In this document: positions 1 through 64,000 of the stretch, one piece after another
Layout of the letters: each line of letters opens with the position of its first letter
How positions within the stretch are numbered: position 1 is the stretch's first letter
From: Peristeroidobacter agariperforans
GTDB taxonomy: Bacteria; Pseudomonadota; Gammaproteobacteria; Steroidobacterales; Steroidobacteraceae
DNA: 64,000 bases
Assembly (NCBI RefSeq): GCF_004138335.1
Contig: NZ_RYFW01000001.1
Coordinates: 2,501,244 to 2,565,243 of the forward strand
Direction: 5' to 3'
Position numbers and translations under genes: made by a program
Notes under the pieces: generated by a model
Database searches by the model: none
What the model saw: the letters and a program-made list of their open reading frames with translations, nothing else
What the model was told of the DNA's origin: nothing

Positions 1-2
1 TC

Positions 3-335
3 GGCAAAGCGGTCGTATTCAACATGCTCGAGCAACCTGCGATCGCCTGCATCGGGATCTATGTGGTCAGAACGGATCCGTCGACACTGGACCCAGATTT
101 TCTAGTCGCCTATATCCACTCGGCGTCGTGCCAGCAGCTGCTCCAGATGAGAGCGCAGCGAAGCGTGTATCCGAATCTGAGGAAGGAGAACGTTCTGTCA
201 CTCCAAATGCCGTTGCCCTCGCTGAAGGTTCAAAGAAGTGTTGCAGCCGAGGCACGCAAGACCGGCGAGGATCTTCTCGCCTGCCTGGCAAGGGCGCTGG
301 GCACTTCACTGCGAACCGAGCGGACAGGAAGCTGA
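3..335 (+). CDS. C-terminal part of a specificity / methylase-specificity protein (5' end outside window)
   Basis: The reading frame is open from the first bases of the window to the TGA at 333-335, so the start lies upstream. The visible ~110 residues read like the end of a target recognition half of an HsdS-type or fused methylase-specificity protein: a YVVRTDPS..LDPDFLVAYI segment, then RSVYPNLRKENVLSLQMPLPSL, then a short helical tail. Such a tail normally ends a TRD (the 'v.nL+..dl..l.iP.Ps' pattern known from type I S subunits). It is followed 4 bases later by a nuclease-like gene, which fits a restriction-modification pair. Family assignment is by pattern only; a BREX or type IIG methylase C-terminus is equally possible. 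Confidence 0.5.
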   Translation, partial: GKAVVFNMLEQPAIACIGIYVVRTDPSTLDPDFLVAYIHSASCQQLLQMRAQRSVYPNLRKENVLSLQMPLPSLKVQRSVAAEARKTGEDLLACLARALGTSLRTERTGS

Positions 336-339
336 ATCC

Positions 340-843
340 ATGGCACGGAAGCGAACAACCGCTCCGGATGCGGCGGGCGATCTGATCCCTGCCCTTCGCC
401 AGGGGAACACCACGGCAAGGCGTGCGGTCCAGATACTGACTCGCCTGAAACTCGGCTATATAACGCCGACGGCTGCTCAGAAGAAGAAGATCGTGATCGC
501 GTTCGCTAAGCGCGGATGCGTCGTCTATGGCAAGGCGTATGACGTCGTGAGGATTCGCGATGCAGTGAAGGTCGATCTCGACGATCAGGAGTCGATCGAA
601 CGGGAGCTCGACTCGCTGATCCTCTACGAGATCAAATCAACGAATAGGAGGTCAATCGGGGCGGACTTCAACAAGTACTTCTTCGCGCTCACGACGGCGG
701 AGCTGCTCGTTGCGCAGAGTCTCAAGAAGCAGTTCCGATTCGTGTTCGTCAATGTGATCAGTGGGCAGCACAGAGAACTGACGCTGCAAGAGGTATTGGC
801 TAAGGCGAGGGGTTTTTATCCCCAATGGAGTATTCTTTTCTAG
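340..843 (+). CDS. putative PD-(D/E)XK-like nuclease, partner of the upstream specificity/methylase gene
   Basis: 167 residues from the ATG at 340, which follows the previous stop by four bases; an earlier in-frame start at 238 would overlap the upstream gene by ~100 bases and is less likely. The central segment LILYEIKSTNR (ExK-type) followed by DFNKYFFALTTAELLVAQSL resembles the core of a restriction-endonuclease-fold protein, with the acidic residues DLDDQESIERELD before it. Tight coupling to the upstream gene suggests the nuclease half of a restriction-modification pair. No named family is recognised with certainty, so the nuclease role is inference from the ExK motif and the neighbourhood. 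Confidence 0.5.
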   Translation: MARKRTTAPDAAGDLIPALRQGNTTARRAVQILTRLKLGYITPTAAQKKKIVIAFAKRGCVVYGKAYDVVRIRDAVKVDLDDQESIERELDSLILYEIKSTNRRSIGADFNKYFFALTTAELLVAQSLKKQFRFVFVNVISGQHRELTLQEVLAKARGFYPQWSILF

Positions 844-973
844 ATGCCCGACTGCAATCCCGCGTCCGCTCAAGGAATGTCCAACCGCCTGAGATACTCG
901 GCTTAAAGGTAGCTCGCGCAAAGCGGCTCGAGATTTCTGTCTCTTGCGGTTCCACCGTTTGGGAGCGGTAACC

Positions 974-1459
974 ATGAACGATTTGAAATGCCTGTCGAAT
1001 CGCCACCTGCTCAAACTGTACGCCGAGCTTATGGCGGAGATGCGGAGACGCGATCTCGTCCGGTCGTCAAACGGTCCTGGCGCAGACATCGCAGAGGGAC
1101 TTGTCGCAAAGGCTCTGTCGTTGACGCTCAACACGGCCTCTACCGCAGGCTACGACGGTGTTGATCCTCAGGGGCGTAAGATTGAAGTCAAGTGTCGGCG
1201 CATAACCCCGCACAATGGATCGCGACAGTTGAGCGCGATACGCAATCTGGAAAGCGCGCATTTCGATTTCTTAGCCGGCGTCCTGTTCAATGAGGACTTC
1301 TCGGTGATGCGCGCAGCACTGATACCTTTTGAAGTGGTGAAAGAGCACGCAGTATTCGTGAAGCACACGAATGGCTGGAAATTCGTTCTCCGTGACAGCG
1401 TATGGAGGCTTGCGGGCGTGGAAGACATCTCCGAACGCCTGCGCCAGGTACAGCACTGA
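974..1459 (+). CDS. DUF6998-like protein with PD-(D/E)XK nuclease motif
   Basis: 161 residues. The start at 974 is preferred to the ATG at 944 because GGGAG (961-965) lies eight bases before it. The N-terminus is helical (LSNRHLLKLYAELMAEMRRRDLVRSSNGPGADIAEGLVAKAL), followed by GYDGVDPQGRKIEVKCRR, the D...ExK signature of restriction-endonuclease-fold proteins, and a C-terminal part with FDFLAGVLFNEDF. This layout matches the small DUF6998-type proteins often found in accessory regions. It may be a stand-alone restriction nuclease or an orphan. The fold is well supported by the motif; the biological role is unknown. Confidence 0.6.
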   Translation: MNDLKCLSNRHLLKLYAELMAEMRRRDLVRSSNGPGADIAEGLVAKALSLTLNTASTAGYDGVDPQGRKIEVKCRRITPHNGSRQLSAIRNLESAHFDFLAGVLFNEDFSVMRAALIPFEVVKEHAVFVKHTNGWKFVLRDSVWRLAGVEDISERLRQVQH

Positions 1460-1742
1460 GTCGCCGAGGGCTACGCAGAGTTCCGCGCGCATCGGGGCCG
1501 GGGCCTCGGGGAAGACTTTCAGGTCCGACTTCTTCGATCGCGACTGCCACGCTATGTCCGCTGCTGGCCGGGCCGGAAGCGGAAGTGACGTTGATCGCTA
1601 GAACTTGGAGTTTATGCAGACCTGCGGGAGCAGCAACCACTTACGCCCGGCTTTTGTTGCATGTTCCTGCGTTGTGCCAACTGACGCTGATTGTCTGGAC
1701 TCCAACGCGCGATCGGAATAGTGTCATCCCGCGGCCAGTGAT
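1460..1742. other. intergenic stretch without a supported gene
   Basis: No reading frame here has a ribosome site or recognisable product. Long overlapping frames (for example through 1402-2013) are GC-skew shadows. The stretch ends in the hairpin-rich segment annotated as a C4-like RNA. Confidence 0.4.
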
Positions 1743-1813
1743 CCGCCCGAGGGCGGCCCCCGTCGGTGCTACCAACACCAACGAGGGCCTAACCACAACG
1801 CCTACCAAGAGGC
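1743..1813 (+). ncRNA. candidate C4-type (P4/P1-like) antisense RNA element
   Basis: Three consecutive stem-loops are visible: CCGCC-CGAG-GGCGG at 1743-1756; a stem with loop CTACCAA at 1761-1783 (GGTG/CACC core, flanked by CG/CG pairs with one mismatch); and GCCT/AGGC at 1800-1813, which holds the AGAGG that would serve as ribosome site for the next small gene. The GGTGCTACCAACACC core is reminiscent of the C4 antisense RNAs of P1, P7 and P4-like elements, which sit just upstream of small immunity or cell-division genes. That recollection and the position support the call; the strand and exact ends are not proven. Confidence 0.4.
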
Positions 1814-1817
1814 AGTT

Positions 1818-1934
1818 ATGGCTTCCTTCATTATGGCGCACCCGGCGCTTGCGCGGGTATGTGCGCGTGTACCTAACAGAACAAACGGCTTCGCCGTGCT
1901 CCACCGAACTTCATCAGGCGGGGCGCGGCCATGA
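1818..1934 (+). CDS. small 38-residue protein in P4-like cassette
   Basis: ATG at 1818 preceded by AGAGG (1808-1812) inside the last hairpin of the C4-like element; stop TGA at 1932-1934 overlaps the next start as ATGA. The product begins MASFIMAHPALARVCARVPN and is rich in Arg, Ala and Ser. It resembles the C-terminal part of Ash/Icd-like small proteins of P4-type elements in tone only; I do not recognise a family. Support comes from the chain of translational overlaps rather than from similarity. Confidence 0.35.
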   Translation: MASFIMAHPALARVCARVPNRTNGFAVLHRTSSGGARP

Positions 1935-2041
1935 ATCAGTGGCGAGAATGCGTTCGAAAGTACTCGCTAGTAGCTTCCAACAATCGTTCCGACCAGCCCA
2001 GTTCATGCAGTAGCGCGCCCCGCACAAGGTACGCGCCATGA
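1931..2041 (+). CDS. small 36-residue protein, translationally coupled
   Basis: ATG at 1931 overlaps the stop of the preceding small gene (ATGA), and its own stop at 2039-2041 overlaps the ATG of the gene at 2038 in the same way. The peptide (MNQWRECVRKYSLVASNNRS...) has no recognisable domain. Two consecutive ATGA junctions make chance less likely, but the reading frame is short and could be non-coding. Confidence 0.3.
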   Translation: MNQWRECVRKYSLVASNNRSDQPSSCSSAPRTRYAP

Positions 2042-2385
2042 CTCGCGCCAGCCGCGAAGACATGGTCGTCCTCAGCATGGGCCTCAACGCGCTGCTGGCG
2101 AGCGTGCGGCAGACCGAGGCATGGTGCCGATCCCAGGGTGACATGGCATTACTCCGTCGCACCCGCCTGCTGATACACGCGATCCTTCTAACCCGTAGCA
2201 AGTTCTTCCCAAGCTCAAGCGCCGGCGAAGCGAACGACGACGTCGCCGAAGCGCTCTTCGCCGCCGACGGCCTTCGCGACGCGGCTCAGCAATGTCACGA
2301 AGGACAGGCGGCTCTCCACGAACGCCTGATCGGCGGCGCAGAAGCCATCGAGCGGTTGTGCAGTTCACCGCTCCGCAAGAGGTAA
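2038..2385 (+). CDS. hypothetical protein of P4-like cassette
   Basis: 115 residues from an ATG that overlaps the preceding short frame's stop. The sequence is predicted mainly helical (VVLSMGLNALLASVRQTEAWCRSQGD..., then a second helix pair around VAEALFAADGLRDAAQQCHEGQAALHERL). No catalytic motif or membrane segment is seen. It is the first of three same-strand genes (2038, 2392, 2710) with gaps of 6 and 18 bases, so the three probably form one transcript ending with the XRE regulator. Function not recognised. Confidence 0.6.
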   Translation: MTRASREDMVVLSMGLNALLASVRQTEAWCRSQGDMALLRRTRLLIHAILLTRSKFFPSSSAGEANDDVAEALFAADGLRDAAQQCHEGQAALHERLIGGAEAIERLCSSPLRKR

Positions 2386-2391
2386 CAACTC

Positions 2392-2691
2392 ATGGCGGAG
2401 AAGGAAACATACGAAGCACTTCCCGCCGGCCGCTCTCTCGAAGAACTCATCGAAGCGGAACGCGCCAACCTCATGCAGATTCAAGGGATGGCGAGGGTTC
2501 TGTACGACGTCTTGCTGTATTCCGATGACGATGATGGAACAATGCACGCCGACGTGGCCCAGGTCATCGCGAGGCTGATCGCAGAGTCAGTCGATGCGCT
2601 CGAGAAGATCGTCAGGCGCTTTAAGGCTGGCGAGTTCGGCCCGCCACCGAGCAAGGGATCGGGCGGCGCGGACTCCGGAAGTTTGACGTAG
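2392..2691 (+). CDS. hypothetical acidic helical protein
   Basis: 99 residues. It begins MAEKETYEALPAGRSLEELIEAERANL and is helical and acidic (YSDDDDGTMHADVAQVIARLIAESVDALEKIV), ending in a Gly/Ser/Pro-rich tail. Six bases separate it from the preceding gene and 18 from the XRE regulator, which suggests co-transcription. No known domain was recognised. Similar small helical genes often sit beside phage-type regulators, but nothing in the sequence shows a role. Confidence 0.6.
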   Translation: MAEKETYEALPAGRSLEELIEAERANLMQIQGMARVLYDVLLYSDDDDGTMHADVAQVIARLIAESVDALEKIVRRFKAGEFGPPPSKGSGGADSGSLT

Positions 2692-2709
2692 AGCGGGCAG
2701 GGCGCGCAC

Positions 2710-3141
2710 GTGAGCGACACGCAACCCGCATCACCGAAGTCGCCGCAGATCAAGAAAGAAAGTCGTGCTTATTTCGCCGCGCTCGGAAAGCGCGTCACGC
2801 AGCTGCGCAAGTCACGAGGTATGACGCAAGCGGAGCTGGCACGCGCGCTCGGTGTGTCTCAGCAGGCGGTGTTCGCTTACGAAATCGGGGACAGGCGGAT
2901 TTCCGTCCTCATCCTTCAACGGCTCGCGAGGCTGTTCCGCCTAAACATCGACCAGTTCCTCGGCTTCGCGCCAGAGCCAGTGCACAAGCGACGGCTTTCG
3001 CCGAGAGCGATGCGCCACGCGGAGCGCCTCCAGGCGCTGTCCAAAACGCAGCAGCGCTTCGTCGTCCGGATCCTCGATGTGCTCGAGGAGCAGAATAAGA
3101 ACAGAGGCAACGCCAGCAGGGCGCCACAGGCGCGGAACTGA
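2710..3141 (+). CDS. XRE-family transcriptional regulator
   Basis: 143 residues with a GTG start at 2710. A helix-turn-helix of the Cro/CI type covers about residues 27-80: LGKRVTQLRKSRGMTQAELARALGVSQQAVFAYEIGDRR, followed by LQRLARLFRLNIDQFLG. The C-terminal part (RAMRHAERLQALSKTQQRFVVRILDVLEEQNKN) is a basic helical tail. The last ~50 bases and the following DNA to 3270 recur at 16205-16379, and a degenerate copy of its tail (RILDV.ED.NKNSGNAG) lies at 15361-15440. It therefore marks the end of an integrated element next to a tRNA-derived repeat. It probably controls the small-gene cassette or excision; target unknown. Confidence 0.85.
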   Translation: MSDTQPASPKSPQIKKESRAYFAALGKRVTQLRKSRGMTQAELARALGVSQQAVFAYEIGDRRISVLILQRLARLFRLNIDQFLGFAPEPVHKRRLSPRAMRHAERLQALSKTQQRFVVRILDVLEEQNKNRGNASRAPQARN

Positions 3142-3270
3142 GCTGACGGGTGCCAGTTGCGCAGGTCGCGACGGAAACGCCGAACACCCGCCGGGACTCC
3201 GACCAGAATTCTCCGGCACCCCGGCAACTAGCTGAGAATAATCTTGGATGTTTTGAGCGGTCGGGGTGAC
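3094..3270 (+). repeat. direct repeat copy A, ending in tRNA-Pro 3'-end core (att-like)
   Basis: This segment starts inside the XRE gene (AATAAGAACAG at 3094) and matches 16205-16379 along its whole length with scattered differences and small gaps. It ends with ATGTTTTGA followed three bases later by the core GGTCGGGGTGAC at 3259-3270, which is identical to the 3' end of the tRNA-Pro gene at 16368-16379. It looks like the far attachment boundary of an island inserted at that tRNA. Confidence 0.75.
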
Positions 3271-3664
3271 TCCATATGTGCTCTATCTGCGATCGCCCGG
3301 CGGGTCAGATTCAAGTAGAGGGTTACGTCAGGAGTCGGACACTTCGCTTGCCGAGAGCGGAGTCGCGGGCAATGTTTCTGAGGGGCATTATGTGGCCGAA
3401 AGTGCGTCTCGGCCAGCCTCAAACGTGCGCCGTGTTTAGCTCGGCTTCCTCGGGCTCCATCCAGCCAAGGCGTTCGATCTGCGGCCAGTGCAAGCCCACA
3501 ACGCCGATTGGCATACATGTCGGGGCGGCGGTGGCGAATGCGCACTCGAGGAGTTCCTCGCCATATCGGAGCGCCACTTCCTAGGTCGACATCTCCCACG
3601 ATTCCGCCTATCTTGCTAGCCAGATCAATAAGCTTGCACTGGCGGATTCGTCAGAATCGTCGCA
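3271..3664. other. non-coding left edge of the inner island
   Basis: No supported gene, and no integrase is visible next to the repeat. The overlapping frames on both strands (3228-3599 minus, 3276-3584 plus) have no homology-like features or ribosome sites. Confidence 0.4.
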
Positions 3665-4153
3665 ATGACAAACAAGAAGATGTGGATGGCTAGGGGTGAT
3701 GGCGGTCGCCTCTACGATGCATTTCAGGACCGCGGAATTATCGCGATAGGCTGGGCGGAGCTAATAAATGCGCAACCCGGAATGTCCAGGAAGGAGCTGG
3801 CAGAAATCTACGCGCGAGTCCGGCCGGACTTAAAGCAGGGCACAATCATTTCGGGCGCCTCTCAGGTGTGGCGCTTCATAAATGAAATCACGATCGACGA
3901 CTTCTGCATAACGTACGACCCAACGGCTCGCAAATACGCGATCGGCAAAGTCACAGGCGACTTCGTTGCTAAGTTGGATCCGCAAGATCGCGGGGTTGCA
4001 TTGCTTCGCAAGGTCAAGTGGCTAGGCGAGGTTGATCGCGACGATCTAAGTACGCAGACGAAGAACTCCCTCCGGTCGACGCTTACCCTGTTTCAAGTCC
4101 CGAGTTCCGCGACCAATGAGGTGTTAGCCGTTCTCAAACGTGGCCCCGCTTAG
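3665..4153 (+). CDS. N-terminal domain of an Mrr-like restriction protein, truncated
   Basis: 162 residues beginning MTNKKMWMARGDGGRLYDAF, with IIAIGWAEL, QVWRFINEITIDDFCITYDPTARKYAIGKVTGDF and RKVKWLGEVDRDDLSTQTKNSL. This matches the N-terminal domain of many Mrr-family restriction endonucleases (a modified-base or DNA-recognition domain that precedes the Mrr nuclease). The C-terminal nuclease is absent: the frame hits TAG at 4151 and TAA at 4157. The same frame then continues with linker-like sequence to 4291. It could be a decayed gene or a stand-alone recognition domain; decay looks more likely because of the in-frame continuation. Confidence 0.65.
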   Translation: MTNKKMWMARGDGGRLYDAFQDRGIIAIGWAELINAQPGMSRKELAEIYARVRPDLKQGTIISGASQVWRFINEITIDDFCITYDPTARKYAIGKVTGDFVAKLDPQDRGVALLRKVKWLGEVDRDDLSTQTKNSLRSTLTLFQVPSSATNEVLAVLKRGPA

Positions 4154-4159
4154 GCGTAA

Positions 4160-4291
4160 GTCTTGGAGTCAACGGTAATCAACGAGGAAGTGAAGACGAC
4201 GAGGCGGTCGTATACCAGCGACCTTCTCGAAGAGACGGAAGCGCGAGCATATGACCAGCTGATTCTGACTCGAAACAGCTCGTGCCGCTGA
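4160..4291 (+). pseudogene. in-frame linker remnant of the Mrr-like gene
   Basis: Beyond two stop codons (4151-4153 and 4157-4159) the same frame encodes LESTVINEEVKTTRRSY then LLEETEARAYDQLI, an acidic helical stretch like the linker before the nuclease domain of Mrr-type proteins, and ends at TGA 4289-4291. No nuclease core follows in any frame that I can recognise. Confidence 0.45.
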
Positions 4292-4768
4292 AGCGCGTAT
4301 ACTGACCGGCCTAGAGGACGATGGCTTCGGCTTGCCAATTAGTCAGCACCCAGATCCGGCATGACCATTTCGAGGGAAGAGGCATCGCTGAGAGATCGCG
4401 GATAGAGGTCCTGCCACTGTTGAATTTGCTGGACCGGGAGAATCCCGGAGCGTTGGGAAGTGGTTGTGGAATCATTCGGTTGAGGACCGGGTCATCGACC
4501 ACCGCAGGCGGCGAGACGAAGCAAATGCGGTTCGAGTGGACTAACTCATCGCGACCACCAATTAGTCCGCGTTAAGGATCGAGCATTGAGCAACTCGCTC
4601 GCGATCGCCGGCAGCTTAGTGAGCGCATCCTGTGATTATCTTCGGCAACCTCGCGGATCTAACGGTTGCGCTCATCCGCCCGGCTCTGCAGAGATGAACA
4701 TCACTCCATGCTTCCATATGCCGATGTGCGCTGTCATTGTCATGCTGATCTGTCGCATACAAGTCTCC
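4292..4768. other. non-coding / decayed stretch before the sigma54 activator
   Basis: No supported gene. Frames 4321-4575 and 4586-4969 (plus) lack recognisable features. The segment separates the Mrr remnant from the restriction cluster and may be the scar of the lost nuclease domain. Confidence 0.35.
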
Positions 4769-4795
4769 TTGTTAGTAGATAAGAAGTTTTATATT
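4769..4795 (+). promoter_or_regulatory. possible sigma70 promoter of the activator gene
   Basis: TTGTTA (4769-4774) and TATATT (4790-4795) with a short 15-base spacer sit just upstream of the ATG at 4804. A transcript starting about seven bases after the -10 would be nearly leaderless, which fits the lack of a ribosome site. The -10 is good; the spacing is suboptimal. Confidence 0.4.
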
Positions 4796-4803
4796 CTGCC
4801 TGG

Positions 4804-6312
4804 ATGCGTAAGGTCCTCATGGCATGGATCGGGAAGACCGACCTCCGGGCTCCCGCCGAGGGCGAGCTCGTGGGATTGGGTCCGATCGCGCAAGCCATCG
4901 AGCAGCGGCCCTTCGACGAGGCCTTCCTGCTCTCCGACTACGAATACGAGCTGGTCCAGCCCTACTTGAGGTGGCTGCGTGGGCGGTCATCGGTGCGTAT
5001 CGAGGCGCTCGCGGAAAAACTCTCGGGGCCGACGCAGTTTGGCGAGATCTACGAAGCCGCTGTCCGCGGCATCGAGCACGCCCTCGGTGAGCGGCGTGGC
5101 AAGACCGAGCTTGCGATGCATCTGAGCCCTGGCACGCCCGCGATGGCAGCGGTGTGGATTATCCTTGGCAAGACGCGCTTCCCCGCTGAGCTAATTGAGT
5201 CGTCGCGAGAACACGGCGTGCGCACCGCCTCGGTGCCCTTCGATCTCTCCGCGGAGTTTTTGCCCGACCTACTGCGCGCGCCGGACGAACGCTTGCGCAA
5301 AATAAGCGGCGCTGAACCTCCGGAAACCCCCGAGTTTGTCGATGTCATTCACAAGAGCCGCGTCATGGCTCGGTTGGTCGAGCGCGCCCGGCGCGTTGCC
5401 ATCCGCAACGTCCCGGTACTGATTGAAGGCGAGTCGGGGACGGGCAAGGAGATGCTCGCGCGCGCCATTCACCGCGCAAGCCCACGCCGGGACCGGACCT
5501 TCATCGCCGTGAACTGCGGGGCGATCCCGGCTGATCTCGTAGAGTCCGAGCTGTTCGGCCACGAGAAGGGGGCGTTCACGGGAGCCGTCCAACAGCGCAA
5601 GGGGCACTTCGAGGCGGCGGATGGCGGCACACTCTTCCTCGACGAGCTGGGCGAACTTCCAGGGCCCGCCCAGGTGAAGCTGCTGCGCGCCATTCAAGAG
5701 GGCGAGGTCGTACGGCTGGGTTCCAGTAAGTCCACCAAGGTGGACGTTCGGATCGTTGCCGCCACGAACCGCACGCTCACCGAAGAGATTGCCTCCGGTC
5801 GCTTCCGCGAGGACCTCTTCTATCGGCTTGCCGTCGCCGTCCTGCAGATCCCACCACTTCGAGAGAGGTCGGGTGACCTCGGTGTGCTGATCGACCATCT
5901 ATTAGGGCAGGTGAACCTGGAGTTGGGTGCCGAACCTGGTTTCAAGGAGAAGAAGCTTTCTGCTGGCGCAAGGAACCTTCTTTTGTCCCATCCTTGGCCG
6001 GGCAACGTTCGCGAGCTCTTAAACACCCTGCGGCGAGCGGCCATCTGGAGTGACGCGGCCGTGATCTCCTCAGAAGATGTGCGCGAAGCACTCCTCCCGG
6101 TGAGCCCTTCAGCGTCGAAGCAGGAAGTCCTCGGGCGCCCACTCGGCGGAGGTCTCAACCTCCCGGATCTCTTGAAAGAAGTGGCACGCCATTACCTCGG
6201 GCGAGCAATCGACGAAGCGCACGGTAACAAGACGAAGGCCGCGGAGCTCGTGGGGCTGCCCAGCTACCAGACCCTCTCAAACTGGCTCGCCAAGTACGAG
6301 GTGCAGAGCTGA
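4804..6312 (+). CDS. CARF-like/sigma54 activator (RtcR-like bEBP) of the restriction cluster
   Basis: 502 residues in three parts. Residues 1-~175 look like a CARF-type Rossmann sensor: [12 protein letters not shown] at the start and [19 protein letters not shown] around 107-123, the position of the nucleotide-binding loop in CARF proteins such as RtcR and Csm6. Residues ~180-420 are a sigma54-interacting AAA+ domain with Walker A GESGTGKE (209-216), the sigma54-contact loop GAFTGA (256-261) and Walker B GTLFLDEL (275-282). The C-terminus holds a Fis-type helix-turn-helix ([22 protein letters not shown]). A sigma54-like promoter starts one base after its stop, in front of hsdR, so it probably activates the restriction cluster when its sensor binds a nucleotide or RNA-end signal. 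Not rtcR itself: no rtcAB are nearby. Confidence 0.85.
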
Positions 6313-6328
6313 TGGCACGAACCTTGAA
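6313..6328 (+). promoter_or_regulatory. sigma54 (-24/-12) promoter in front of hsdR
   Basis: TGGCACG (6313-6319), four bases, then TTGAA (6324-6328). The -24 half matches the sigma54 consensus fully; the -12 half has A where the consensus has C. It lies immediately after the stop codon of a sigma54 activator. The predicted start of transcription is near 6338-6340, downstream of the ATG at 6329, which supports translation of hsdR from 6377 instead. Confidence 0.6.
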
Positions 6329-6376
6329 ATGGACTTCGGCATGCTCGCCAACGTCACTAAGGAGAACGTACCGCAC

Positions 6377-9300
6377 ATGAAGTCCGAGAACTTCGAGTTC
6401 CTCCGGGCGGGCCGTGCGGTTCTGGCTGACCTCGCAGGTTTTGCCGAGCGCTACGCGCACGAAGACCCCGCAAGCTCGCTGATCAAGCAGCGCAGCTTCG
6501 TCGAGCATGCAGTGGCGGAGATCTACGTTCGCTATCGGCTGCGCCCACCGTTCTCCGACAACCTCAACGATTTGATGAATGAGACCTCATTCCGCCAGGC
6601 CGTTCCCGAGGTTGTCCAGAACAAACTCCATGCAGTGCGCAAGGCGGGGAACCACGCCGCTCATCCTCGGCGGCCGATTACGAGTCAGCTCTCGCTCGAG
6701 TGCCTCGCGCAGCTGTTCGATATCGCGCGCTGGTTTCATGTGCAGATCGACGGTGGCAAGCTCGACGCTGTTCCCAAGTTCGTTGCTCCACCGCCGGAAG
6801 CTGCGAGCACCGTTAAGGCGCGGGATGCTCTCGAGAAGCTTCGCCTTGCAGAGGCGAAGTACGAGTCGGTGCTCGCCGCGCTGGACGCCGAGACCAAAAA
6901 GCGTCTCGATGCCGAACGTGCAGCGACGGAGCACGCCACCGAACTCGAAAAGTTGAAGAACGAAGGCCAGAAGGTCGCTTCGTTCCTCCACTTCAACGAG
7001 GAACTCACGCGACGCCGTCTCATCGACCAACAGCTCCTCGCGGCGGGCTGGAATGTCGGTGCGCTCGGTGCGAACACCGAGCAGGTTAAGCAAGAGATGA
7101 AGCTCAAGGGGCTACCCACGCCCACCGGTGACGGCTTCGCCGATTACGTGCTCTACGGCGACGACGGCAAACCGCTAGCGGTCATCGAGGCGAAGAAGAC
7201 CGCCAAAGATGCGCGCCAAGGCGGCGAGCAGGCCCGCCAGTATGCCGACGCCCTCGAGAGAGAAACCGGCATGCGCCCGGTCATCTTCTTTACTAACGGC
7301 GTTGACATTTTCTTGTGGGACGACGCGCAGAAGGATCCGTACCGCAAGGTCTACGGCTTCTACTCAAAGGACAGTCTTGAGTACCTCGTCCATCAGCGGC
7401 ACGGTAAGAAGGTCCTTGCCCACGTTGAGCCGAACCTCGCCATTGCGAACCGCATGTATCAGCTCGAAGCGGTGAAGCGCGTCACCGAGCGATTCGAGCG
7501 CAACTTTCGCAAGGCGCTCGTCGTGCAAGCCACTGGCACTGGCAAGACGCGCGTCGCCATCTCGCTGTGTGACGTGCTGATGCGCGCGGGTTGGGTTAAG
7601 CGGATCCTCTTCCTCTGCGATCGCAAGGAGCTGCGTCGCCAGGCTGACCGCGTCTTCAAAGAGTTCTTGCCGGGCGAACCGCGCGTGATCGTTGACGCTT
7701 CGACCGCCAACGATCGCGACAAGCGCATCTACCTCGCGACGTACCCGGCAATGATGAAAGCCTACGAGGCCTTCGACGTCGGCTTCTTCGATCTGATCAT
7801 CGCCGACGAGTCCCACCGCAGCATCTACAAGAAGTTCCGCTCGCTCTTCCAGTACTTCGATGCACTCGAGGTCGGCCTCACTGCGACGCCGGTGAAGTTC
7901 ATCGAACGTAACACCTACGACCTGTTCGCCTGTGAGAACGGTGACCCGACGTCAGCATTCGACTTCCAGCAGGCGATCGAATCCAAGCCGCCCCACCTCG
8001 TGCCATTCCGCGTGATGCAGGTGAGCACCAAGTTCTCGCGCGACGGCTTCCGCTACTCACAGATGAGCGAGGCGCAGCGCGCAGAGCTCGAAGACCAGGA
8101 CCCGCAAGCGCAGTCCGTCGACTACGACAGTGGAGACCTCGACAAGTACTTCTTCAACAAGGACACCACGCGCGCCATCTGGCGGTCGCTGATGGAGGGC
8201 GGCCTCCGCGAGGCGACGGGCCAGCATGTCGGCAAAACCATTGTCTTCGCGCGCAACCACCTGCATGCGGTGCACCTCGCCGAGGTTTTCAGTGAGCTAT
8301 ATCCGCAGTACGGCTCGACCTTCTGCCGCGTCATCGACAACCAGGAGCCCAAGGCCGATCAGCTCATCGACGACTTCAAGAATGTCGAGAGCGAGCTGAC
8401 CATCGCCATCTCGGTCGACATGCTCGACACCGGCATCGACGTGCCCGAGGTGGTGAACCTCGTCTTCGCCAAGCCGATCAAGTCGTATGTGAAGTTCTGG
8501 CAGATGATCGGCCGTGGCACACGCCTGCGCAAAGACCTATTCGGGCCGGGCAAAGACAAGACAGAGTTCCTCATTTTCGACCACTGGCAGAATTTCTGGT
8601 TCTTTGACGAAAAGTACAAGGAGGCGCAGCCAGCCCCGCAGAAGTCGCTGCTCCAGCACCTCTTCGAGGCACGTGTGGAGCTGCTCCAGACGGCTATTGA
8701 CAAGATGGACGAGGCCGCCATCGGGATTGCCCAACAGCAAGTGCTCGGCGACATCCGCGCGGTGCGAGACACGAACGCAATCGACGCGCGAGACAAGTGG
8801 AAAGAGCTGGAACAGCTCGCGGACGCTGATCGCATCCACCACTTCGCCGCTGCCACCAAGGCCGACCTGCTATCGATCGTCGCCCCACTACAATATCTCC
8901 GCAGCATCCGCGGCGACGAGGACGCGTACCGCTTCGACCTATTGATGACGCGCCTCCAAGTGGAGCTGCTCAAAGGCGGACCGAGCGCGCCCAAGGTGCA
9001 GGACCTGAAAGGTCGTGTCGAAGAGGCCGTGGAGCTACTAAGTAAGAACCTGCAGCCAGTGAAAGCTAAGGCCGACGCCATCAAACAGGTTCGCAGCAAG
9101 GACTTCTGGTCGAGCGTGGAGGTCAACCACCTCGAAGGCCTCAGGAGGGAGCTTCGCTCGGTGATGAAGTACCAGCAGCTTCCTACCACCACGCGCGTGG
9201 CGCCGCAGGTCTTCGACGTGACTGACGATGGCCACATCGCGGAGGCATATATCCCGCGCCTTGAGGGGCTCGACCTCGTCGAATACCGCTCGCGCGTCGA

Positions 9301-9790
9301 GCGTGTGCTTAAGGAGCACTTTTCGAACAACGTCATCTTGCAGCACATTCGCGAAGGCAAGCCCGTGCAGGAGCGCGAGCTCGAAGAGCTGGCCAAGCTA
9401 GTGTTGCAGATCGACGATAAGGCCAACGTTAAGCACCTAGCTGGGCACGACCCGGAAACACGGCGGTCGCTGCTCACGGTCTTTCGTGGATTGGTGGGGC
9501 TCGCTGCGGCGGCGGTGGAGCAGGCATTCACGGACTTCGTTCACAAGCACCCGCGGCTATCCTCGCAGCAGCTGCGGTTTCTGCAGGTCTTGCAGAACTA
9601 CATTGCACAGAACGGCGGCATCGAGCTTGAGCGTCTGTACGAGCCCCCGTTCACGACCCTCCACGCAGAAAGCATGGACGGTATCTTCACTAATCCTGGA
9701 GACGTCGATGAGCTTCTTGCCATCCTGAGCGTCTTCGAACCCCAGCGGGCGACCTCGAGGGACTTCCCGCCCGCGAGTCAAGCACTATGA
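6377..9790 (+). CDS. hsdR: type I restriction enzyme R subunit (HsdR)
   Basis: The motor/nuclease subunit that translocates and cuts unmodified DNA in complex with HsdM and HsdS. The start at 6377 is chosen over 6329 because AAGGAG lies at 6359-6364, the family typically begins MKS.NFEFLR, and the likely sigma54 transcript begins after 6329. An N-terminal DUF4145-like helical region and a coiled-coil stretch (~residues 140-200) precede the PD-(D/E)XK nuclease ([23 protein letters not shown]256, E271, K273). The SF2 helicase shows ATGTGKT (385-391), DESH, and [10 protein letters not shown]. The C-terminus is of the EcoEI type. About 1137 residues, within family range. The stop overlaps hsdM by four bases. 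Confidence 0.95.
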
Positions 9791-11295
9791 GCACACTGAC
9801 GACACAACAGAAAGGCGATATCGACAAGCTCTGGACCGAGTTCTGGACCGGCGGCATAACCAATCCCCTCACAGTCATTGAGCAGATCTCATTTCTTATG
9901 TTCGCGCGGCTGCTCGACGTCATGGAGACAACCGGCGAGCGGCGCGCTGCACGCACAAAGAAGCCATTCAGGGGTCGGTTCAATGGCCCGAACGACCCGC
10001 GTCGCTGGAAGAACTTCAAGCAGAAGGACGCGGGCGAGCTCCTGCGCGTGGTGCGCGACGAGGTGTTCCCACACTTCCGCAAGCTCAACGGAGGCACTAC
10101 TTTCGCCGAGTACATGCAGGACGCGCAGCTCATGGTGCACAAGCCGAGCCTCTTGGTCTCGGCCGTGAACATGATTGACAAGCTGCCGATCACCGACGGC
10201 GACGCCAAGGGCGATCTCTACGAGTACCTGCTTAGCAAGCTGACGACGGCCGGCATCAACGGCCAGTTTCGAACGCCACGCCACATCATCCGCTTTATGG
10301 TCGAGCTGCTCGAGCCAAAGCCCACTGAGACGATCGGTGACCCGGCGTGCGGCACGGCGGGTTTCCTCGTGGGAGTGATGCAGTACCTCCTCGAGACCCA
10401 TACCTCGTCGAAAGGCAAGCTGAGGGGAGAGAATGGGGAGGCCATCTTCACGGGCGATCTCCTCGAGCCCTATCGTGACCACATCCAGAACGGGATGTTT
10501 CATGGCTTCGACTTCGACGCGACCATGCTCCGCATCGCGTCGATGAACCTGATGCTCCACGGCGTCGACAACCCAGACATCCACTATCAGGACACGCTCT
10601 CGAATTCGTTCCCGGAGAAGTTCAGTAAGCAGGCGACCGGCGGGCTCGACGTCATCCTGGCGAACCCGCCCTTCAAGGGCAGCCTCGACGAGGGCGACGT
10701 TCATCCAACGCTCACGCAAGCGGTGAAGACAAAGAAGACCGAGCTGCTGTTCCTGGCGCTCATCCTACGCATGCTTAAAAAGGGCGGCCGCAGCGCTACC
10801 ATCGTTCCGGACGGCGTACTCTTCGGCTCGTCGAAGGCTCACGCGGCGCTCCGAGAGCTGCTGGTAAAGGACAACCAGCTCGAGGCAGTGTTCGCGCTGC
10901 CCTCGGGCGTGTTCAAGCCCTACGCGGGCGTATCCACCGCCATCCTCGTGTTCACTAAGGGTGGTAAGACGGATCACGTCTTCTTCTACGACGTCGACGC
11001 CGACGGCTACTCGCTCGACGACAAGCGCGATCCGGTCGGCGAGAACGACTTGCCCGATGCACTCGAGCGCTGGCGGAAGCGCAGCGCAAAGAAAGACATC
11101 GACCGCACGGCGAAGCACTTCATGGTGCCGGTGGAGGAGATCGAAAGGAAGAGCTTTGACCTGTCGATCAATCGTTACAAAGAAGCGAAGCACGAAGCTG
11201 TCGAGTACGACCCGCCGAAGAAAATTGTCGCCAAGCTTCGTGCCCTTGAATCGGAGATCGCTAAGGACCTGAGCGAGTTGGAGGCGATGCTATGA
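9787..11295 (+). CDS. hsdM: type I restriction-modification DNA methyltransferase M subunit
   Basis: 502 residues; N6-adenine methyltransferase that modifies the host target and forms the core of the type I complex. The helical N-terminal HsdM domain ([30 protein letters not shown]) precedes the catalytic domain, with AdoMet motif [11 protein letters not shown], and motif IV NPPF in [17 protein letters not shown]. It ends with a helix that contacts HsdS. Start and stop both use ATGA overlaps with hsdR (9787-9790) and hsdS (11292-11295), so the three subunits are translationally coupled. Confidence 0.96.
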
Positions 11296-12416
11296 TGAGC
11301 GTTGTCGAACTCGGTCGCGTAGCTCAGGTGTTCAACGGGAAGACACCGGCCAAGGGCGACCAACGAACCGCAGGCCACCCCGTGCTCAAAATCCGCGACA
11401 TCGACGAAGACGGTCAGTTTCGTGGTTGCCACGAGTCGTTCGTTGATTCAAGCTTCGCTGAGCAGTTCAGGGAGCGCTTGGTTCGTCGTGGCGACACGTT
11501 GATCCTGAACGCGGCTCACAATGCAGACTACGTTGCGTCGAAGATCGCGCTCGCGCTCGAGGGCGTAGAGAACACCCTCGCAACTGGCGAATGGCTCATC
11601 GTCCGACCAACCGGTGCCGACGCCCGCTTCGTGCACTATTGGATTCGGTCAGCCGGGACCCGTCGTCGGTTGCGCGATCTCGTCAAAGGAATTCATCTTT
11701 ACCCCAAAGACGTAGCGCGAATGCTGATGCCGGTTCCGTCGCCGAAAGAACAGCGCCGCATCGCCGACATCCTCGACAAGGCCGACGCCATCCGTCGCAA
11801 GTGCAAGGAGGCCATTGCGCTCGCCGAGGAACTGCTGTGCTCGACGTTTTTGGAGATGTTCGGCGACATTCGCGCGAAACGATCTCCTTGGCCGTTTGCG
11901 CCTCTTCGGCCTTTCCTTTCCGCTGCAAGCGGGAAGTCCAGCAAACCGGTGTTGGCCGAAATGGAGACTGGCATCCCGATCTATGGTGGAAATGGCATCA
12001 ATGGGTGGGCCACCAAGGCCTTGTACAACGACCCGGTGGTTGTGGTTGGTCGTGTCGGACAGCAGTGCGGCATCACGCGAATGACGGAGGGGCCGGCGTG
12101 GGTTACCGATAACGCCATCGTCGTCACGATCAACCGGCCTGATCTTCTGGACCCCGTGTACGTAACTACGGCGCTTCAAAGCTCTCCGCTGCGAGAATCA
12201 GTGATGCGGCTGGACTTACCGTTTATTAACCAGGCCACCATCCTAGACTTTCCGCTCCCGTTGCCACCACTGCGGCGGCAGCAGGAGTTCGCAGAGCTTC
12301 GTTGGAAGGTCGTGAGGGCCCAGGAGCGCCTCGCTGCCTCGCTACAATTCTCCCAAGACCTCTTCAATTCCCTCGTCGCCCGCTCGTTCTCCGGTTCGCT
12401 GGAGGGCCCGTGCTGA
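11292..12416 (+). CDS. hsdS: type I restriction enzyme S (specificity) subunit
   Basis: 374 residues with the usual two target recognition domains. TRD1 (~1-150) ends in the conserved helical repeat [25 protein letters not shown]2 (~190-330, with [12 protein letters not shown] and [11 protein letters not shown]) ends in [23 protein letters not shown]. It determines the bipartite recognition sequence for HsdR and HsdM. ATG at 11292 overlaps the hsdM stop (a second ATG follows at 11295). Its 3' end overlaps the next gene by seven bases, tying the ATPase gene to the same transcript. Confidence 0.93.
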
Positions 12417-14155
12417 CCTCTCTCGAAATCGAGAACTTCAAGGGCATCTCCGCTCGTCAACGCATCGAGTTCGCGCCGCTGACGTTGCTCTTCGGTGCTA
12501 ATAGCGCCGGCAAGAGCAGCATCCTGCAAGCGCTCGTGTACCTACACGAGCTCATCGAGCGTGGCGAGGCCGACGTTGACCGAACCGAGCTGGGCGGCAA
12601 CGTTCTGGAGCTCGGCGGCTTCGCTCGTCTCGTCCACAAGCACGAAACGGAGCGCGCCATCGTTCTGCGAGCAGAGTTTGCCACGCCCGCAGGTCTCGAG
12701 CGCTTCGGGCGCGACCTCACCGACTTCCCGTTCCCCGACCTCGACGACGACGTGGACAGCGCATGGTTGGAGCTGACCATTCGCTTCGTCACGACCACGA
12801 GCTTTCGCGGCCCCATCGTCAAACGTGTCGTGTTCGGCGTGAACGGCGATGTGGAGCCGCTCGTGTGGCTCGAAAGCGGAGCTACGCTGCGCGACGGCGA
12901 ACCGCTGCATGCTCGCGTGAATCTCGGCCACCCAGTCTTGCCCAGGCAGACTCGCGAGCTATCCGGCGCGATGACGATCGAGGTGGATGGTTCGCAGCAG
13001 CCGGTCTCGGCGAAGCATGCGCCTTCAGAGGTTACCGAGACGTGGGAGCAGATCGCCATTCCAGAGGAAGTGCTCCATCGCGCGCTCGGGATAGAAGACG
13101 GCGAATACGGCAGTAGCAGCGGAGCGGGCGCAGGACTCGTTGATGGGAGCGGCTTCGGAGACGGACGATTTCTACCCGTGTTCGCGCTCGCTCGCGGGCG
13201 CACCTCTGCGCTTCCCGCTCCAAATGAACCTCTTCGAGTAGTGGTGGCAGGCGACATCGAGGGTGACAAGGAAGAGCTCATCTCGCTGAGCCTCAGGCCG
13301 CCGTCGGAAGAGACGAAGCAGCAGATCGCTTCATTGAAGGCATCGATCGAACTTCGCGAGCGCGCGGCTCGCGAAGTTCGCACCTTCCTCGAGATGGTAG
13401 TTCTTGGCACAACATCTCAGCTTGCGAGCTTCTTGCGCGGCGCCCAGTACATCGGCCCGCTGCGCACGATCCCGCCGCGAGGTTTTCTCTACGAGCGCGC
13501 GGGCCGCATCACGAGCTGGGCTGACGGCCTTGCCTCCTGGGACCTGCTCCTTGCCGACCGGCTCACGCTCATCGAGCGCACTAATACGTGGCTTCGAAAA
13601 CTCGGCGCCGGCTGCCAGGTCGTGGTCCAGCAATTGTTCGACGGAGGCGCGGACGCCGAAGAGCTGTCCGATGGTCACGTCGATCGGACCGTCCGACGGC
13701 TCCTCCTCGACACCGGTGCGGGCTCCTTCGTACTCCCCTCCGAAGTAGGCGCCGGTATCTCGCAGCTCATCCCTATAGTCGTGGCGGCCATCGAAGGACG
13801 TGGCGGTCTCACGCTCGTCGAACAGCCCGAGATCCATGTGCACCCAGCAGTGCAGGTCGGGCTGGGAGACCTGCTCCTCGACGGCGCAGGTCGCGAAGGG
13901 CAGCGACGCATCACCCTCGTCGAAACTCACAGCGAACACCTCCTGCTCCGCGTGATGCGGCGCATGCGTGAGACGCACGAAGGTACGGTTGCTGAGGGCT
14001 TGCGGCCGATTGCGCCAGCAGACGTGTCCGTCGTTCTGGTCGAGAAGGACAGCGAGCGAAGCATCACACGCAAGATGCCGCTCAATGAACGCGGCGAACT
14101 CGTGAAGGCCTGGCCGGGCGGCTTCTTCGAAGAGGGTCTGCGGGAGGTGCTCTGA
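12410..14155 (+). CDS. AAA family ATPase (SMC/OLD-like, DUF3696-type) in restriction cluster
   Basis: 582 residues from the GTG at 12410, preceded by GGAGGG (12401-12406) and overlapping hsdS by seven bases; a longer frame from 12302 would overlap hsdS by >100 bases. The start [11 protein letters not shown] and Walker A GANSAGKS (29-36) are typical of ABC/SMC-like ATPases with a split head. Near the C-terminus, TLVEQPEIHVHPAVQVGLGD is the Walker B/D-loop region and LVETHSEHLLLR the switch His region, as in OLD- and DUF3696-type proteins. No Toprim nuclease domain is obvious. Together with the next gene it may form a DNA-sensing defence pair, or an accessory of the type I enzyme; both are inference. 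Confidence 0.85.
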   Translation: MLTSLEIENFKGISARQRIEFAPLTLLFGANSAGKSSILQALVYLHELIERGEADVDRTELGGNVLELGGFARLVHKHETERAIVLRAEFATPAGLERFGRDLTDFPFPDLDDDVDSAWLELTIRFVTTTSFRGPIVKRVVFGVNGDVEPLVWLESGATLRDGEPLHARVNLGHPVLPRQTRELSGAMTIEVDGSQQPVSAKHAPSEVTETWEQIAIPEEVLHRALGIEDGEYGSSSGAGAGLVDGSGFGDGRFLPVFALARGRTSALPAPNEPLRVVVAGDIEGDKEELISLSLRPPSEETKQQIASLKASIELRERAAREVRTFLEMVVLGTTSQLASFLRGAQYIGPLRTIPPRGFLYERAGRITSWADGLASWDLLLADRLTLIERTNTWLRKLGAGCQVVVQQLFDGGADAEELSDGHVDRTVRRLLLDTGAGSFVLPSEVGAGISQLIPIVVAAIEGRGGLTLVEQPEIHVHPAVQVGLGDLLLDGAGREGQRRITLVETHSEHLLLRVMRRMRETHEGTVAEGLRPIAPADVSVVLVEKDSERSITRKMPLNERGELVKAWPGGFFEEGLREVL

Positions 14156-15093
14156 TGGCCCTGCTCGCCGAGTACGCGATCACACCGGACGTCTTCGACA
14201 GTGCGGCTTACAACAGCGAAGAGGTATGCGGGCTGTACCTTCAGGCGCTCAAGGATGTGCTCCTGCACGAGGGCCTCGTGCGGAACCTGCGTAGCGGCGA
14301 ATGGGCAAAGATATTCGAGGATTCCTCGCGCCCGTGGCACCAGCGAGGCAAGGAACTTCTCAAGAAGTTGCGCGCGCAGAACCGAAGCGTGCTCGTGAAT
14401 GCGACGCAAGCGACGGCACCCCAGACAGATGCCGAGTGGTGCCTAGAGGCGCTCGGCAGTCATGCATCACGACCGCTCGCCGGCGTGATCGCAACCGAAA
14501 CGACGGCGGCGCCACATGCCGGCAACGACACTGTGAGCTCGGTGAACCGCCTGACGAGTGCGCCCTGGTGGATAGCTCGCAGTCCGTCGCTGCGCCTGGG
14601 CCGTACGCTCACGGAGTACCAAGCGGCGCTCGCTTCGGTCCTGCAACACGCGAACTCGCTAACCTTCATCGATCCGTTTATCGACTTCACCGATCATCAC
14701 CAGTACGGTGACCTGATCAAGATCTTGGTGAGTCTCCAAGCCCGCTCAATGAAGCCTCTCGTCGAAATACATCGCGTGGCATGGTACGGCGGCGGCAACG
14801 ACAAGCGCCCTAAGGTGAAGGAGGTGGTCGCGGCGCTGCAACCGTCCATCCAAGCCGTGGCTAAGGCGGCTGGCATCTCGGTGGACGTATTCTTATGGGA
14901 CGACTTCCACGACCGGTACTTAATCACGGACCTCATTGGGCTTAGTCTCCCGCACGGTTTCGGAACAACCACGGCGCCCAACACGCAGACCACATGGACG
15001 CGACTCGGCCGGAATGATCGCGACTCGGTGCAGCGAGAGTTCGATCCTGCGCATCGCCAGCCGCGCCATAAATTCACCGTGAGAGGTACCTGA
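14155..15093 (+). CDS. PLD-like (HKD-variant) putative nuclease, partner of the AAA ATPase
   Basis: 312 residues; the ATG shares one base with the stop of the ATPase gene (TGATG), so the two are coupled. Residues 246-259 read FLWDDFHDRYLITD, i.e. H252-x-R254-x4-D259, a variant of the HxKx4D motif of phospholipase-D-superfamily enzymes with Arg in place of Lys. Another conserved-looking segment is SLTFIDPFIDFTDHH (169-182). Only one HKD-like motif is seen, as in PLD nucleases that act as dimers. I infer a nuclease or nucleic-acid-processing partner for the ATPase. No exact family name is recalled, and activity with the Arg variant is unproven. Confidence 0.6.
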   Translation: MALLAEYAITPDVFDSAAYNSEEVCGLYLQALKDVLLHEGLVRNLRSGEWAKIFEDSSRPWHQRGKELLKKLRAQNRSVLVNATQATAPQTDAEWCLEALGSHASRPLAGVIATETTAAPHAGNDTVSSVNRLTSAPWWIARSPSLRLGRTLTEYQAALASVLQHANSLTFIDPFIDFTDHHQYGDLIKILVSLQARSMKPLVEIHRVAWYGGGNDKRPKVKEVVAALQPSIQAVAKAAGISVDVFLWDDFHDRYLITDLIGLSLPHGFGTTTAPNTQTTWTRLGRNDRDSVQREFDPAHRQPRHKFTVRGT

Positions 15094-15360
15094 CGGCGAT
15101 CGATAGGCTCGGTGCCTCTTCGGTGGAAGTGCTGGCCCGTGTCTATTGCTCAGCGAATAGAGCGGTCGATTCGACCGGCCGCAGACCACGCACAGTACCG
15201 TCAGGTTGAGCTCGGCGCAGTTGTCTATCTGCCTTACGGGATCGATTTGCGCCGTCCGAGCGCGAGCCCTTTTGTTTGCATGTACCCGCTGAGGAGTGCG
15301 GCTACGGTATTAGCCAACCTATGGCCAGCAGCCAAGCATCTCATATCAGGCACGACTCCT
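15094..15360. other. non-coding stretch after the restriction cluster
   Basis: No supported gene and no clear terminator. The long plus-strand frame 15112-15672 has no homology-like features and overlaps both the XRE remnant and the real gene at 15630. Confidence 0.4.
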
Positions 15361-15440
15361 GTGTCGAATCCTCGACGTGCCGGAGGACCACAACAAGAAC
15401 AGCGGCAATGCCGGCAGCGCGCCGCAGTTGCGGAAGTAGG
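15361..15440 (+). pseudogene. decayed 3' end of a second XRE regulator gene
   Basis: The frame reads RILDVPEDHNKNSGNAG then SAPQLRK and a stop, against RILDVLEEQNKNRGNAS then RAPQARN at the end of the XRE protein encoded at 2710-3141. The nucleotide match over ~75 bases is about three quarters identical. No helix-turn-helix part remains upstream. This looks like the leftover end of an older element integrated at the same site. Confidence 0.65.
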
Positions 15441-15629
15441 AAGATGGGTCAGATGGGAGGCCGTGGCGGGTGATTACAGTTGTCCTGGGCTGCGGATGCC
15501 CTCCGAACGCGCCGATCACGTACACGGAGGGAGCGCATCACCTGTATTTCGAAACGGAGCGGATTGCCCTCAGCGTGGTAGATTCCCCAGCGGCGCGCTC
15601 ATCGCCTGTGAATCAAGTACCGGTGAAGT
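15441..15629. other. short non-coding stretch
   Basis: Nothing supported; it separates the XRE remnant from the HEPN-like gene. Confidence 0.3.
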
Positions 15630-16163
15630 ATGGAGAACAAGACGATTCGAGATGCCCTGCGTGGCTTTGTGACCAACGCGGAGGGAATGCATGATTATCA
15701 GTGTGAGATTGGTTCAATAATAATCAACGGCGGGGCAATCGAGCTGTTGATTGATGTCATGATTCAAGAGCTGATGCCGGAAGGGGAGCGACCGCCCATT
15801 GAAGAACTCCGAGATGGCATGTTTGCAAGAAGGAGAAGCAAGCTGGTTCAGCTCGTGGGCAAGTCCGCGCTTTCGAGCGGGCTGAAAAGCGAACTGACGA
15901 CCGCCTTGGAAAAAGCAGAAGCAATCATGAGAGTCCGGAACATTATTGCGCATGGACCCATGGTCGTCGTCTATGAGGGGGAGCCTGAGGCAGGGAAGCC
16001 TAAGGGTCTTGCCTTTCTAATGTTGAAAGATTCAAAGAATATGATGACGCCATATGCTGATATCGAAGGGCTACGAAGAACAACGGCAAACGTGTACGAC
16101 GTCGCGAGAGAGCTGGAAGCCTTGCTGTCAAAAATGACTGAGGAGATGGCGGCGAAGCCTTGA
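15630..16163 (+). CDS. HEPN-like helical protein, possible ribonuclease
   Basis: 177 residues from the ATG at 15630. The protein is mostly helical. The segment EKAEAIMRVRNIIAHGPMV contains R103-N104-x3-H108, the Rx4-6H pattern of HEPN domains, many of which are metal-independent RNases in toxin-antitoxin and defence systems. The N-terminal half (IGSIIINGGAIELLIDVMIQEL) resembles the first helices of such domains. The gene stands alone between the XRE remnant and the repeat near tRNA-Pro, and its base composition looks less GC-rich than its neighbours, in keeping with acquisition. No adjacent MNT-type antitoxin is seen. RNase activity is inference. Confidence 0.55.
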   Translation: MENKTIRDALRGFVTNAEGMHDYQCEIGSIIINGGAIELLIDVMIQELMPEGERPPIEELRDGMFARRRSKLVQLVGKSALSSGLKSELTTALEKAEAIMRVRNIIAHGPMVVVYEGEPEAGKPKGLAFLMLKDSKNMMTPYADIEGLRRTTANVYDVARELEALLSKMTEEMAAKP

Positions 16164-16204
16164 CCGCGTGCTGAATACACTGCGTTTAGAGGAGCCCTTG
16201 CCGC

Positions 16205-16443
<239 letters not shown>

Positions 16444-16464
16444 AAGAAGGACTGGGCTGGCGGA

Positions 16465-17433
16465 TCAGTAGGAGCGCCCCACCGCAAACTCCGCCAATTC
16501 GCGCAAGGCTTGCTTATACGCCGAGTCGGGCAATACGGCGATTGCGTCGATGGCGAGGGCGGCCTCCCGCCGCGCGAGCCGCGCAGTGTACGCAAGGCCC
16601 CCGGTAGATTCAATTGCGGCGGTGATGTCTGCGAGTCGAGCGATGCTGCCTTCCTCGATGCTGTGCCGGATGAGCACGCGCTGCTCCTCGGTCCCGGTGC
16701 GGAGCGCATATATAAGAGGAAGGGTGGGCTTGCCCTCGGCCAGGTCATCGCCCAGGTTTTTGCCCAGTTCCGCGCTGTTTGACCGGTAATCCAGTACGTC
16801 ATCGACCAGCTGGAAGGCCGTGCCCAGGTGGCGGCCGTAGGCCGCCATCGCGGCTTCAACCTCAACAGAAGCGCCAGCCAGGAGCGCGGCGATCTGCGCG
16901 CCGGCTTCGAAGAGCTTGGCAGTCTTCCGATAGATCACCTCGAAATACCGCTCCTCGGTGGTGTCCGGGTCGTTGGCGTTCAGGAGCTGCAGCACCTCGC
17001 CCTCGGCGATCTTGTTGGTGGCGCTGGCCATCACGGCCATGATCTTCATGCTCTCCAGGGACACCATCATTTCGAAGGAACGCGAGTAGACGTAATCGCC
17101 CACCAGCACGCTCGCTTCGTTGCCCCACACTTCGTTCGCGGTATCGCGACCGCGGCGGAGTTTGGAGCCGTCGACCACGTCGTCGTGGAGCAGGGTGGCG
17201 GTGTGAATGAACTCGATGATCGCCGCGGCTTCGGAATGCAGCGCTCCCCGATAGCCGCAGGCACGAGCGACGACCACGACCAGCAAGGGCCGTAGGCGTT
17301 TGCCGCCGCTGCCGACGATGTATTCGGCGATCTGGTTGACCAGGACTACGTCGCTGGCGAGACGATTGCGGATGACCACATCGACCTGTCGCAGGTCGTC
17401 TTCGACCAGCGCTTTGACGGACTCGAAGCTCAT
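16465..17433 (-). CDS. ispB: polyprenyl (octaprenyl) diphosphate synthase
   Basis: 323 residues; a trans-prenyltransferase that elongates FPP with IPP to the side chain of ubiquinone. The two aspartate-rich motifs are present: LLHDDVVDGSKLRRG (FARM) and QLVDDVLDY (SARM), with GGKRLRPLLVV near the N-terminus. ATG at 17433 is preferred to the TTG three codons upstream. It is divergent from rplU, the usual ispB/rplU-rpmA arrangement in gammaproteobacteria. The chain length of the product (C40) is assumed from the family. Confidence 0.95.
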   Translation of the reverse strand: MSFESVKALVEDDLRQVDVVIRNRLASDVVLVNQIAEYIVGSGGKRLRPLLVVVVARACGYRGALHSEAAAIIEFIHTATLLHDDVVDGSKLRRGRDTANEVWGNEASVLVGDYVYSRSFEMMVSLESMKIMAVMASATNKIAEGEVLQLLNANDPDTTEERYFEVIYRKTAKLFEAGAQIAALLAGASVEVEAAMAAYGRHLGTAFQLVDDVLDYRSNSAELGKNLGDDLAEGKPTLPLIYALRTGTEEQRVLIRHSIEEGSIARLADITAAIESTGGLAYTARLARREAALAIDAIAVLPDSAYKQALRELAEFAVGRSY

Positions 17434-17672
17434 GGATTCCAAGGGGAAATAGCCGGACGCGCGAATGGTAGCCCATCACGGGCGCAAGCTGTCGCATGTC
17501 ACAGACTTAGTTCTGTTCACTGCCTTCATGAGGCCGTGAAAGGCATGAAATCTGCGTGTAAAGTGCCCGGCCGCGCCTGTGCTCGCCGCCGCGAACATGA
17601 GACGAATTCCGACGGGAAAGCCCTCGGAAGGGCATTTCGAGGCAGTTTTTGGCCTGGATGCGGCTTCGGCTG
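17434..17672. other. ispB-rplU divergent intergenic region
   Basis: Contains the inverted repeat at 17516-17548 and a second hairpin-prone segment near 17610-17650; no gene is supported. It should hold the ispB promoter. Confidence 0.5.
17516..17548. repeat. imperfect inverted repeat between ispB and rplU
   Basis: TTCACTGCCTT and AAGGCATGAA form arms around CATGAGGCCGTGA, with one mismatch. It may be an operator or a leader hairpin for ispB; no known motif was recognised. Confidence 0.4.
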
Positions 17673-17701
17673 TTGCTTAGAACCCGTCCGCTCCGTACAC
17701 T
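17673..17701 (+). promoter_or_regulatory. probable sigma70 promoter of rplU-rpmA
   Basis: TTGCTT (17673-17678), spacer of 17 bases, TACACT (17696-17701), ~50 bases before the rplU ATG. Spacing is optimal and the hexamers are close to consensus. Confidence 0.55.
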
Positions 17702-17752
17702 TCACGCCCTTTTCAGCCGGGGTCTTCCCGGTCCCCGGAGCTTGGGTCAAAC

Positions 17753-18067
17753 ATGTACGCCGTCATTTCCACGGGTGGTAAGCAGTATCGCGTCAGCGAA
17801 GGCCAGGTCGTGCGCGTCGAGAAGCTCGATGCCGAGGCTGGCGCCAATGTCGAGTTCGACAAGGTGCTGCTGGTCGGTTCGGGCGATCAGGTCAAGATCG
17901 GCGCGCCGTTCCTGAGCGGCGGCAAGGTGACTGGCACCGTGCAGAGCCACGGCAAGGGCGATAAGAAAGTCATCGTCAAATTCCGTCGCCGCAAGCATTA
18001 CCTGCGCCAGGGCACGCACCGTCAGCCGTTCACGGAAGTGAAGGTGACGGGCATCGTCGGCGGCTAA
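17753..18067 (+). CDS. rplU: 50S ribosomal protein L21
   Basis: 104 residues, full length. [25 protein letters not shown] at the start and a basic C-terminal [10 protein letters not shown] segment with [14 protein letters not shown] are diagnostic. It binds 23S rRNA near L20 in the large subunit. rpmA follows after 30 bases and a strong terminator lies after rpmA, so the pair forms the usual two-gene operon with obgE behind. Confidence 0.98.
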
Positions 18068-18097
18068 CCCTTTTATTGATTTTGGAGAGCACACGCC

Positions 18098-18355
18098 ATG
18101 GCACATAAAAAGGCAGGCGGCAGTACCAAGAACGGCCGCGATTCAGAGTCCAAGCGACTCGGTATCAAGAAGTTTGGCGGCGAGCACGTGATCGCCGGCA
18201 ACATCCTCGTCCGCCAGCGCGGCACTGTGTATCGCGCCGGTGACGGCGTCGGCACCGGCACGGACTACACCCTGTTCGCGACGACCGAAGGTCGCGTGGT
18301 GTTCCGCAAGCGCGGCGTCGAGCAGAAGACGTTCGTGAGTGTCGTCTCCGAGTAA
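18098..18355 (+). CDS. rpmA: 50S ribosomal protein L27
   Basis: 85 residues beginning [22 protein letters not shown], with [17 protein letters not shown] in the centre. The N-terminal tail reaches the peptidyl transferase centre in known structures. There is no Firmicute-type N-terminal extension, so no processing is expected. Followed after 26 bases by an intrinsic terminator. Confidence 0.98.
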
Positions 18356-18381
18356 TCGGGACAGCGCTTTCGCAAGACCGA

Positions 18382-18413
18382 AAGAGCCCCGGCCCGCGCC
18401 GGGGCTCTTTTTT
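18382..18413 (+). terminator. intrinsic terminator after rpmA
   Basis: A 12-base-pair stem AAGAGCCCCGGC / GCCGGGGCTCTT with a four-base loop, followed by a run of T. It separates rplU-rpmA from obgE at least partly. Confidence 0.9.
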
Positions 18414-18442
18414 TAAGCCCTCCGCGCACCCAAACTAGCAAC

Positions 18443-19480
18443 ATGCGTTTCGTCGACGAAGCCACGATCAAGGTTCAAGCCGGTAACGGCGGGCGCGGCT
18501 GCGCGAGCTTTCGTCGCGAGAAGTTCATTCCGTTCGGCGGCCCCGACGGCGGCGATGGCGGCAAGGGCGCGGACATCTATCTTGTCGGCAAGGCCGGTAT
18601 CAACACGCTCGCCGACTTTCGCTACAACCGCGCCTTCCGGGCGCCGCATGGCACCGCAGGCTCGGGCAATGACTGCACCGGCGCTAGTGGCACCGACCTG
18701 ATCGTCGAAGTGCCGATTGGCACTGTGGTCATCGATGTGGACACGGAAGAGCAGCTGGGGGACATCACCGAACCGGGCCAGCGCTTGCTGGTCGGCAAGG
18801 GCGGCAAGGGCGGTTGGGGCAACACGCGGTTCAAATCCAGCACCAATCGCACGCCGCGCAAGGCGATGCCCGGTCTTCCGGGCGAGAAGCGCGATCTTCG
18901 GCTGGAGCTGAAAGTCATGGCCGACATCGGGCTGCTCGGATTGCCGAATGCCGGTAAATCAACGCTGATTCGTGCGGTTTCGGCGGCGAAGCCGAAAGTT
19001 GCCGACTATCCGTTCACAACGCTGCACCCGAACCTCGGTGTGGTCCGAGTCGGTGTCCATCGCAGCTTTGTCATGGCGGACATCCCGGGTCTGATCGAAG
19101 GTGCGGCCGAAGGCGCGGGCCTTGGAATTCAGTTCCTGAAGCACCTCCAGCGCACCCGAGTGCTGCTGCACCTGATCGACGTGAGCCCACCCGATCCGGA
19201 GGCCGATCCGGTGAAGGATGCCCGCTCGATCATCGCCGAATTGAAGAAGTTCAGCGCCGAGTTGGCGGAGAAAGAGCGCTGGCTGGTGCTGAACAAGGTG
19301 GACCTGTTGCCCGCGGATCAGGCCGATAAGGTCTGCAAGGACATTGTCCGTCGGCTGCGCTGGAAGGGGCCGGTGTATCGGATCTCGGGGCTCGCGCATC
19401 TGGGTACGCAAGAGCTGTGCGAGTCCATCATGAAGCGGCTGGAAGAGATCGACGCGCCGAGCGAGGCGGAGGCCGGCTAA
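18443..19480 (+). CDS. obgE: ribosome-associated GTPase Obg
   Basis: 345 residues; a GTPase involved in late 50S assembly and stress signalling. The glycine-rich Obg domain occupies ~1-158 ([27 protein letters not shown]). The G domain shows G1 [10 protein letters not shown]3 DIPGLIEGA and G4 NKVD. There is no long C-terminal acidic tail beyond the short [12 protein letters not shown]. Position after rpmA is conserved in gammaproteobacteria. A two-way terminator follows. Confidence 0.97.
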
Positions 19481-19509
19481 ACACGTCCATCCAAGCGGTG
19501 GCGCCAAAT

Positions 19510-19538
19510 AAAAAAGCCGGGCAAAGCCCGGCTTTTTT
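19510..19538. terminator. bidirectional intrinsic terminator between obgE and rpsT
   Basis: AAAAAGCCGGGC, loop AAA, GCCCGGCTTTTTT: an A-run before and a T-run after the stem, so it can end transcripts from both converging genes. Confidence 0.9.
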
Positions 19539-19560
19539 GCATTCGAGTTCAGCTGTCGGC

Positions 19561-19830
19561 TTAGCCGGCCGACGTTTCCTTCACGCGCGCATTCAAGGCG
19601 CTCTTATGGCGAGAAGCCTTGTTGCGATGGATCAGGCCCTTGTTCACGGCCGAGTCGATGATCGGGCCGGCGGCCTTCAACTTGGCGACGGCGGTTTCTT
19701 TGTCGCCGGCTTCCACCGCATTCACGACGCCCTTGATGGCAGTACGCAGCTTCGAGCGGCCAGCCACGTTACGGGCACGGCGCTTGACGGTCTGGCGGGC
19801 GCGCTTTTCGGCGGACTTGATATTGGCCAC
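19561..19830 (-). CDS. rpsT: 30S ribosomal protein S20
   Basis: 89 residues, very basic, starting MANIKSAEKRARQTVKRRAR and containing HRNKASRHKSALNARV near the end. It binds 16S rRNA at the base of the body of the small subunit. Divergent from murJ, as in many gammaproteobacteria. Full family length. Confidence 0.98.
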   Translation of the reverse strand: MANIKSAEKRARQTVKRRARNVAGRSKLRTAIKGVVNAVEAGDKETAVAKLKAAGPIIDSAVNKGLIHRNKASRHKSALNARVKETSAG

Positions 19831-20099
19831 GGTCGTGAAGGCTCCAAAAAAGAGGCCGCGAATTCTGCCGGCCGATCAGCCGTAAGGCAAGGGCAAAGTG
19901 CTTCCGAACCACGAATTTTGACCAGTTCAGGCCATCGCCGCCAGCATTGACCTGATTTTGCCCTCTCAGCGGACGCTTATCGCCCGTCGTTCGCCATAGT
20001 CCGGAGCGAGGCTGGAAGTCCGTCAGCGCTGACTGACGTCCGGTACCATTGCCGCCCCATGACCCCAGCCTCGCCCACCTCGCTCGAGCCCGGCCACCC

Positions 20100-21683
20100 A
20101 TGAGCCGCGGCTTTTTTCGTAGCACCGCCATCGTCGGAATTACCACGCTGCTGTCCCGGATCACGGGGCTGGTGCGGGACGTCGTCCAGGCCGTGATGAT
20201 CCCGGCGGTGTATCTGGAGGTGTACGTCCTCGCCAATCAGATCCCCAACCTGCTGCGACGATTGTTTGCCGAAGGTGCGTTCTCGCAGGCCTTCGTGCCG
20301 GTGGTCGCCGAGTACAAGGCGAATCGCTCAAAAGAAGATGTGCGCGAGCTGGTCGACTCCGTCTCCGGCACGTTGGGCGCATTTCTCGCCGTCGTTTCGG
20401 TGATCGGCGTGATCGCCGCGCCGGTCATCGTGGCCGTCTGCGCGCCGGGTTTCACCACGAAAGAGGTGGGCCAGTTCGGACTTGCCGTGGAGATGCTTCG
20501 CTGGACGTTTCCTTATCTGCTGTTCGTCTCTCTGACTGCGCTCGCCGGCGGCGTGCTCAACAGCTATCAACAGTTCGCGCTGCCGGCATTCACGTCGGTG
20601 GTGCTGAACATCGTTTTGATCGTATTCGCGGCGTATGTATCGCCGTACTTCGAGACGCCGGTCGTGGCGCTCGCCGTCGGGGTGTTCGTCGGTGGCGTGA
20701 TCCAGCTGATCATTCAAATCCCGGCGTTGATCAAGCTCGGCGTGATCCGTCGTCCGCACTGGAATTGGCAGCACGAGGCCGTAAAGCGCATTGCCCGGCT
20801 CATGGGGCCGGCCATCGTCGGCTCATCGATGGGGCAGCTCAGCGTAATGATCAGCTCGGGTATCGCCTCGTTGCTGGCGGACGGCAGCATGACGTGGCTG
20901 TACTACGCGGACCGCTTGGTCGAGTTTCCGCTCGGCGTGTTCAGCATTGCGCTTGCCACCGTGATCCTGCCGAGCTTGTCGTCCCAGCACGCGCGCAAGT
21001 CACCGGATGAATTTTCGGCGACGCTCGCGTGGGCGGTGCGTCTGGTCTGTCTTATCGTGATCCCGGCGTCCGTCGCGATGTTCGCGATGTCGGGGCCGTT
21101 GACCGTCGCACTGCTGCACTATGGCCAGTTCAAGGCCACAGACGTTGTGATGACGCGCATGGCGCTGATGGCCTTTTCCCTGGCGCTGCTCGGTTGGAGC
21201 CTGATCAAGGTGCTCGCGACCGGCTACTACGCCCAGCAAAACACCAAAGGTCCGGTGAAGGTCGCGATGCGTGCGCTCGGCGTGACGATGGTCCTGAATG
21301 TGATTGTGGTCGTCGCGCTATGGCTGACCGGAAACCTCAAGACACCGGGTGCGCACACGCTGCTCGCCCTGACCAACGGCGTCGGCGCCATCATGAATGC
21401 CGGCTTGCTCTATCTGGGGCTATTGCGCAGCCAGGTCCTCCGGCGCGGCCAGGCCATGCGGGGTCTGCTGATCCGCATCGCGCTGGCGAGCGCCCTCATG
21501 GCCGCGTTCCTGTGGTGGTTCGGCGGCGATATCGCCACCTGGCTGGTCACCCCGACTCTCCAGCGCGTGGTGTGGCTGGCCGGACTGGTGGTCGGCGGAA
21601 TCGGGGTTTATTTTGCGGCGTTGTGGGTGATGGGCGTACGCGCCGGCCAGTTCCGACTGCAGTCGCCCGCGACTTCCCTATAA
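20100..21683 (+). CDS. murJ: lipid II flippase MurJ
   Basis: 527 residues, integral membrane protein with about 14 hydrophobic segments; moves lipid II across the inner membrane for peptidoglycan synthesis. The start MSRGFFRSTAIVGITTLLSRITGLVRDVV at the ATG 20100 is typical; the longer frame from TTG 20049 is not needed. RRLFAEGAFSQAFVPV is a MurJ signature. It heads the chain murJ-ribF-ileS-lspA-ispH. Confidence 0.96.
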   Translation: MSRGFFRSTAIVGITTLLSRITGLVRDVVQAVMIPAVYLEVYVLANQIPNLLRRLFAEGAFSQAFVPVVAEYKANRSKEDVRELVDSVSGTLGAFLAVVSVIGVIAAPVIVAVCAPGFTTKEVGQFGLAVEMLRWTFPYLLFVSLTALAGGVLNSYQQFALPAFTSVVLNIVLIVFAAYVSPYFETPVVALAVGVFVGGVIQLIIQIPALIKLGVIRRPHWNWQHEAVKRIARLMGPAIVGSSMGQLSVMISSGIASLLADGSMTWLYYADRLVEFPLGVFSIALATVILPSLSSQHARKSPDEFSATLAWAVRLVCLIVIPASVAMFAMSGPLTVALLHYGQFKATDVVMTRMALMAFSLALLGWSLIKVLATGYYAQQNTKGPVKVAMRALGVTMVLNVIVVVALWLTGNLKTPGAHTLLALTNGVGAIMNAGLLYLGLLRSQVLRRGQAMRGLLIRIALASALMAAFLWWFGGDIATWLVTPTLQRVVWLAGLVVGGIGVYFAALWVMGVRAGQFRLQSPATSL

Positions 21684-21748
21684 TGCTTCACTTCATGTGG
21701 ACCGTCGGTTCACCTTAATCCTTGGACTTGCGGAGCACGAGGGCCGCG

Positions 21749-22681
21749 GTGGAGCTCATTCGGGGCCTTTATAACCTGCGTGCCGGGCAGCGGGGCTGCG
21801 TGCTGACGATCGGGGCGTTCGACGGCATCCACGTCGGGCATCAGGAGATGATCCGCGTGCTGCGCGAGCGCGCCGCGGAGCACGGCTTTCCGGCCGCCTT
21901 GATGTCGTTCGAGCCGACGCCGCGCGAGTTTTTTGCCAAAGGCACGCCGCCGGCCCGGCTGACCCGGTTTCGCGAGAAGTTCGAAGCGCTGGAGCGCTAC
22001 GGGGTCGACCGTTTCGTCTGCCTGCGCTTCAACGAGCGCATGCGTCGGCTCGGCCGCGAAGAGTTCGTGAGCGAGGTACTGGTAAAAGCGCTCGGCGTCC
22101 GCCACATCGTAGTAGGGCACGATTTCCGCTTCGGGCGCGACAACCAGGGTGACATCGCCTGTTTGCGCGCGCTTGGAGCGGCAGCTGGCTTCGAGGTCAC
22201 CGAGGTGCCGGCCTTCGAGATCGACGGTGAGCGCGTCAGCAGCTCCGGGATCCGTGAGGCGCTGGCGATCGGCGACATGGCGAAGGCGGCGAAGCTGCTC
22301 GGTCGTCCCTATCGGATGACCGGCAAGGTGATTCATGGCGAGAAGCTGGGCCGCAAGCTGGGCTTTCCGACCGCGAACCTGCGCTTGCACCGGCGCGCGA
22401 CGCCGCTGGCCGGGATATTCGCGATTCGAGTGACGGGCGCTGGACTGAAAGATGCGCCGGGTGTTGCGAGCCTCGGCACGCGTCCGGCTGTGAACGGCAA
22501 GGAACTGCTGCTGGAAGCCCACGTGTTCGACTTCGAGGGCGACTTGTATCGCCAGCACGTGCACGTTGACTTCATCGCCTACCTGCGCGCGGAGCGCTGG
22601 TTCGCCGATATGGATGCGTTGATCGAGCAGATGAATCGAGACGCCGCGCAGGCGCGGCAGATACTAGCGGTTGGCGGTTAG
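21749..22681 (+). CDS. ribF: bifunctional riboflavin kinase / FAD synthetase
   Basis: 311 residues from GTG 21749 (reads MELIRGLYNL, like known RibF starts; GAGG lies upstream). The N-terminal FMN adenylyltransferase part has TIGAFDGIHVGHQEMI (HxGH-type nucleotide-binding motif) and VVGHDFRFGRDNQGD. The C-terminal riboflavin kinase part has GKVIHGEKLGRKLGFPTANL. It makes FMN and FAD. The last codons and the stop are built from a GCGGTT-type heptad array (22667-22694), so a repeat has shaped the C-terminus. Confidence 0.96.
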   Translation: MELIRGLYNLRAGQRGCVLTIGAFDGIHVGHQEMIRVLRERAAEHGFPAALMSFEPTPREFFAKGTPPARLTRFREKFEALERYGVDRFVCLRFNERMRRLGREEFVSEVLVKALGVRHIVVGHDFRFGRDNQGDIACLRALGAAAGFEVTEVPAFEIDGERVSSSGIREALAIGDMAKAAKLLGRPYRMTGKVIHGEKLGRKLGFPTANLRLHRRATPLAGIFAIRVTGAGLKDAPGVASLGTRPAVNGKELLLEAHVFDFEGDLYRQHVHVDFIAYLRAERWFADMDALIEQMNRDAAQARQILAVGG

Positions 22682-22814
22682 CGGTTCGCGGTTAGTGAAG
22701 AGAGATGCTTTTGTATGAACGCTTACATGATTACCTTGCGAATTCCGGCCGCATGCGCGCGGCGTAGCCGCGTCTGCACCAACCGCCAACCGCGAACCGC
22801 CAACCGCTAACCGC
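22667..22814. repeat. inverted heptad-repeat element between ribF and ileS
   Basis: Left array 22667-22694: four units GCGGTTG, GCGGTTA, GCGGTTC, GCGGTTA. Right array 22780-22814: five units of the reverse complement type (CAACCGC, CAACCGC, GAACCGC, CAACCGC, TAACCGC). The arms face each other across 85 bases and could form a long hairpin in the transcript just ahead of ileS. It resembles a REP/MITE-like intergenic element. Confidence 0.75.
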
Positions 22815-22823
22815 TTTTCCCGT

Positions 22824-25628
22824 ATGGACTATAAGCAAACCATCAACCTGCCCCAGACCGACTTCCCGATGAAGGCGGACCTTGCCCGTCGTGAGCCGGA
22901 CATTCTCAAGCGTTGGGAAGAAACCCAGACGTATCAGAAGCTGCGCGAGATCGCGAAGGGCCGGCCCACGTTCATTCTCCAGGACGGTCCGCCGTACGCG
23001 AACGGTGCGATTCACCTTGGCCACGCCATCAACAAGGTCTTGAAGGACATCGTCGTCAAGTCGCGCTCGATGGACGGCTTCGACGCGCCTTACGTGCCCG
23101 GCTGGGATTGTCACGGGCTGCCGATCGAACATCAGATCGAGAAGACGCGTGGCAAGGAAGTGAAGGCGCTCGATCCTCGCGCGTTCCGTCAGGCGTGCCG
23201 CGAATTCGCGCAGTCACAGATCAATGGCCAGCGTGAGGACTTCAAACGTCTGGGCGTGATGGGCGATTGGGATCGCCCGTACATCACGATGGCGCCGAAG
23301 TACGAGGCCGAACAGCTGCGCTCGTTCGCGGAGATCCTGCGCAACGGTCACGTCTACAAAGGGTTGAAGCCGGTGCACTGGTGTCTCGACTGCCGCTCGG
23401 CGCTCGCCGAGGCGGAAGTCGAGTACGAAGACAAAGTCTCGCCGGCCATCGATGTGCGTTTCGCGGTCAAGGATTCTGCCGATCTTGCGAAGCGCTTCGG
23501 CGTGCCTGGGTTGAAGTCGCCTGCGAGCGTGATCATCTGGACGACGACGCCTTGGACGCTGCCTGCCAACCAGGCCGTCGCGCTCGGGCCCGAGTTTCGT
23601 TACACGTTGGTCGACACCGGCGCCGAGTTGTTGGTGCTGGCGAGTTCGCTCGTCGACGCGGTGACCAAGCGCGCGGGCGTCGAGAACGTCACGCGGCTTG
23701 CTGAGGTCGAGGGCGCTAAGCTCGAAGGCGTGAAGCTGCAGCACCCGTTCTACGAGCGCGTCGTGCCAATCATCCTCGGCGATCACGTCACGATCGACGA
23801 TGGCACAGGCGCTGTGCACACGGCCCCCGGCCACGGTGCGGAAGACTTCGAAGTCGGCTTGAAGTACAAGCTCGAGGTCTACAACCCGGTCGGCAGCGAC
23901 GGCCGCTTCGTCGCCGGCACGCCGATCTTCGAGGGCGAGCGGGTCTTCGATGCGAACAAACATGTGATCGAAGTGCTGAAAGAGCGCGGCGCTCTGTTGC
24001 ACGAGACCAAGCTCAATCACCGTTACGCGCATTGCTGGCGTCACAAGACGCCGGTGATCTATCGCGCAACGGCGCAGTGGTTCATCAGTATGGAACAGGC
24101 GGGGCTGCGCAAAGGCGCGCTGCGCGAGATCGCGAAAGTGAAGTGGGTGCCGGGCTGGGGCGAGAACCGCATCAACAGCATGATCGCCGATCGTCCGGAC
24201 TGGTGTATCTCCCGTCAGCGCGCGTGGGGCGTGCCGCTCGCTTTGTTTACTCACAAGGCGACGGGCGAATTGCACCCGCGCACGGTCGAATTGCTAGAAG
24301 ACGTGGCGAAGCTCGTCGAGCAGGGCGGTATCGACGCCTGGTTCGATCTCGATCCGGCGGTGCTGCTGGGCGGTGAGGCCGCGGAATACGAGAAAGTCCC
24401 CGACATCATGGACGTTTGGTTCGACTCCGGCAGTGCTCACCACTGTGTGCCGAAGATGCACCCCGACGTGAAAGATCCCGCCGATTTGTATCTCGAAGGC
24501 TCGGATCAGCATCGCGGCTGGTTCCACAGCTCGCTGCTCACGTCGGTTGCTCAGCACGATCGCGCGCCCTACAAGGCCGTGCTCACGCACGGCTTCACGA
24601 TCGACGACAAGGGGCGCAAGATGTCCAAGTCGCTCGGCAACGTCGTCGTGCCGCAGAAGGTCATCGGCACGCTCGGCGCCGACGTGCTGCGCTTGTGGAT
24701 CGCGGCCACCGACTACGCGAACGAAATGGCGCTGTCGGATGAAATCTTGAAGCGCGTCGCCGAGTCGTACCGGCGCATCCGTAACACGGCGCGTTTCCTG
24801 CTGGGCAATCTCGATGGCTTCGATCCGGCGACGGACAAAGTACCGGTGTCGGAGATGGTTGCGGTCGATCGCTGGGCCGTGTGGCGCACGCACCAGTTGC
24901 AGGAAGAAGTGATCGCGGCGTATCGCAGCTATCAGTTCCACCTCATCTATCAGAAAGTGCACAACTTCTGCAGCGTCGACCTGGGTGGTTTCTATCTCGA
25001 TATCACCAAGGACCGCGTGTACACGACGGGCAAGAAGAGTCTGCCGCGCCGCTCGGCGCAGACGGCGATGTTTTATATCGCCGAAGCGCTGGCGCGCTGG
25101 CTTGCGCCGATCCTGTCGTTCACGGCCGAGGAGATCTGGCGTTACATGCCCGGTGCGCGTAGCGAGTCGGTGTTCTTCAATACCTTCTTCGAGTTCCCGA
25201 AAGAGCTGACGCAGCCGCCCACCATCGATTGGGATGCGATCCTCAATGTTCGTAGCGCCATCTCACGTGAGCTCGAGAAGCTGCGTAACGCGGGCTCGAT
25301 CGGCGCGCCGCTCGATGCGGAAGTGGACGTGTACACGAAGGGGCCGTTGCTGGAGACGTTGCAGTCGTTCGGCGAGGAACTTCGCTTCGTGTTCATCACT
25401 TCAGCTGCGCGGGCGCATTCCGCCGACAGCCGGCCCGCCGATGCGGTGGCGGCGGTGGAGGGCGAGGGCAACACGACCTGGATCGCGGTGAAGCCGACGA
25501 CGGCGACCAAGTGCGTGCGCTGCTGGCACAAGCGTCCGGATGTGGGGCAGCACCCGAACCATCCGGAACTTTGCGGCCGCTGCGTGACCAACGTAGACGG
25601 GCCCGGCGAACAGCGGCGCTTTACTTGA
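22824..25628 (+). CDS. ileS: isoleucyl-tRNA synthetase
   Basis: 934 residues. HIGH-type motif in [20 protein letters not shown] motif in [10 protein letters not shown], an inserted CP1 editing domain ([16 protein letters not shown]), and a C-terminal zinc site CVRCW...CGRC. It charges tRNA-Ile. The ATG at 22824 has no good ribosome site upstream; the heptad array lies ten bases before it, which may influence expression. lspA follows after ten bases. Confidence 0.98.
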
Positions 25629-25638
25629 GGTCGATGCA

Positions 25639-26187
25639 ATGACCAACCCTTTGGCGAAAGTCTGGTTCACGCCCACGCGCGGCGGCAGCAACTGGCTGTG
25701 GCTGTCTTTTTTCGTGGTGATCCTCGATCAGGCGACCAAGGCGCTGGTCATCAGCACCGTGAAATTCCAGGACAGCATTTCGCTGCTGCCCATCCTCGAC
25801 ATCGTGTACCTGGAGAACACCGGCGCGGCGTTCAGCATCCTGGCGGAGGCATCGGGCTGGCAGCGATGGTTCTTCATCACGCTCGCGGTGGTGGTGAGCT
25901 TGACGTTGATGATCTGGCTGCGGCGCATTCGCGCGGATCAGACCGTTCTTGCGATCGGGCTGTCGCTGGTGCTCGGCGGCGCGCTCGGCAATGTGATCGA
26001 TCGCGTCATGCACGGCTACGTCGTGGATTTCATTTACTTCAACTGGCGCACGTGGGATTTCCCGGCGTTCAATATCGCCGACACGGCGATCTCCATCGGC
26101 GCCGCTTGTCTGCTCATCGATGCGTTCCTCGAAAGCGGGCAGGACCGTCGCCCCGCCGACGGCACTCCCCAGGCGCCGACCAAGTAA
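25639..26187 (+). CDS. lspA: prolipoprotein signal peptidase II
   Basis: 182 residues with four membrane segments; cleaves lipoprotein signal peptides before the lipidated Cys. The catalytic aspartates lie in [16 protein letters not shown] and [23 protein letters not shown] is also typical. It has a short hydrophilic tail ([12 protein letters not shown]). No fkpB lies between it and ispH, unlike in Escherichia or Pseudomonas. Confidence 0.97.
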
Positions 26188-26200
26188 TATCGAGCAAGTG

Positions 26201-27154
26201 ATGCAGATTCTCCTCGCCAACCCCCGCGGTTTCTGTGCCGGTGTCGATCGGGCCATCGACATCGTCGAGCGCGCGATCGAGCTGTTCGGTGCGCCGATCT
26301 ATGTGCGGCACGAAGTGGTTCACAACCGCTACGTGGTCGAACGTTTGCGCAGCCTGGGGGCGGTGTTCGTCGAAGAGCTGGATGAAGTGCCGGACGACGC
26401 GACCGTGATCTTCAGCGCGCACGGCGTGGCGCGTGCGGTTCAAGAAGAAGCGCGTCGTCGCGATTTGAAAGTGTTCGATGCGACCTGCCCGCTGGTGACC
26501 AAGGTGCACATGGAAGTCTCGCGTTATGCGCGCGAAGGCCGCGAGGTGATCCTCATCGGTCACGAAGGTCATCCCGAAGTCGAAGGCACGATGGGGCAGT
26601 TCGATACTCAGTTCGGCGGTCGCATCGTGCTGGTCGAGACGCCGGAGGATGTGGACCGGCTCGAGATCAAAGATGCGGATCGGCTGGCGTTCGTGACACA
26701 GACGACGTTGTCGGTCGACGATACGCAGAAAGTGGTCGATGCTCTACGACGTCGCTTCCCGACGCTCACGACGCCGCGCAAGGAAGATATTTGCTACGCC
26801 ACGCAGAATCGTCAGGACGCAGTGAAGCGCCTGGTCGAACGTTGCGACATCATCCTGGTGGTGGGCTCGCCGAGCAGCTCGAACTCGAACCGCCTGCGCG
26901 AGATCGCGGAGAAGGCGGGTATCCCCGGCTATTTGATCGATGGTCCGGAAGACATGAAGCGCGAGTGGTTCGAAGGCAAGCGCGTCGCGGGTGTGACTGC
27001 GGGTGCGTCGGCGCCGGAAGTACTCGTCGAACGAGTGGTCGCGCGGCTGAGAGAATGGGGCGGTCAACTCCCCGAGAACCTGCAAGGGCAGGTGGAGAAT
27101 GTCGTGTTCAGCCTGCCAAGAGAGCTGAGAGAAAAACAGCGGCCCGCTATCTGA
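26201..27154 (+). CDS. ispH: 4-hydroxy-3-methylbut-2-enyl diphosphate reductase
   Basis: 317 residues from ATG 26201 ([15 protein letters not shown]). The last enzyme of the MEP isoprenoid pathway, reducing HMBPP to IPP and DMAPP through a [4Fe-4S] cluster held by cysteines in GFCAGV, DATCPLV and [17 protein letters not shown] near the C-terminus is a substrate-binding segment. The 3' end overlaps the convergent pilV-like gene by eight bases. Confidence 0.97.
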
Positions 27155-27611
27155 TCTCTACCCGCGTCACATACGACGCCGCTCCCGTGCCGGGCGCTGA
27201 CCAGCTGACGGCGACGACGTAGCTCGCTGGCGTCATCGACGTATCCCGTGAGATCGAGCCCAGGCCGCTGGGCAATGAGCGTTCGACCTCGTCCTCCCAA
27301 CACGCGGCGATCTGTGCGGCCTTGTCTTGTGGCGTTCGCGTTTTCGCTTTGTCGCTGCAGATCACGCCGACCGTCGTCGCAAAGCCGTCTCGACCCTCGG
27401 GAGTCGTGCGAATGCGTTCAGCCATTTGCTCAGCAAGCTCCGCCGCTTGCAGCGGCAGGCGCGCGTCTGCGGGAATGTGAGTTTGATCCGAGTAAAGGGC
27501 CGCAATGCCGACGATGGCCACAGCCATGACCAATAAGGCGGCAAGAATCTCGACGATGTTGAAGCCACGCTCGCGGTAAGCGCCGCGCGAGGGCGTAATT
27601 GGTCCTCCCAT
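27147..27611 (-). CDS. pilV: type IV pilus minor pilin PilV-like
   Basis: 154 residues with a class III prepilin start: basic leader, then [26 protein letters not shown] (G/F cleavage site, E5, hydrophobic helix). The downstream region with [17 protein letters not shown] matches PilV of pilus priming complexes. It follows the FimT/GspH-like gene by 15 bases. The pilW-pilX-pilY1-pilE genes that normally accompany it are absent here, and the operon runs convergently into ispH. Confidence 0.8.
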
Positions 27612-27626
27612 ACGCGCGCATGATGG

Positions 27627-28184
27627 CTATCCGTTGGGACACCGTAAAGGCCGATTCTCGGCGTCTCGTGTCGCTAAGCGCGGACGGCCGAAGATGTTGA
27701 TGATGATGGCGCGCGCCTGCGCCGGGCCGCGACCATCGCAGAACACCAGCGTGCCGTTGACGCCATATTGATAGGGATTGAATGAATAGCTGCGCCGGTT
27801 CGACGTGACCGTTCCGCCGCGCCAGGGTGCTTGAACGGCGAGAATCCGTTCGTTCTCATCGCGCATCGGCGGCTCGTCCCGATCGGAATTCACGAACACG
27901 ATCCAGCCCTCCTGCCAGTTGGCGGTGGCGTTGCTGCAGGTCTCGCCGTCTATCGAACGGCAGATGGAGACCGTATGTCCCTGCAGGGTCGCGGTGCTTC
28001 GAGCCAGGTAGACGTTATGGACGAAGGAGTTCACTACCGAGGCTCGTTCCGAGTCGAGCATCATCCCGCGGAACGAGGGTGCCGCGAGCCCCAGCAGAAT
28101 CCCCGCGATCGAAAGCGTGACCATCAACTCGAGCAGACTGAAGCCCGTCGGGCGGGAGCTGGATGGAGGACAGGGGGGACACAT
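27627..28184 (-). CDS. GspH/FimT-family pseudopilin
   Basis: 185 residues with prepilin peptidase site GFSLLELMVTLSIAGILLGLAAPSF and a C-terminal beta-rich domain (VFCDGRGPAQARAIIINIFGRPRLA) typical of the FimT/GspH family. It is expected to join a minor-pilin complex at the tip of a type IV pilus, with the pilV-like gene downstream in the same operon. The leader (MCPPCPPSSSRPT) is Cys/Pro-rich, which is a little odd. Confidence 0.85.
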   Translation of the reverse strand: MCPPCPPSSSRPTGFSLLELMVTLSIAGILLGLAAPSFRGMMLDSERASVVNSFVHNVYLARSTATLQGHTVSICRSIDGETCSNATANWQEGWIVFVNSDRDEPPMRDENERILAVQAPWRGGTVTSNRRSYSFNPYQYGVNGTLVFCDGRGPAQARAIIINIFGRPRLATRDAENRPLRCPNG

Positions 28185-28359
28185 GGGCGCGATCCTTCGC
28201 TACACGGACGCCCACCATAGGAGCCCGCCCCAGCCCCCAAATGTCGATTTCGAGGCTTTTTTACCTAGTTTCTCGCCTCCAGGCGCATGCCGAGGTATGC
28301 TCGGTCCCAAGTTGATTGCCCTGGGTATTTGCCCGGATTTTTCAGTGGCGGGTTCCTAA

Positions 28360-28836
28360 GTGACTTCCGAGTACAGCCCTCAGCAGGGCCCCGCGGTCAG
28401 CGCGGAGGGTCCGACGCGCGATCGGATCATCGAGCAGCTGCACCTGCACGGCCTCAAGCCTACCCATCAGCGCGTGCGTGTTGCCGAGATTCTGATGGCG
28501 GCGCCGACGCACATGACGGCCGAGCAGATCCTGGCGGAGATCCGTCGGGGTGGCGAGCGCGTCTCCAAGGCCACGGTCTACAACACGCTCAAAGTGCTGG
28601 CCCAGCGCGGGCTGGTGCGCCAGATCCACCTGGATCCGGAGCGCTCGGTGTATGACTCGACCATCGTTCCCCATCACCATTTCCATGACCTGGAAACCGG
28701 TGAGCTGCGGGACATCGATCCGAACGACATCGCCTTCAGCCGTTTCCCGACATTGCCCGAGGGCATGGAAGCCGAGGCCATCGAGGTCGTGATCCGTCTG
28801 CGCAAGAAGCGTCCGGTCGAGACGCCTTCGGCCTAG
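28360..28836 (+). CDS. Fur-family transcriptional regulator
   Basis: 158 residues with GTG start. The winged helix shows KPTHQRVRVAEIL and KATVYNTLKVLAQRGLV; the metal-binding/dimer part has DSTIVPHHHFHDLETGEL. The C-terminal Cys pairs found in Fur and Zur structural zinc sites are absent, so it resembles Irr/PerR-like members rather than the main Fur. A proposed role in iron, peroxide or manganese response is inference. It stands alone between fimT (divergent) and tRNA-Thr. Confidence 0.88.
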   Translation: MTSEYSPQQGPAVSAEGPTRDRIIEQLHLHGLKPTHQRVRVAEILMAAPTHMTAEQILAEIRRGGERVSKATVYNTLKVLAQRGLVRQIHLDPERSVYDSTIVPHHHFHDLETGELRDIDPNDIAFSRFPTLPEGMEAEAIEVVIRLRKKRPVETPSA

Positions 28837-28936
28837 TCGTCAAGTTCGTTGCAGCGCCTGTTCGCTCGCAACTTCTTCCCCTATACTTCGCACCCCGCCG
28901 CACCGGGGCTCCCCGGTGCCGCATCGGTTCTTCGGT

Positions 28937-29012
28937 GCCGACTTAGCTCAGCTGGTAGAGCAACGCATTCGTAATGCGTGGGTCCGCGGTTCGATTCCGC
29001 GAGTCGGCACCA
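28937..29012 (+). tRNA. tRNA-Thr(CGT)
   Basis: 76 bases with encoded CCA: acceptor GCCGACT/AGTCGGC, D arm AGCTCAGCTGGTAGAGC, anticodon loop TTCGTAA (anticodon CGT), T arm CGCGGTTCGATTCCGCG. A TATACT at 28882-28887 could be its -10 element. Confidence 0.96.
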
Positions 29013-29036
29013 TTTCCCATCAAGCACTTACGCCTC

Positions 29037-30170
29037 ATGACGTTGCAAGCTTCCGAACGCTCGCGTTGGCGGAATGTCTCCCGGCTGGTCGTGATCGCCC
29101 TGGCCGCGTACGGCGCCTGGTATCTGGCATCCGACACGGTACGCAGAGTCACGGCAGACGCGGCCCCTCGAGCCGTCGTGCCCCGGCCCGAGCTCATGTC
29201 GAACGAGCAGGCCATCATCGGTTTGTTCGAAGCGGCCAAGGGGTCAGTGGTGTTCATCTCGACCCAGGAGCGCGTGCTCGACTACTGGACGCGGAATGTC
29301 ATGACAGTGCCGCGAGGTACCGGCTCGGGCTTCATTTGGGATGAGCAAGGTCATGTCGTCACGAATCTGCACGTCATCCAAGGCGGCAGCAGCGCGACGG
29401 TGAAGCTCGCCGACGGTCGCGATTTCGAAGCGACCTTCGTCGGCGGCAGTGAGGCGCATGACATTGCGGTCCTGAAAATTGTCGCGGCCAAGGATGCGCC
29501 GGCGCCGATTCCCGTCGGCAGCAGCGGCGACGTGCAGGTCGGGCAGTCGGTATTCGCGATCGGCAATCCTTTCGGGCTCGACTGGACGCTGACGACGGGC
29601 ATCGTGTCGGCGTTGGATCGTTCGCTCAGCGAGGACGACGGCCGCGTCATTCAACATCTCATCCAGACCGATGCCGCAATCAATCCAGGCAACTCGGGCG
29701 GGCCACTGCTCGACAGCGCCGGTCGATTGATAGGCATGAACACCGCAATCTTCAGTCCGTCGGGCGCGAGCGCGGGGATCGGTTTCGCAGTGCCCGTGGA
29801 CACGATCAACCGTGTCGTGCCGGAGCTCATCGCCACAGGTCGTTACGCTCCGCCGAGCCTCGGCATCGACGTCGATGAGACGCTGAGTCGCGCAGTTGCC
29901 CGACAACTCGGTGTACGCGGCGCGGCGGTTCTCAGGGTTCAGCAAGGCGGGACTGGCGAGCGTGCCGGGCTGCGTGGGGTTCGCGTCGAGCGCCGGAACA
30001 CGATTGTTCCAGGCGATGTGATCGTCGCAGTCGACGGCAAGGAAGTGGACAGCGGCGCGCTGTTGTCCGCGCGACTGGATGACTACAAGCCGGGCGATAC
30101 CGTGCGTCTGAAAGTGTGGCGTGAGGGTAAGGAAATCGAGCTGACCGCCCAGCTGCAGCAGGGCAGTTAG
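29037..30170 (+). CDS. periplasmic trypsin-like serine protease with PDZ domain (DegS/DegQ-like)
   Basis: 377 residues from ATG 29037; longer frames would run through the tRNA. An N-terminal membrane anchor (~13-30, VSRLVVIALAAYGAWYLA) is followed by a trypsin domain with the triad in VVTNLHVIQ (His), EAHDIAVLKI (Asp) and INPGNSGGPLL (Ser), and a single PDZ domain (LGVRGAAVLRVQQGG...GDVIVAVDGKEV). It likely acts in envelope protein quality control; the single PDZ with anchor is DegS-like, but a lone AlgW/DegQ-like role is possible. Confidence 0.9.
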   Translation: MTLQASERSRWRNVSRLVVIALAAYGAWYLASDTVRRVTADAAPRAVVPRPELMSNEQAIIGLFEAAKGSVVFISTQERVLDYWTRNVMTVPRGTGSGFIWDEQGHVVTNLHVIQGGSSATVKLADGRDFEATFVGGSEAHDIAVLKIVAAKDAPAPIPVGSSGDVQVGQSVFAIGNPFGLDWTLTTGIVSALDRSLSEDDGRVIQHLIQTDAAINPGNSGGPLLDSAGRLIGMNTAIFSPSGASAGIGFAVPVDTINRVVPELIATGRYAPPSLGIDVDETLSRAVARQLGVRGAAVLRVQQGGTGERAGLRGVRVERRNTIVPGDVIVAVDGKEVDSGALLSARLDDYKPGDTVRLKVWREGKEIELTAQLQQGS

Positions 30171-30191
30171 CCTTTCGGTAAACTTGCAGGG

Positions 30192-30929
30192 ATGTCAGCA
30201 GAAGAAAGCGCGCCGCCGCCGCGGCCCTCGCGGACCAAATCTCAGCGCCAGCTGACGGCGGGGCGCATGTTCGTCTATCGGCTCGCCACCTATCTGGGCG
30301 CGCTGATTCTCGAAGTGCTGTGGTGGACCAGCCGGCTGAAGATCGTCAACCTGGATCGGCTGGAAACATTGCTGAAAGAGCAGGGCGCGGTGGTGCCGGT
30401 GTTCTGGCATCAGCATTTGCTGATGGCCGCGCGCTTCATCTGCTCGAGCAAGATCAAAGGCATGAAGCCGGGCTTCATGATTTCGCCGTCGGTAGATGGC
30501 CAGGCGCCGACCATGCTTGCGGAGATGTACGGCGCGCACGTGGTGCGCGGCTCGGGCTCATACACCGGCGTGCGTGCGGTTCGCGGTGTTTACAACGCGA
30601 TCGTGAAGGAAGGCATCTCGCCGACCATCACGCCCGATGGTCCGCGCGGCCCGCGCTTCGTCATGAAGCCTGGCGCCATCTTCACGGCGCAGATCAGCGG
30701 CAAGGCGGTCGTGCCGATTGCCTATGCGGCGAGTCCCGCGAAGTTGCTCAGGACGTGGGACAAGTTCGTCATCCCGTTTCCCTTCGCGCGCCTGCGCATC
30801 GCGATCGGCGAGCCTTACTTTCCGCCGAAGCGGATGACTGAAGAAGAGATGGAGGCCGCGCAGAAGGAACTAGAGCGGCGCCTGCACGAGACCTTCAAAA
30901 TCGCCGAACGCGCTTTGCACGAGCGTTAA
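30192..30929 (+). CDS. lysophospholipid acyltransferase family protein (DUF374-type)
   Basis: 245 residues. FWHQHLLMAARFI, SPSVDGQ, SGSYTGVRAVRG and TPDGPRGPRFVMKPGAI are the conserved blocks of DUF374/LpxL-like acyltransferases, in which H and D of the first block are catalytic (here FWHQH..., a variant of HxxxxD). It probably acylates a lipid at the inner face of the membrane. The 3' end overlaps the convergent CDF gene by four bases. Confidence 0.85.
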   Translation: MSAEESAPPPRPSRTKSQRQLTAGRMFVYRLATYLGALILEVLWWTSRLKIVNLDRLETLLKEQGAVVPVFWHQHLLMAARFICSSKIKGMKPGFMISPSVDGQAPTMLAEMYGAHVVRGSGSYTGVRAVRGVYNAIVKEGISPTITPDGPRGPRFVMKPGAIFTAQISGKAVVPIAYAASPAKLLRTWDKFVIPFPFARLRIAIGEPYFPPKRMTEEEMEAAQKELERRLHETFKIAERALHER

Positions 30930-31906
30930 CCGCGAGCGCGCTTGATCGGCGGCTCCTCCGCGCAATCTTTGTCGACGCAGTCTTCCACCTCGATCTGAAT
31001 CGTCGCGTGCGTGATGCCGAAGCGCTCCGCCAACAGCGCCTTGGTGTCTTTCAACACCATTGCCTGATCCGCCGAGCCATTCACCAGCGCGTGCATGGTG
31101 AGCAATGTTTCGTGCGGCCCGACCGACCAGGTGTGCACGTGGTGAACGTCCCGGATCGCCGGGATCTTCTGCTCGAGCGTGCGACGCAGCTCGCCCTGAT
31201 CCAGCCACTCCGGCGAGCCTTCCATGAGAATGTGCGCTGACCGGCGCACCAGCGAGATCGCGGTTTTCACGATCAGCGCGCTCACCAGCAACGACAATAA
31301 CGGGTCGATCGGCATCCAGCCGGTCCACAGAATGACCAGCGCCGCGACGATGGCCGCGGCCGAGCCCAAGAGGTCGCCGAGCACGTGCATCGTGGCGGCC
31401 GCAACGTTCATGTCGTGCGAGTCGCCCTGGCGCAGCATCGCGAACACGAGCAGGTTCAAGGCGAAACCGATTGCGCCGATCCACAGGATCGCGCTGGCGT
31501 TCACGGGCACTGGGTTCAACAGGCGCGCGATGGCCTCGAATGCGATCCAGGCGACGATGAACAGTAGGGCGCAGCCGTTCACGAAAGTGGCGAGCACTCG
31601 CAGCCGTTGATAGCCGAAGGAGCGCTTGGCATCGGCCGGGCGGGTGGCGATTCGGACTGCTGCCCAGGCGAGCGCCAGGGCGGCGGCATCGGTGAGCATG
31701 TGGCCGGCGTCGGCGACCAGGGCGAGCGAGCGCGCCAGCAATCCGCCAGCAAATTCGACCACCATGAACGATGCGGTCAGCGCGAAGGCTATCCCCAGGA
31801 CCTTGCCGCTGGCGCCCGCGGCATGGTCGTGATCATGGTCGTGGCTGTGGTCATGATCGTGCGCATGATCATGGCCATGCTCGTGCCCGTGCCGGTGCTC
31901 GTTCAT
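30926..31906 (-). CDS. cation diffusion facilitator (zinc/cobalt/cadmium exporter, CzcD/ZitB-like)
   Basis: 326 residues. The N-terminus is a His/Asp-rich metal-binding tail (MNEHRHGHEHGHDHAHDHD...), followed by six membrane segments; LVADAGHMLTDAAALAL and VLGDLLGSAAAIVAAL carry the paired metal sites (D/H-x3-D). A C-terminal cytoplasmic domain (IRDVHHVHTWSVGPHETLLTMH) completes the CDF layout, ending in an acidic tail with two Cys. It exports zinc or related ions in exchange for protons. No metal regulator is adjacent. Confidence 0.93.
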   Translation of the reverse strand: MNEHRHGHEHGHDHAHDHDHSHDHDHDHAAGASGKVLGIAFALTASFMVVEFAGGLLARSLALVADAGHMLTDAAALALAWAAVRIATRPADAKRSFGYQRLRVLATFVNGCALLFIVAWIAFEAIARLLNPVPVNASAILWIGAIGFALNLLVFAMLRQGDSHDMNVAAATMHVLGDLLGSAAAIVAALVILWTGWMPIDPLLSLLVSALIVKTAISLVRRSAHILMEGSPEWLDQGELRRTLEQKIPAIRDVHHVHTWSVGPHETLLTMHALVNGSADQAMVLKDTKALLAERFGITHATIQIEVEDCVDKDCAEEPPIKRARG

Positions 31907-31961
31907 GGGGTCAGGATAAGTCGATTGATTTTGCCCGGCCAGACGTCCTACCTGCCCGGTC

Positions 31962-31967
31962 TATAAT
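31962..31967 (+). promoter_or_regulatory. perfect -10 hexamer close to the GT2 start codon
   Basis: TATAAT at 31962-31967, with transcription expected to start at ~31974-31975, only a few bases before ATG 31978. No good -35 lies at 16-18 bases. A nearly leaderless transcript is possible. Confidence 0.35.
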
Positions 31968-31977
31968 CTGCGCGCGC

Positions 31978-32709
31978 ATGAAACTCTCCGTCGTCATTCC
32001 AGTTTGTAATGAGGCTGACAATGTCGGGCCGCTGGCCCGCGAAATCCAGGCCGCCCTGGCCAACCATCAGCCCTTCGAGATCATTTTCGTGGACGACGGC
32101 AGCACCGACGGCACTGTGGCGGCCGTCAAGGCGGCCCGCGCCGAGGGCATCCCCGAAATCCGTCTGCTGGAGCATTCCCAGCGCTGCGGCCAGAGCCGGG
32201 CGGTCTGCACCGGCGTCGAAGCGGCGCGCGCGGAGTGGGTCGCGACCCTGGATGGCGACGGTCAGAATGACCCGGCCGACATCCCCGAAATGATCAAGGC
32301 CGTGACCGCGGGCGATGAGTCTCTGCGGCTCGTGATGGGCAATCGCACCACACGAAAAGATACCTGGCTGCGCCGGTTTTCTTCGCGTGTTGCGAATGGT
32401 GTACGCGGCGGGCTGCTTCGCGACGGCACCCCCGACACGGGCTGCGGCATCAAGCTCATGCACCGGGCCACGTTCATGCGGCTGCCCTGGTTCAACCACA
32501 TGCACCGCTTCCTGCCGGCGTTGTATCAACGCGCCGGCGCCCGCGTGATCTCCGTGCCGGTGCGCCATCGGCCCCGCACTCGGGGGGTCTCGAAGTACGG
32601 GTTGAGCAATCGATTATGGGTGGGGATCGTGGATCTGTTCGGGGTGCGCTGGCTGATCCTGAGGAACTCGCCGCACATTCGCATCCGGGAATCCCTGCCC
32701 CACGAATGA
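31978..32709 (+). CDS. family 2 glycosyltransferase (dolichyl-phosphate mannose synthase-like)
   Basis: 243 residues from ATG 31978. The start MKLSVVIPVCNEADNVGPL, FVDDGSTDGT (nucleotide-sugar site), TLDGDGQNDP (DxD-type) and the tail with RPRTRGVSKYGLSNRLWVGIVDLFGVRWL are typical of GT2 enzymes that load a sugar onto undecaprenyl phosphate. The protein ends with one hydrophobic amphipathic stretch rather than the multi-pass tail of ArnC-like enzymes. Substrate unknown. The annotated frame can be extended far upstream, but that part overlaps the CDF gene antisense and is not real. Confidence 0.88.
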   Translation: MKLSVVIPVCNEADNVGPLAREIQAALANHQPFEIIFVDDGSTDGTVAAVKAARAEGIPEIRLLEHSQRCGQSRAVCTGVEAARAEWVATLDGDGQNDPADIPEMIKAVTAGDESLRLVMGNRTTRKDTWLRRFSSRVANGVRGGLLRDGTPDTGCGIKLMHRATFMRLPWFNHMHRFLPALYQRAGARVISVPVRHRPRTRGVSKYGLSNRLWVGIVDLFGVRWLILRNSPHIRIRESLPHE

Positions 32710-33006
32710 GGTCTGCATCTGACGGGGATTCCGTCGGATTGCGTACGGCCTGCACAGAGAAATGTCGCTGTTTGGCGTCGAGAGTTGGGTGCGACACTTG
32801 GCAGCCTGCTTTCCATCGCATATTTTGCTGTGCCACAATCGGACGATCGCCGCATTGCTATTCATATTCGCTCAGCAGTGCAGTGCCGGCGACGCGCAAG
32901 AAAGTTTCGATTCGGGAGGGTGCCCTGAATGAACGATACCAATCGCGGTCCAACGAGTCCGCGTAACTGCCGCTTGGCGCCCACCACCCGCTGACGCACG
33001 TCGCAA
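32710..33006. other. intergenic region before the GGDEF-EAL gene
   Basis: No gene supported. A short stem GACGG/CCGTC near 32720-32735 has no T-run. Should contain the promoter of the downstream gene; none was identified with confidence. Confidence 0.35.
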
Positions 33007-37243
<4,237 letters not shown>

Positions 37244-37396
37244 GACCTGTACTCCTCGCTAAACCCGCCGGTTATTCGTTCTTGTCGCCGCGTCCGATGC
37301 GACCTTGCCAGTCCGGGGACTACGGGATTTGTCAGCAAAAAGCGTTTGAAGAATAGGGGAGGCATCCCCATAATTCAATTGTCAGCCCCTTCCGTC

Positions 37397-37588
37397 ATGA
37401 CGTTGCCGCCCCCACTTCCGGCTGTTGCTTCTCCCTGTATCAAGGTCTGTGTACTGGATGCACAGCAGGTCTGCGTTGGCTGTGGGCGTACCCTTGACGA
37501 GATCGCTCAGTGGTCGCGGATGACGGAGGAGCAGCGGGGCCAGGTCGTCGACCGGGCACGCCAGCGGCGCAGCCAGGCCGCCCCGTGA
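37397..37588 (+). CDS. small DUF1289-type Cys-rich protein
   Basis: 63 residues from ATG 37397 within a longer open frame. The four cysteines SPCIKVCVLDAQQVCVGCGRTLDEIAQW form the DUF1289 pattern (CxxxC...CxxC), probably a metal or Fe-S site. It ends 29 bases before grxD, whose product handles Fe-S clusters, so co-expression would make sense. The function of DUF1289 is not known. Confidence 0.8.
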   Translation: MTLPPPLPAVASPCIKVCVLDAQQVCVGCGRTLDEIAQWSRMTEEQRGQVVDRARQRRSQAAP

Positions 37589-37617
37589 ACCGTCTTTGGC
37601 TTTAATTCGAGGTTTGT

Positions 37618-37941
37618 ATGGACGTCATCGAACGCATCAAGTCGCAGCTGTCCTCCAGCCCGGTCGTGCTGTACATGAAGGGCACGCCTGACTTTCCCCA
37701 GTGCGGCTTCTCCGCTGCCGCTGTGCGCGCTCTGGGCGCTGTCGGCGCCGAGTTCGCGCACGTCAACATTTTCGAGGATCCGGAGCTGCGCGAGGCGCTG
37801 AAGCAATACTCCAACTGGCCCACCTATCCGCAGCTTTACGTGAACGGCGAGCTGATCGGCGGCTCGGACATCATTATCGAGATGTACAAGAGCGGCGAGC
37901 TGCAGACGCTCATCGGCGAGGCGGCCAAGGCCACCGGTTGA
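37618..37941 (+). CDS. grxD: monothiol glutaredoxin Grx4
   Basis: 107 residues. CGFS active site in GTPDFPQCGFSAAAV, with WPTYPQLYVNGELIGGSDII for glutathione binding. Monothiol glutaredoxins of this class carry a glutathione-bound [2Fe-2S] cluster and deliver it or sense it with BolA partners. Full length. A GC-rich hairpin follows. Confidence 0.97.
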   Translation: MDVIERIKSQLSSSPVVLYMKGTPDFPQCGFSAAAVRALGAVGAEFAHVNIFEDPELREALKQYSNWPTYPQLYVNGELIGGSDIIIEMYKSGELQTLIGEAAKATG

Positions 37942-37954
37942 TTCTTTCCTTGTT

Positions 37955-37978
37955 GCCCTCCGCCCCCGGGCGGAGGGC
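37955..37978 (+). terminator. GC-rich hairpin after grxD
   Basis: GCCCTCCGCC, loop CCCG, GGCGGAGGGC: a perfect ten-pair stem without a T-run, so it is a weak or incomplete intrinsic terminator. Confidence 0.5.
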
Positions 37979-38023
37979 ATCACGGGCCCAACTTCCTCCG
38001 CTCGGGTCCGTTAAACTCTCCGC

Positions 38024-39070
38024 ATGACCCAGCTGACTCTGCTTCGTCCCGACGATTGGCATTTGCACGTGCGCGATGGCGCCCACCTGGCCAGCGTCGT
38101 TCCCTTCACCGCCCGCCAGTTCGCGCGCGCGGTCATCATGCCGAATCTCAAGCCGCCGGTGACGACGGTGGCGGCTGCGGCTGAGTATCGCGAGCGCATC
38201 TTGCAGGCGGTGCCTGCGGGTCTGCGCTTTGAGCCGTTGATGACGTTGTATCTCACGGATTCGACGTCGCCGAAGGAGATTCACACAGCCAAGGCCAGCG
38301 GGTTCATCATCGGCGCGAAGTTATATCCATCCGGCGCGACGACCAATTCCGATGCCGGCGTGACCGCGATCGAAAAGGTCTTTCCAGTGCTCGAGGCCAT
38401 GCAGGAAGTCGACCTGGTCTTCCAGGTGCATGGCGAAGTCACGGAGCACACCGTCGACGTGTTCGATCGCGAGAAGGTTTTTATCGACCGCATCATGTCT
38501 CGCATCGTGGAGAAGTTCCCGAAGTTGCGTGTGGTGTTCGAGCACGTGACGACGCGCGAGGGCGTGCAGTTCGTGAAAGGCGCTCGCGCCGGCGTCGGCG
38601 CGACCATCACGCCGCAACACCTGCTGTTGAACCGCAATGCGATCTTTCAGGGCGGCATTCGGCCTCACAACTATTGCCTGCCCGTGCTCAAGCGCGAGCA
38701 TGATCGTCAGGCGCTCGTGGAAGCGGCGACTAGCGACGATCTTCGCTTCTTCCTTGGCACGGACAGCGCACCGCACGCGCGTCACACGAAAGAGAATGCT
38801 TGCGGATGCGCCGGTGTGTTTTCCGCGCATGCGGCCATCGAGCTGTATGCCGAGGCGTTCGAAGCGGCGGGTCGATTGGATCGGCTGCAGGCGTTCGCGT
38901 CGGAGCGCGGGCCTGATTTCTATGGCCTGCCGCGCAATACTACGAAGATCACATTGAATCGCACGTCATGGACACCGCCGGCCGTATACCGATTTGGTAA
39001 CGATGAGCTGACGCCGTTCCGTGCGGGCGAGAGCGTTGCCTGGCAGCTGGCCGAGGAAATTCCGTCTTGA
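38024..39070 (+). CDS. pyrC: dihydroorotase
   Basis: 348 residues, class II enzyme (single-domain, Escherichia type). The start [14 protein letters not shown] carries the two zinc-binding His; [16 protein letters not shown] includes the carbamylated Lys; FLGTDSAPH the catalytic Asp. It interconverts carbamoyl-aspartate and dihydroorotate in pyrimidine synthesis. Overlaps rnt by four bases. Confidence 0.97.
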
Positions 39071-39702
39071 GCGATGTAGCCGGTGTCGAGGTTGACGGGA
39101 AGTTGCCCATGGCTCGCCGCTTTCGCGGCTTTTTGCCCGTGGTGGTCGATGTCGAGTGCGGCGGCTTCAACCCGAACACCGACGCGCTGCTCGAGATCGC
39201 AGCGGTGCTGCTGGAAATCCAGGGTGATGGCAGCTTGCTGCCCGGCGAGAGCTGGCGCTATCACGTGCAGCCATTCGCCGGCGCGAATCTCGAGCCGGCG
39301 TCGCTGGCGGTGACGGGCATCGATCCGTTTCATCCGCTGCGTCCGGCCATTCCGGAAAAAGAAGCACTAACACGGCTGTTCAAGGAAATCCGTCGTGCGA
39401 TGAAGGACAACGATTGCACGCGCGCCATCCTGGTCGGTCACAACGCGTACTTCGATTTGAACTTCATCAACGCGGCGATTGCGCGCACGGACATCAAGCG
39501 CAATCCGTTCCATCCGTTCTCGAGCTTCGATACAGCGACGTTGGCTGGCGTTGCTTACGGTCAGACTGTGCTCGGCAAGGCGCTGCAGGCCGCAGGCATC
39601 GAGTGGGACTCGAACGCTGCGCACTCCGCGGCTTACGATGCGCAGAAGACGGCGGAGTTGTTCTGCAAGATCTGTAATTCGATGAAGGCGGCGATCGGCT
39701 GA
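39067..39702 (+). CDS. rnt: ribonuclease T
   Basis: 211 residues from TTG 39067, which overlaps the pyrC stop (TTGA); MSDVAG...[18 protein letters not shown] lines up with the known RNase T start, so the TTG is preferred over ATG 39109. DEDDh exonuclease motifs are visible: [34 protein letters not shown] and [14 protein letters not shown]. It trims tRNA and other stable RNA 3' ends and acts as a dimer. Coupling to pyrC is common in this group. Confidence 0.94.
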
Positions 39703-39737
39703 TGTCTTCGGGTCGAAAGCGGCCAAGGCCCTTTCGA

Positions 39738-40412
39738 CTAGAGGTTCGCTGCCCAGCTCGCGATCGTATCCGCGAGCTCTGCCATCACTTCGCGGTCGTT
39801 GCGACCTGAGCGCGCCAGCACGTGGAAGGAATGATCCGCGCCTTCGATGCGTTTCATCGTCGCGCCTGGGCCGAGTTTCTGCACGATTGGCTCGAGCAGC
39901 GTCAGATCAGCCAACTCATCGCGCGTACCCTGCAGGAACAGCATTGGAACCTGTACGTCCGACAGATGCGTCGCGCGTTCGGTCGATGGCTTTTTCGCCG
40001 GATGCAACGGGAAGCCGACGAATGCCAAGCCGCGCACCTCGGGCAACGGTTTCGCCGCCTGAGCCTGCGAGGTCATCCGACCTCCGAATGATTTGCCTCC
40101 CGCAATCAATGCCACGCCCGGCGCTTGCTTGCGTGCTTCCTCTACTGCTGCGCGCACAGTTGCATGACAAAGTGCTGGCGGATCGGGACGTTTCGAACCG
40201 CTCTCCATGTAAGGAAAATTGTAACGCAGCGTGCCGATCTGGCGCGCCTCGAGTGCGTTGGCGAGATCGGTCATGAAAGCATGCGCCATTCCTGCGCCGG
40301 CTCCATGACCGAGTACGAAACAAGCGCGGGCCTGTGGCGGAAGTTGCAGTAAAGCTGACACGCGTAGGCCGCTTTTAACTTCTATGCTTAGCGGTGTCGA
40401 AGAGGCTGTCAT
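39738..40412 (-). CDS. alpha/beta-hydrolase (KANL3/Tex30-like dienelactone hydrolase type)
   Basis: 224 residues from ATG 40412. LGHGAGAGMAHAFM forms the oxyanion-hole region, GGKSFGGRMTSQ the nucleophile elbow (G-K-S-F-G), LFLQGTRDELAD the acid and GADHSFHV the catalytic His. This arrangement is that of small alpha/beta-hydrolases of the Tex30/KANL3 type. Substrate unknown. Convergent with rnt. Confidence 0.85.
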   Translation of the reverse strand: MTASSTPLSIEVKSGLRVSALLQLPPQARACFVLGHGAGAGMAHAFMTDLANALEARQIGTLRYNFPYMESGSKRPDPPALCHATVRAAVEEARKQAPGVALIAGGKSFGGRMTSQAQAAKPLPEVRGLAFVGFPLHPAKKPSTERATHLSDVQVPMLFLQGTRDELADLTLLEPIVQKLGPGATMKRIEGADHSFHVLARSGRNDREVMAELADTIASWAANL

Positions 40413-40563
40413 GCCGGCAGTATGAACTTTCGCGGCGCTGAATGGCACCCACGGCGCTACCGAACCTATGGACCGGCGATCAACTCGCTTTAGTCAGCAG
40501 CATCGTCGCGCCAGGGTGCGCAGCATGGTTGTTCCTTGCCTGGCCGACGTTGGAGGATGAAAC

Positions 40564-40986
40564 ATGAAACCTCGCATCACGCTCATTACGCTTGGCGTCG
40601 ACGATCTGGAGCGCGCTGTCGAGTTTTATGGCCGCGGTCTCGGGTTCAAGACCGAGGGCATCGTTGGCAAGGAGTTCGAGTACGGCGCGGTCGCATTCTT
40701 CGAACTCGAAGGTGGCCTGCGTTTGGCGCTGTGGCCGCGGAAGAGCCTGTCGCACGATTGCGGGTTGCCCGTGTCCGCACCGAGCCCGACTGATTTTTGC
40801 CTCGCTCACAATGTGAGCTCGAAGGCGGAAGTGGATGCGGTGATGGATCAGGTTTGGAATGCCGGCGCGACCATCGTGAAGTCCGCGCACGATACCTTCT
40901 ACGGCGGCTACGCCGGCTATTTCCAGGATCCGGACAAACATCTGTGGGAAGTGGCTTGGAATCCGCAGCTGCTGCCGAAGGATTGA
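40564..40986 (+). CDS. VOC-family (glyoxalase/bleomycin-resistance-like) protein
   Basis: 140 residues with one beta-alpha-beta-beta-beta repeat pair: ITLITLGVDDLERAVEFYGRGLGFKTEG at the N-terminus and FQDPDKHLWEVAWNP at the C-terminus, where E would be a metal ligand. Such single-chain VOC proteins act as dimers in glyoxalase-like or extradiol reactions. Substrate is not indicated by neighbours. Confidence 0.88.
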   Translation: MKPRITLITLGVDDLERAVEFYGRGLGFKTEGIVGKEFEYGAVAFFELEGGLRLALWPRKSLSHDCGLPVSAPSPTDFCLAHNVSSKAEVDAVMDQVWNAGATIVKSAHDTFYGGYAGYFQDPDKHLWEVAWNPQLLPKD

Positions 40987-40990
40987 CCAG

Positions 40991-41692
40991 TTACGCCGCA
41001 AGCCTGTGGCTCAATTCTTCCAGCGCAATGTGCCCACGGAATCCGCCGCTACTCGCAGCCGAACGCTCATCTTCGATGGCATGTGCGAACACCACCGCGG
41101 GATCCGCTTCGAGACGATGGATGAGTCGATCGACGTTTGGATACTGTCCCGGCTCGACGACGCGATGGTATTTGCCCCAGCGCGCGAGGCCAATGAAGTA
41201 CGCGTCGGCCAATGACTTCCGCGAGCCCATGAGCCACTCGCTGTTCGCGAGCATCGATTCCAGCTGTTCATTGGCTTTGGCGACGGTCTCCCGACCGACC
41301 TCACGTAGCACACCTGGCACCGGAGAATTCTGATCCATCTTGTACGCATGCCAGAGCGGCCCGAACGCGGCGAAATAGGTCGTGGTCAAGAACGCGATGC
41401 GCTGATTGAGGCGATCGAACTCACGCGTGCCTTGGGCGAATCCAAAGCCTTTGGGGATGCCGCGCGCGGCAATGTTTTGCAGTGTGGCGGCGCTCTCCGT
41501 GAGCACCGTGCCGTCCTCGAGCAGCAAGGCGGGCGTTTTGCGATCTGGATGGAATCGCGCGTACAGGTGCGACTGCATGTCCCGCAGCATGTCGATCCTG
41601 CACAGCCGGTAAGGCTGGCCCAGCCATTCCAACGCAACGATCGATCCGAACGAGCATCCCTGCGGGATGCCATACAACAGCACGGGCTCCAT
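40991..41692 (-). CDS. glutathione S-transferase family protein
   Basis: 233 residues from ATG 41692. N-terminal thioredoxin-like domain (MEPVLLYGIPQGCSFGSIVALEWLGQPYRL; PALLLEDGTVLTESAATLQNI with the glutathione-binding ES pair) and an all-helical C-terminal domain (WLMGSRKSLADAYFIGLARW). Divergent from an HxlR regulator, with two matching operator-like arms in between, so it is probably the regulator's target and part of an electrophile response. Confidence 0.92.
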   Translation of the reverse strand: MEPVLLYGIPQGCSFGSIVALEWLGQPYRLCRIDMLRDMQSHLYARFHPDRKTPALLLEDGTVLTESAATLQNIAARGIPKGFGFAQGTREFDRLNQRIAFLTTTYFAAFGPLWHAYKMDQNSPVPGVLREVGRETVAKANEQLESMLANSEWLMGSRKSLADAYFIGLARWGKYHRVVEPGQYPNVDRLIHRLEADPAVVFAHAIEDERSAASSGGFRGHIALEELSHRLAA

Positions 41693-41729
41693 GAATGAAC
41701 TCCGAAATGTAGCAGGGAGCCCTATGTTA

Positions 41730-41758
41730 TTGAGCACGTGCGCACTGTAAATTACGAA
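41730..41758 (+). promoter_or_regulatory. possible promoter of the HxlR gene
   Basis: TTGAGC (41730-41735), 17 bases, TACGAA (41753-41758). The -10 touches the first operator arm, which would allow autorepression. Confidence 0.45.
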
Positions 41759-41799
41759 CAAATTTGTGACTGGAGCCCCTGAGTGGGCACAAATTTGTT
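41757..41799. promoter_or_regulatory. paired inverted operator sites for the HxlR regulator
   Basis: AACAAATTTGTG at 41757-41768 and its exact inverse CACAAATTTGTT at 41788-41799, separated by 19 bases; each arm itself holds the palindrome ACAAATTTGT. The second arm ends six bases before the HxlR ATG. The position between divergent genes fits control of both. Confidence 0.75.
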
Positions 41800-41805
41800 A
41801 CTGCT

Positions 41806-42144
41806 ATGAAAACTACCGTTTCTGGTTGTCCCATCGAAGACGCCATGCGCTTGTTGAGCGGGCGCTGGCGTACGTTGCTGGTCTATTACTTGATCGACGG
41901 TAAGAAACGCTTCGCACAGCTGCGCAGAGACAACCCGAAAATTTCTCATCGCATCTTGACGCATGAATTGCGAGCGCTTGAAGGCGCAGGCGTCATCACG
42001 CGCACTGTCGTGCCTGGAAAGATCGCGCACGTCGAGTACGAGCTGACGGAGGCTGGCCGCAAGCTGGTCCCGCTGATCAATGCATTGGGCGACTGGTACG
42101 AAGACCTGCAGCGTGAGCGCGAGCCGGCTCGAGCAGTAATTTGA
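41806..42144 (+). CDS. HxlR-family winged-helix regulator
   Basis: 112 residues. CPIEDAMRLLSGRWRTLLVYYL, FAQLRRDNPKISHRILTHELRALEGAGVITR and the wing VEYELTEAGRKLVPLINAL are typical of HxlR. An N-terminal Cys (SGC) is in the position used for redox or aldehyde sensing in several members. Divergent from the GST gene; the paired AACAAATTTGTG arms are its likely binding sites. Confidence 0.93.
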   Translation: MKTTVSGCPIEDAMRLLSGRWRTLLVYYLIDGKKRFAQLRRDNPKISHRILTHELRALEGAGVITRTVVPGKIAHVEYELTEAGRKLVPLINALGDWYEDLQREREPARAVI

Positions 42145-42186
42145 CAGTTGGCGCTTCTGCAAATTTCCAGCGCTGAGAGTTCGCTC

Positions 42187-42597
42187 TCAGTCCGGATCCT
42201 TCGCGAAGGCAGCCACATCCGCCGGCAACTGCACCCAGGAGTGTCGCCGGCTGTCATAGACCGAAGCCTCCGGCGGTGGGAAGTTCGGATCCGCAAACGC
42301 GCCCACGGCCACACTGACTCCGCCCTCAACACCTTCTTCCGTGTGAAAGACCGTCGAGCCACACACCGGACAAAACCGAAACCGGAACTGCGCGCCCTGA
42401 TCGCCGGTGCGCACATACTCGGTCGCCTTGCCTGAAACTCTGAAAGGCGCCGAGAAGCCGGCGAGCGCAGCGAACACGCTGCCGGTCCGCTGTTGGCACG
42501 CCAGGCAATGGCAGACGCCAACACCGCGAGGTTCACCGTCGACTTCGATGCTCAGCTGGCCACAACAGCACGACGCCTTACGAGTCGCCACAATCAC
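42187..42597 (-). CDS. GFA-family (CENP-V/GFA domain) zinc protein
   Basis: 136 residues, GTG start overlapping the stop of the aminopeptidase gene upstream (GTGA), so the two are coupled. Zinc-binding cysteines appear in CCCGQLSIEV, CHCLACQQRTGS and FCPVCGSTVF, the pattern of the glutathione-dependent formaldehyde-activating family. Enzymatic function in this family is uncertain; a link to glutathione adducts fits the nearby GST. Confidence 0.9.
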   Translation of the reverse strand: MIVATRKASCCCGQLSIEVDGEPRGVGVCHCLACQQRTGSVFAALAGFSAPFRVSGKATEYVRTGDQGAQFRFRFCPVCGSTVFHTEEGVEGGVSVAVGAFADPNFPPPEASVYDSRRHSWVQLPADVAAFAKDPD

Positions 42598-44126
42598 TCC
42601 TTGCGCGCGCGCTTCGTGCGTGCGCTGGCGAGTACGTCCTGCTCAAGCAAGAGCTGAGTCGTGTACCGGACTCCGAAGCCAGTGAAGTCGGTGGGCACAT
42701 GCGCCAGTCCGCCGGGGCGGTTGCCGGCGGCGAGATCGATGTGAATCCACGGGATCTCCGCCGGCACGAATTTACTCAGGAATCGCGCCGCCAAAATGTG
42801 ATCGCCCTTGCTATCCGGCGTGCAGTGAAGGACATCGGCGATCGATGATTCCAGATCGCTGTCGAAGTCCTCATCCATCGGAAACGGCCACACGCGCTCG
42901 CCGCTGTTACGACCCGCGGCCTCGATAGCACTGTGCCATTCCGGCCGATTCGTGAACGCACCACAATAGCGCTCCGTCAGTGCTGTTACGCACGCACCGG
43001 TAAGGGTCGCGAAGTCGATGATCAAATCCGGCTTCTCGCGCGCAGCGATGGTGAGCGTATCAGCGAGCACCATGCGACCTTCGGCGTCGCTGTGCGCGAC
43101 TTGGATCGTTGTGCCATTCGCTGCGCGCACGACTTCTTGCGGGCGAAATGCGTTGGGGCCGATCTGGTTTTCGGTGATCGCGAGCCAGCAGTCGATGTCA
43201 TAAGGCACGTTGAGGCGAGTCAGCGCGAGCAGGGTGCCGACGGCGACGGCGCTGCCCTGCATGTCTTCGTGCATCTGATACATGCTCTTGTGGGGCTTTA
43301 AATTAATACCCCCCGTGTCAAAACAAATACCCTTGCCGACGAGCGCCAATTTCTTGCGCGCGGCATCGCCGCGTGCGCGATAGCGCAGACGTACGATGCC
43401 CGCTTCACGATGCTCATTCGCGCGCGTTACCGCCAGAAATGCGCCGGCGTTCAGTTTCTTTAGCGCGCGCTCGTCGAGGAAGGAGAACGCCCAGCCTTCG
43501 CGTTTCGCGAGGTCACGCAACGCTTTTCGATAACTCGCCGTGTGCAGGACGTTCGGCGGCAGCGTGGTCAGCCAGCGCGCCAGATGATTGCCGCGATCGA
43601 TCGCGATCGACAGCGCCGCATCGATCTCCGGGCCATCGCCGCTCAGGGTGAGTTGCGGAGGTTCTGGCGCCTTGGGCGTCTTCGACTTGATCACCGGCAT
43701 CGGCGCAGTCGCGGCCAGCGCAGCGGCCGTCAGCGCTTCGAGCATCGCTGCACTCGCCGTGGTATCGAGCCCCTGTGTTGCGAGCAGCACTTTTGCGCCG
43801 GAAGCAGGCGCTAACTCCTTCCAGATGCGGCTCGCGAGCGAGAGGCGCTCGAACTGCGAGCTTGAAGCTTTTGCAAGCGCCACCACCATAGGTGATGCAT
43901 CGGCTGCCACTCGCGCACTGAGGATAGATACAGGTCCGCGTGCCTTGGCTTCGCGATACAGCCGTTGCCAGGCCGCCCCGTAGGGCAGCTTGGTCAAGCG
44001 CTGCTCGGCCTGCTGCTTATCGATGACGACGATGCAGGCATCGTGTTTTTGCATTGAGCTTTCGCTCAGCTGCGCGCGACGCTGAAAAATACGGATGTCG
44101 CGCTCTGCGGGAAGCAATTCCACCAC
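42594..44126 (-). CDS. M17 leucyl aminopeptidase-family protease
   Basis: Up to 510 residues (GTG 44126; an ATG at 44054 gives 486). The catalytic C-terminal domain has VGKGICFDTGGINLKP (metal-binding K and D), HEDMQGSAV and the signature HSDAEGRMVLADTL, in which the usual N-T-D-A-E-G-R reads H-S-D-A-E-G-R. It removes N-terminal residues from peptides using two metal ions, usually as a hexamer. The gene is divergent from aceE and probably co-transcribed with the GFA-family gene. PepA versus PepB type is not resolved. Confidence 0.92.
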   Translation of the reverse strand: MVELLPAERDIRIFQRRAQLSESSMQKHDACIVVIDKQQAEQRLTKLPYGAAWQRLYREAKARGPVSILSARVAADASPMVVALAKASSSQFERLSLASRIWKELAPASGAKVLLATQGLDTTASAAMLEALTAAALAATAPMPVIKSKTPKAPEPPQLTLSGDGPEIDAALSIAIDRGNHLARWLTTLPPNVLHTASYRKALRDLAKREGWAFSFLDERALKKLNAGAFLAVTRANEHREAGIVRLRYRARGDAARKKLALVGKGICFDTGGINLKPHKSMYQMHEDMQGSAVAVGTLLALTRLNVPYDIDCWLAITENQIGPNAFRPQEVVRAANGTTIQVAHSDAEGRMVLADTLTIAAREKPDLIIDFATLTGACVTALTERYCGAFTNRPEWHSAIEAAGRNSGERVWPFPMDEDFDSDLESSIADVLHCTPDSKGDHILAARFLSKFVPAEIPWIHIDLAAGNRPGGLAHVPTDFTGFGVRYTTQLLLEQDVLASARTKRARKE

Positions 44127-44205
44127 GCTGATTACCTACAGGGTTCCTTGACCGAAAATTCTCAAACTCCGATGATACGCGGCCTACTTTTGCAGCACAC
44201 CCGAC

Positions 44206-46875
44206 ATGTCCGAACCCTCCAGGTTTGATGATCTCGATCCCGAAGAAACCCGGGAATGGCTCGAATCGATTGACTCGGTGATCAAGGCGCAAGGCGCCGG
44301 CCGGGCCCACTTTCTGCTCGAAAGGTTGATCGATTTCACACGCCGGAGCGGCGCTTACCTGCCGTTCAAGCCCAATACGGCCTATGTAAATACAATTTCA
44401 CCCGGGCAGGAGCAGGAATACCCGGGCGATCGCAGCATCGAGCGGCGCATCGAAGCCTTCATCCGCTGGAACGCGATGGCCATGGTGGTGCACACCAATC
44501 GGCAGAGCTCCGAATACGGCGGCCACATCGCAAGCTACGCCTCGTCGGCGACCATGTATGAAGTGGGCTTCAACCACTTCTGGCGCGCGCCGTCCGAGAA
44601 GCATCCCGGCGACATGGTGTACATCCAGGGCCACGTTGCCCCGGGCATCTACGCACGCGCGTATCTCGAGGGGCGCCTCTCCGAAGAGAACCTGCGTTAC
44701 TTCCGTCAGGAAGTGGCCAGCCCGGAAAAGGGACTGAGCTCGTACCCACATCCGTGGCTCATGCCGGACTTCTGGCAGTTCCCGACCGTGTCCATGGGTC
44801 TCGGCCCGATGATGGCGATCTATCAGGCGCGCTTTCAGCGCTACCTCGAGAATCGCGGCCTGGCGCCGGTCACCGACCGCAAGGTGTGGGCCTTCCTCGG
44901 CGACGGCGAAATGGACGAGCCCGAATCGATGGGCGCGATCACCATGCCGGTGCGCGAGAAGCTCGACAACCTGGTGTTCGTCATCAACTGTAACTTGCAG
45001 CGCCTGGATGGTCCGGTGCGCGGCAACGGCAAGATCATTCAAGAGCTCGAAGCCGCTTTCCTCGGCGCGGGCTGGAACGTCATCAAAGTCATTTGGGGCT
45101 CGCGTTGGGATCCTTTGCTCGCGAAGGACACCAAGGGCCTGCTGCGCCGTGTGATGGAAGAATGCGTCGACGGCGAATATCAGAACTTCAAAGCCAAGGG
45201 CGGCGCTTACACGCGCGAGAACTTCTTCGGCAAATATCCCGAGCTGAAGGAAATGGTCGCCAACATGTCGGACGACGACATCTGGCGCCTGAACCGCGGC
45301 GGCCACGACTACAAGAAAGTCTGGAACGCGTACAACGCGGCCGTGAATCACAAGGGCGCGCCCACCGTCATCCTGTGCAAGACGGTCAAGGGCTTCATGA
45401 TGGGCAAGTGGGGCGAGAGCCAGAACATCACCCACCAGCAGAAGAAGCTCGACGACGAAGCGCTGAAGGAATTCCGCAAGCGCGTGCACATCAATATTCC
45501 GGACGAGCAACTCGCCAAGTCGCCGTTCCAGCGACTGCCGGAAGACAGCGAAGAGATGAAGTATCTGCGCGAGCGTCGTGAACGCCTCGGCGGCCCGCTG
45601 CCGCAGCGCCGCTCGAATGCGCCGTCGCTCACCATTCCTCCGCTGGAAACCTTCGACTCGCTGCTGCAGTCCTCGGGCGATCGTGAGTTCTCCACCACGA
45701 TGGCGTTCGTGCGCATCCTGCAGATGCTGGTGAAGGACAAGAACATCGGCAAGAACGTCGTGCCGATCGTGCCCGACGAAGCGCGCACCTTCGGTATGGA
45801 AGGCATGTTCCGCCAGGTCGGCATCTATTCCTCGGCGGGCCAGCTGTACACGCCGCAGGACGCCGATCAGCTGATGTTCTACAAGGAAGACAAGAAAGGT
45901 CAGATTCTCGAGGAAGGCATCAACGAAGGCGGCGCGCTCGCTTCGTTCATCGCGGCCGGTACCGCGTACGCCAACAACAACGTCAACATGATCCCGTTCT
46001 ACATCTATTACTCGATGTTCGGGTTCCAGCGCGTTGGCGACTTCATCTGGGCCGCTGGCGACAGCCAGGCTCGCGGCTTCCTGTTGGGCGGCACGTCGGG
46101 GCGCACGACGCTCGCGGGCGAAGGCTTGCAGCACCAGGACGGTCACAGCCATCTCGCGGCGAGCACGATTCCGAACTGCATCGCCTACGATCCGACGTTC
46201 GCATACGAGCTCGCGGTCATCATTCAGGATGGCATGCGCCGCATGTTTGCCGATCAGGAAGATGTTTTCTATTACCTCTCGGTGATGAACGAGAACTACG
46301 CGCACCCGGCCATGCCGAAGGGCGCGGAGGCGGGCATCCTCAAAGGCATGTATCTGCTGCAGTCCGGCGGCAAGGGCAAGGTGCGTGTGAACCTGATGGG
46401 GTCCGGCACGATCCTTCGGGAGGTCATCAAGGCTGCCGAGATACTCGAGAAGGATTACGGCGTGCCGGCCGACGTGTTCAGCGCGACCAGCTTCTCCGAG
46501 GCGCGGCGTGAGGCGCTCGATATCGAACGCACGAACATGCTGCATCCGGATGCGCCGCAGGCCGTGCCGTACTTGCGGCAGGTGTTCGGCGACCGCACCG
46601 GCCCGTTCATCGCGGCGACGGACAACATGCGCATCGTGGCCGATCAAATACGTCAGTGGGTCCCCGGACGTTTCGTCGTGCTGGGCACCGATGGTTATGG
46701 GCGCAGCGACTCACGCGCCGAACTCCGCCGCCACTTCGAAGTGGACGCCGCGCATATCGTGGTGGCCTCGCTCCGCGCGCTTGCGGATGAAGGCAAGCTC
46801 GACATGGCGACCGTCAAAGCAGCGATCAAGAAATTCAACATCGATCCGGACAAGCCGAATCCGGTCACGCAGTAA
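44206..46875 (+). CDS. aceE: pyruvate dehydrogenase E1 component (homodimeric)
   Basis: 889 residues; thiamine-diphosphate enzyme that decarboxylates pyruvate and reductively acetylates the lipoyl groups of E2. The ThDP motif is visible as GDGEMDEPESMGAITMP...LVFVINCNLQRLDGP (GDG to NCN), with YQARFQRYLENRG before and the transketolase-like middle domain (LAGEGLQHQDGHSH). Heads the operon aceE-aceF-lpdA with gaps of 18 and -4 bases. Confidence 0.98.
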   Translation: MSEPSRFDDLDPEETREWLESIDSVIKAQGAGRAHFLLERLIDFTRRSGAYLPFKPNTAYVNTISPGQEQEYPGDRSIERRIEAFIRWNAMAMVVHTNRQSSEYGGHIASYASSATMYEVGFNHFWRAPSEKHPGDMVYIQGHVAPGIYARAYLEGRLSEENLRYFRQEVASPEKGLSSYPHPWLMPDFWQFPTVSMGLGPMMAIYQARFQRYLENRGLAPVTDRKVWAFLGDGEMDEPESMGAITMPVREKLDNLVFVINCNLQRLDGPVRGNGKIIQELEAAFLGAGWNVIKVIWGSRWDPLLAKDTKGLLRRVMEECVDGEYQNFKAKGGAYTRENFFGKYPELKEMVANMSDDDIWRLNRGGHDYKKVWNAYNAAVNHKGAPTVILCKTVKGFMMGKWGESQNITHQQKKLDDEALKEFRKRVHINIPDEQLAKSPFQRLPEDSEEMKYLRERRERLGGPLPQRRSNAPSLTIPPLETFDSLLQSSGDREFSTTMAFVRILQMLVKDKNIGKNVVPIVPDEARTFGMEGMFRQVGIYSSAGQLYTPQDADQLMFYKEDKKGQILEEGINEGGALASFIAAGTAYANNNVNMIPFYIYYSMFGFQRVGDFIWAAGDSQARGFLLGGTSGRTTLAGEGLQHQDGHSHLAASTIPNCIAYDPTFAYELAVIIQDGMRRMFADQEDVFYYLSVMNENYAHPAMPKGAEAGILKGMYLLQSGGKGKVRVNLMGSGTILREVIKAAEILEKDYGVPADVFSATSFSEARREALDIERTNMLHPDAPQAVPYLRQVFGDRTGPFIAATDNMRIVADQIRQWVPGRFVVLGTDGYGRSDSRAELRRHFEVDAAHIVVASLRALADEGKLDMATVKAAIKKFNIDPDKPNPVTQ

Positions 46876-46893
46876 GGTCCCGGTCAAGCAAGC

Positions 46894-48624
46894 ATGGCAA
46901 CAGATATCAAAGTCCCGGACCTGGGCGACTTCAAGGACGTCGAGGTCATCGACGTCCTGGTCAAACCCGGCGATCAGGTCGACGTCGACACTCCATTGAT
47001 CTCGATCGAGACCGAGAAGGCGACCATGGATGTGCCGTCCACGGCCGCCGGTGTCATCACCTCGCTCGCCTTGAAGAAGGGCGATCGTGTTTCCAAGGGC
47101 ACCCTGATCGGTCAGATCGAAGCCAAAGGTGGCGCCGCTTCGGCCGTTGCAGCTCCCGCTGGCGCGAAGAAGACGAGCGGAGCGGTCGAAGAGCCCGTTT
47201 CCACGCCGTCGATCAGCAAGGAACAATCGGACCGCAATGCCGGTGCGCCTGCGAAGGCGGAAGCTCCGAGCCAGCCCGCTTCGGGTGGTGGCCCGGCCGG
47301 CGGCGAAGTTCGCGTGCCCGATCTCGGTGACTTCAAAGATGTCGAAGTCATCGACGTGCTGGTCAAACCCGGCGATCGCATCGATGTCGACACTCCGCTG
47401 CTGACGCTCGAGACCGAGAAGGCGACGATGGATGTTCCATCCACGGCCGCCGGCGTGGTCAAGTCGCTCGCGCTGAAGAAGGGCGATCGTGTTTCCAAGG
47501 GCACACTGATCGGCGTGCTCGAAGGCGGCGCCGCGCCGGCTGCGAAGGCCGCGCCGGAAGCGCCGAAAGCTCCGCCCGCTGAGCCCGCAAAAGCCGCCGC
47601 ACCCGCCGCAGCGCCTGCGAAGAAGGAGCCGACGCCAGCGCCTGAAGCTCCCGCTCCGGCCGCGACGAAAGGTTTGCCGCAGATCGACGAAGCCGGTTTC
47701 GCTCGCGCTTACGCGAGCCCCTCGGTTCGCAAGTTCGCCCGTGAGCTCGGCGCCGATCTGAGTCGCATGAAGGGCACGGGACCGAAAGGTCGCATCACGC
47801 CCGAGGACGTGAAGTCGTTCGTCAAACAAGCGCTCACTTCAGGTGCGCCTGCTGGCGGCGGTGCAGCTGCCGGGGGCGGTGCGCTGCCGAAGATTCCAGA
47901 AGTCGATTTCTCCAAGTTCGGCGAGATCGAGGTCAAGCCGCTCAGCCGCATCCAGAGGATTTCCGGTCCGCACTTGCAGGCGAGCTGGCTGAACATTCCG
48001 CACGTCTGGCAGATGGACGAGGCGGACATCACCGAGCTGGAAGAAACGCGCAAGAAGCTCAAGGGCGAGGCCGAGAAGCAGGGCATCAAGCTCACGCCGC
48101 TCGCGTTCGTGCTGCGTGCCTGCGTGCTGGCGTTGCGGCAGTTCCCGAACGTCAACAGCTCGCTGGAGTCTTCGGGCAAGAACCTCATCCTCAAAAAGTT
48201 CATCAACCTGGGTTTCGCGGCGGACACGCCGGGCGGCCTCGTGGTGCCGGTAATCAAGGACGCCGACAAGAAGGATATATATGAGATCGCGCGCGAGCTC
48301 GCCGACCTCTCTGCGAAGGCGCGTGATGGCAAGCTGAAAATCACCGAGATGCAGGGAGCGACGTTTACTGTGTCGAGCCTCGGCGGCATCGGTGGCGTGG
48401 GCTTCACGCCCATCATCAATGCGCCGGAAGTGGCGATCCTCGGCGTCGCGAAGTCTAGTTTCAAGCCGGTTTACCAAGACGGCCAGTTCGTTCCACGCCT
48501 GATGCTGCCGTTCACTCTGGCCTACGATCACCGCGTGATCGACGGCGCCGCCGGCGTGCGCTTCACCACCTTCCTGGCGGAGAAGCTCGCTGATGTCCGT
48601 GGGCTCATCGAGGCCGTGCCGTGA
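46894..48624 (+). CDS. aceF: dihydrolipoyl transacetylase E2 with two lipoyl domains
   Basis: 576 residues. Two lipoyl domains (~3-77 and ~138-212), each with the lipoylation site [11 protein letters not shown], are linked by Ala/Pro-rich segments. The peripheral subunit-binding domain follows ([29 protein letters not shown]) and then the catalytic acetyltransferase domain ending [14 protein letters not shown] with active-site His and Asp. It forms the core of the PDH complex. It overlaps lpdA by four bases. Confidence 0.98.
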
Positions 48625-50516
48625 CCAAAGTCAATGTTCCCGATATCGGCGACTTCAAAGAAGTCGAAGTCATCGATGTGCTCGTCAAGCCGGGCGATGA
48701 GATCGCGCTGGAAACTCCGCTGGTCACGCTCGAAACCGAGAAGGCGACGATGGATGTGCCGTCGTCCGCGGCGGGTGTCGTCAAGTCGATCTCGTTGAAG
48801 AAGGGCGACCGCGTTTCCAAAGGTAGCCTGATTCTCGAGGTCGAAGCCGCGGGCACTGCCGCTGCGCCGGCTGAGAAAGAAGCACCTGCTGCGAAGAAGG
48901 AAACCAAGGCCGCAGCGCCTGCGCCTGCCAAGGAAGAAGAGGACGTTCCGTTCACGGACACGATTGTCCGCGAGCAACGAGCGAAGGCGGCAGCTGCGAA
49001 TGCGCCAGCAGTTGCTCCGACTCCTGCCAAGGACGCATCGGGTGGCACGTACGACTTCGACATGGTCGTGCTTGGCGCCGGCCCCGGTGGTTACACCGCT
49101 GCGTTCCGGGCTGCCGATCTCGGCATGAAGGTCGCGTTGGTCGAACGCTGGCCGCAGCTCGGCGGCGTGTGTCTCAACGTCGGCTGCATTCCTTCGAAAG
49201 CACTGCTTCACGCCGCGAAGGTGATCGAAGAAGCGCACGAGATGGAGAGCTTCGGCGTTACCTTCGGCAAGCCCCAGATCGACGCGGTCAAGCTGAAGGG
49301 TTGGAAAGAAAAGGTCGTCAGCAAGCTGACCGGCGGTCTCGGTATCCTCGCAAAACAGCGCAAAGTCGAGGTCATCCGCGGCATCGGCAAGTTCGTCTCT
49401 CCGCACGAGATGCAGATTGCGAACACCGATATGACTCCGCTCTCCACGGTGTTGTCGAAAGGCGAGAACGCGCCGGGCGAAGGCGCGCGCAAGATCTCGT
49501 TCAAGAACTGCATCATTGCGGCTGGCTCTGAAGTCATTCGGTTGCCGGGCTTGCCGGACGATCCGCGCATCATCGATTCCACCGGCGCGCTCGAGCTGGA
49601 TCTACCGAAGCGCATGCTGGTCGTCGGCGGCGGCATCATCGGTTTGGAAATGGCTTGTGTGTATGACGCGCTGGGCACGAAGGTCAGCGTCGTCGAGCTC
49701 ACCGACGGGCTCATCCCGGGTTGCGATCGCGACTTGGTGCGGCCGCTCGAGAAGCGCATCGGCAAGCGTTACGAAAAGATCATGGTGAAGACCAAGGTCA
49801 CCAAGATCGAGGCGCTCAAGGAAGGCATTCGCGTCACGTTCGAGGGCGAGCAGGCCACCGAGCCGCAGCTCTACGACAAGGTGCTGATCGCGGTCGGTCG
49901 CAGCCCGAATGGCAAGAAGATCGGCGCGGAAGCGGCCGGCGTCGTCGTCAACGAGCGTGGCTTCATTCCGGTCGACAAGCAGATGCGCACGAACGTTTCG
50001 CACATCTTTGCGATCGGCGATATCGTCGGGCAGCCCATGCTCGCTCACAAGGCGTCGCATGAAGGCAAGCTCGCGGCCGAAGTCGCCCATGGAGAGAAAC
50101 GTTTCTTCGATGCGCGCGTGATTCCGTCGGTCGCTTACACCGATCCGGAAATTGCGTGGGTCGGCCTTACCGAGACCGAAGCGAAGGCCAAGGGCATCGC
50201 ATTCGAGAAGGGTAGCTTCCCCTGGTCGGCCAATGCCCGCTCGCTCACGCTCGGGCGCGACGACGGCATGACCAAAGTGTTGTTCGATCCCGCCACGCAT
50301 CGTGTTATCGGCGGCGGCATCGTCGGCCCCAACGCCGGCGATCTGATCTCCGAGATCGCGCTGGCGATCGAGATGAACACGGATGCGTCCGACCTGGGTC
50401 TGACCATCCATCCGCATCCGACGCTGTCGGAGACGGTGATGTTCTCGGCCGAAGCGTACGAAGGCACGCTGACCGATCTGTACGTGCCGAAGAAGGCTGC
50501 ACGCCCCGCCCACTGA
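48621..50516 (+). CDS. lpdA: dihydrolipoyl dehydrogenase E3 with N-terminal lipoyl domain
   Basis: 631 residues. A lipoyl domain (~3-77, [11 protein letters not shown]) and an Ala/Lys/Glu linker precede the flavoprotein: FAD site [20 protein letters not shown], redox disulphide [20 protein letters not shown] site [19 protein letters not shown], and dimer His in [10 protein letters not shown]. It reoxidises dihydrolipoyl groups with NAD. The GTG start overlaps the aceF stop. Lipoyl-fused E3 is known in Neisseria and related proteobacteria. Confidence 0.97.
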
Positions 50517-50560
50517 CGACGTTTAATCAAAGCGTCATCGATTGGAAACATTCATGGCAA

Positions 50561-50583
50561 GGGTTTGTCCTCTGGGACAAGCC
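50561..50583 (+). terminator. hairpin after lpdA
   Basis: GGGTTTGTCC (50561-50570), short loop, GGGACAAGCCC: a stable stem with one G-T pair. The following bases are not a clean T-run, so termination may need Rho. Confidence 0.5.
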
Positions 50584-50860
50584 CTCGAGCGCGTTTCTTG
50601 TGAGGAAACAACTGCGCTCATTTATGCCGTTTATCCCTAGCGCAGTTCATCGCAAATGAATGCCTGAACGGAACCACGAACTGCGTGGCTCCTCCAGGGT
50701 TAATTTCTGCGCCATGACCGGTCCACCCCAGTGGAAACCCCTTTTGCATAGCCCGTCGACGACAGGATACAAGTAGGTCGCGATGCATAAGAGTGGTCGG
50801 GCAAGACACGTCGCTTAGGGAATGCTCGTGATCGATCACCAGAGTCATGGGGAAGTCAAG
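50584..50860. other. intergenic region before the ECF sigma operon
   Basis: No supported gene. It contains a small CCACG/CGTGG hairpin near 50671-50685 and should hold the sigma-factor promoter; I could not pick one out. Confidence 0.35.
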
Positions 50861-51448
50861 ATGACCTCGCCTGCGCGCGCTGTCGACGCGCGACGAGAAA
50901 CTGTGGCTTCAGAGACGCCGGAGTCTGTCGATCAGGGCAATTCAAAGAATCGCTTCGCACAGTGGTTCAAGGACTGGCGCAAACCGGTGAGACATTGGCT
51001 GTCCCGGCGCGCCTCGGTCCCCGCCGCTGAGCTGGACGATCTCGCGCAGGAGGTTTTTCTGCGGTTGCTCCGTTACAGCGAGAAGACGGCGGTCGAGAAC
51101 CCGTTGGGATATCTGTTGCGCATTGCGGGCAACGTCGCCAGCGAATGGCGCGAGCGAGCACGGATTTCCAAGCCGCACGATCAGCAATGGCTCGAAGACT
51201 TGCTGATCGAGCCCGATCAGGAACCGGAGAATTCTGTTGGCCAGGCCGGCAGCGATGCGAACGTGCAGGCCGCCGTCGACAAGCTGCCGCCACGGCAACG
51301 TCAGGTTCTTATGTTGCGAGTGAACGAGGGGCTGACCTACAAGCAGATCGCCGAGCGACTCGAGTTGTCGCCACGTGTCGTGCTGCGTGATCTGTCCCGT
51401 GCCTACAGCCAGCTACGGACGCGGCTGGACCCGCAAGACCTCAAGTGA
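50861..51448 (+). CDS. ECF sigma factor (FecI-like)
   Basis: 195 residues from ATG 50861, preferred to ATG 50822 because GGGGA sits seven bases before it. Region 2 has PAAELDDLAQEVFLRLLRY and region 4 LPPRQRQVLMLRVNEGLTYKQIAERLELSPRVVLRDLSRAY. It overlaps the FecR-like gene, whose product should control it, and is followed by a TonB receptor with a signalling domain: the three-part surface-signalling arrangement. It probably drives its own operon and perhaps the peptide/MBL genes beyond. Confidence 0.93.
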   Translation: MTSPARAVDARRETVASETPESVDQGNSKNRFAQWFKDWRKPVRHWLSRRASVPAAELDDLAQEVFLRLLRYSEKTAVENPLGYLLRIAGNVASEWRERARISKPHDQQWLEDLLIEPDQEPENSVGQAGSDANVQAAVDKLPPRQRQVLMLRVNEGLTYKQIAERLELSPRVVLRDLSRAYSQLRTRLDPQDLK

Positions 51449-52548
51449 TGGACACACAAGAGGAACGCAACGTGCCAACAGCAATGGACCGAAAACGCAT
51501 GGTGAGCCAACAAGCTGCCTATTGGTATATCCGCTGCTCCGACGAGCGCTCGATGTCTCGCCACGATCGCAAGCTGCTGCTGGCGTGGCTGAAGCAGTCG
51601 CCCGAGCACGTTGCGGAAATCCTGCGTATTTCCAAGTTGGATGGGAAATGCTGCCGGCAGCGATTGCGCGAGGCGGTCAAAGGGCTCAACGAGTCCAATG
51701 TCGTCGAAGTCGATTTCGGCGGCGCGGCGCAATACGACTATCAGCCCAGCAGGACGGTCAGCGACAAGGTCAAGCGCAAGGAAGGCGCCAAGTTGCCTTG
51801 GAAAGTGGCGGCTGCGGTCGTGACAATGGTTGGGACGGCCTGGCTGGGTGATGCAGTGTTCGATCGTTCCAACGGCGTCTTCGAGACCGTTGCGAGTGAA
51901 TGGAAACACAGGTCGCTCGATGATGGCAGCTCGATTCACCTGGATGCGCGTACGCAGTTGAAGGTCGAGTTCACCGACACGCAGCGCATCGTTTATCTCA
52001 ATCATGGCCAGGCGGCCTTCGATGTGGCCAAAGATTCGCGGCGGCCCTTCATCGTGCGGACGCCGTTGGCCGATATCATTGCTGTGGGCACTCGCTTCAG
52101 TGTCGATATCGATCTGGATGCTGGTGTCACGACGATCGTGGAAGAAGGGGTCGTCAAAGTGATCAAGCACGGCGAGACGGATTCAACTGCTGTGATGCTG
52201 GCTCACAACGAACAGCTGTATGTCGCGCCGCGCGCTGTCGCCGAAACGTCGCTGCCCGTTTCCGAACAGAACAAGGTCTATGTCGATGCCAAGGCCGAAC
52301 TGGAGTGGACCACAGGTTGGGTCCACTTCGACGAAGGCGCCACCGTCCGAGAGATGGTGAAGCAGTTCAATCGCCGCCATGAGGTTCAGGTCAGCATCGT
52401 CGATCCCGCTGTGGCGGAGAAGAAGGTTCGTTATGCCCGCATGCGGATCGATTCAGTCGAAAACTTCAGAGACGCGATGGAAAATCAGAAGGGGGTTGCA
52501 GTGAGCGAAGACCGCGAACATAAGATGCTGCAGCTGCGGTCGGAATGA
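51448..52548 (+). CDS. FecR-family anti-sigma / sigma regulator
   Basis: About 366 residues; ATG 51448 overlaps the sigma stop (TGATG). N-terminal DUF4880-like region (QQAAYWYIRCSDERSMSRHDRKLLLAWLKQSPEHVAEI), one membrane segment around 112-132 (LPWKVAAAVVTMVGTAWLGDAVF), and the periplasmic FecR domain (HRSLDDGSSIHLDARTQLKV, then TPLADIIAVGTRFSVDID). It should relay receptor occupancy across the inner membrane to the sigma factor. Confidence 0.92.
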   Translation: MDTQEERNVPTAMDRKRMVSQQAAYWYIRCSDERSMSRHDRKLLLAWLKQSPEHVAEILRISKLDGKCCRQRLREAVKGLNESNVVEVDFGGAAQYDYQPSRTVSDKVKRKEGAKLPWKVAAAVVTMVGTAWLGDAVFDRSNGVFETVASEWKHRSLDDGSSIHLDARTQLKVEFTDTQRIVYLNHGQAAFDVAKDSRRPFIVRTPLADIIAVGTRFSVDIDLDAGVTTIVEEGVVKVIKHGETDSTAVMLAHNEQLYVAPRAVAETSLPVSEQNKVYVDAKAELEWTTGWVHFDEGATVREMVKQFNRRHEVQVSIVDPAVAEKKVRYARMRIDSVENFRDAMENQKGVAVSEDREHKMLQLRSE

Positions 52549-52554
52549 GCCATC

Positions 52555-55374
52555 GTGGCTCTCAGCCGCTGGCACGTTCCAAGTACGCTGGCCATCGTGC
52601 TTTTGTGCGGATGGGCACCGCTGTTATGGGCTCTGGGCGATTCGACAAGTAATGAATACGAACTAAACATCTCCGCCGGATTGCTCATCGAGGCAATCAA
52701 GCAGTTCTCCCAGCAAACCGACGTTCAATTCACTGTCGACATGCAGGCGACGGAAGTCGATTTCCTGCGCATTCAGGGTTTTCGCGCGCGCCTGTCGGCT
52801 CGCGCTGCGCTCGCAAGGATCTTAGAGGGTAGTGGCCTTGCTACGGAGTGGCAGGGCGATCATACGGTTCGTATCTATCCGGGCATCGTGCGGCCGCAAG
52901 GGGACGGTGGTCAGAAGGAGGTCGAGGTGACGGGCACGCGGCTCGGAGGCGGGGAGGGGCCGGCGCCGATTCGTGTGTACGACCGGGAGGAGATTGATCG
53001 CATGGGCGTCTCCTCGCTGCCCGGCGTGGCGACCTATTTGACTCAGCAGCCGTTTTCATTAGGACCATTCTTTCAGCGAAGCGGAGCTCAGCACTTTCAG
53101 CTGCGCGGGCTGGGAGTGGACACTACGCTGGTGCTCATCAATGGGCGCAGAGCGCAGCCGAGTGCGACCGGCATTAGTCTGAATGCCTTTGACCTGAACA
53201 TGATTCCACTCACAGCAGTGGAGCGGGTCGAAGTCATGTCAGATTCGGCCTCGGCGATTTACGGCTCCGATGCCATCGGCGGTGTCGTTAATATCATTCT
53301 CAAGGAGGCAGGTGCTGCGCCAGATGTTCATCTTCACTACGGGGGTGCGGCTGGGGGAGCCGACGAGCGGCGCATCGCGGGCACCGTGGGCACTTCCGGG
53401 CAACGCTTCAGGTCCTCGCTCACGCTCGATTACTTCGATCGCTCCATGCTCGTGGGTGCAGAGCGTGACATCTGGCATAACCAGGATTACCGGCGCTTTG
53501 GCGGTAGAGACTATCGCACAACTGCGGCGCCGCGAGCCAATGTTTACTCGCTTACCGGTGCACCGCTTCCGGGGTTGCCGACCTCGCAAGCATCGGTGCC
53601 TGTGGGGAGTACGGGTATCGGTCTTCGGCCGGAAGATTTCCTGGCAACAGCTGGAGAGGTCAGTCGCTACACTGCCCGGCAAACCCTGTCTATCGAGCCT
53701 GACCTAAAACAATTGTCCGCCGTCGGCTCGGCCGAACTCTCCCTCGGTAAGCGCTCCGCCATTTTCGGCGAGATGTTGATAAGCGCGAGGGAAGTCGTGA
53801 GCCAAGGCCCCTTATCACCCGTGACGGGGCAGATCGTTCCCGCCGAGAATCCATACAATCCCTTTGGCCAGGCGATCAGAGTGGACTTTTCACTGGCCGG
53901 AACGGAGCCCGCATCACACTTGACGGAAGCGCAGACCACGCGATTCGTGCTTGGGGCTCGCGGCGGTTCAAATCGTTGGAATTGGGAGTTGGCCCTGACC
54001 AGCAGCGACGAGAGTGCCGACGTGATGACCAACGAGCTTGATCTGACGCGTGTTCAGGCGGCATTAGGATCGACCGATCCGAAAACGGCGCTAAATCCGT
54101 TTGCAGATGGTCCTGCGGGGAGCGATGCATTGTTGTCGTCCCTGGCGCGTGATCAAGAATTCGACTACTCCTCGCGGGCGTGGCTGCTCGCAGGATTCCT
54201 GCGGGGCTCGCTGTTTCGCATGCCCGGCGGCATGAGCGAGCTTGTCCTCGGAGGAGAGGTGCGGCGAGAAGAGGTGAAAGCCGTTGACACGTCGCCGCTG
54301 CAGAATGAGCGCGACATCGTTTCTGAATTCGCCGAGCTCAAATTGCCACTACTCAAGCAGCTGGCGCTTAAACTGGCTTTGCGAGCAGACTTCTATGAGC
54401 ACGCAACAGACTCGGTGAACCCGCAGTATGGCCTCGTGTGGCGTCCGACCCAGGACTGGTTGGTGCGGGCCGCCTATGGGACGAGCTTTCGGCCGCCGTC
54501 GTTGGCCGAGCTGTCCTTCCCGAGATTGGAGGGTTTGGTCCCGCTCGCCGACCGTCGGCGCGGCGGCTCGATATCCCAAGTCAGGCTAATATACGGAGGC
54601 AACCCCAACCTTGGAAATGTATCAGCGCATTCCTTCACCACAGGGGTCGCCTATCGAGACAGCGACCGGCCTGGGCTGCATTGGGGAGCTCACTACTGGC
54701 GGGTGGTCATGGACGACCGAGTCTTCACGCCTGCTCTTAATGTGCAGAAACTGGAAGAAGAGGTGCCGGGTCGGGTCACTCGCTCAGCGCCGACGGAAGC
54801 CGACAGGTCCGTTGGCTGGCCTGGTGCAGTTGAATCAGTAGATGCCTCGCTACTTAATTACGGACGACTGGAGACCAGCGGTATCGACCTTGATCTTTCA
54901 TATCGCTTGACGACGAGCCTGGGCCGCCTGCAGTCGTCGCTGTCGGCCACCTGGGTGGATGAGTATTCTGCGAAGGATTTTGCGCCGCTCACGACGCCGG
55001 ATCGCGTCGGCATTGCGAATTATCTGGGCACGATTCCCGAGTGGCGCCTGGTAGGCGCGCTGACCTTGGAAGGGAGTGTCTGGGGCGTTTCCACGACAGC
55101 GACTTTTACGCCTCGCTATCAGGATTCAGATCCGACCGGGCCGCTCGATCGGCGGCTACCATCCCGCACAGTCATCGATTTACAGACGTGGTTGGAAATG
55201 GACCGACTGTTCGGCGCAGCTTGTTTGGAGGGCATGAAGGTCACGGCCGGAGCATTGAACCTCTTCGATGAAGATGTGGATTTTGCGCATGCCGGATTGA
55301 TGTTCGGCTTCGATATATCGCAAGCGGATCTGAAACAGCGATTCGCTTATTTGCGCGTCACCAAGAGCTTTTAA
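52555..55374 (+). CDS. TonB-dependent outer membrane receptor with STN signalling domain
   Basis: 939 residues from GTG 52555. A signal peptide (STLAIVLLCGWAPLLWA) is followed by the STN domain (~35-110: ELNISAGLLIEAIKQFSQQTDVQFTVDM), the plug (VEVTGTRLGGGEGPAPIRVYDREEIDRMG; FQLRGLGVDTTLVLINGRR; RVEVMSDSASAIYGSDAIGGVVNII) and a 22-strand-type barrel ending in ...FAYLRVTKSF with terminal Phe. It is the third gene of the sigma-FecR-receptor operon. The substrate is not shown by the sequence. The lasso-like peptide gene lies just beyond on the other strand, as receptors sit near lasso loci of astexin/benenodin type. Confidence 0.95.
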   Translation: MALSRWHVPSTLAIVLLCGWAPLLWALGDSTSNEYELNISAGLLIEAIKQFSQQTDVQFTVDMQATEVDFLRIQGFRARLSARAALARILEGSGLATEWQGDHTVRIYPGIVRPQGDGGQKEVEVTGTRLGGGEGPAPIRVYDREEIDRMGVSSLPGVATYLTQQPFSLGPFFQRSGAQHFQLRGLGVDTTLVLINGRRAQPSATGISLNAFDLNMIPLTAVERVEVMSDSASAIYGSDAIGGVVNIILKEAGAAPDVHLHYGGAAGGADERRIAGTVGTSGQRFRSSLTLDYFDRSMLVGAERDIWHNQDYRRFGGRDYRTTAAPRANVYSLTGAPLPGLPTSQASVPVGSTGIGLRPEDFLATAGEVSRYTARQTLSIEPDLKQLSAVGSAELSLGKRSAIFGEMLISAREVVSQGPLSPVTGQIVPAENPYNPFGQAIRVDFSLAGTEPASHLTEAQTTRFVLGARGGSNRWNWELALTSSDESADVMTNELDLTRVQAALGSTDPKTALNPFADGPAGSDALLSSLARDQEFDYSSRAWLLAGFLRGSLFRMPGGMSELVLGGEVRREEVKAVDTSPLQNERDIVSEFAELKLPLLKQLALKLALRADFYEHATDSVNPQYGLVWRPTQDWLVRAAYGTSFRPPSLAELSFPRLEGLVPLADRRRGGSISQVRLIYGGNPNLGNVSAHSFTTGVAYRDSDRPGLHWGAHYWRVVMDDRVFTPALNVQKLEEEVPGRVTRSAPTEADRSVGWPGAVESVDASLLNYGRLETSGIDLDLSYRLTTSLGRLQSSLSATWVDEYSAKDFAPLTTPDRVGIANYLGTIPEWRLVGALTLEGSVWGVSTTATFTPRYQDSDPTGPLDRRLPSRTVIDLQTWLEMDRLFGAACLEGMKVTAGALNLFDEDVDFAHAGLMFGFDISQADLKQRFAYLRVTKSF

Positions 55375-55398
55375 TCAGGTCGAAGAATTGGCCCGGAA

Positions 55399-55437
55399 GG
55401 CCCGCCTATCTTGAGCGCGGGCCCGAACGGATTTTTT
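55399..55437 (+). terminator. possible terminator after the TonB receptor gene
   Basis: Stem GGCCCGC / GCGGGCC (55399-55405, 55417-55423) with an 11-base loop, then a T-run at 55432-55437 seven bases later. The gap makes it weak; the stem could equally end the convergent small gene. Confidence 0.45.
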
Positions 55438-55439
55438 GG

Positions 55440-55592
55440 CTATTCGCTCAGCCAATCAAATGTAAGCGTGCAGCAACTGTCTGGAATCTGAGGGAAGCCA
55501 TTCTGCTTCGTCTCCGCGCTCGCATCACCCAAATCGATCACTTCAATCCCTTGAACCTCCTCGTCCTTCCGCTCTTCTGTTTTCTGTTTCAT
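55440..55592 (-). CDS. 50-residue peptide with lasso-like leader (candidate RiPP precursor)
   Basis: ATG at 55592, stop TAG at 55440-55442, with AAGGA six bases before the start. The product starts MKQKTEERKDEEVQG, followed by IEVIDLGDASAETK and then QNGFPQIPDSCCTL and TFDWLSE. The middle closely resembles the leader end of proteobacterial lasso precursors (benenodin type: IDLGAASVET), where Thr is at -2 of the core. With that register the core would start at Gln and Asp would be residue 9, the position used for the macrolactam; Gln at +1 is unusual, and Gly would be expected. The core also holds a CC pair. Lasso B and C enzymes are not in the window. It converges on the TonB receptor. Gene reality is likely; class is inference. 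Confidence 0.6.
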   Translation of the reverse strand: MKQKTEERKDEEVQGIEVIDLGDASAETKQNGFPQIPDSCCTLTFDWLSE

Positions 55593-55979
55593 GACGGTTC
55601 CTTCAAGGATTTATGACCATCCTCCTGCCCGTCGGTAGATAACGCTTCCTCTTAGTTAACAACAATAAGACAACTTCCGGAGCTCAAAAATAATAGTTTA
55701 CGATCAGTAAAAAGGGGGGTTAAGCTCAATGAGTGGCCCGGTCAACGTGAGCAGAGACCGAGAAGATCATCAGGACCTAGGTGCTTGGTTCGCCCTTGGT
55801 GGTTTGTAGCGGGCCTCATGGATGAGGTCTGCTGCGGATCTTAGAACCAGCGCCGTTTGAGCGTCTGCATTTGCAGCCTTTTTAGGGAGAAAGGGGCTGC
55901 AAAGCTCCTTTGATCCCGTCGCACCGGTCGTGCGATTTCCGATTGCGTTCCCTTCTACAGATACAGACGACGCGCCTCA
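55593..55979. other. AT-rich intergenic region between the MBL gene and the peptide gene
   Basis: No gene supported. A nine-pair stem TTTGCAGCC / GGCTGCAAA (about 55869-55902) may end the MBL transcript. Bases 55650-55725 are unusually AT-rich and may carry the promoter of the peptide gene on the minus strand, but no clear -35/-10 pair was chosen. Confidence 0.45.
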
Positions 55980-57353
55980 TCACGCCGTGAAGCGCCGATA
56001 GCTGCGTCGTGCGATCTTGTATAGCTCCGGCGTTGCCGACTGAAGCGCGGCAAGGAACGTTCGGCGAAGCTTCCGGGAGGAGTCCAGGCGCACTTGGTCG
56101 AGCCATCCGTGGAAGCCAGAGTCTTTGCGGTAGGCGCGAAAGTAGTCATGGAGCTCGCCGACGGTGAAAGCGCGGCCGTTGTCGCCGTACTTGGCGACAT
56201 AGGGAGTGAAATCCGGGTAGAGCGAGCGCACGCCACCGTGCAGAACGGTCTTCGTGAAGTTGGAGATCAGCAGGTCATCGAAGATCTCGTAGTTGATCGC
56301 GGTCATCAGAGAGTGGCGGGGCGCCTCGAAGGTAATGCCACGGCCCTTCGGGCCGCCGAGGTCCACGATGTTGTCCTGGCCGCCGACGCGTACATCGATG
56401 AATTGGAATTTCTGTCGCAGGTGATCGAATTTCTGGAAGTACGCGCGCACCGTTTGCACGTCCTGATGATCGAGCGGTTCCGACCAGTCATCGCCGAACT
56501 CGTTCGGCTCGTGAAAAATCCGGGGTGCAGCCTCCATCGGAGTTTCGGAGATGCAGTCCTTGGTCACATCGTACGAAAAGTATCCTGGAATGAATTCTCC
56601 GCGCTCGCGTTTGAAGCAGGTGCCGTGTGCCTCGATGGGAATCTCATAATCCGATGCCCAGCGCGAATCGGTCCTCGCGAACACGTGGTGGCAGGAAAAT
56701 GGCGCCGTGTGAGTGCCGGACCAGTTCTTCAGCAGCCCGCTGTAGGAGTAGCCGAGCGGCTTTGAGTCGGCGGGCAGCGGTTCTATCCGCTGCCCGTCTT
56801 CGGTGAAGAAGTTCATCATGTCGGCCGTGCCGTTGTTGAAGAGCTTGAGCACGAACCGACGCTTGAACGGTTGCAGACGGGCTTGCAACGTAGCCCGCGT
56901 GCCCAGCGCGGAGCCATCGTTGAGATTCAGGACGGCACACTGGTCTCCCAGCGCGATGAGCAACGCCGCGTCCTGATTCCAATCCGCGCAGCAGAGAATC
57001 CTGACGTGCGGTGAAATTTGCAGCCAAGAATCGTCTGCAAGCTCATGGGCGCGGTAGCCCGCGGCAGTCAGGTCGCGAATGATCCGCCCGCCATGGTGAC
57101 GAGGCACGAGCACAGTCTTGTCGTGGAACTGTGCGAGAGAGTCGAGATTCAGATGATCCGGATGCCCGTGGGACAGCCAGACATGTTGGGTCGCAGCAAA
57201 TGCTTCCGACTGTTCGGGTGTGAAGCGATAAGGAAGCATCCAGGATCCGAAGTACTGCGCCCCCGAGATCCAGGGATCGGTGACGAGCACTGGAATGCCG
57301 CCGTCGTAGACAATCAACGTTGCGTTGCCGCACGTCTCGAATCCGAGGTCCAT
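55980..57353 (-). CDS. metallo-beta-lactamase-fold hydrolase (UlaG/CMAH-like)
   Basis: 457 residues from ATG 57353, with GGAGG five bases before. The MBL motif is VWLSHGHPDHLNLDSL, preceded by GIPVLVTDPWISG. The following half resembles large UlaG- or CMP-Neu5Ac-hydroxylase-like proteins (LNLNDGSALGT, FSYSGLLKNW region, LISNFTKTVL). No Rieske domain is evident at the C-terminus. It lies upstream of the peptide gene on the same strand, 387 bases away, so a joint role in a peptide pathway is possible but unproven; an unrelated hydrolase is the simpler alternative. Confidence 0.85.
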   Translation of the reverse strand: MDLGFETCGNATLIVYDGGIPVLVTDPWISGAQYFGSWMLPYRFTPEQSEAFAATQHVWLSHGHPDHLNLDSLAQFHDKTVLVPRHHGGRIIRDLTAAGYRAHELADDSWLQISPHVRILCCADWNQDAALLIALGDQCAVLNLNDGSALGTRATLQARLQPFKRRFVLKLFNNGTADMMNFFTEDGQRIEPLPADSKPLGYSYSGLLKNWSGTHTAPFSCHHVFARTDSRWASDYEIPIEAHGTCFKRERGEFIPGYFSYDVTKDCISETPMEAAPRIFHEPNEFGDDWSEPLDHQDVQTVRAYFQKFDHLRQKFQFIDVRVGGQDNIVDLGGPKGRGITFEAPRHSLMTAINYEIFDDLLISNFTKTVLHGGVRSLYPDFTPYVAKYGDNGRAFTVGELHDYFRAYRKDSGFHGWLDQVRLDSSRKLRRTFLAALQSATPELYKIARRSYRRFTA

Positions 57354-57500
57354 TGAAGCCTCCGCTCGGCCAGATCGAACCGGTGTCAATGCGGCCAGCT
57401 TCCCTTTTCAGTGACAACCGGGGCGTGGGGCAGCCGTGTGTTCCCTTGATCGCGCCACCGTCCATTTCGATCGCCGCGATATCGCAGTGCCGGAAGTGCG

Positions 57501-60500
57501 GTGTACAGTCGCGGCTCGTCTAACAAGCGTCGGCAAAAAGGGCTCGCCTTGCTCAAACGCGGTCATGCGCTGCAGCTCAGCGCTTCGGATCTGGTCGGCT
57601 ACCTCAATTGCCATCATCTGACGCACCTCGACGCGCAGGTTGCCAGCGGTGCGTTGTCGAAACCCGATGTGTGGGATCCCTCGCTCGAAGTGCTGTGGGA
57701 ACGCGGCGCCGCGCACGAGCGCGCGTATGTCGATCACTTGCGCTCGCTCGGATTGAAGATCTTTGAGATCGAAGGCGTCGGTGTCTCGCAGGCACAGGTA
57801 GAACAAACAATGATGGCCATGCGCACCGGAGCCGAGGTCATCGTGCAGGGAGCGTTTCTCGAAGGAGTCTGGAGCGGGCGCACGGACGTGCTCCTTCGCG
57901 TGCCGGCAGCGAGTGCACTCGGCGATTGGTCGTATGAAGTTGTCGATACCAAGCTGGCGCGCGAGACCAAGGGCGGCACGGTGTTGCAGCTGTGCTTGTA
58001 CTCGGATTTGTTGGCCAACGCACAAGGGCGGACGCCTGAGCGCATGCGTGTCGTCACGCCCGGCTGCGGCTTCGAGCCGGTGAGTTACAGGACGGCAGCC
58101 TACGCAGCCTACTATCGGCAAGTGCGCAAGGCGTTGGAAGCAGCGCTGGCGGAAACGGATGGCGCGCCAACGTATCCAAAGCCTAAAGATCACTGCGACA
58201 TTTGCCGTTGGCGACGGGAATGTGACGCGCGGCGGCGGCGGGACGATCATTTGTGCCTCGTGGCCGGCATCTCGGCGACGCAGATTGCGGAGCTGTCTCG
58301 ACACAACATCACCACACTGACGGGCCTGGCGCATTTGCCGGTCCCGTTGCCCTGGAAGCCCGAGCGGGGCGTGGCGCAGTCATTCGAGCGAAGTCGCGAG
58401 CAGGCGCGGGTCCAGTCGGAGGGGCGGCAGAGTGCACAGCCGATTTATGAGGCACTGCCGCTTACGCCGAATGTCGGACTCCATCGGCTGCCGGAGCCCT
58501 CGCCCGGTGACATCTTTCTCGACCTCGAGGCGGATCCGTTCGTCGGCGAGGAGGGGTTGGAGTTTCTGTTTGGCTATGTGACCGCGGATGCCGCTGGCAC
58601 GCGAAACTATGTCGCGGAGTGGGCGTTCTCGCGGGCCGAAGAGCGTCGGGCGTTCGAGCATTTCGTCGATTTCGTGATGGCTCGATGGAGGCAGTACCCC
58701 GGGCTTCATATCTATCACTACGCGCCCTATGAGCCGAGCGCGCTGAAGCGGCTGATGGGGCGATATGCGACGCGTGAAGATGAGATCGATCGGATGTTGC
58801 GCGGCTCGCTGTTCGTCGATCTCTACACCATTGCCCGACAAAGCATTCGCGCGAGCGTGGAAAGGTACTCGATCAAGAACCTCGAGCCTTTCTACGACTT
58901 CAATCGCAGCGTGCCGCTGATCGAGGTCAGAAGCGCGTTGGCGAAGTTGCAGGCACGCCTCGAGCTCAACGACGCAGCGGCCATCAGCGACGAGAGCAAA
59001 GACATCGTGCTCCGCTACAACCGCGACGATTGTCTCTCGGCGCAGAGGCTGCGGGATTGGCTGGAGAAGATCAGGGTCGAAACGATTGCCCGCGGGGCTA
59101 CGATTTCACGGCCGGTGGCGGGCAATCCGGAGCCGCCGGTGGAGTTGGATGAGCGTCAGCGGCAAGTTGCGGCGTTGGTGGATCGTCTCACTGCCGATGT
59201 ACCTTCGGATGCAAATGAGCGGACGACAGAGCAGCAGGCGCGCTGGATTCTTGCGCATTCGCTCGACTGGCATCGGCGTGAGCAGAAGTCCGCGTGGTGG
59301 GAGTTCTTTCGGCTTGCCGATCTCACGCCCGGGGATTTGCTGGACGAGCGTGCTGGCATCGCAGGACTGGAGTATCAGGGCAATGTCGGTGGAACCGCGC
59401 GAGCGCCTATTCATCGGTATCGATTTCCGCCGCAAGAGCTGGAACTGAGCGAGGGTGACAAGCTGCATTTCAGCAAGGAGCAGGAGTGGGGAACAGTCGC
59501 GGCTATTTCGCTCGCAAGCGGCACCATAGATATCAAGAAGCGCGGCGACACGATCGGTGTTCACCCGCGAGCGGCGTTTGCGCACGAGGTCGTGCGGACG
59601 GGAGTGCTGGCAGATTCTCTGTCGCGGCTTGCGGCGCATGTCGCCGAGCACGGCATCACGGGCATGGGCGGGTATCAGGCGGCGCGAGATCTTCTGCTCA
59701 AGTTCCCGCCGCGCTTGGATAACGAACCACTGCAAAAGGATGCTGAATCAGCGAGCGATGCCGCCGTTCGAGTTTCGACCAAGCTGGCGAGCGGAGTGCT
59801 GCCGATTCAAGGGCCGCCCGGCGCGGGCAAGACGTTCACCGCGGCCCAGATGATCTGCGCGCTGGTGAAGGCGGGCAAGAAAGTGGGCGTGACGGCGAAT
59901 AGTCACAAAGTCATCCGCAATCTGCTCGACAAGGTAGTGGAGCAGGCCGCTCTTGCGGGTCTTGCCATTCAGTGTTTGCAGAAGGTTGCTGAGAAGACCG
60001 CCGATGCGAGCGGCATCCGGTTCGAAACGGATAACGAGAAGGCGCTCGCGGCGATCGGCACGTCGTGTCAGGTGCTCGCCGGAACGGCATGGCTGTGGTC
60101 GCGCCCGGATGCGTTCGAGATTGTCGATACGCTGTTCGTGGACGAAGCCGCGCAAATGTCATTGGCCAATGTCCTGGCCGTGTCGCAAGCCGGTCGAGTC
60201 TTGGTGTTGCTCGGCGACCCGCAGCAGTTGGAGCAACCGATTCAAGGCAGTCATCCGGAAGGCACCGACGTGTCGGCGCTCGAACACATACTCGACGGCG
60301 CAGCGACCATCGGCAAGGAGCAAGGCATGTTTCTGGAGCAGACCTGGCGTTTGCACCCCGATATTTGTTCGTTCACGTCGGAGCTCTTTTATGAAGGCCG
60401 GCTCGCCTGTCGCGTGGGCCTGGGACATCAAGGAGTAAACTCGCAGGGACGCATCCGCGGCACGGGCCTGCGATACCTGTCGGTGGTGCACGAAGGAAAT

Positions 60501-60950
60501 CAGAATATCGCACCGGAGGAAGCTGTAGCCATTCAGCGATTGGTCGAAGAAACATTGGCGGCGGGCGCCACATGGATCGATCGCGACGGTCGCCGTCGCG
60601 CGGTCACTGTCGAGGACATTTTGATCATTGCGCCGTACAACGCGCAGGTGTTCGAGATTCAACGCCGTTTGCCGCAAGCCCGTGTTGGCACGGTTGACAA
60701 GTTTCAAGGTCAGGAGGCGGCGATCGTCATCTACTCCGTGACGACGTCATCGCACGCCGATGCGCCGCGGGGCATGGAGTTCCTGTACAGCTTGAATCGG
60801 CTTAATGTCGCGGTGTCGCGAGCCAAGTGTGTATGCGTGCTGGCGTCGTCGCCGGCGATCTTCGAGCCTGCCTGCAATACGCCGCGTCAGATGGAATTGG
60901 CGAACGCATATTGTCGTTATCGAGAGTTGGCCACCGAGTTGCCCCGCTAG
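57501..60950 (+). CDS. TM0106-type Fe-S RecB nuclease fused to DEDD exonuclease-like and SF1 helicase domains
   Basis: 1149 residues if the GTG 57501 is used (TTG 57549 would give a start closer to the family, LKRGHALQLSASDL). The RecB/Cas4-like domain has C37, GRTDVLL (D129), VVDTK (D149, K151), QLCLY (Q163, Y167) and the Fe-S Cys C232, C235 and C241. A DEDD-like domain follows (DIFLDLEADPF; RYNRDDCLSAQRL). The SF1 helicase shows GPPGAGKTFTAAQM, FVDEAAQMSL, LLGDPQQLEQP, VDKFQGQEAAIV and LNVAVSRAK. It resembles Dna2-like repair or defence enzymes. Divergent from the MBL gene; it stands alone. Confidence 0.92.
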   Translation: MYSRGSSNKRRQKGLALLKRGHALQLSASDLVGYLNCHHLTHLDAQVASGALSKPDVWDPSLEVLWERGAAHERAYVDHLRSLGLKIFEIEGVGVSQAQVEQTMMAMRTGAEVIVQGAFLEGVWSGRTDVLLRVPAASALGDWSYEVVDTKLARETKGGTVLQLCLYSDLLANAQGRTPERMRVVTPGCGFEPVSYRTAAYAAYYRQVRKALEAALAETDGAPTYPKPKDHCDICRWRRECDARRRRDDHLCLVAGISATQIAELSRHNITTLTGLAHLPVPLPWKPERGVAQSFERSREQARVQSEGRQSAQPIYEALPLTPNVGLHRLPEPSPGDIFLDLEADPFVGEEGLEFLFGYVTADAAGTRNYVAEWAFSRAEERRAFEHFVDFVMARWRQYPGLHIYHYAPYEPSALKRLMGRYATREDEIDRMLRGSLFVDLYTIARQSIRASVERYSIKNLEPFYDFNRSVPLIEVRSALAKLQARLELNDAAAISDESKDIVLRYNRDDCLSAQRLRDWLEKIRVETIARGATISRPVAGNPEPPVELDERQRQVAALVDRLTADVPSDANERTTEQQARWILAHSLDWHRREQKSAWWEFFRLADLTPGDLLDERAGIAGLEYQGNVGGTARAPIHRYRFPPQELELSEGDKLHFSKEQEWGTVAAISLASGTIDIKKRGDTIGVHPRAAFAHEVVRTGVLADSLSRLAAHVAEHGITGMGGYQAARDLLLKFPPRLDNEPLQKDAESASDAAVRVSTKLASGVLPIQGPPGAGKTFTAAQMICALVKAGKKVGVTANSHKVIRNLLDKVVEQAALAGLAIQCLQKVAEKTADASGIRFETDNEKALAAIGTSCQVLAGTAWLWSRPDAFEIVDTLFVDEAAQMSLANVLAVSQAGRVLVLLGDPQQLEQPIQGSHPEGTDVSALEHILDGAATIGKEQGMFLEQTWRLHPDICSFTSELFYEGRLACRVGLGHQGVNSQGRIRGTGLRYLSVVHEGNQNIAPEEAVAIQRLVEETLAAGATWIDRDGRRRAVTVEDILIIAPYNAQVFEIQRRLPQARVGTVDKFQGQEAAIVIYSVTTSSHADAPRGMEFLYSLNRLNVAVSRAKCVCVLASSPAIFEPACNTPRQMELANAYCRYRELATELPR

Positions 60951-61182
60951 ACCTTTAGGTCAGTGCTGCGACCGCGAACCTTCTGGCATACATAGATGTG
61001 TGCGGTTGCAGTCTCGAAGCACATACAGTGCCTGCCTCGAATTCGCTCAAGCACGGGTGAGAGCGGGGCAGTAATTGCTAATTTCCTAGATAAATTAGAT
61101 ACTTATTGGCACCGGTCGGAGTCGCCGGCGGGACTGCATCGCCTCCAGCGCCAACCTCTTACTACGAATCAGGAGAGTCCCT

Positions 61183-62439
61183 GTGGATCTCAATAAGTTA
61201 ATGGCTCGCGCCAAAGCCATTTTGCTGTCCCCCAAAAGCGAGTGGCCGGTGATCGCCGGCGAGCCGACCACCGTCGCCGACCTGTACAAGGGCTACGCCA
61301 TCTGGCTGGCCGCGATTCCAGCGATCTTCACTTTCCTTAAGATGAGCGTGATCGGCACGTCGGTCATGTTCGCCGGCACGGTCCGCATCGGCATCGGCGC
61401 AGGCCTGACCACGATGGTCATGAGCTATGTGCTGGCGCTTGCGATGCTCTATGTGCTGGCGCTGATCGTCGATGCGCTGGCGCCGAGTTTCGGCGGTCAG
61501 AAAAATAGCATCCAGGCATTCAAGGTCGTCGTGTACGCGTACACCGCCAGCTGGGTGGCAGGCATCGCGCAGATCCTTCCCTGGCTGGGCATGCTGTTGA
61601 TGATTGCCGGCGCCATCTACAGCATTTATTTGATGTATCTCGGCTTGCCGCAGACGATGAAGTGTCCGCCGGAAAAGGCGGCCGGTTATACCGCCGTGAT
61701 CGTCATCATTGCGATCGTGGTGGGCGCCATCGTCGGCGTGGTGGTCGGCGGTATCGCAGGCGTCGGCAGCATGATGAGCGGCGCGACCTACAGCTCTTCG
61801 AGCGGCGACGATGACGTGCAGTTCGACGAAGACAGCACGCTCGGCAAGATGCAGAAGTGGAGCGAGGAAATGGAAGCCGCCAACAAGAAGCTCGAAGAGG
61901 CTCAGAAGTCGGGCGATCAAGCGGCTCAGGAAGAGGCGATGAAGGCCGTGTTCGGCGCCGCGCTCGGCGGCGGTCAGCAGGTGGAGTCACTGACGCCGGA
62001 TCGCTTGAAGTCCTTCGTTCCCGAGGAGCTCGCGGGCCTGAATCGCTCGAGCCTGTCCGCCGAGCGCAGTGGCGCACTCGGGCTGCAGGTCTCGACGGCG
62101 ACGGCGACGTACTCCAACGATTCGGGCCGGGAGGTTCGGCTGGAAATCACCGACGCCGGCAATGCCAAGGGCTTGCTGGGCCTGGCCAGCTGGGCCGGCG
62201 TGGAAGGCGAGCGGGAGGAAAATGGTCGCCACGAGAAAACTTTTCGCGAGGACGATCGTTTGATGCATGAAGAGTGGGACAGCAATGCCTCGCAGGGGCA
62301 GTACACCGTGGTAGTCGGCGATCGGTTCACCGTGAAGGTCGAAGGCGCAGCGGAGAGTGTGGCTGAGCTGCGTGAGGTGGCGGAGCAGGTGGATCTCGAC
62401 GGCCTCGCCGACCTGCGGACCGAAGGCGTCAAGAACTGA
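61183..62439 (+). CDS. Yip1-domain membrane protein with extracytoplasmic-looking C-terminal region
   Basis: 418 residues, GTG start with GGAG eight bases before. Five to six hydrophobic segments within residues 40-205 (LAAIPAIFTFLKMSVIGTSVMF; MSYVLALAMLYVLALIVDAL; ILPWLGMLLMIAGAIYSIYLMYLGL) match the Yip1 domain. It is followed by a coiled-coil-like acidic stretch (KMQKWSEEMEAANKKLEEAQ) and a C-terminal domain of unknown fold (RSGALGLQVSTATATYSNDSGREVRLEITDAG). Function unknown. The quinone oxidoreductase gene follows after 38 bases. Confidence 0.8.
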   Translation: MDLNKLMARAKAILLSPKSEWPVIAGEPTTVADLYKGYAIWLAAIPAIFTFLKMSVIGTSVMFAGTVRIGIGAGLTTMVMSYVLALAMLYVLALIVDALAPSFGGQKNSIQAFKVVVYAYTASWVAGIAQILPWLGMLLMIAGAIYSIYLMYLGLPQTMKCPPEKAAGYTAVIVIIAIVVGAIVGVVVGGIAGVGSMMSGATYSSSSGDDDVQFDEDSTLGKMQKWSEEMEAANKKLEEAQKSGDQAAQEEAMKAVFGAALGGGQQVESLTPDRLKSFVPEELAGLNRSSLSAERSGALGLQVSTATATYSNDSGREVRLEITDAGNAKGLLGLASWAGVEGEREENGRHEKTFREDDRLMHEEWDSNASQGQYTVVVGDRFTVKVEGAAESVAELREVAEQVDLDGLADLRTEGVKN

Positions 62440-62477
62440 CGCACGCGAGCGATGACGAACCGGGTTGAGGTGCAGAT

Positions 62478-63470
62478 ATGAAGATCGTCGATGTTCCACA
62501 ACCCGGTGGTCCTGAGGCACTCGTCGTCGCGCAGCGTCCCACGCCGACGCCGCAACCGACCGAAGTGCTCATCCAGGTTGCGGCGGCGGGCATCAATCGT
62601 GCGGACGTGCTCCAGCGCAAGGGCGGCTATCCGCCGCCGCCCGGTGCGCCGAGCCATCCTGGTTTGGAATGCGCCGGTGTCGTGGCGGCAGTCGGATCCG
62701 CCGTTCGCGAATTCAAAGTCGGCGACAAGGTCTGCGCGCTGTTACAAGGCGGCGGCTACGCTGAATACTGCGCGGTGGACGAAGCGCAAGTGCTGCCGAT
62801 TCCTGGCACGCTCGGCATGGTCGAAGCGGCATCGCTGCCCGAGGCGTATTTCACCGTGTGGAGCAATGTGTTCGAGTTCGGGCGTCTGCAGCCCGGCGAG
62901 ACGTTGCTGGTGCACGGCGGTTCCAGTGGGATTGGTGTGTCCGCCATTCAGCTTGCAAAAGCGCTGGGTCACACCGTGTTCACGACTGCGGGCAGCGACG
63001 ACAAATGTCGTTTCTGCGAACAGCTCGGCGCGAGGCGCGCCATCAACTACAAGACCGAAGATTTCGTCGCTGTAATCGCTGAAGAAACCGGCAAGCGCGG
63101 CGTCAATGTGCTGCTCGACATGGTGGGCGGTAGTTACTTGTCAAAAAACATTGCTACGCTGGCCGTCGAGGGCAGGCTGGTGATCATTGCCACACAAGGC
63201 GGCATCAAAGGCGAGGCTGACTTGCTGCGTGTTCTTCAGCGCAGACTGGTGATCACGGGCTCGGCACTGCGTCCGCGGGATGTGACATTCAAACGATTCA
63301 TCAAGGCCCGCTTGCTGGAAGCGGTCTGGCCGTTGCTGGCGCGTGGCGAGATCAAGCCCATCGTCGACCGCGTGTTTCCGCTGGAACGTGCGAATGAGGC
63401 TCATGCGTATATGGAAAGTAGCGCGCATCGAGGGAAAATCGTGCTCACAGTCGAGCCGGCGGCCGCCTGA
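62478..63470 (+). CDS. NAD(P)H quinone oxidoreductase, PIG3 family
   Basis: 330 residues. Medium-chain dehydrogenase without the zinc ligands: AAAGINRADVLQRKGGYPPPPGAP is typical of the PIG3/TIGR02824 group, with the nucleotide-binding motif VHGGSSGIGVSAIQLAKAL and YKTEDFVAVI. It reduces quinones or related carbonyls with NADPH. Probably in one transcript with the Yip1-like gene. No regulatory site was identified. Confidence 0.94.
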   Translation: MKIVDVPQPGGPEALVVAQRPTPTPQPTEVLIQVAAAGINRADVLQRKGGYPPPPGAPSHPGLECAGVVAAVGSAVREFKVGDKVCALLQGGGYAEYCAVDEAQVLPIPGTLGMVEAASLPEAYFTVWSNVFEFGRLQPGETLLVHGGSSGIGVSAIQLAKALGHTVFTTAGSDDKCRFCEQLGARRAINYKTEDFVAVIAEETGKRGVNVLLDMVGGSYLSKNIATLAVEGRLVIIATQGGIKGEADLLRVLQRRLVITGSALRPRDVTFKRFIKARLLEAVWPLLARGEIKPIVDRVFPLERANEAHAYMESSAHRGKIVLTVEPAAA

Positions 63471-63987
63471 TATCGCCGTTTCTTAGCACATCTCGAAAGT
63501 CGAATTAAAAAGTCGCTAAGACCGGCCCTCTTTGAGAGTTCATCTCTAGGCACTTTCCGAATTTGCCGTTACTTCGCCGATGCATCACGGCGGGCTCTGG
63601 TAGCTTTTGCCGACCCTGTATCGCTGCGTATGGCTTGAGATGCCGCGCCGCACATTGCATCGGCGGCAACCAGTGTTACCGGGAATATTGCGGCGTCGAT
63701 AGACGGGCCTGGCTTGCAGCCACCTGATCTAAAGGGATTTTTCGGCGTCATCAGCGGGTAGTGGTTGAGGGATTCGGCCATGCATCGATTCGAGTTGTTC
63801 GACTTGAGGCCTCGCGCCTGCTCTCGCGGATCCACGGCGCCCGCCGAAGATTTCTCTCGCACATCAATTCTGAAGGCGCATTACCAGAATCGCGCTGCCG
63901 GGGGGTAGGGGTGACGACAGAACACCAGGGTGGGACTTCGACGTCTCAAAAGGGCTTCATCTTCAGGTCAACTACGGAGGGCGCACC
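63471..63987. other. intergenic region at the right end
   Basis: No supported gene; the minus-strand frame 63569-63862 lacks a ribosome site and family features. GGAGGG at 63976-63981 belongs to the next gene. Confidence 0.4.
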
Positions 63988-64000
63988 ATGCTCTCGACGG
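63988..64000 (+). CDS. first codons of a gene running out of the window
   Basis: ATG at 63988 preceded by GGAGGG (63976-63981) at a spacing of six bases, the best ribosome site in this part of the window. Only four codons (MLST...) are visible, so no function can be given. Confidence 0.4.

Follow-up and report, generated by a model that had tools for sequence, protein, structure and literature searches.

The window, by which we mean the whole 64,000-nucleotide stretch of DNA analysed here (G000:C9:2501244-2565243), comes from the genome (G000) of a soil bacterium, 7.65 Mb in 17 contigs. On its minus strand, an open reading frame at 55440-55592 comprises 50 codons plus a stop codon and translates as MKQKTEERKDEEVQGIEVIDLGDASAETK followed by QNGFPQIPDSCCTLTFDWLSE. 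A ribosome-binding-like AAGGA is located at 55599-55603 on the same strand, 6 bases before the ATG, and is kept in G001 and G004; together with the translation, it bears out the sequence-only reading, which had proposed a 50-codon minus-strand gene with a strong ribosome site. The frame was annotated as a lasso-type precursor gene from its translation, family searches and orthologues. According to an alignment of 21 relatives, the leader covers residues 1-29 (55506-55592, minus strand) and ends in DLGDASAETK (VIDLGDASAETK), with Thr at -2; Thr at -2 and the family-type leader motif are present here as in all 26 precursors read. The putative core QNGFPQIPDSCCTLTFDWLSE (55443-55505, minus strand), which starts at the cleavage site that we infer, has Gln as its first residue, Asp at position 9 and CC at positions 11-12, all as first described. 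Vicinal CC at 11-12 or 12-13 is seen in three of the four orthologues of the window group. The benenodin/astexin-type leader that had been claimed agrees with two family matches, both below their curated cut-offs: NCBIfam lasso_benenodin (NF033522; E 5.3e-5, 23 bits, cut-off 33) and Pfam Subterisin (PF24178, a lasso family; E 8.9e-6, 26 bits, cut-off 27). In the whole genome, NF033522 gave no match over its cut-off. These low family scores weigh against the main reading.

The precursor gene faces a sigma/FecR/TonB operon at 50822-55374 on the plus strand, as had been noticed before, and the two stop codons are 65 bp apart. A TonB receptor and a sigma/anti-sigma pair are therefore present on the strand opposite to the precursor. 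The operon encodes a FecI-type ECF sigma factor (50822-51448, plus strand; TIGR02937, E 7.6e-22; PF08281), a FecR anti-sigma/sensor protein (51445-52548, plus strand; PF04773, E 9.5e-19) and a TonB-dependent receptor (52555-55374, plus strand; PF00593 and PF07715), the last sharing 42% identity with its counterpart at the A-B-C locus described below. The N-terminal STN domain (PF07660) has a weak match in the window receptor (E 0.058) and weak ones elsewhere (E 1.2e-5 at L003, 9.8e-4 at L098 and 0.14 at L096), all below cut-off. No isopeptidase gene was found between precursor and receptor in the window. The MBL-fold gene at 55980-57389 (minus strand) was considered as a tailoring gene and excluded from the parts list, because only in G001 was a homologue seen close to the orthologous precursor; none was recognised there in G004 or G003.

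A conserved non-coding element lies at 55733-55854 (plus strand), about 140 bp upstream of the precursor, with which it is associated by place only. It is strongly conserved and occurs in five of the 14 genus genomes. A long hairpin is predicted for it on the plus strand (z -2.29; 0.19 for the minus strand), in which one pair has changed on both sides and the overall covariation term is about zero. The element was rejected as a known RNA, its best Rfam match having E 0.044 and 19.5 bits against a cut-off of 38; at gathering scores, Rfam matches in the window were limited to two tRNAs.

Three other Steroidobacter-group genomes have an orthologue of the precursor in the corresponding position (79, 66 and 36% identity), and each orthologue converges on the 3' end of a TonB receptor gene. 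Within G000, five related precursors were found, i.e., the window gene and those at C9:2577kb, C12:45kb, C9:62kb and C9:1283kb, and all five read DLGDA..ETK and then Q. One of them adjoins B and C genes, and the other four stand alone, each facing a TonB receptor. The four paralogues are weak in single-sequence searches (E-values 0.002 to 1.33). The precursor profile was built from the five G000 precursors, whose own E-values in the profile search hold by construction; the paralogues were therefore accepted on the basis of alignment, common gene context and independent matches in other genomes. At C12 (L017:7286-8815), the receptor facing the precursor has only 509 residues and lacks its N-terminal half; given this shortening, the locus may be decaying.

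The sequence-only reading found no B or C gene in the window, and whole-genome searches place all those of G000, two B and two C genes, outside it, at L003 and L004. L003 (C9:2577kb), an A-B-C lasso locus, carries a precursor with a window-type leader about 20 kb from the window gene, to which B and C maturation genes are thus available without adjoining it. The L003 precursor stands before a fused B gene and a C cyclase gene, convergent with its own FecI-FecR-TonB operon. In the fused B protein, the B2 domain matches NF033537 (E 6e-16) and the PqqD-like part lies below cut-off (E 5.2e-4); the C cyclase matches PF00733 (E 1.3e-18). A sequence search against solved structures gave no match for P0001 or the B protein. 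Ahead of the FecI-FecR-TonB operon of this locus lie one more FecI-FecR pair and another FecR gene (L003:878-3818), with no receptor of their own in that stretch. L004 (G000:C9:2196000-2215900) is a conventional lasso locus with B, C, isopeptidase (Atxe2 family; NF033523, 521 bits), TonB, FecR and FecI genes, and its precursor has a different leader and Gly first. Over the last 13 positions, each of the four stand-alone leaders agrees with that of L003 at 9-11 and with that of L004 at 5-6.

We surveyed 14 genomes of the genus with the precursor profile (E up to 0.1) and with a C query consisting of the first 620 residues of the longest ORF, in which the cyclase part starts near residue 118. 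Precursor, B and C were each found in the same ten genomes, and none of the three was found at these thresholds in the other four, all of which are fragmented assemblies of 300-840 contigs, a point that counts against the main reading. The ten genomes yielded 26 precursors: five each in G000 and G001, four in G004, three each in G003 and G011, two in G007 and one each in G002, G008, G012 and G013. Ten precursors lie beside B, two have C and no B (G004:C7 and G007:C49), and 14 have neither (four each in G000 and G001, two each in G003, G004 and G011). Weak matches retained after reading are G001:C19, G012 and G011:C43. Two contigs, G001:C19 and G011:C246, are short (7.7 and 8.4 kb), so that a B or C may lie past their ends, which also weighs against the main reading, and G011:C43 stops 0.5 kb after its precursor, with further genes possible beyond. 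Of the 14 A-only precursors, 13 converge on a TonB receptor gene, with stop codons that overlap by 57 bp at one extreme and are 132 bp apart at the other. The exception, at G011:C43, lies on the same strand as a FecI-FecR-TonB operon and 280 bp after it, and is counted against the main reading. In G011:C93 (L107), A and B on the plus strand are followed by C-like pieces, one of them interrupted by an internal stop, and a full-length C is present on the opposite strand.

In each of the four genomes in which it was read, the window locus consists of A alone; its order is kept in the three relatives, and the distance to the A-B-C locus precursor is 18-24 kb. A fifth trace, in G007, is cut off by the contig end. 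The FLPxPVF group occurs in two states: in G004 and G007, A+C face a receptor, an intermediate condition without B, and in G000 and G001 the orthologous receptor is faced by A only. Where A+C occur, the genome's B genes were found on other contigs, so that leader removal at least must come from elsewhere if the A+C genes work.

In an order-wide draw of 396 genomes (E up to 0.01), 11 had a match, nine of this genus and two, weak and from another family, that were rejected. Among the weak matches discarded on reading, G002:C1:2389600 lies inside a 269-aa ORF, G278 inside longer ORFs, and the frame in G162:C21 is antisense to a 467-aa ORF, with no lasso or receptor reference match in 19 kb. A phylum-wide search with NF033522 (E up to 1e-4) gave one match each in five of 398 genomes; it tells little, because the source genome itself was missed at that threshold.

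The window receptor has 44 matches in its own genome, some of which are two pieces of one gene. The best six of the 44 include all five receptors that face precursors, for which the chance is roughly 5.5e-6 if the 44 are treated as separate genes. The closest paralogue (52%) is at C14:91392-94175 (L143), with FecR present. No recognisable precursor was found at this site (G000:C14:91392), which is counted against the main reading; the receptor may have lost its precursor or may have one of another form. In a midpoint-rooted tree of 30 receptors, which excludes that of G011:C43, a branch with 100/100 support separates the 24 precursor-facing receptors and the C14 receptor from the other five, including that of L004. 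The grouping of the receptors mirrors that of the precursors for the most part: w, c, f and p each form a single group (bootstrap 100), as does i with 80/83 support. The receptors of q are split, that of G011 standing apart from the other two. The G001:C19 receptor, labelled 'none' in the tree because its precursor was read only afterwards, groups with the other two q receptors. At G011:C93, no receptor was found in the stretch read.

An alignment of homologues, as the sequence-only reading had proposed, recovered homologues with a conserved leader, and within three genomes the leaders are more alike than the cores: 54, 55 and 62% against 41, 28 and 38% in G000, G001 and G004, respectively. 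Among orthologues, leaders of groups w, c and f are 67, 80 and 81% alike and cores 41, 58 and 67%; the core figures omit gaps, which flatters the cores, and some starts were cut to a later ATG. After the leader end [EV]T[KR], Q follows in 21 of the 26 precursors, E in three, and G and C in one each. Gly is the usual residue at this site in lasso precursors. The core Asp is at position 10 in 20 precursors, at 9 in five and at 8 in one. In 16 of the 26, Asp10 is the sole acid at positions 7-10; four other Asp10 precursors carry a further acidic residue at 7 (Glu in three, Asp in one), with which a 7-residue ring would be possible. The published acceptor position and ring size are 7-9 in the available text of the sources (PMC9266682; PMC11006600); Asp9 of the window core falls within this range, and an Asp10 ring would exceed it. 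Gln as residue 1 of the window core is outside the experimentally known first residues (Gly, Cys, Ser and Ala, and Asn in metanodin), and is absent from the experimental list as given in the accessible part of PMC12670498, which counts against the main reading.

If cleavage occurred one residue later, after Gln, the ring would have 8 or 9 residues in 25 of the 26 precursors and 7 in one. This is less favoured, because the residue after the Gln position is of 11 kinds among 25 precursors, including Pro three times, and because Gly and Cys, both known first residues, each stand once exactly where Gln does. Residue 1 of lasso peptides is usually constrained. In the PDC group (L018:9308-9392, L019:9264-9348 and L093 near 9326), the start codon lies within a predicted hairpin (-24.8, -31.4 and -24.7 kcal/mol), suggestive of translational control; both G000 copies have the arms CATGACACT and AGTGTCATG. 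The cores at these three loci have Cys at 11 and 21, and a tail disulfide is therefore possible.

Taken together, the region 55440-55592 is, as far as sequence can tell, a real gene that looks like a lasso-type RiPP precursor. Probably, it is a stand-alone lasso precursor with its own receptor operon, matured in trans by the enzymes of the A-B-C locus. The gene and its leader, the orthologues, the dispersed paralogues, the enzyme locus, the receptor pairing and the joint presence or absence with B and C, all read at the sequence level, point this way, and the most likely arrangement would be one of dispersed peptide-receptor modules served by one B/C pair acting in trans. The fused B protein of the A-B-C locus would bind and remove the leader of the window precursor, and the C cyclase would close its core; the same enzymes would act in trans on dispersed precursors with a common leader and differing cores. 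After threading and export, the released product would bind to the adjacent TonB receptor and be either sensed or imported by it, and the receptor may pass a signal on through FecR and FecI. Such signalling is plausible at the window locus; at L018 and L019, uptake without signalling would be equally open, because FecI/FecR were not seen near the receptor, an observation counted against the main reading. A fuller picture, in which each module has its own TonB receptor, one B/C pair serves all, the products are Gln1 lassos with mostly 10-residue rings (Asp9 in the window) and they act as private ligands for self or kin, is tentative and rather doubtful as a whole. As for the earlier suggestions, an orphan precursor matured elsewhere is strongly supported at the sequence level by an A-B-C locus some 20 kb off that has a same-leader precursor and recognised B and C families. 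The leader, the B and C proteins and the receptor are without exception of lasso type, and for this reason we do not favour the other suggestion, a new RiPP class.

Several alternatives bear on the same evidence. The stand-alone precursors could be cut by B and not closed by C, giving linear peptides, perhaps with pyroglutamate, that signal to the receptors. N-terminal Gln can form pyroglutamate, which would block the ring, a point against the main reading. In 24 of 26 precursors, the residue after the leader is Gln or Glu, as pyroglutamate needs, and 14 of 26 loci lack an adjoining C; however, Asp occurs at 8-10 in all 26, as ring closure needs, the A-B-C loci share Gln and Asp and do carry C, and two A-only loci have A+C orthologues, so that we regard linear products as unlikely. 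It is also quite unlikely that the stand-alone genes are remnants of A-B-C loci whose enzymes were lost, kept by chance or for the regulation of the receptor and making no peptide now. Frame, leader and Asp are kept in the three orthologues of the window gene, and eight of the 14 codons changed relative to G001 are synonymous (first 42 codons compared), although C has been lost beside the FLPxPVF precursor in G000 and G001, the G000 receptor at that locus is truncated to 509 residues, and the C12 copy does look weaker than the rest. A third possibility, that another, unrecognised enzyme set makes a different RiPP with a borrowed lasso-like leader, has in its favour that published lasso peptides differ from these in their first residue and, for most members, in the position of the acceptor, but we find it improbable, since the same leader and Gln adjoin genuine B and C genes in five genomes, and the presence of B and C follows that of the precursors over the 14 genomes. 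That the window ORF is a chance open frame is hardly credible: it is short and both its family scores are below curated cut-offs, but four same-leader paralogues in the genome and three orthologues at the same place in relatives, with common gene order, put it beyond chance.

The trans-matured lasso precursor that we favour can be compared with known systems, as far as the available text of each source allows. In leader type, fused B and C, the family resembles the isopeptidase-type proteobacterial lasso clusters (astexin, benenodin, sphingopyxin and sphingocin). The sphingocin leader is LIDLGSVTEETK, followed by G (PMC11006600), and such clusters have a TonB receptor with sigma/anti-sigma genes, as here (PMC9266682). 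In contrast to them, the window gene has no adjoining B, C or isopeptidase gene and has Gln instead of Gly first, and at the Q-type A-B-C loci L003, L094, L099, L103 and L105, C abuts the receptor with no isopeptidase between. Metanodin, a Steroidobacterales lasso peptide, comes from the same taxonomic order and shares an unusual polar first residue (Asn1) and Thr at -2; unlike the window, it has A-B-C and an isopeptidase gene in one cluster, and its ring has nine residues (PMC12670498). According to its report, it was the first with Asn1; a predicted relative with glutamine there is also mentioned by the authors, so that the Gln1 prediction is already in print; the part of that paper available to us contains no stand-alone precursor (PMC12670498). 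The caulosegnins are similar in that one B/C set makes three peptides with 8- and 9-residue rings (PMC13352647), but all their precursors, in the text available, are inside one cluster. Similarly, prochlorosins and synechococsins depend on one promiscuous enzyme (ProcM, SyncM), with precursor genes sometimes scattered genome-wide; they differ in their lanthipeptide chemistry and enzymes, and the accessible text does not describe pairing of precursor and receptor genes (PMC10783134). In the literature searched, in which subscription journals are little covered, we found neither Gln1 as a family rule with Asp10 nor a report of dispersed lasso precursors. As judged from leader, enzymes and receptor, the system is lasso-type, and it differs in its dispersal, its first residue and the acceptor position of most members.

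To our knowledge, lasso mining starts from B and C and seeks precursors adjoining them, and stand-alone precursors are therefore easily missed. Another place to search for them is at the 3' ends of TonB receptor genes that belong to a defined group. If action in trans is true, B and C tolerate cores that differ widely and rings of more than one size, and a Gln1-Asp10 ring, if true, would widen the accepted lasso chemistry. The pairing of one precursor with one receptor provides ready cognate pairs for the role of TonB- and sigma-linked lasso peptides in their producers. Dispersed precursors sharing one set of enzymes, if true, would be a new organisation of the lasso peptide class.
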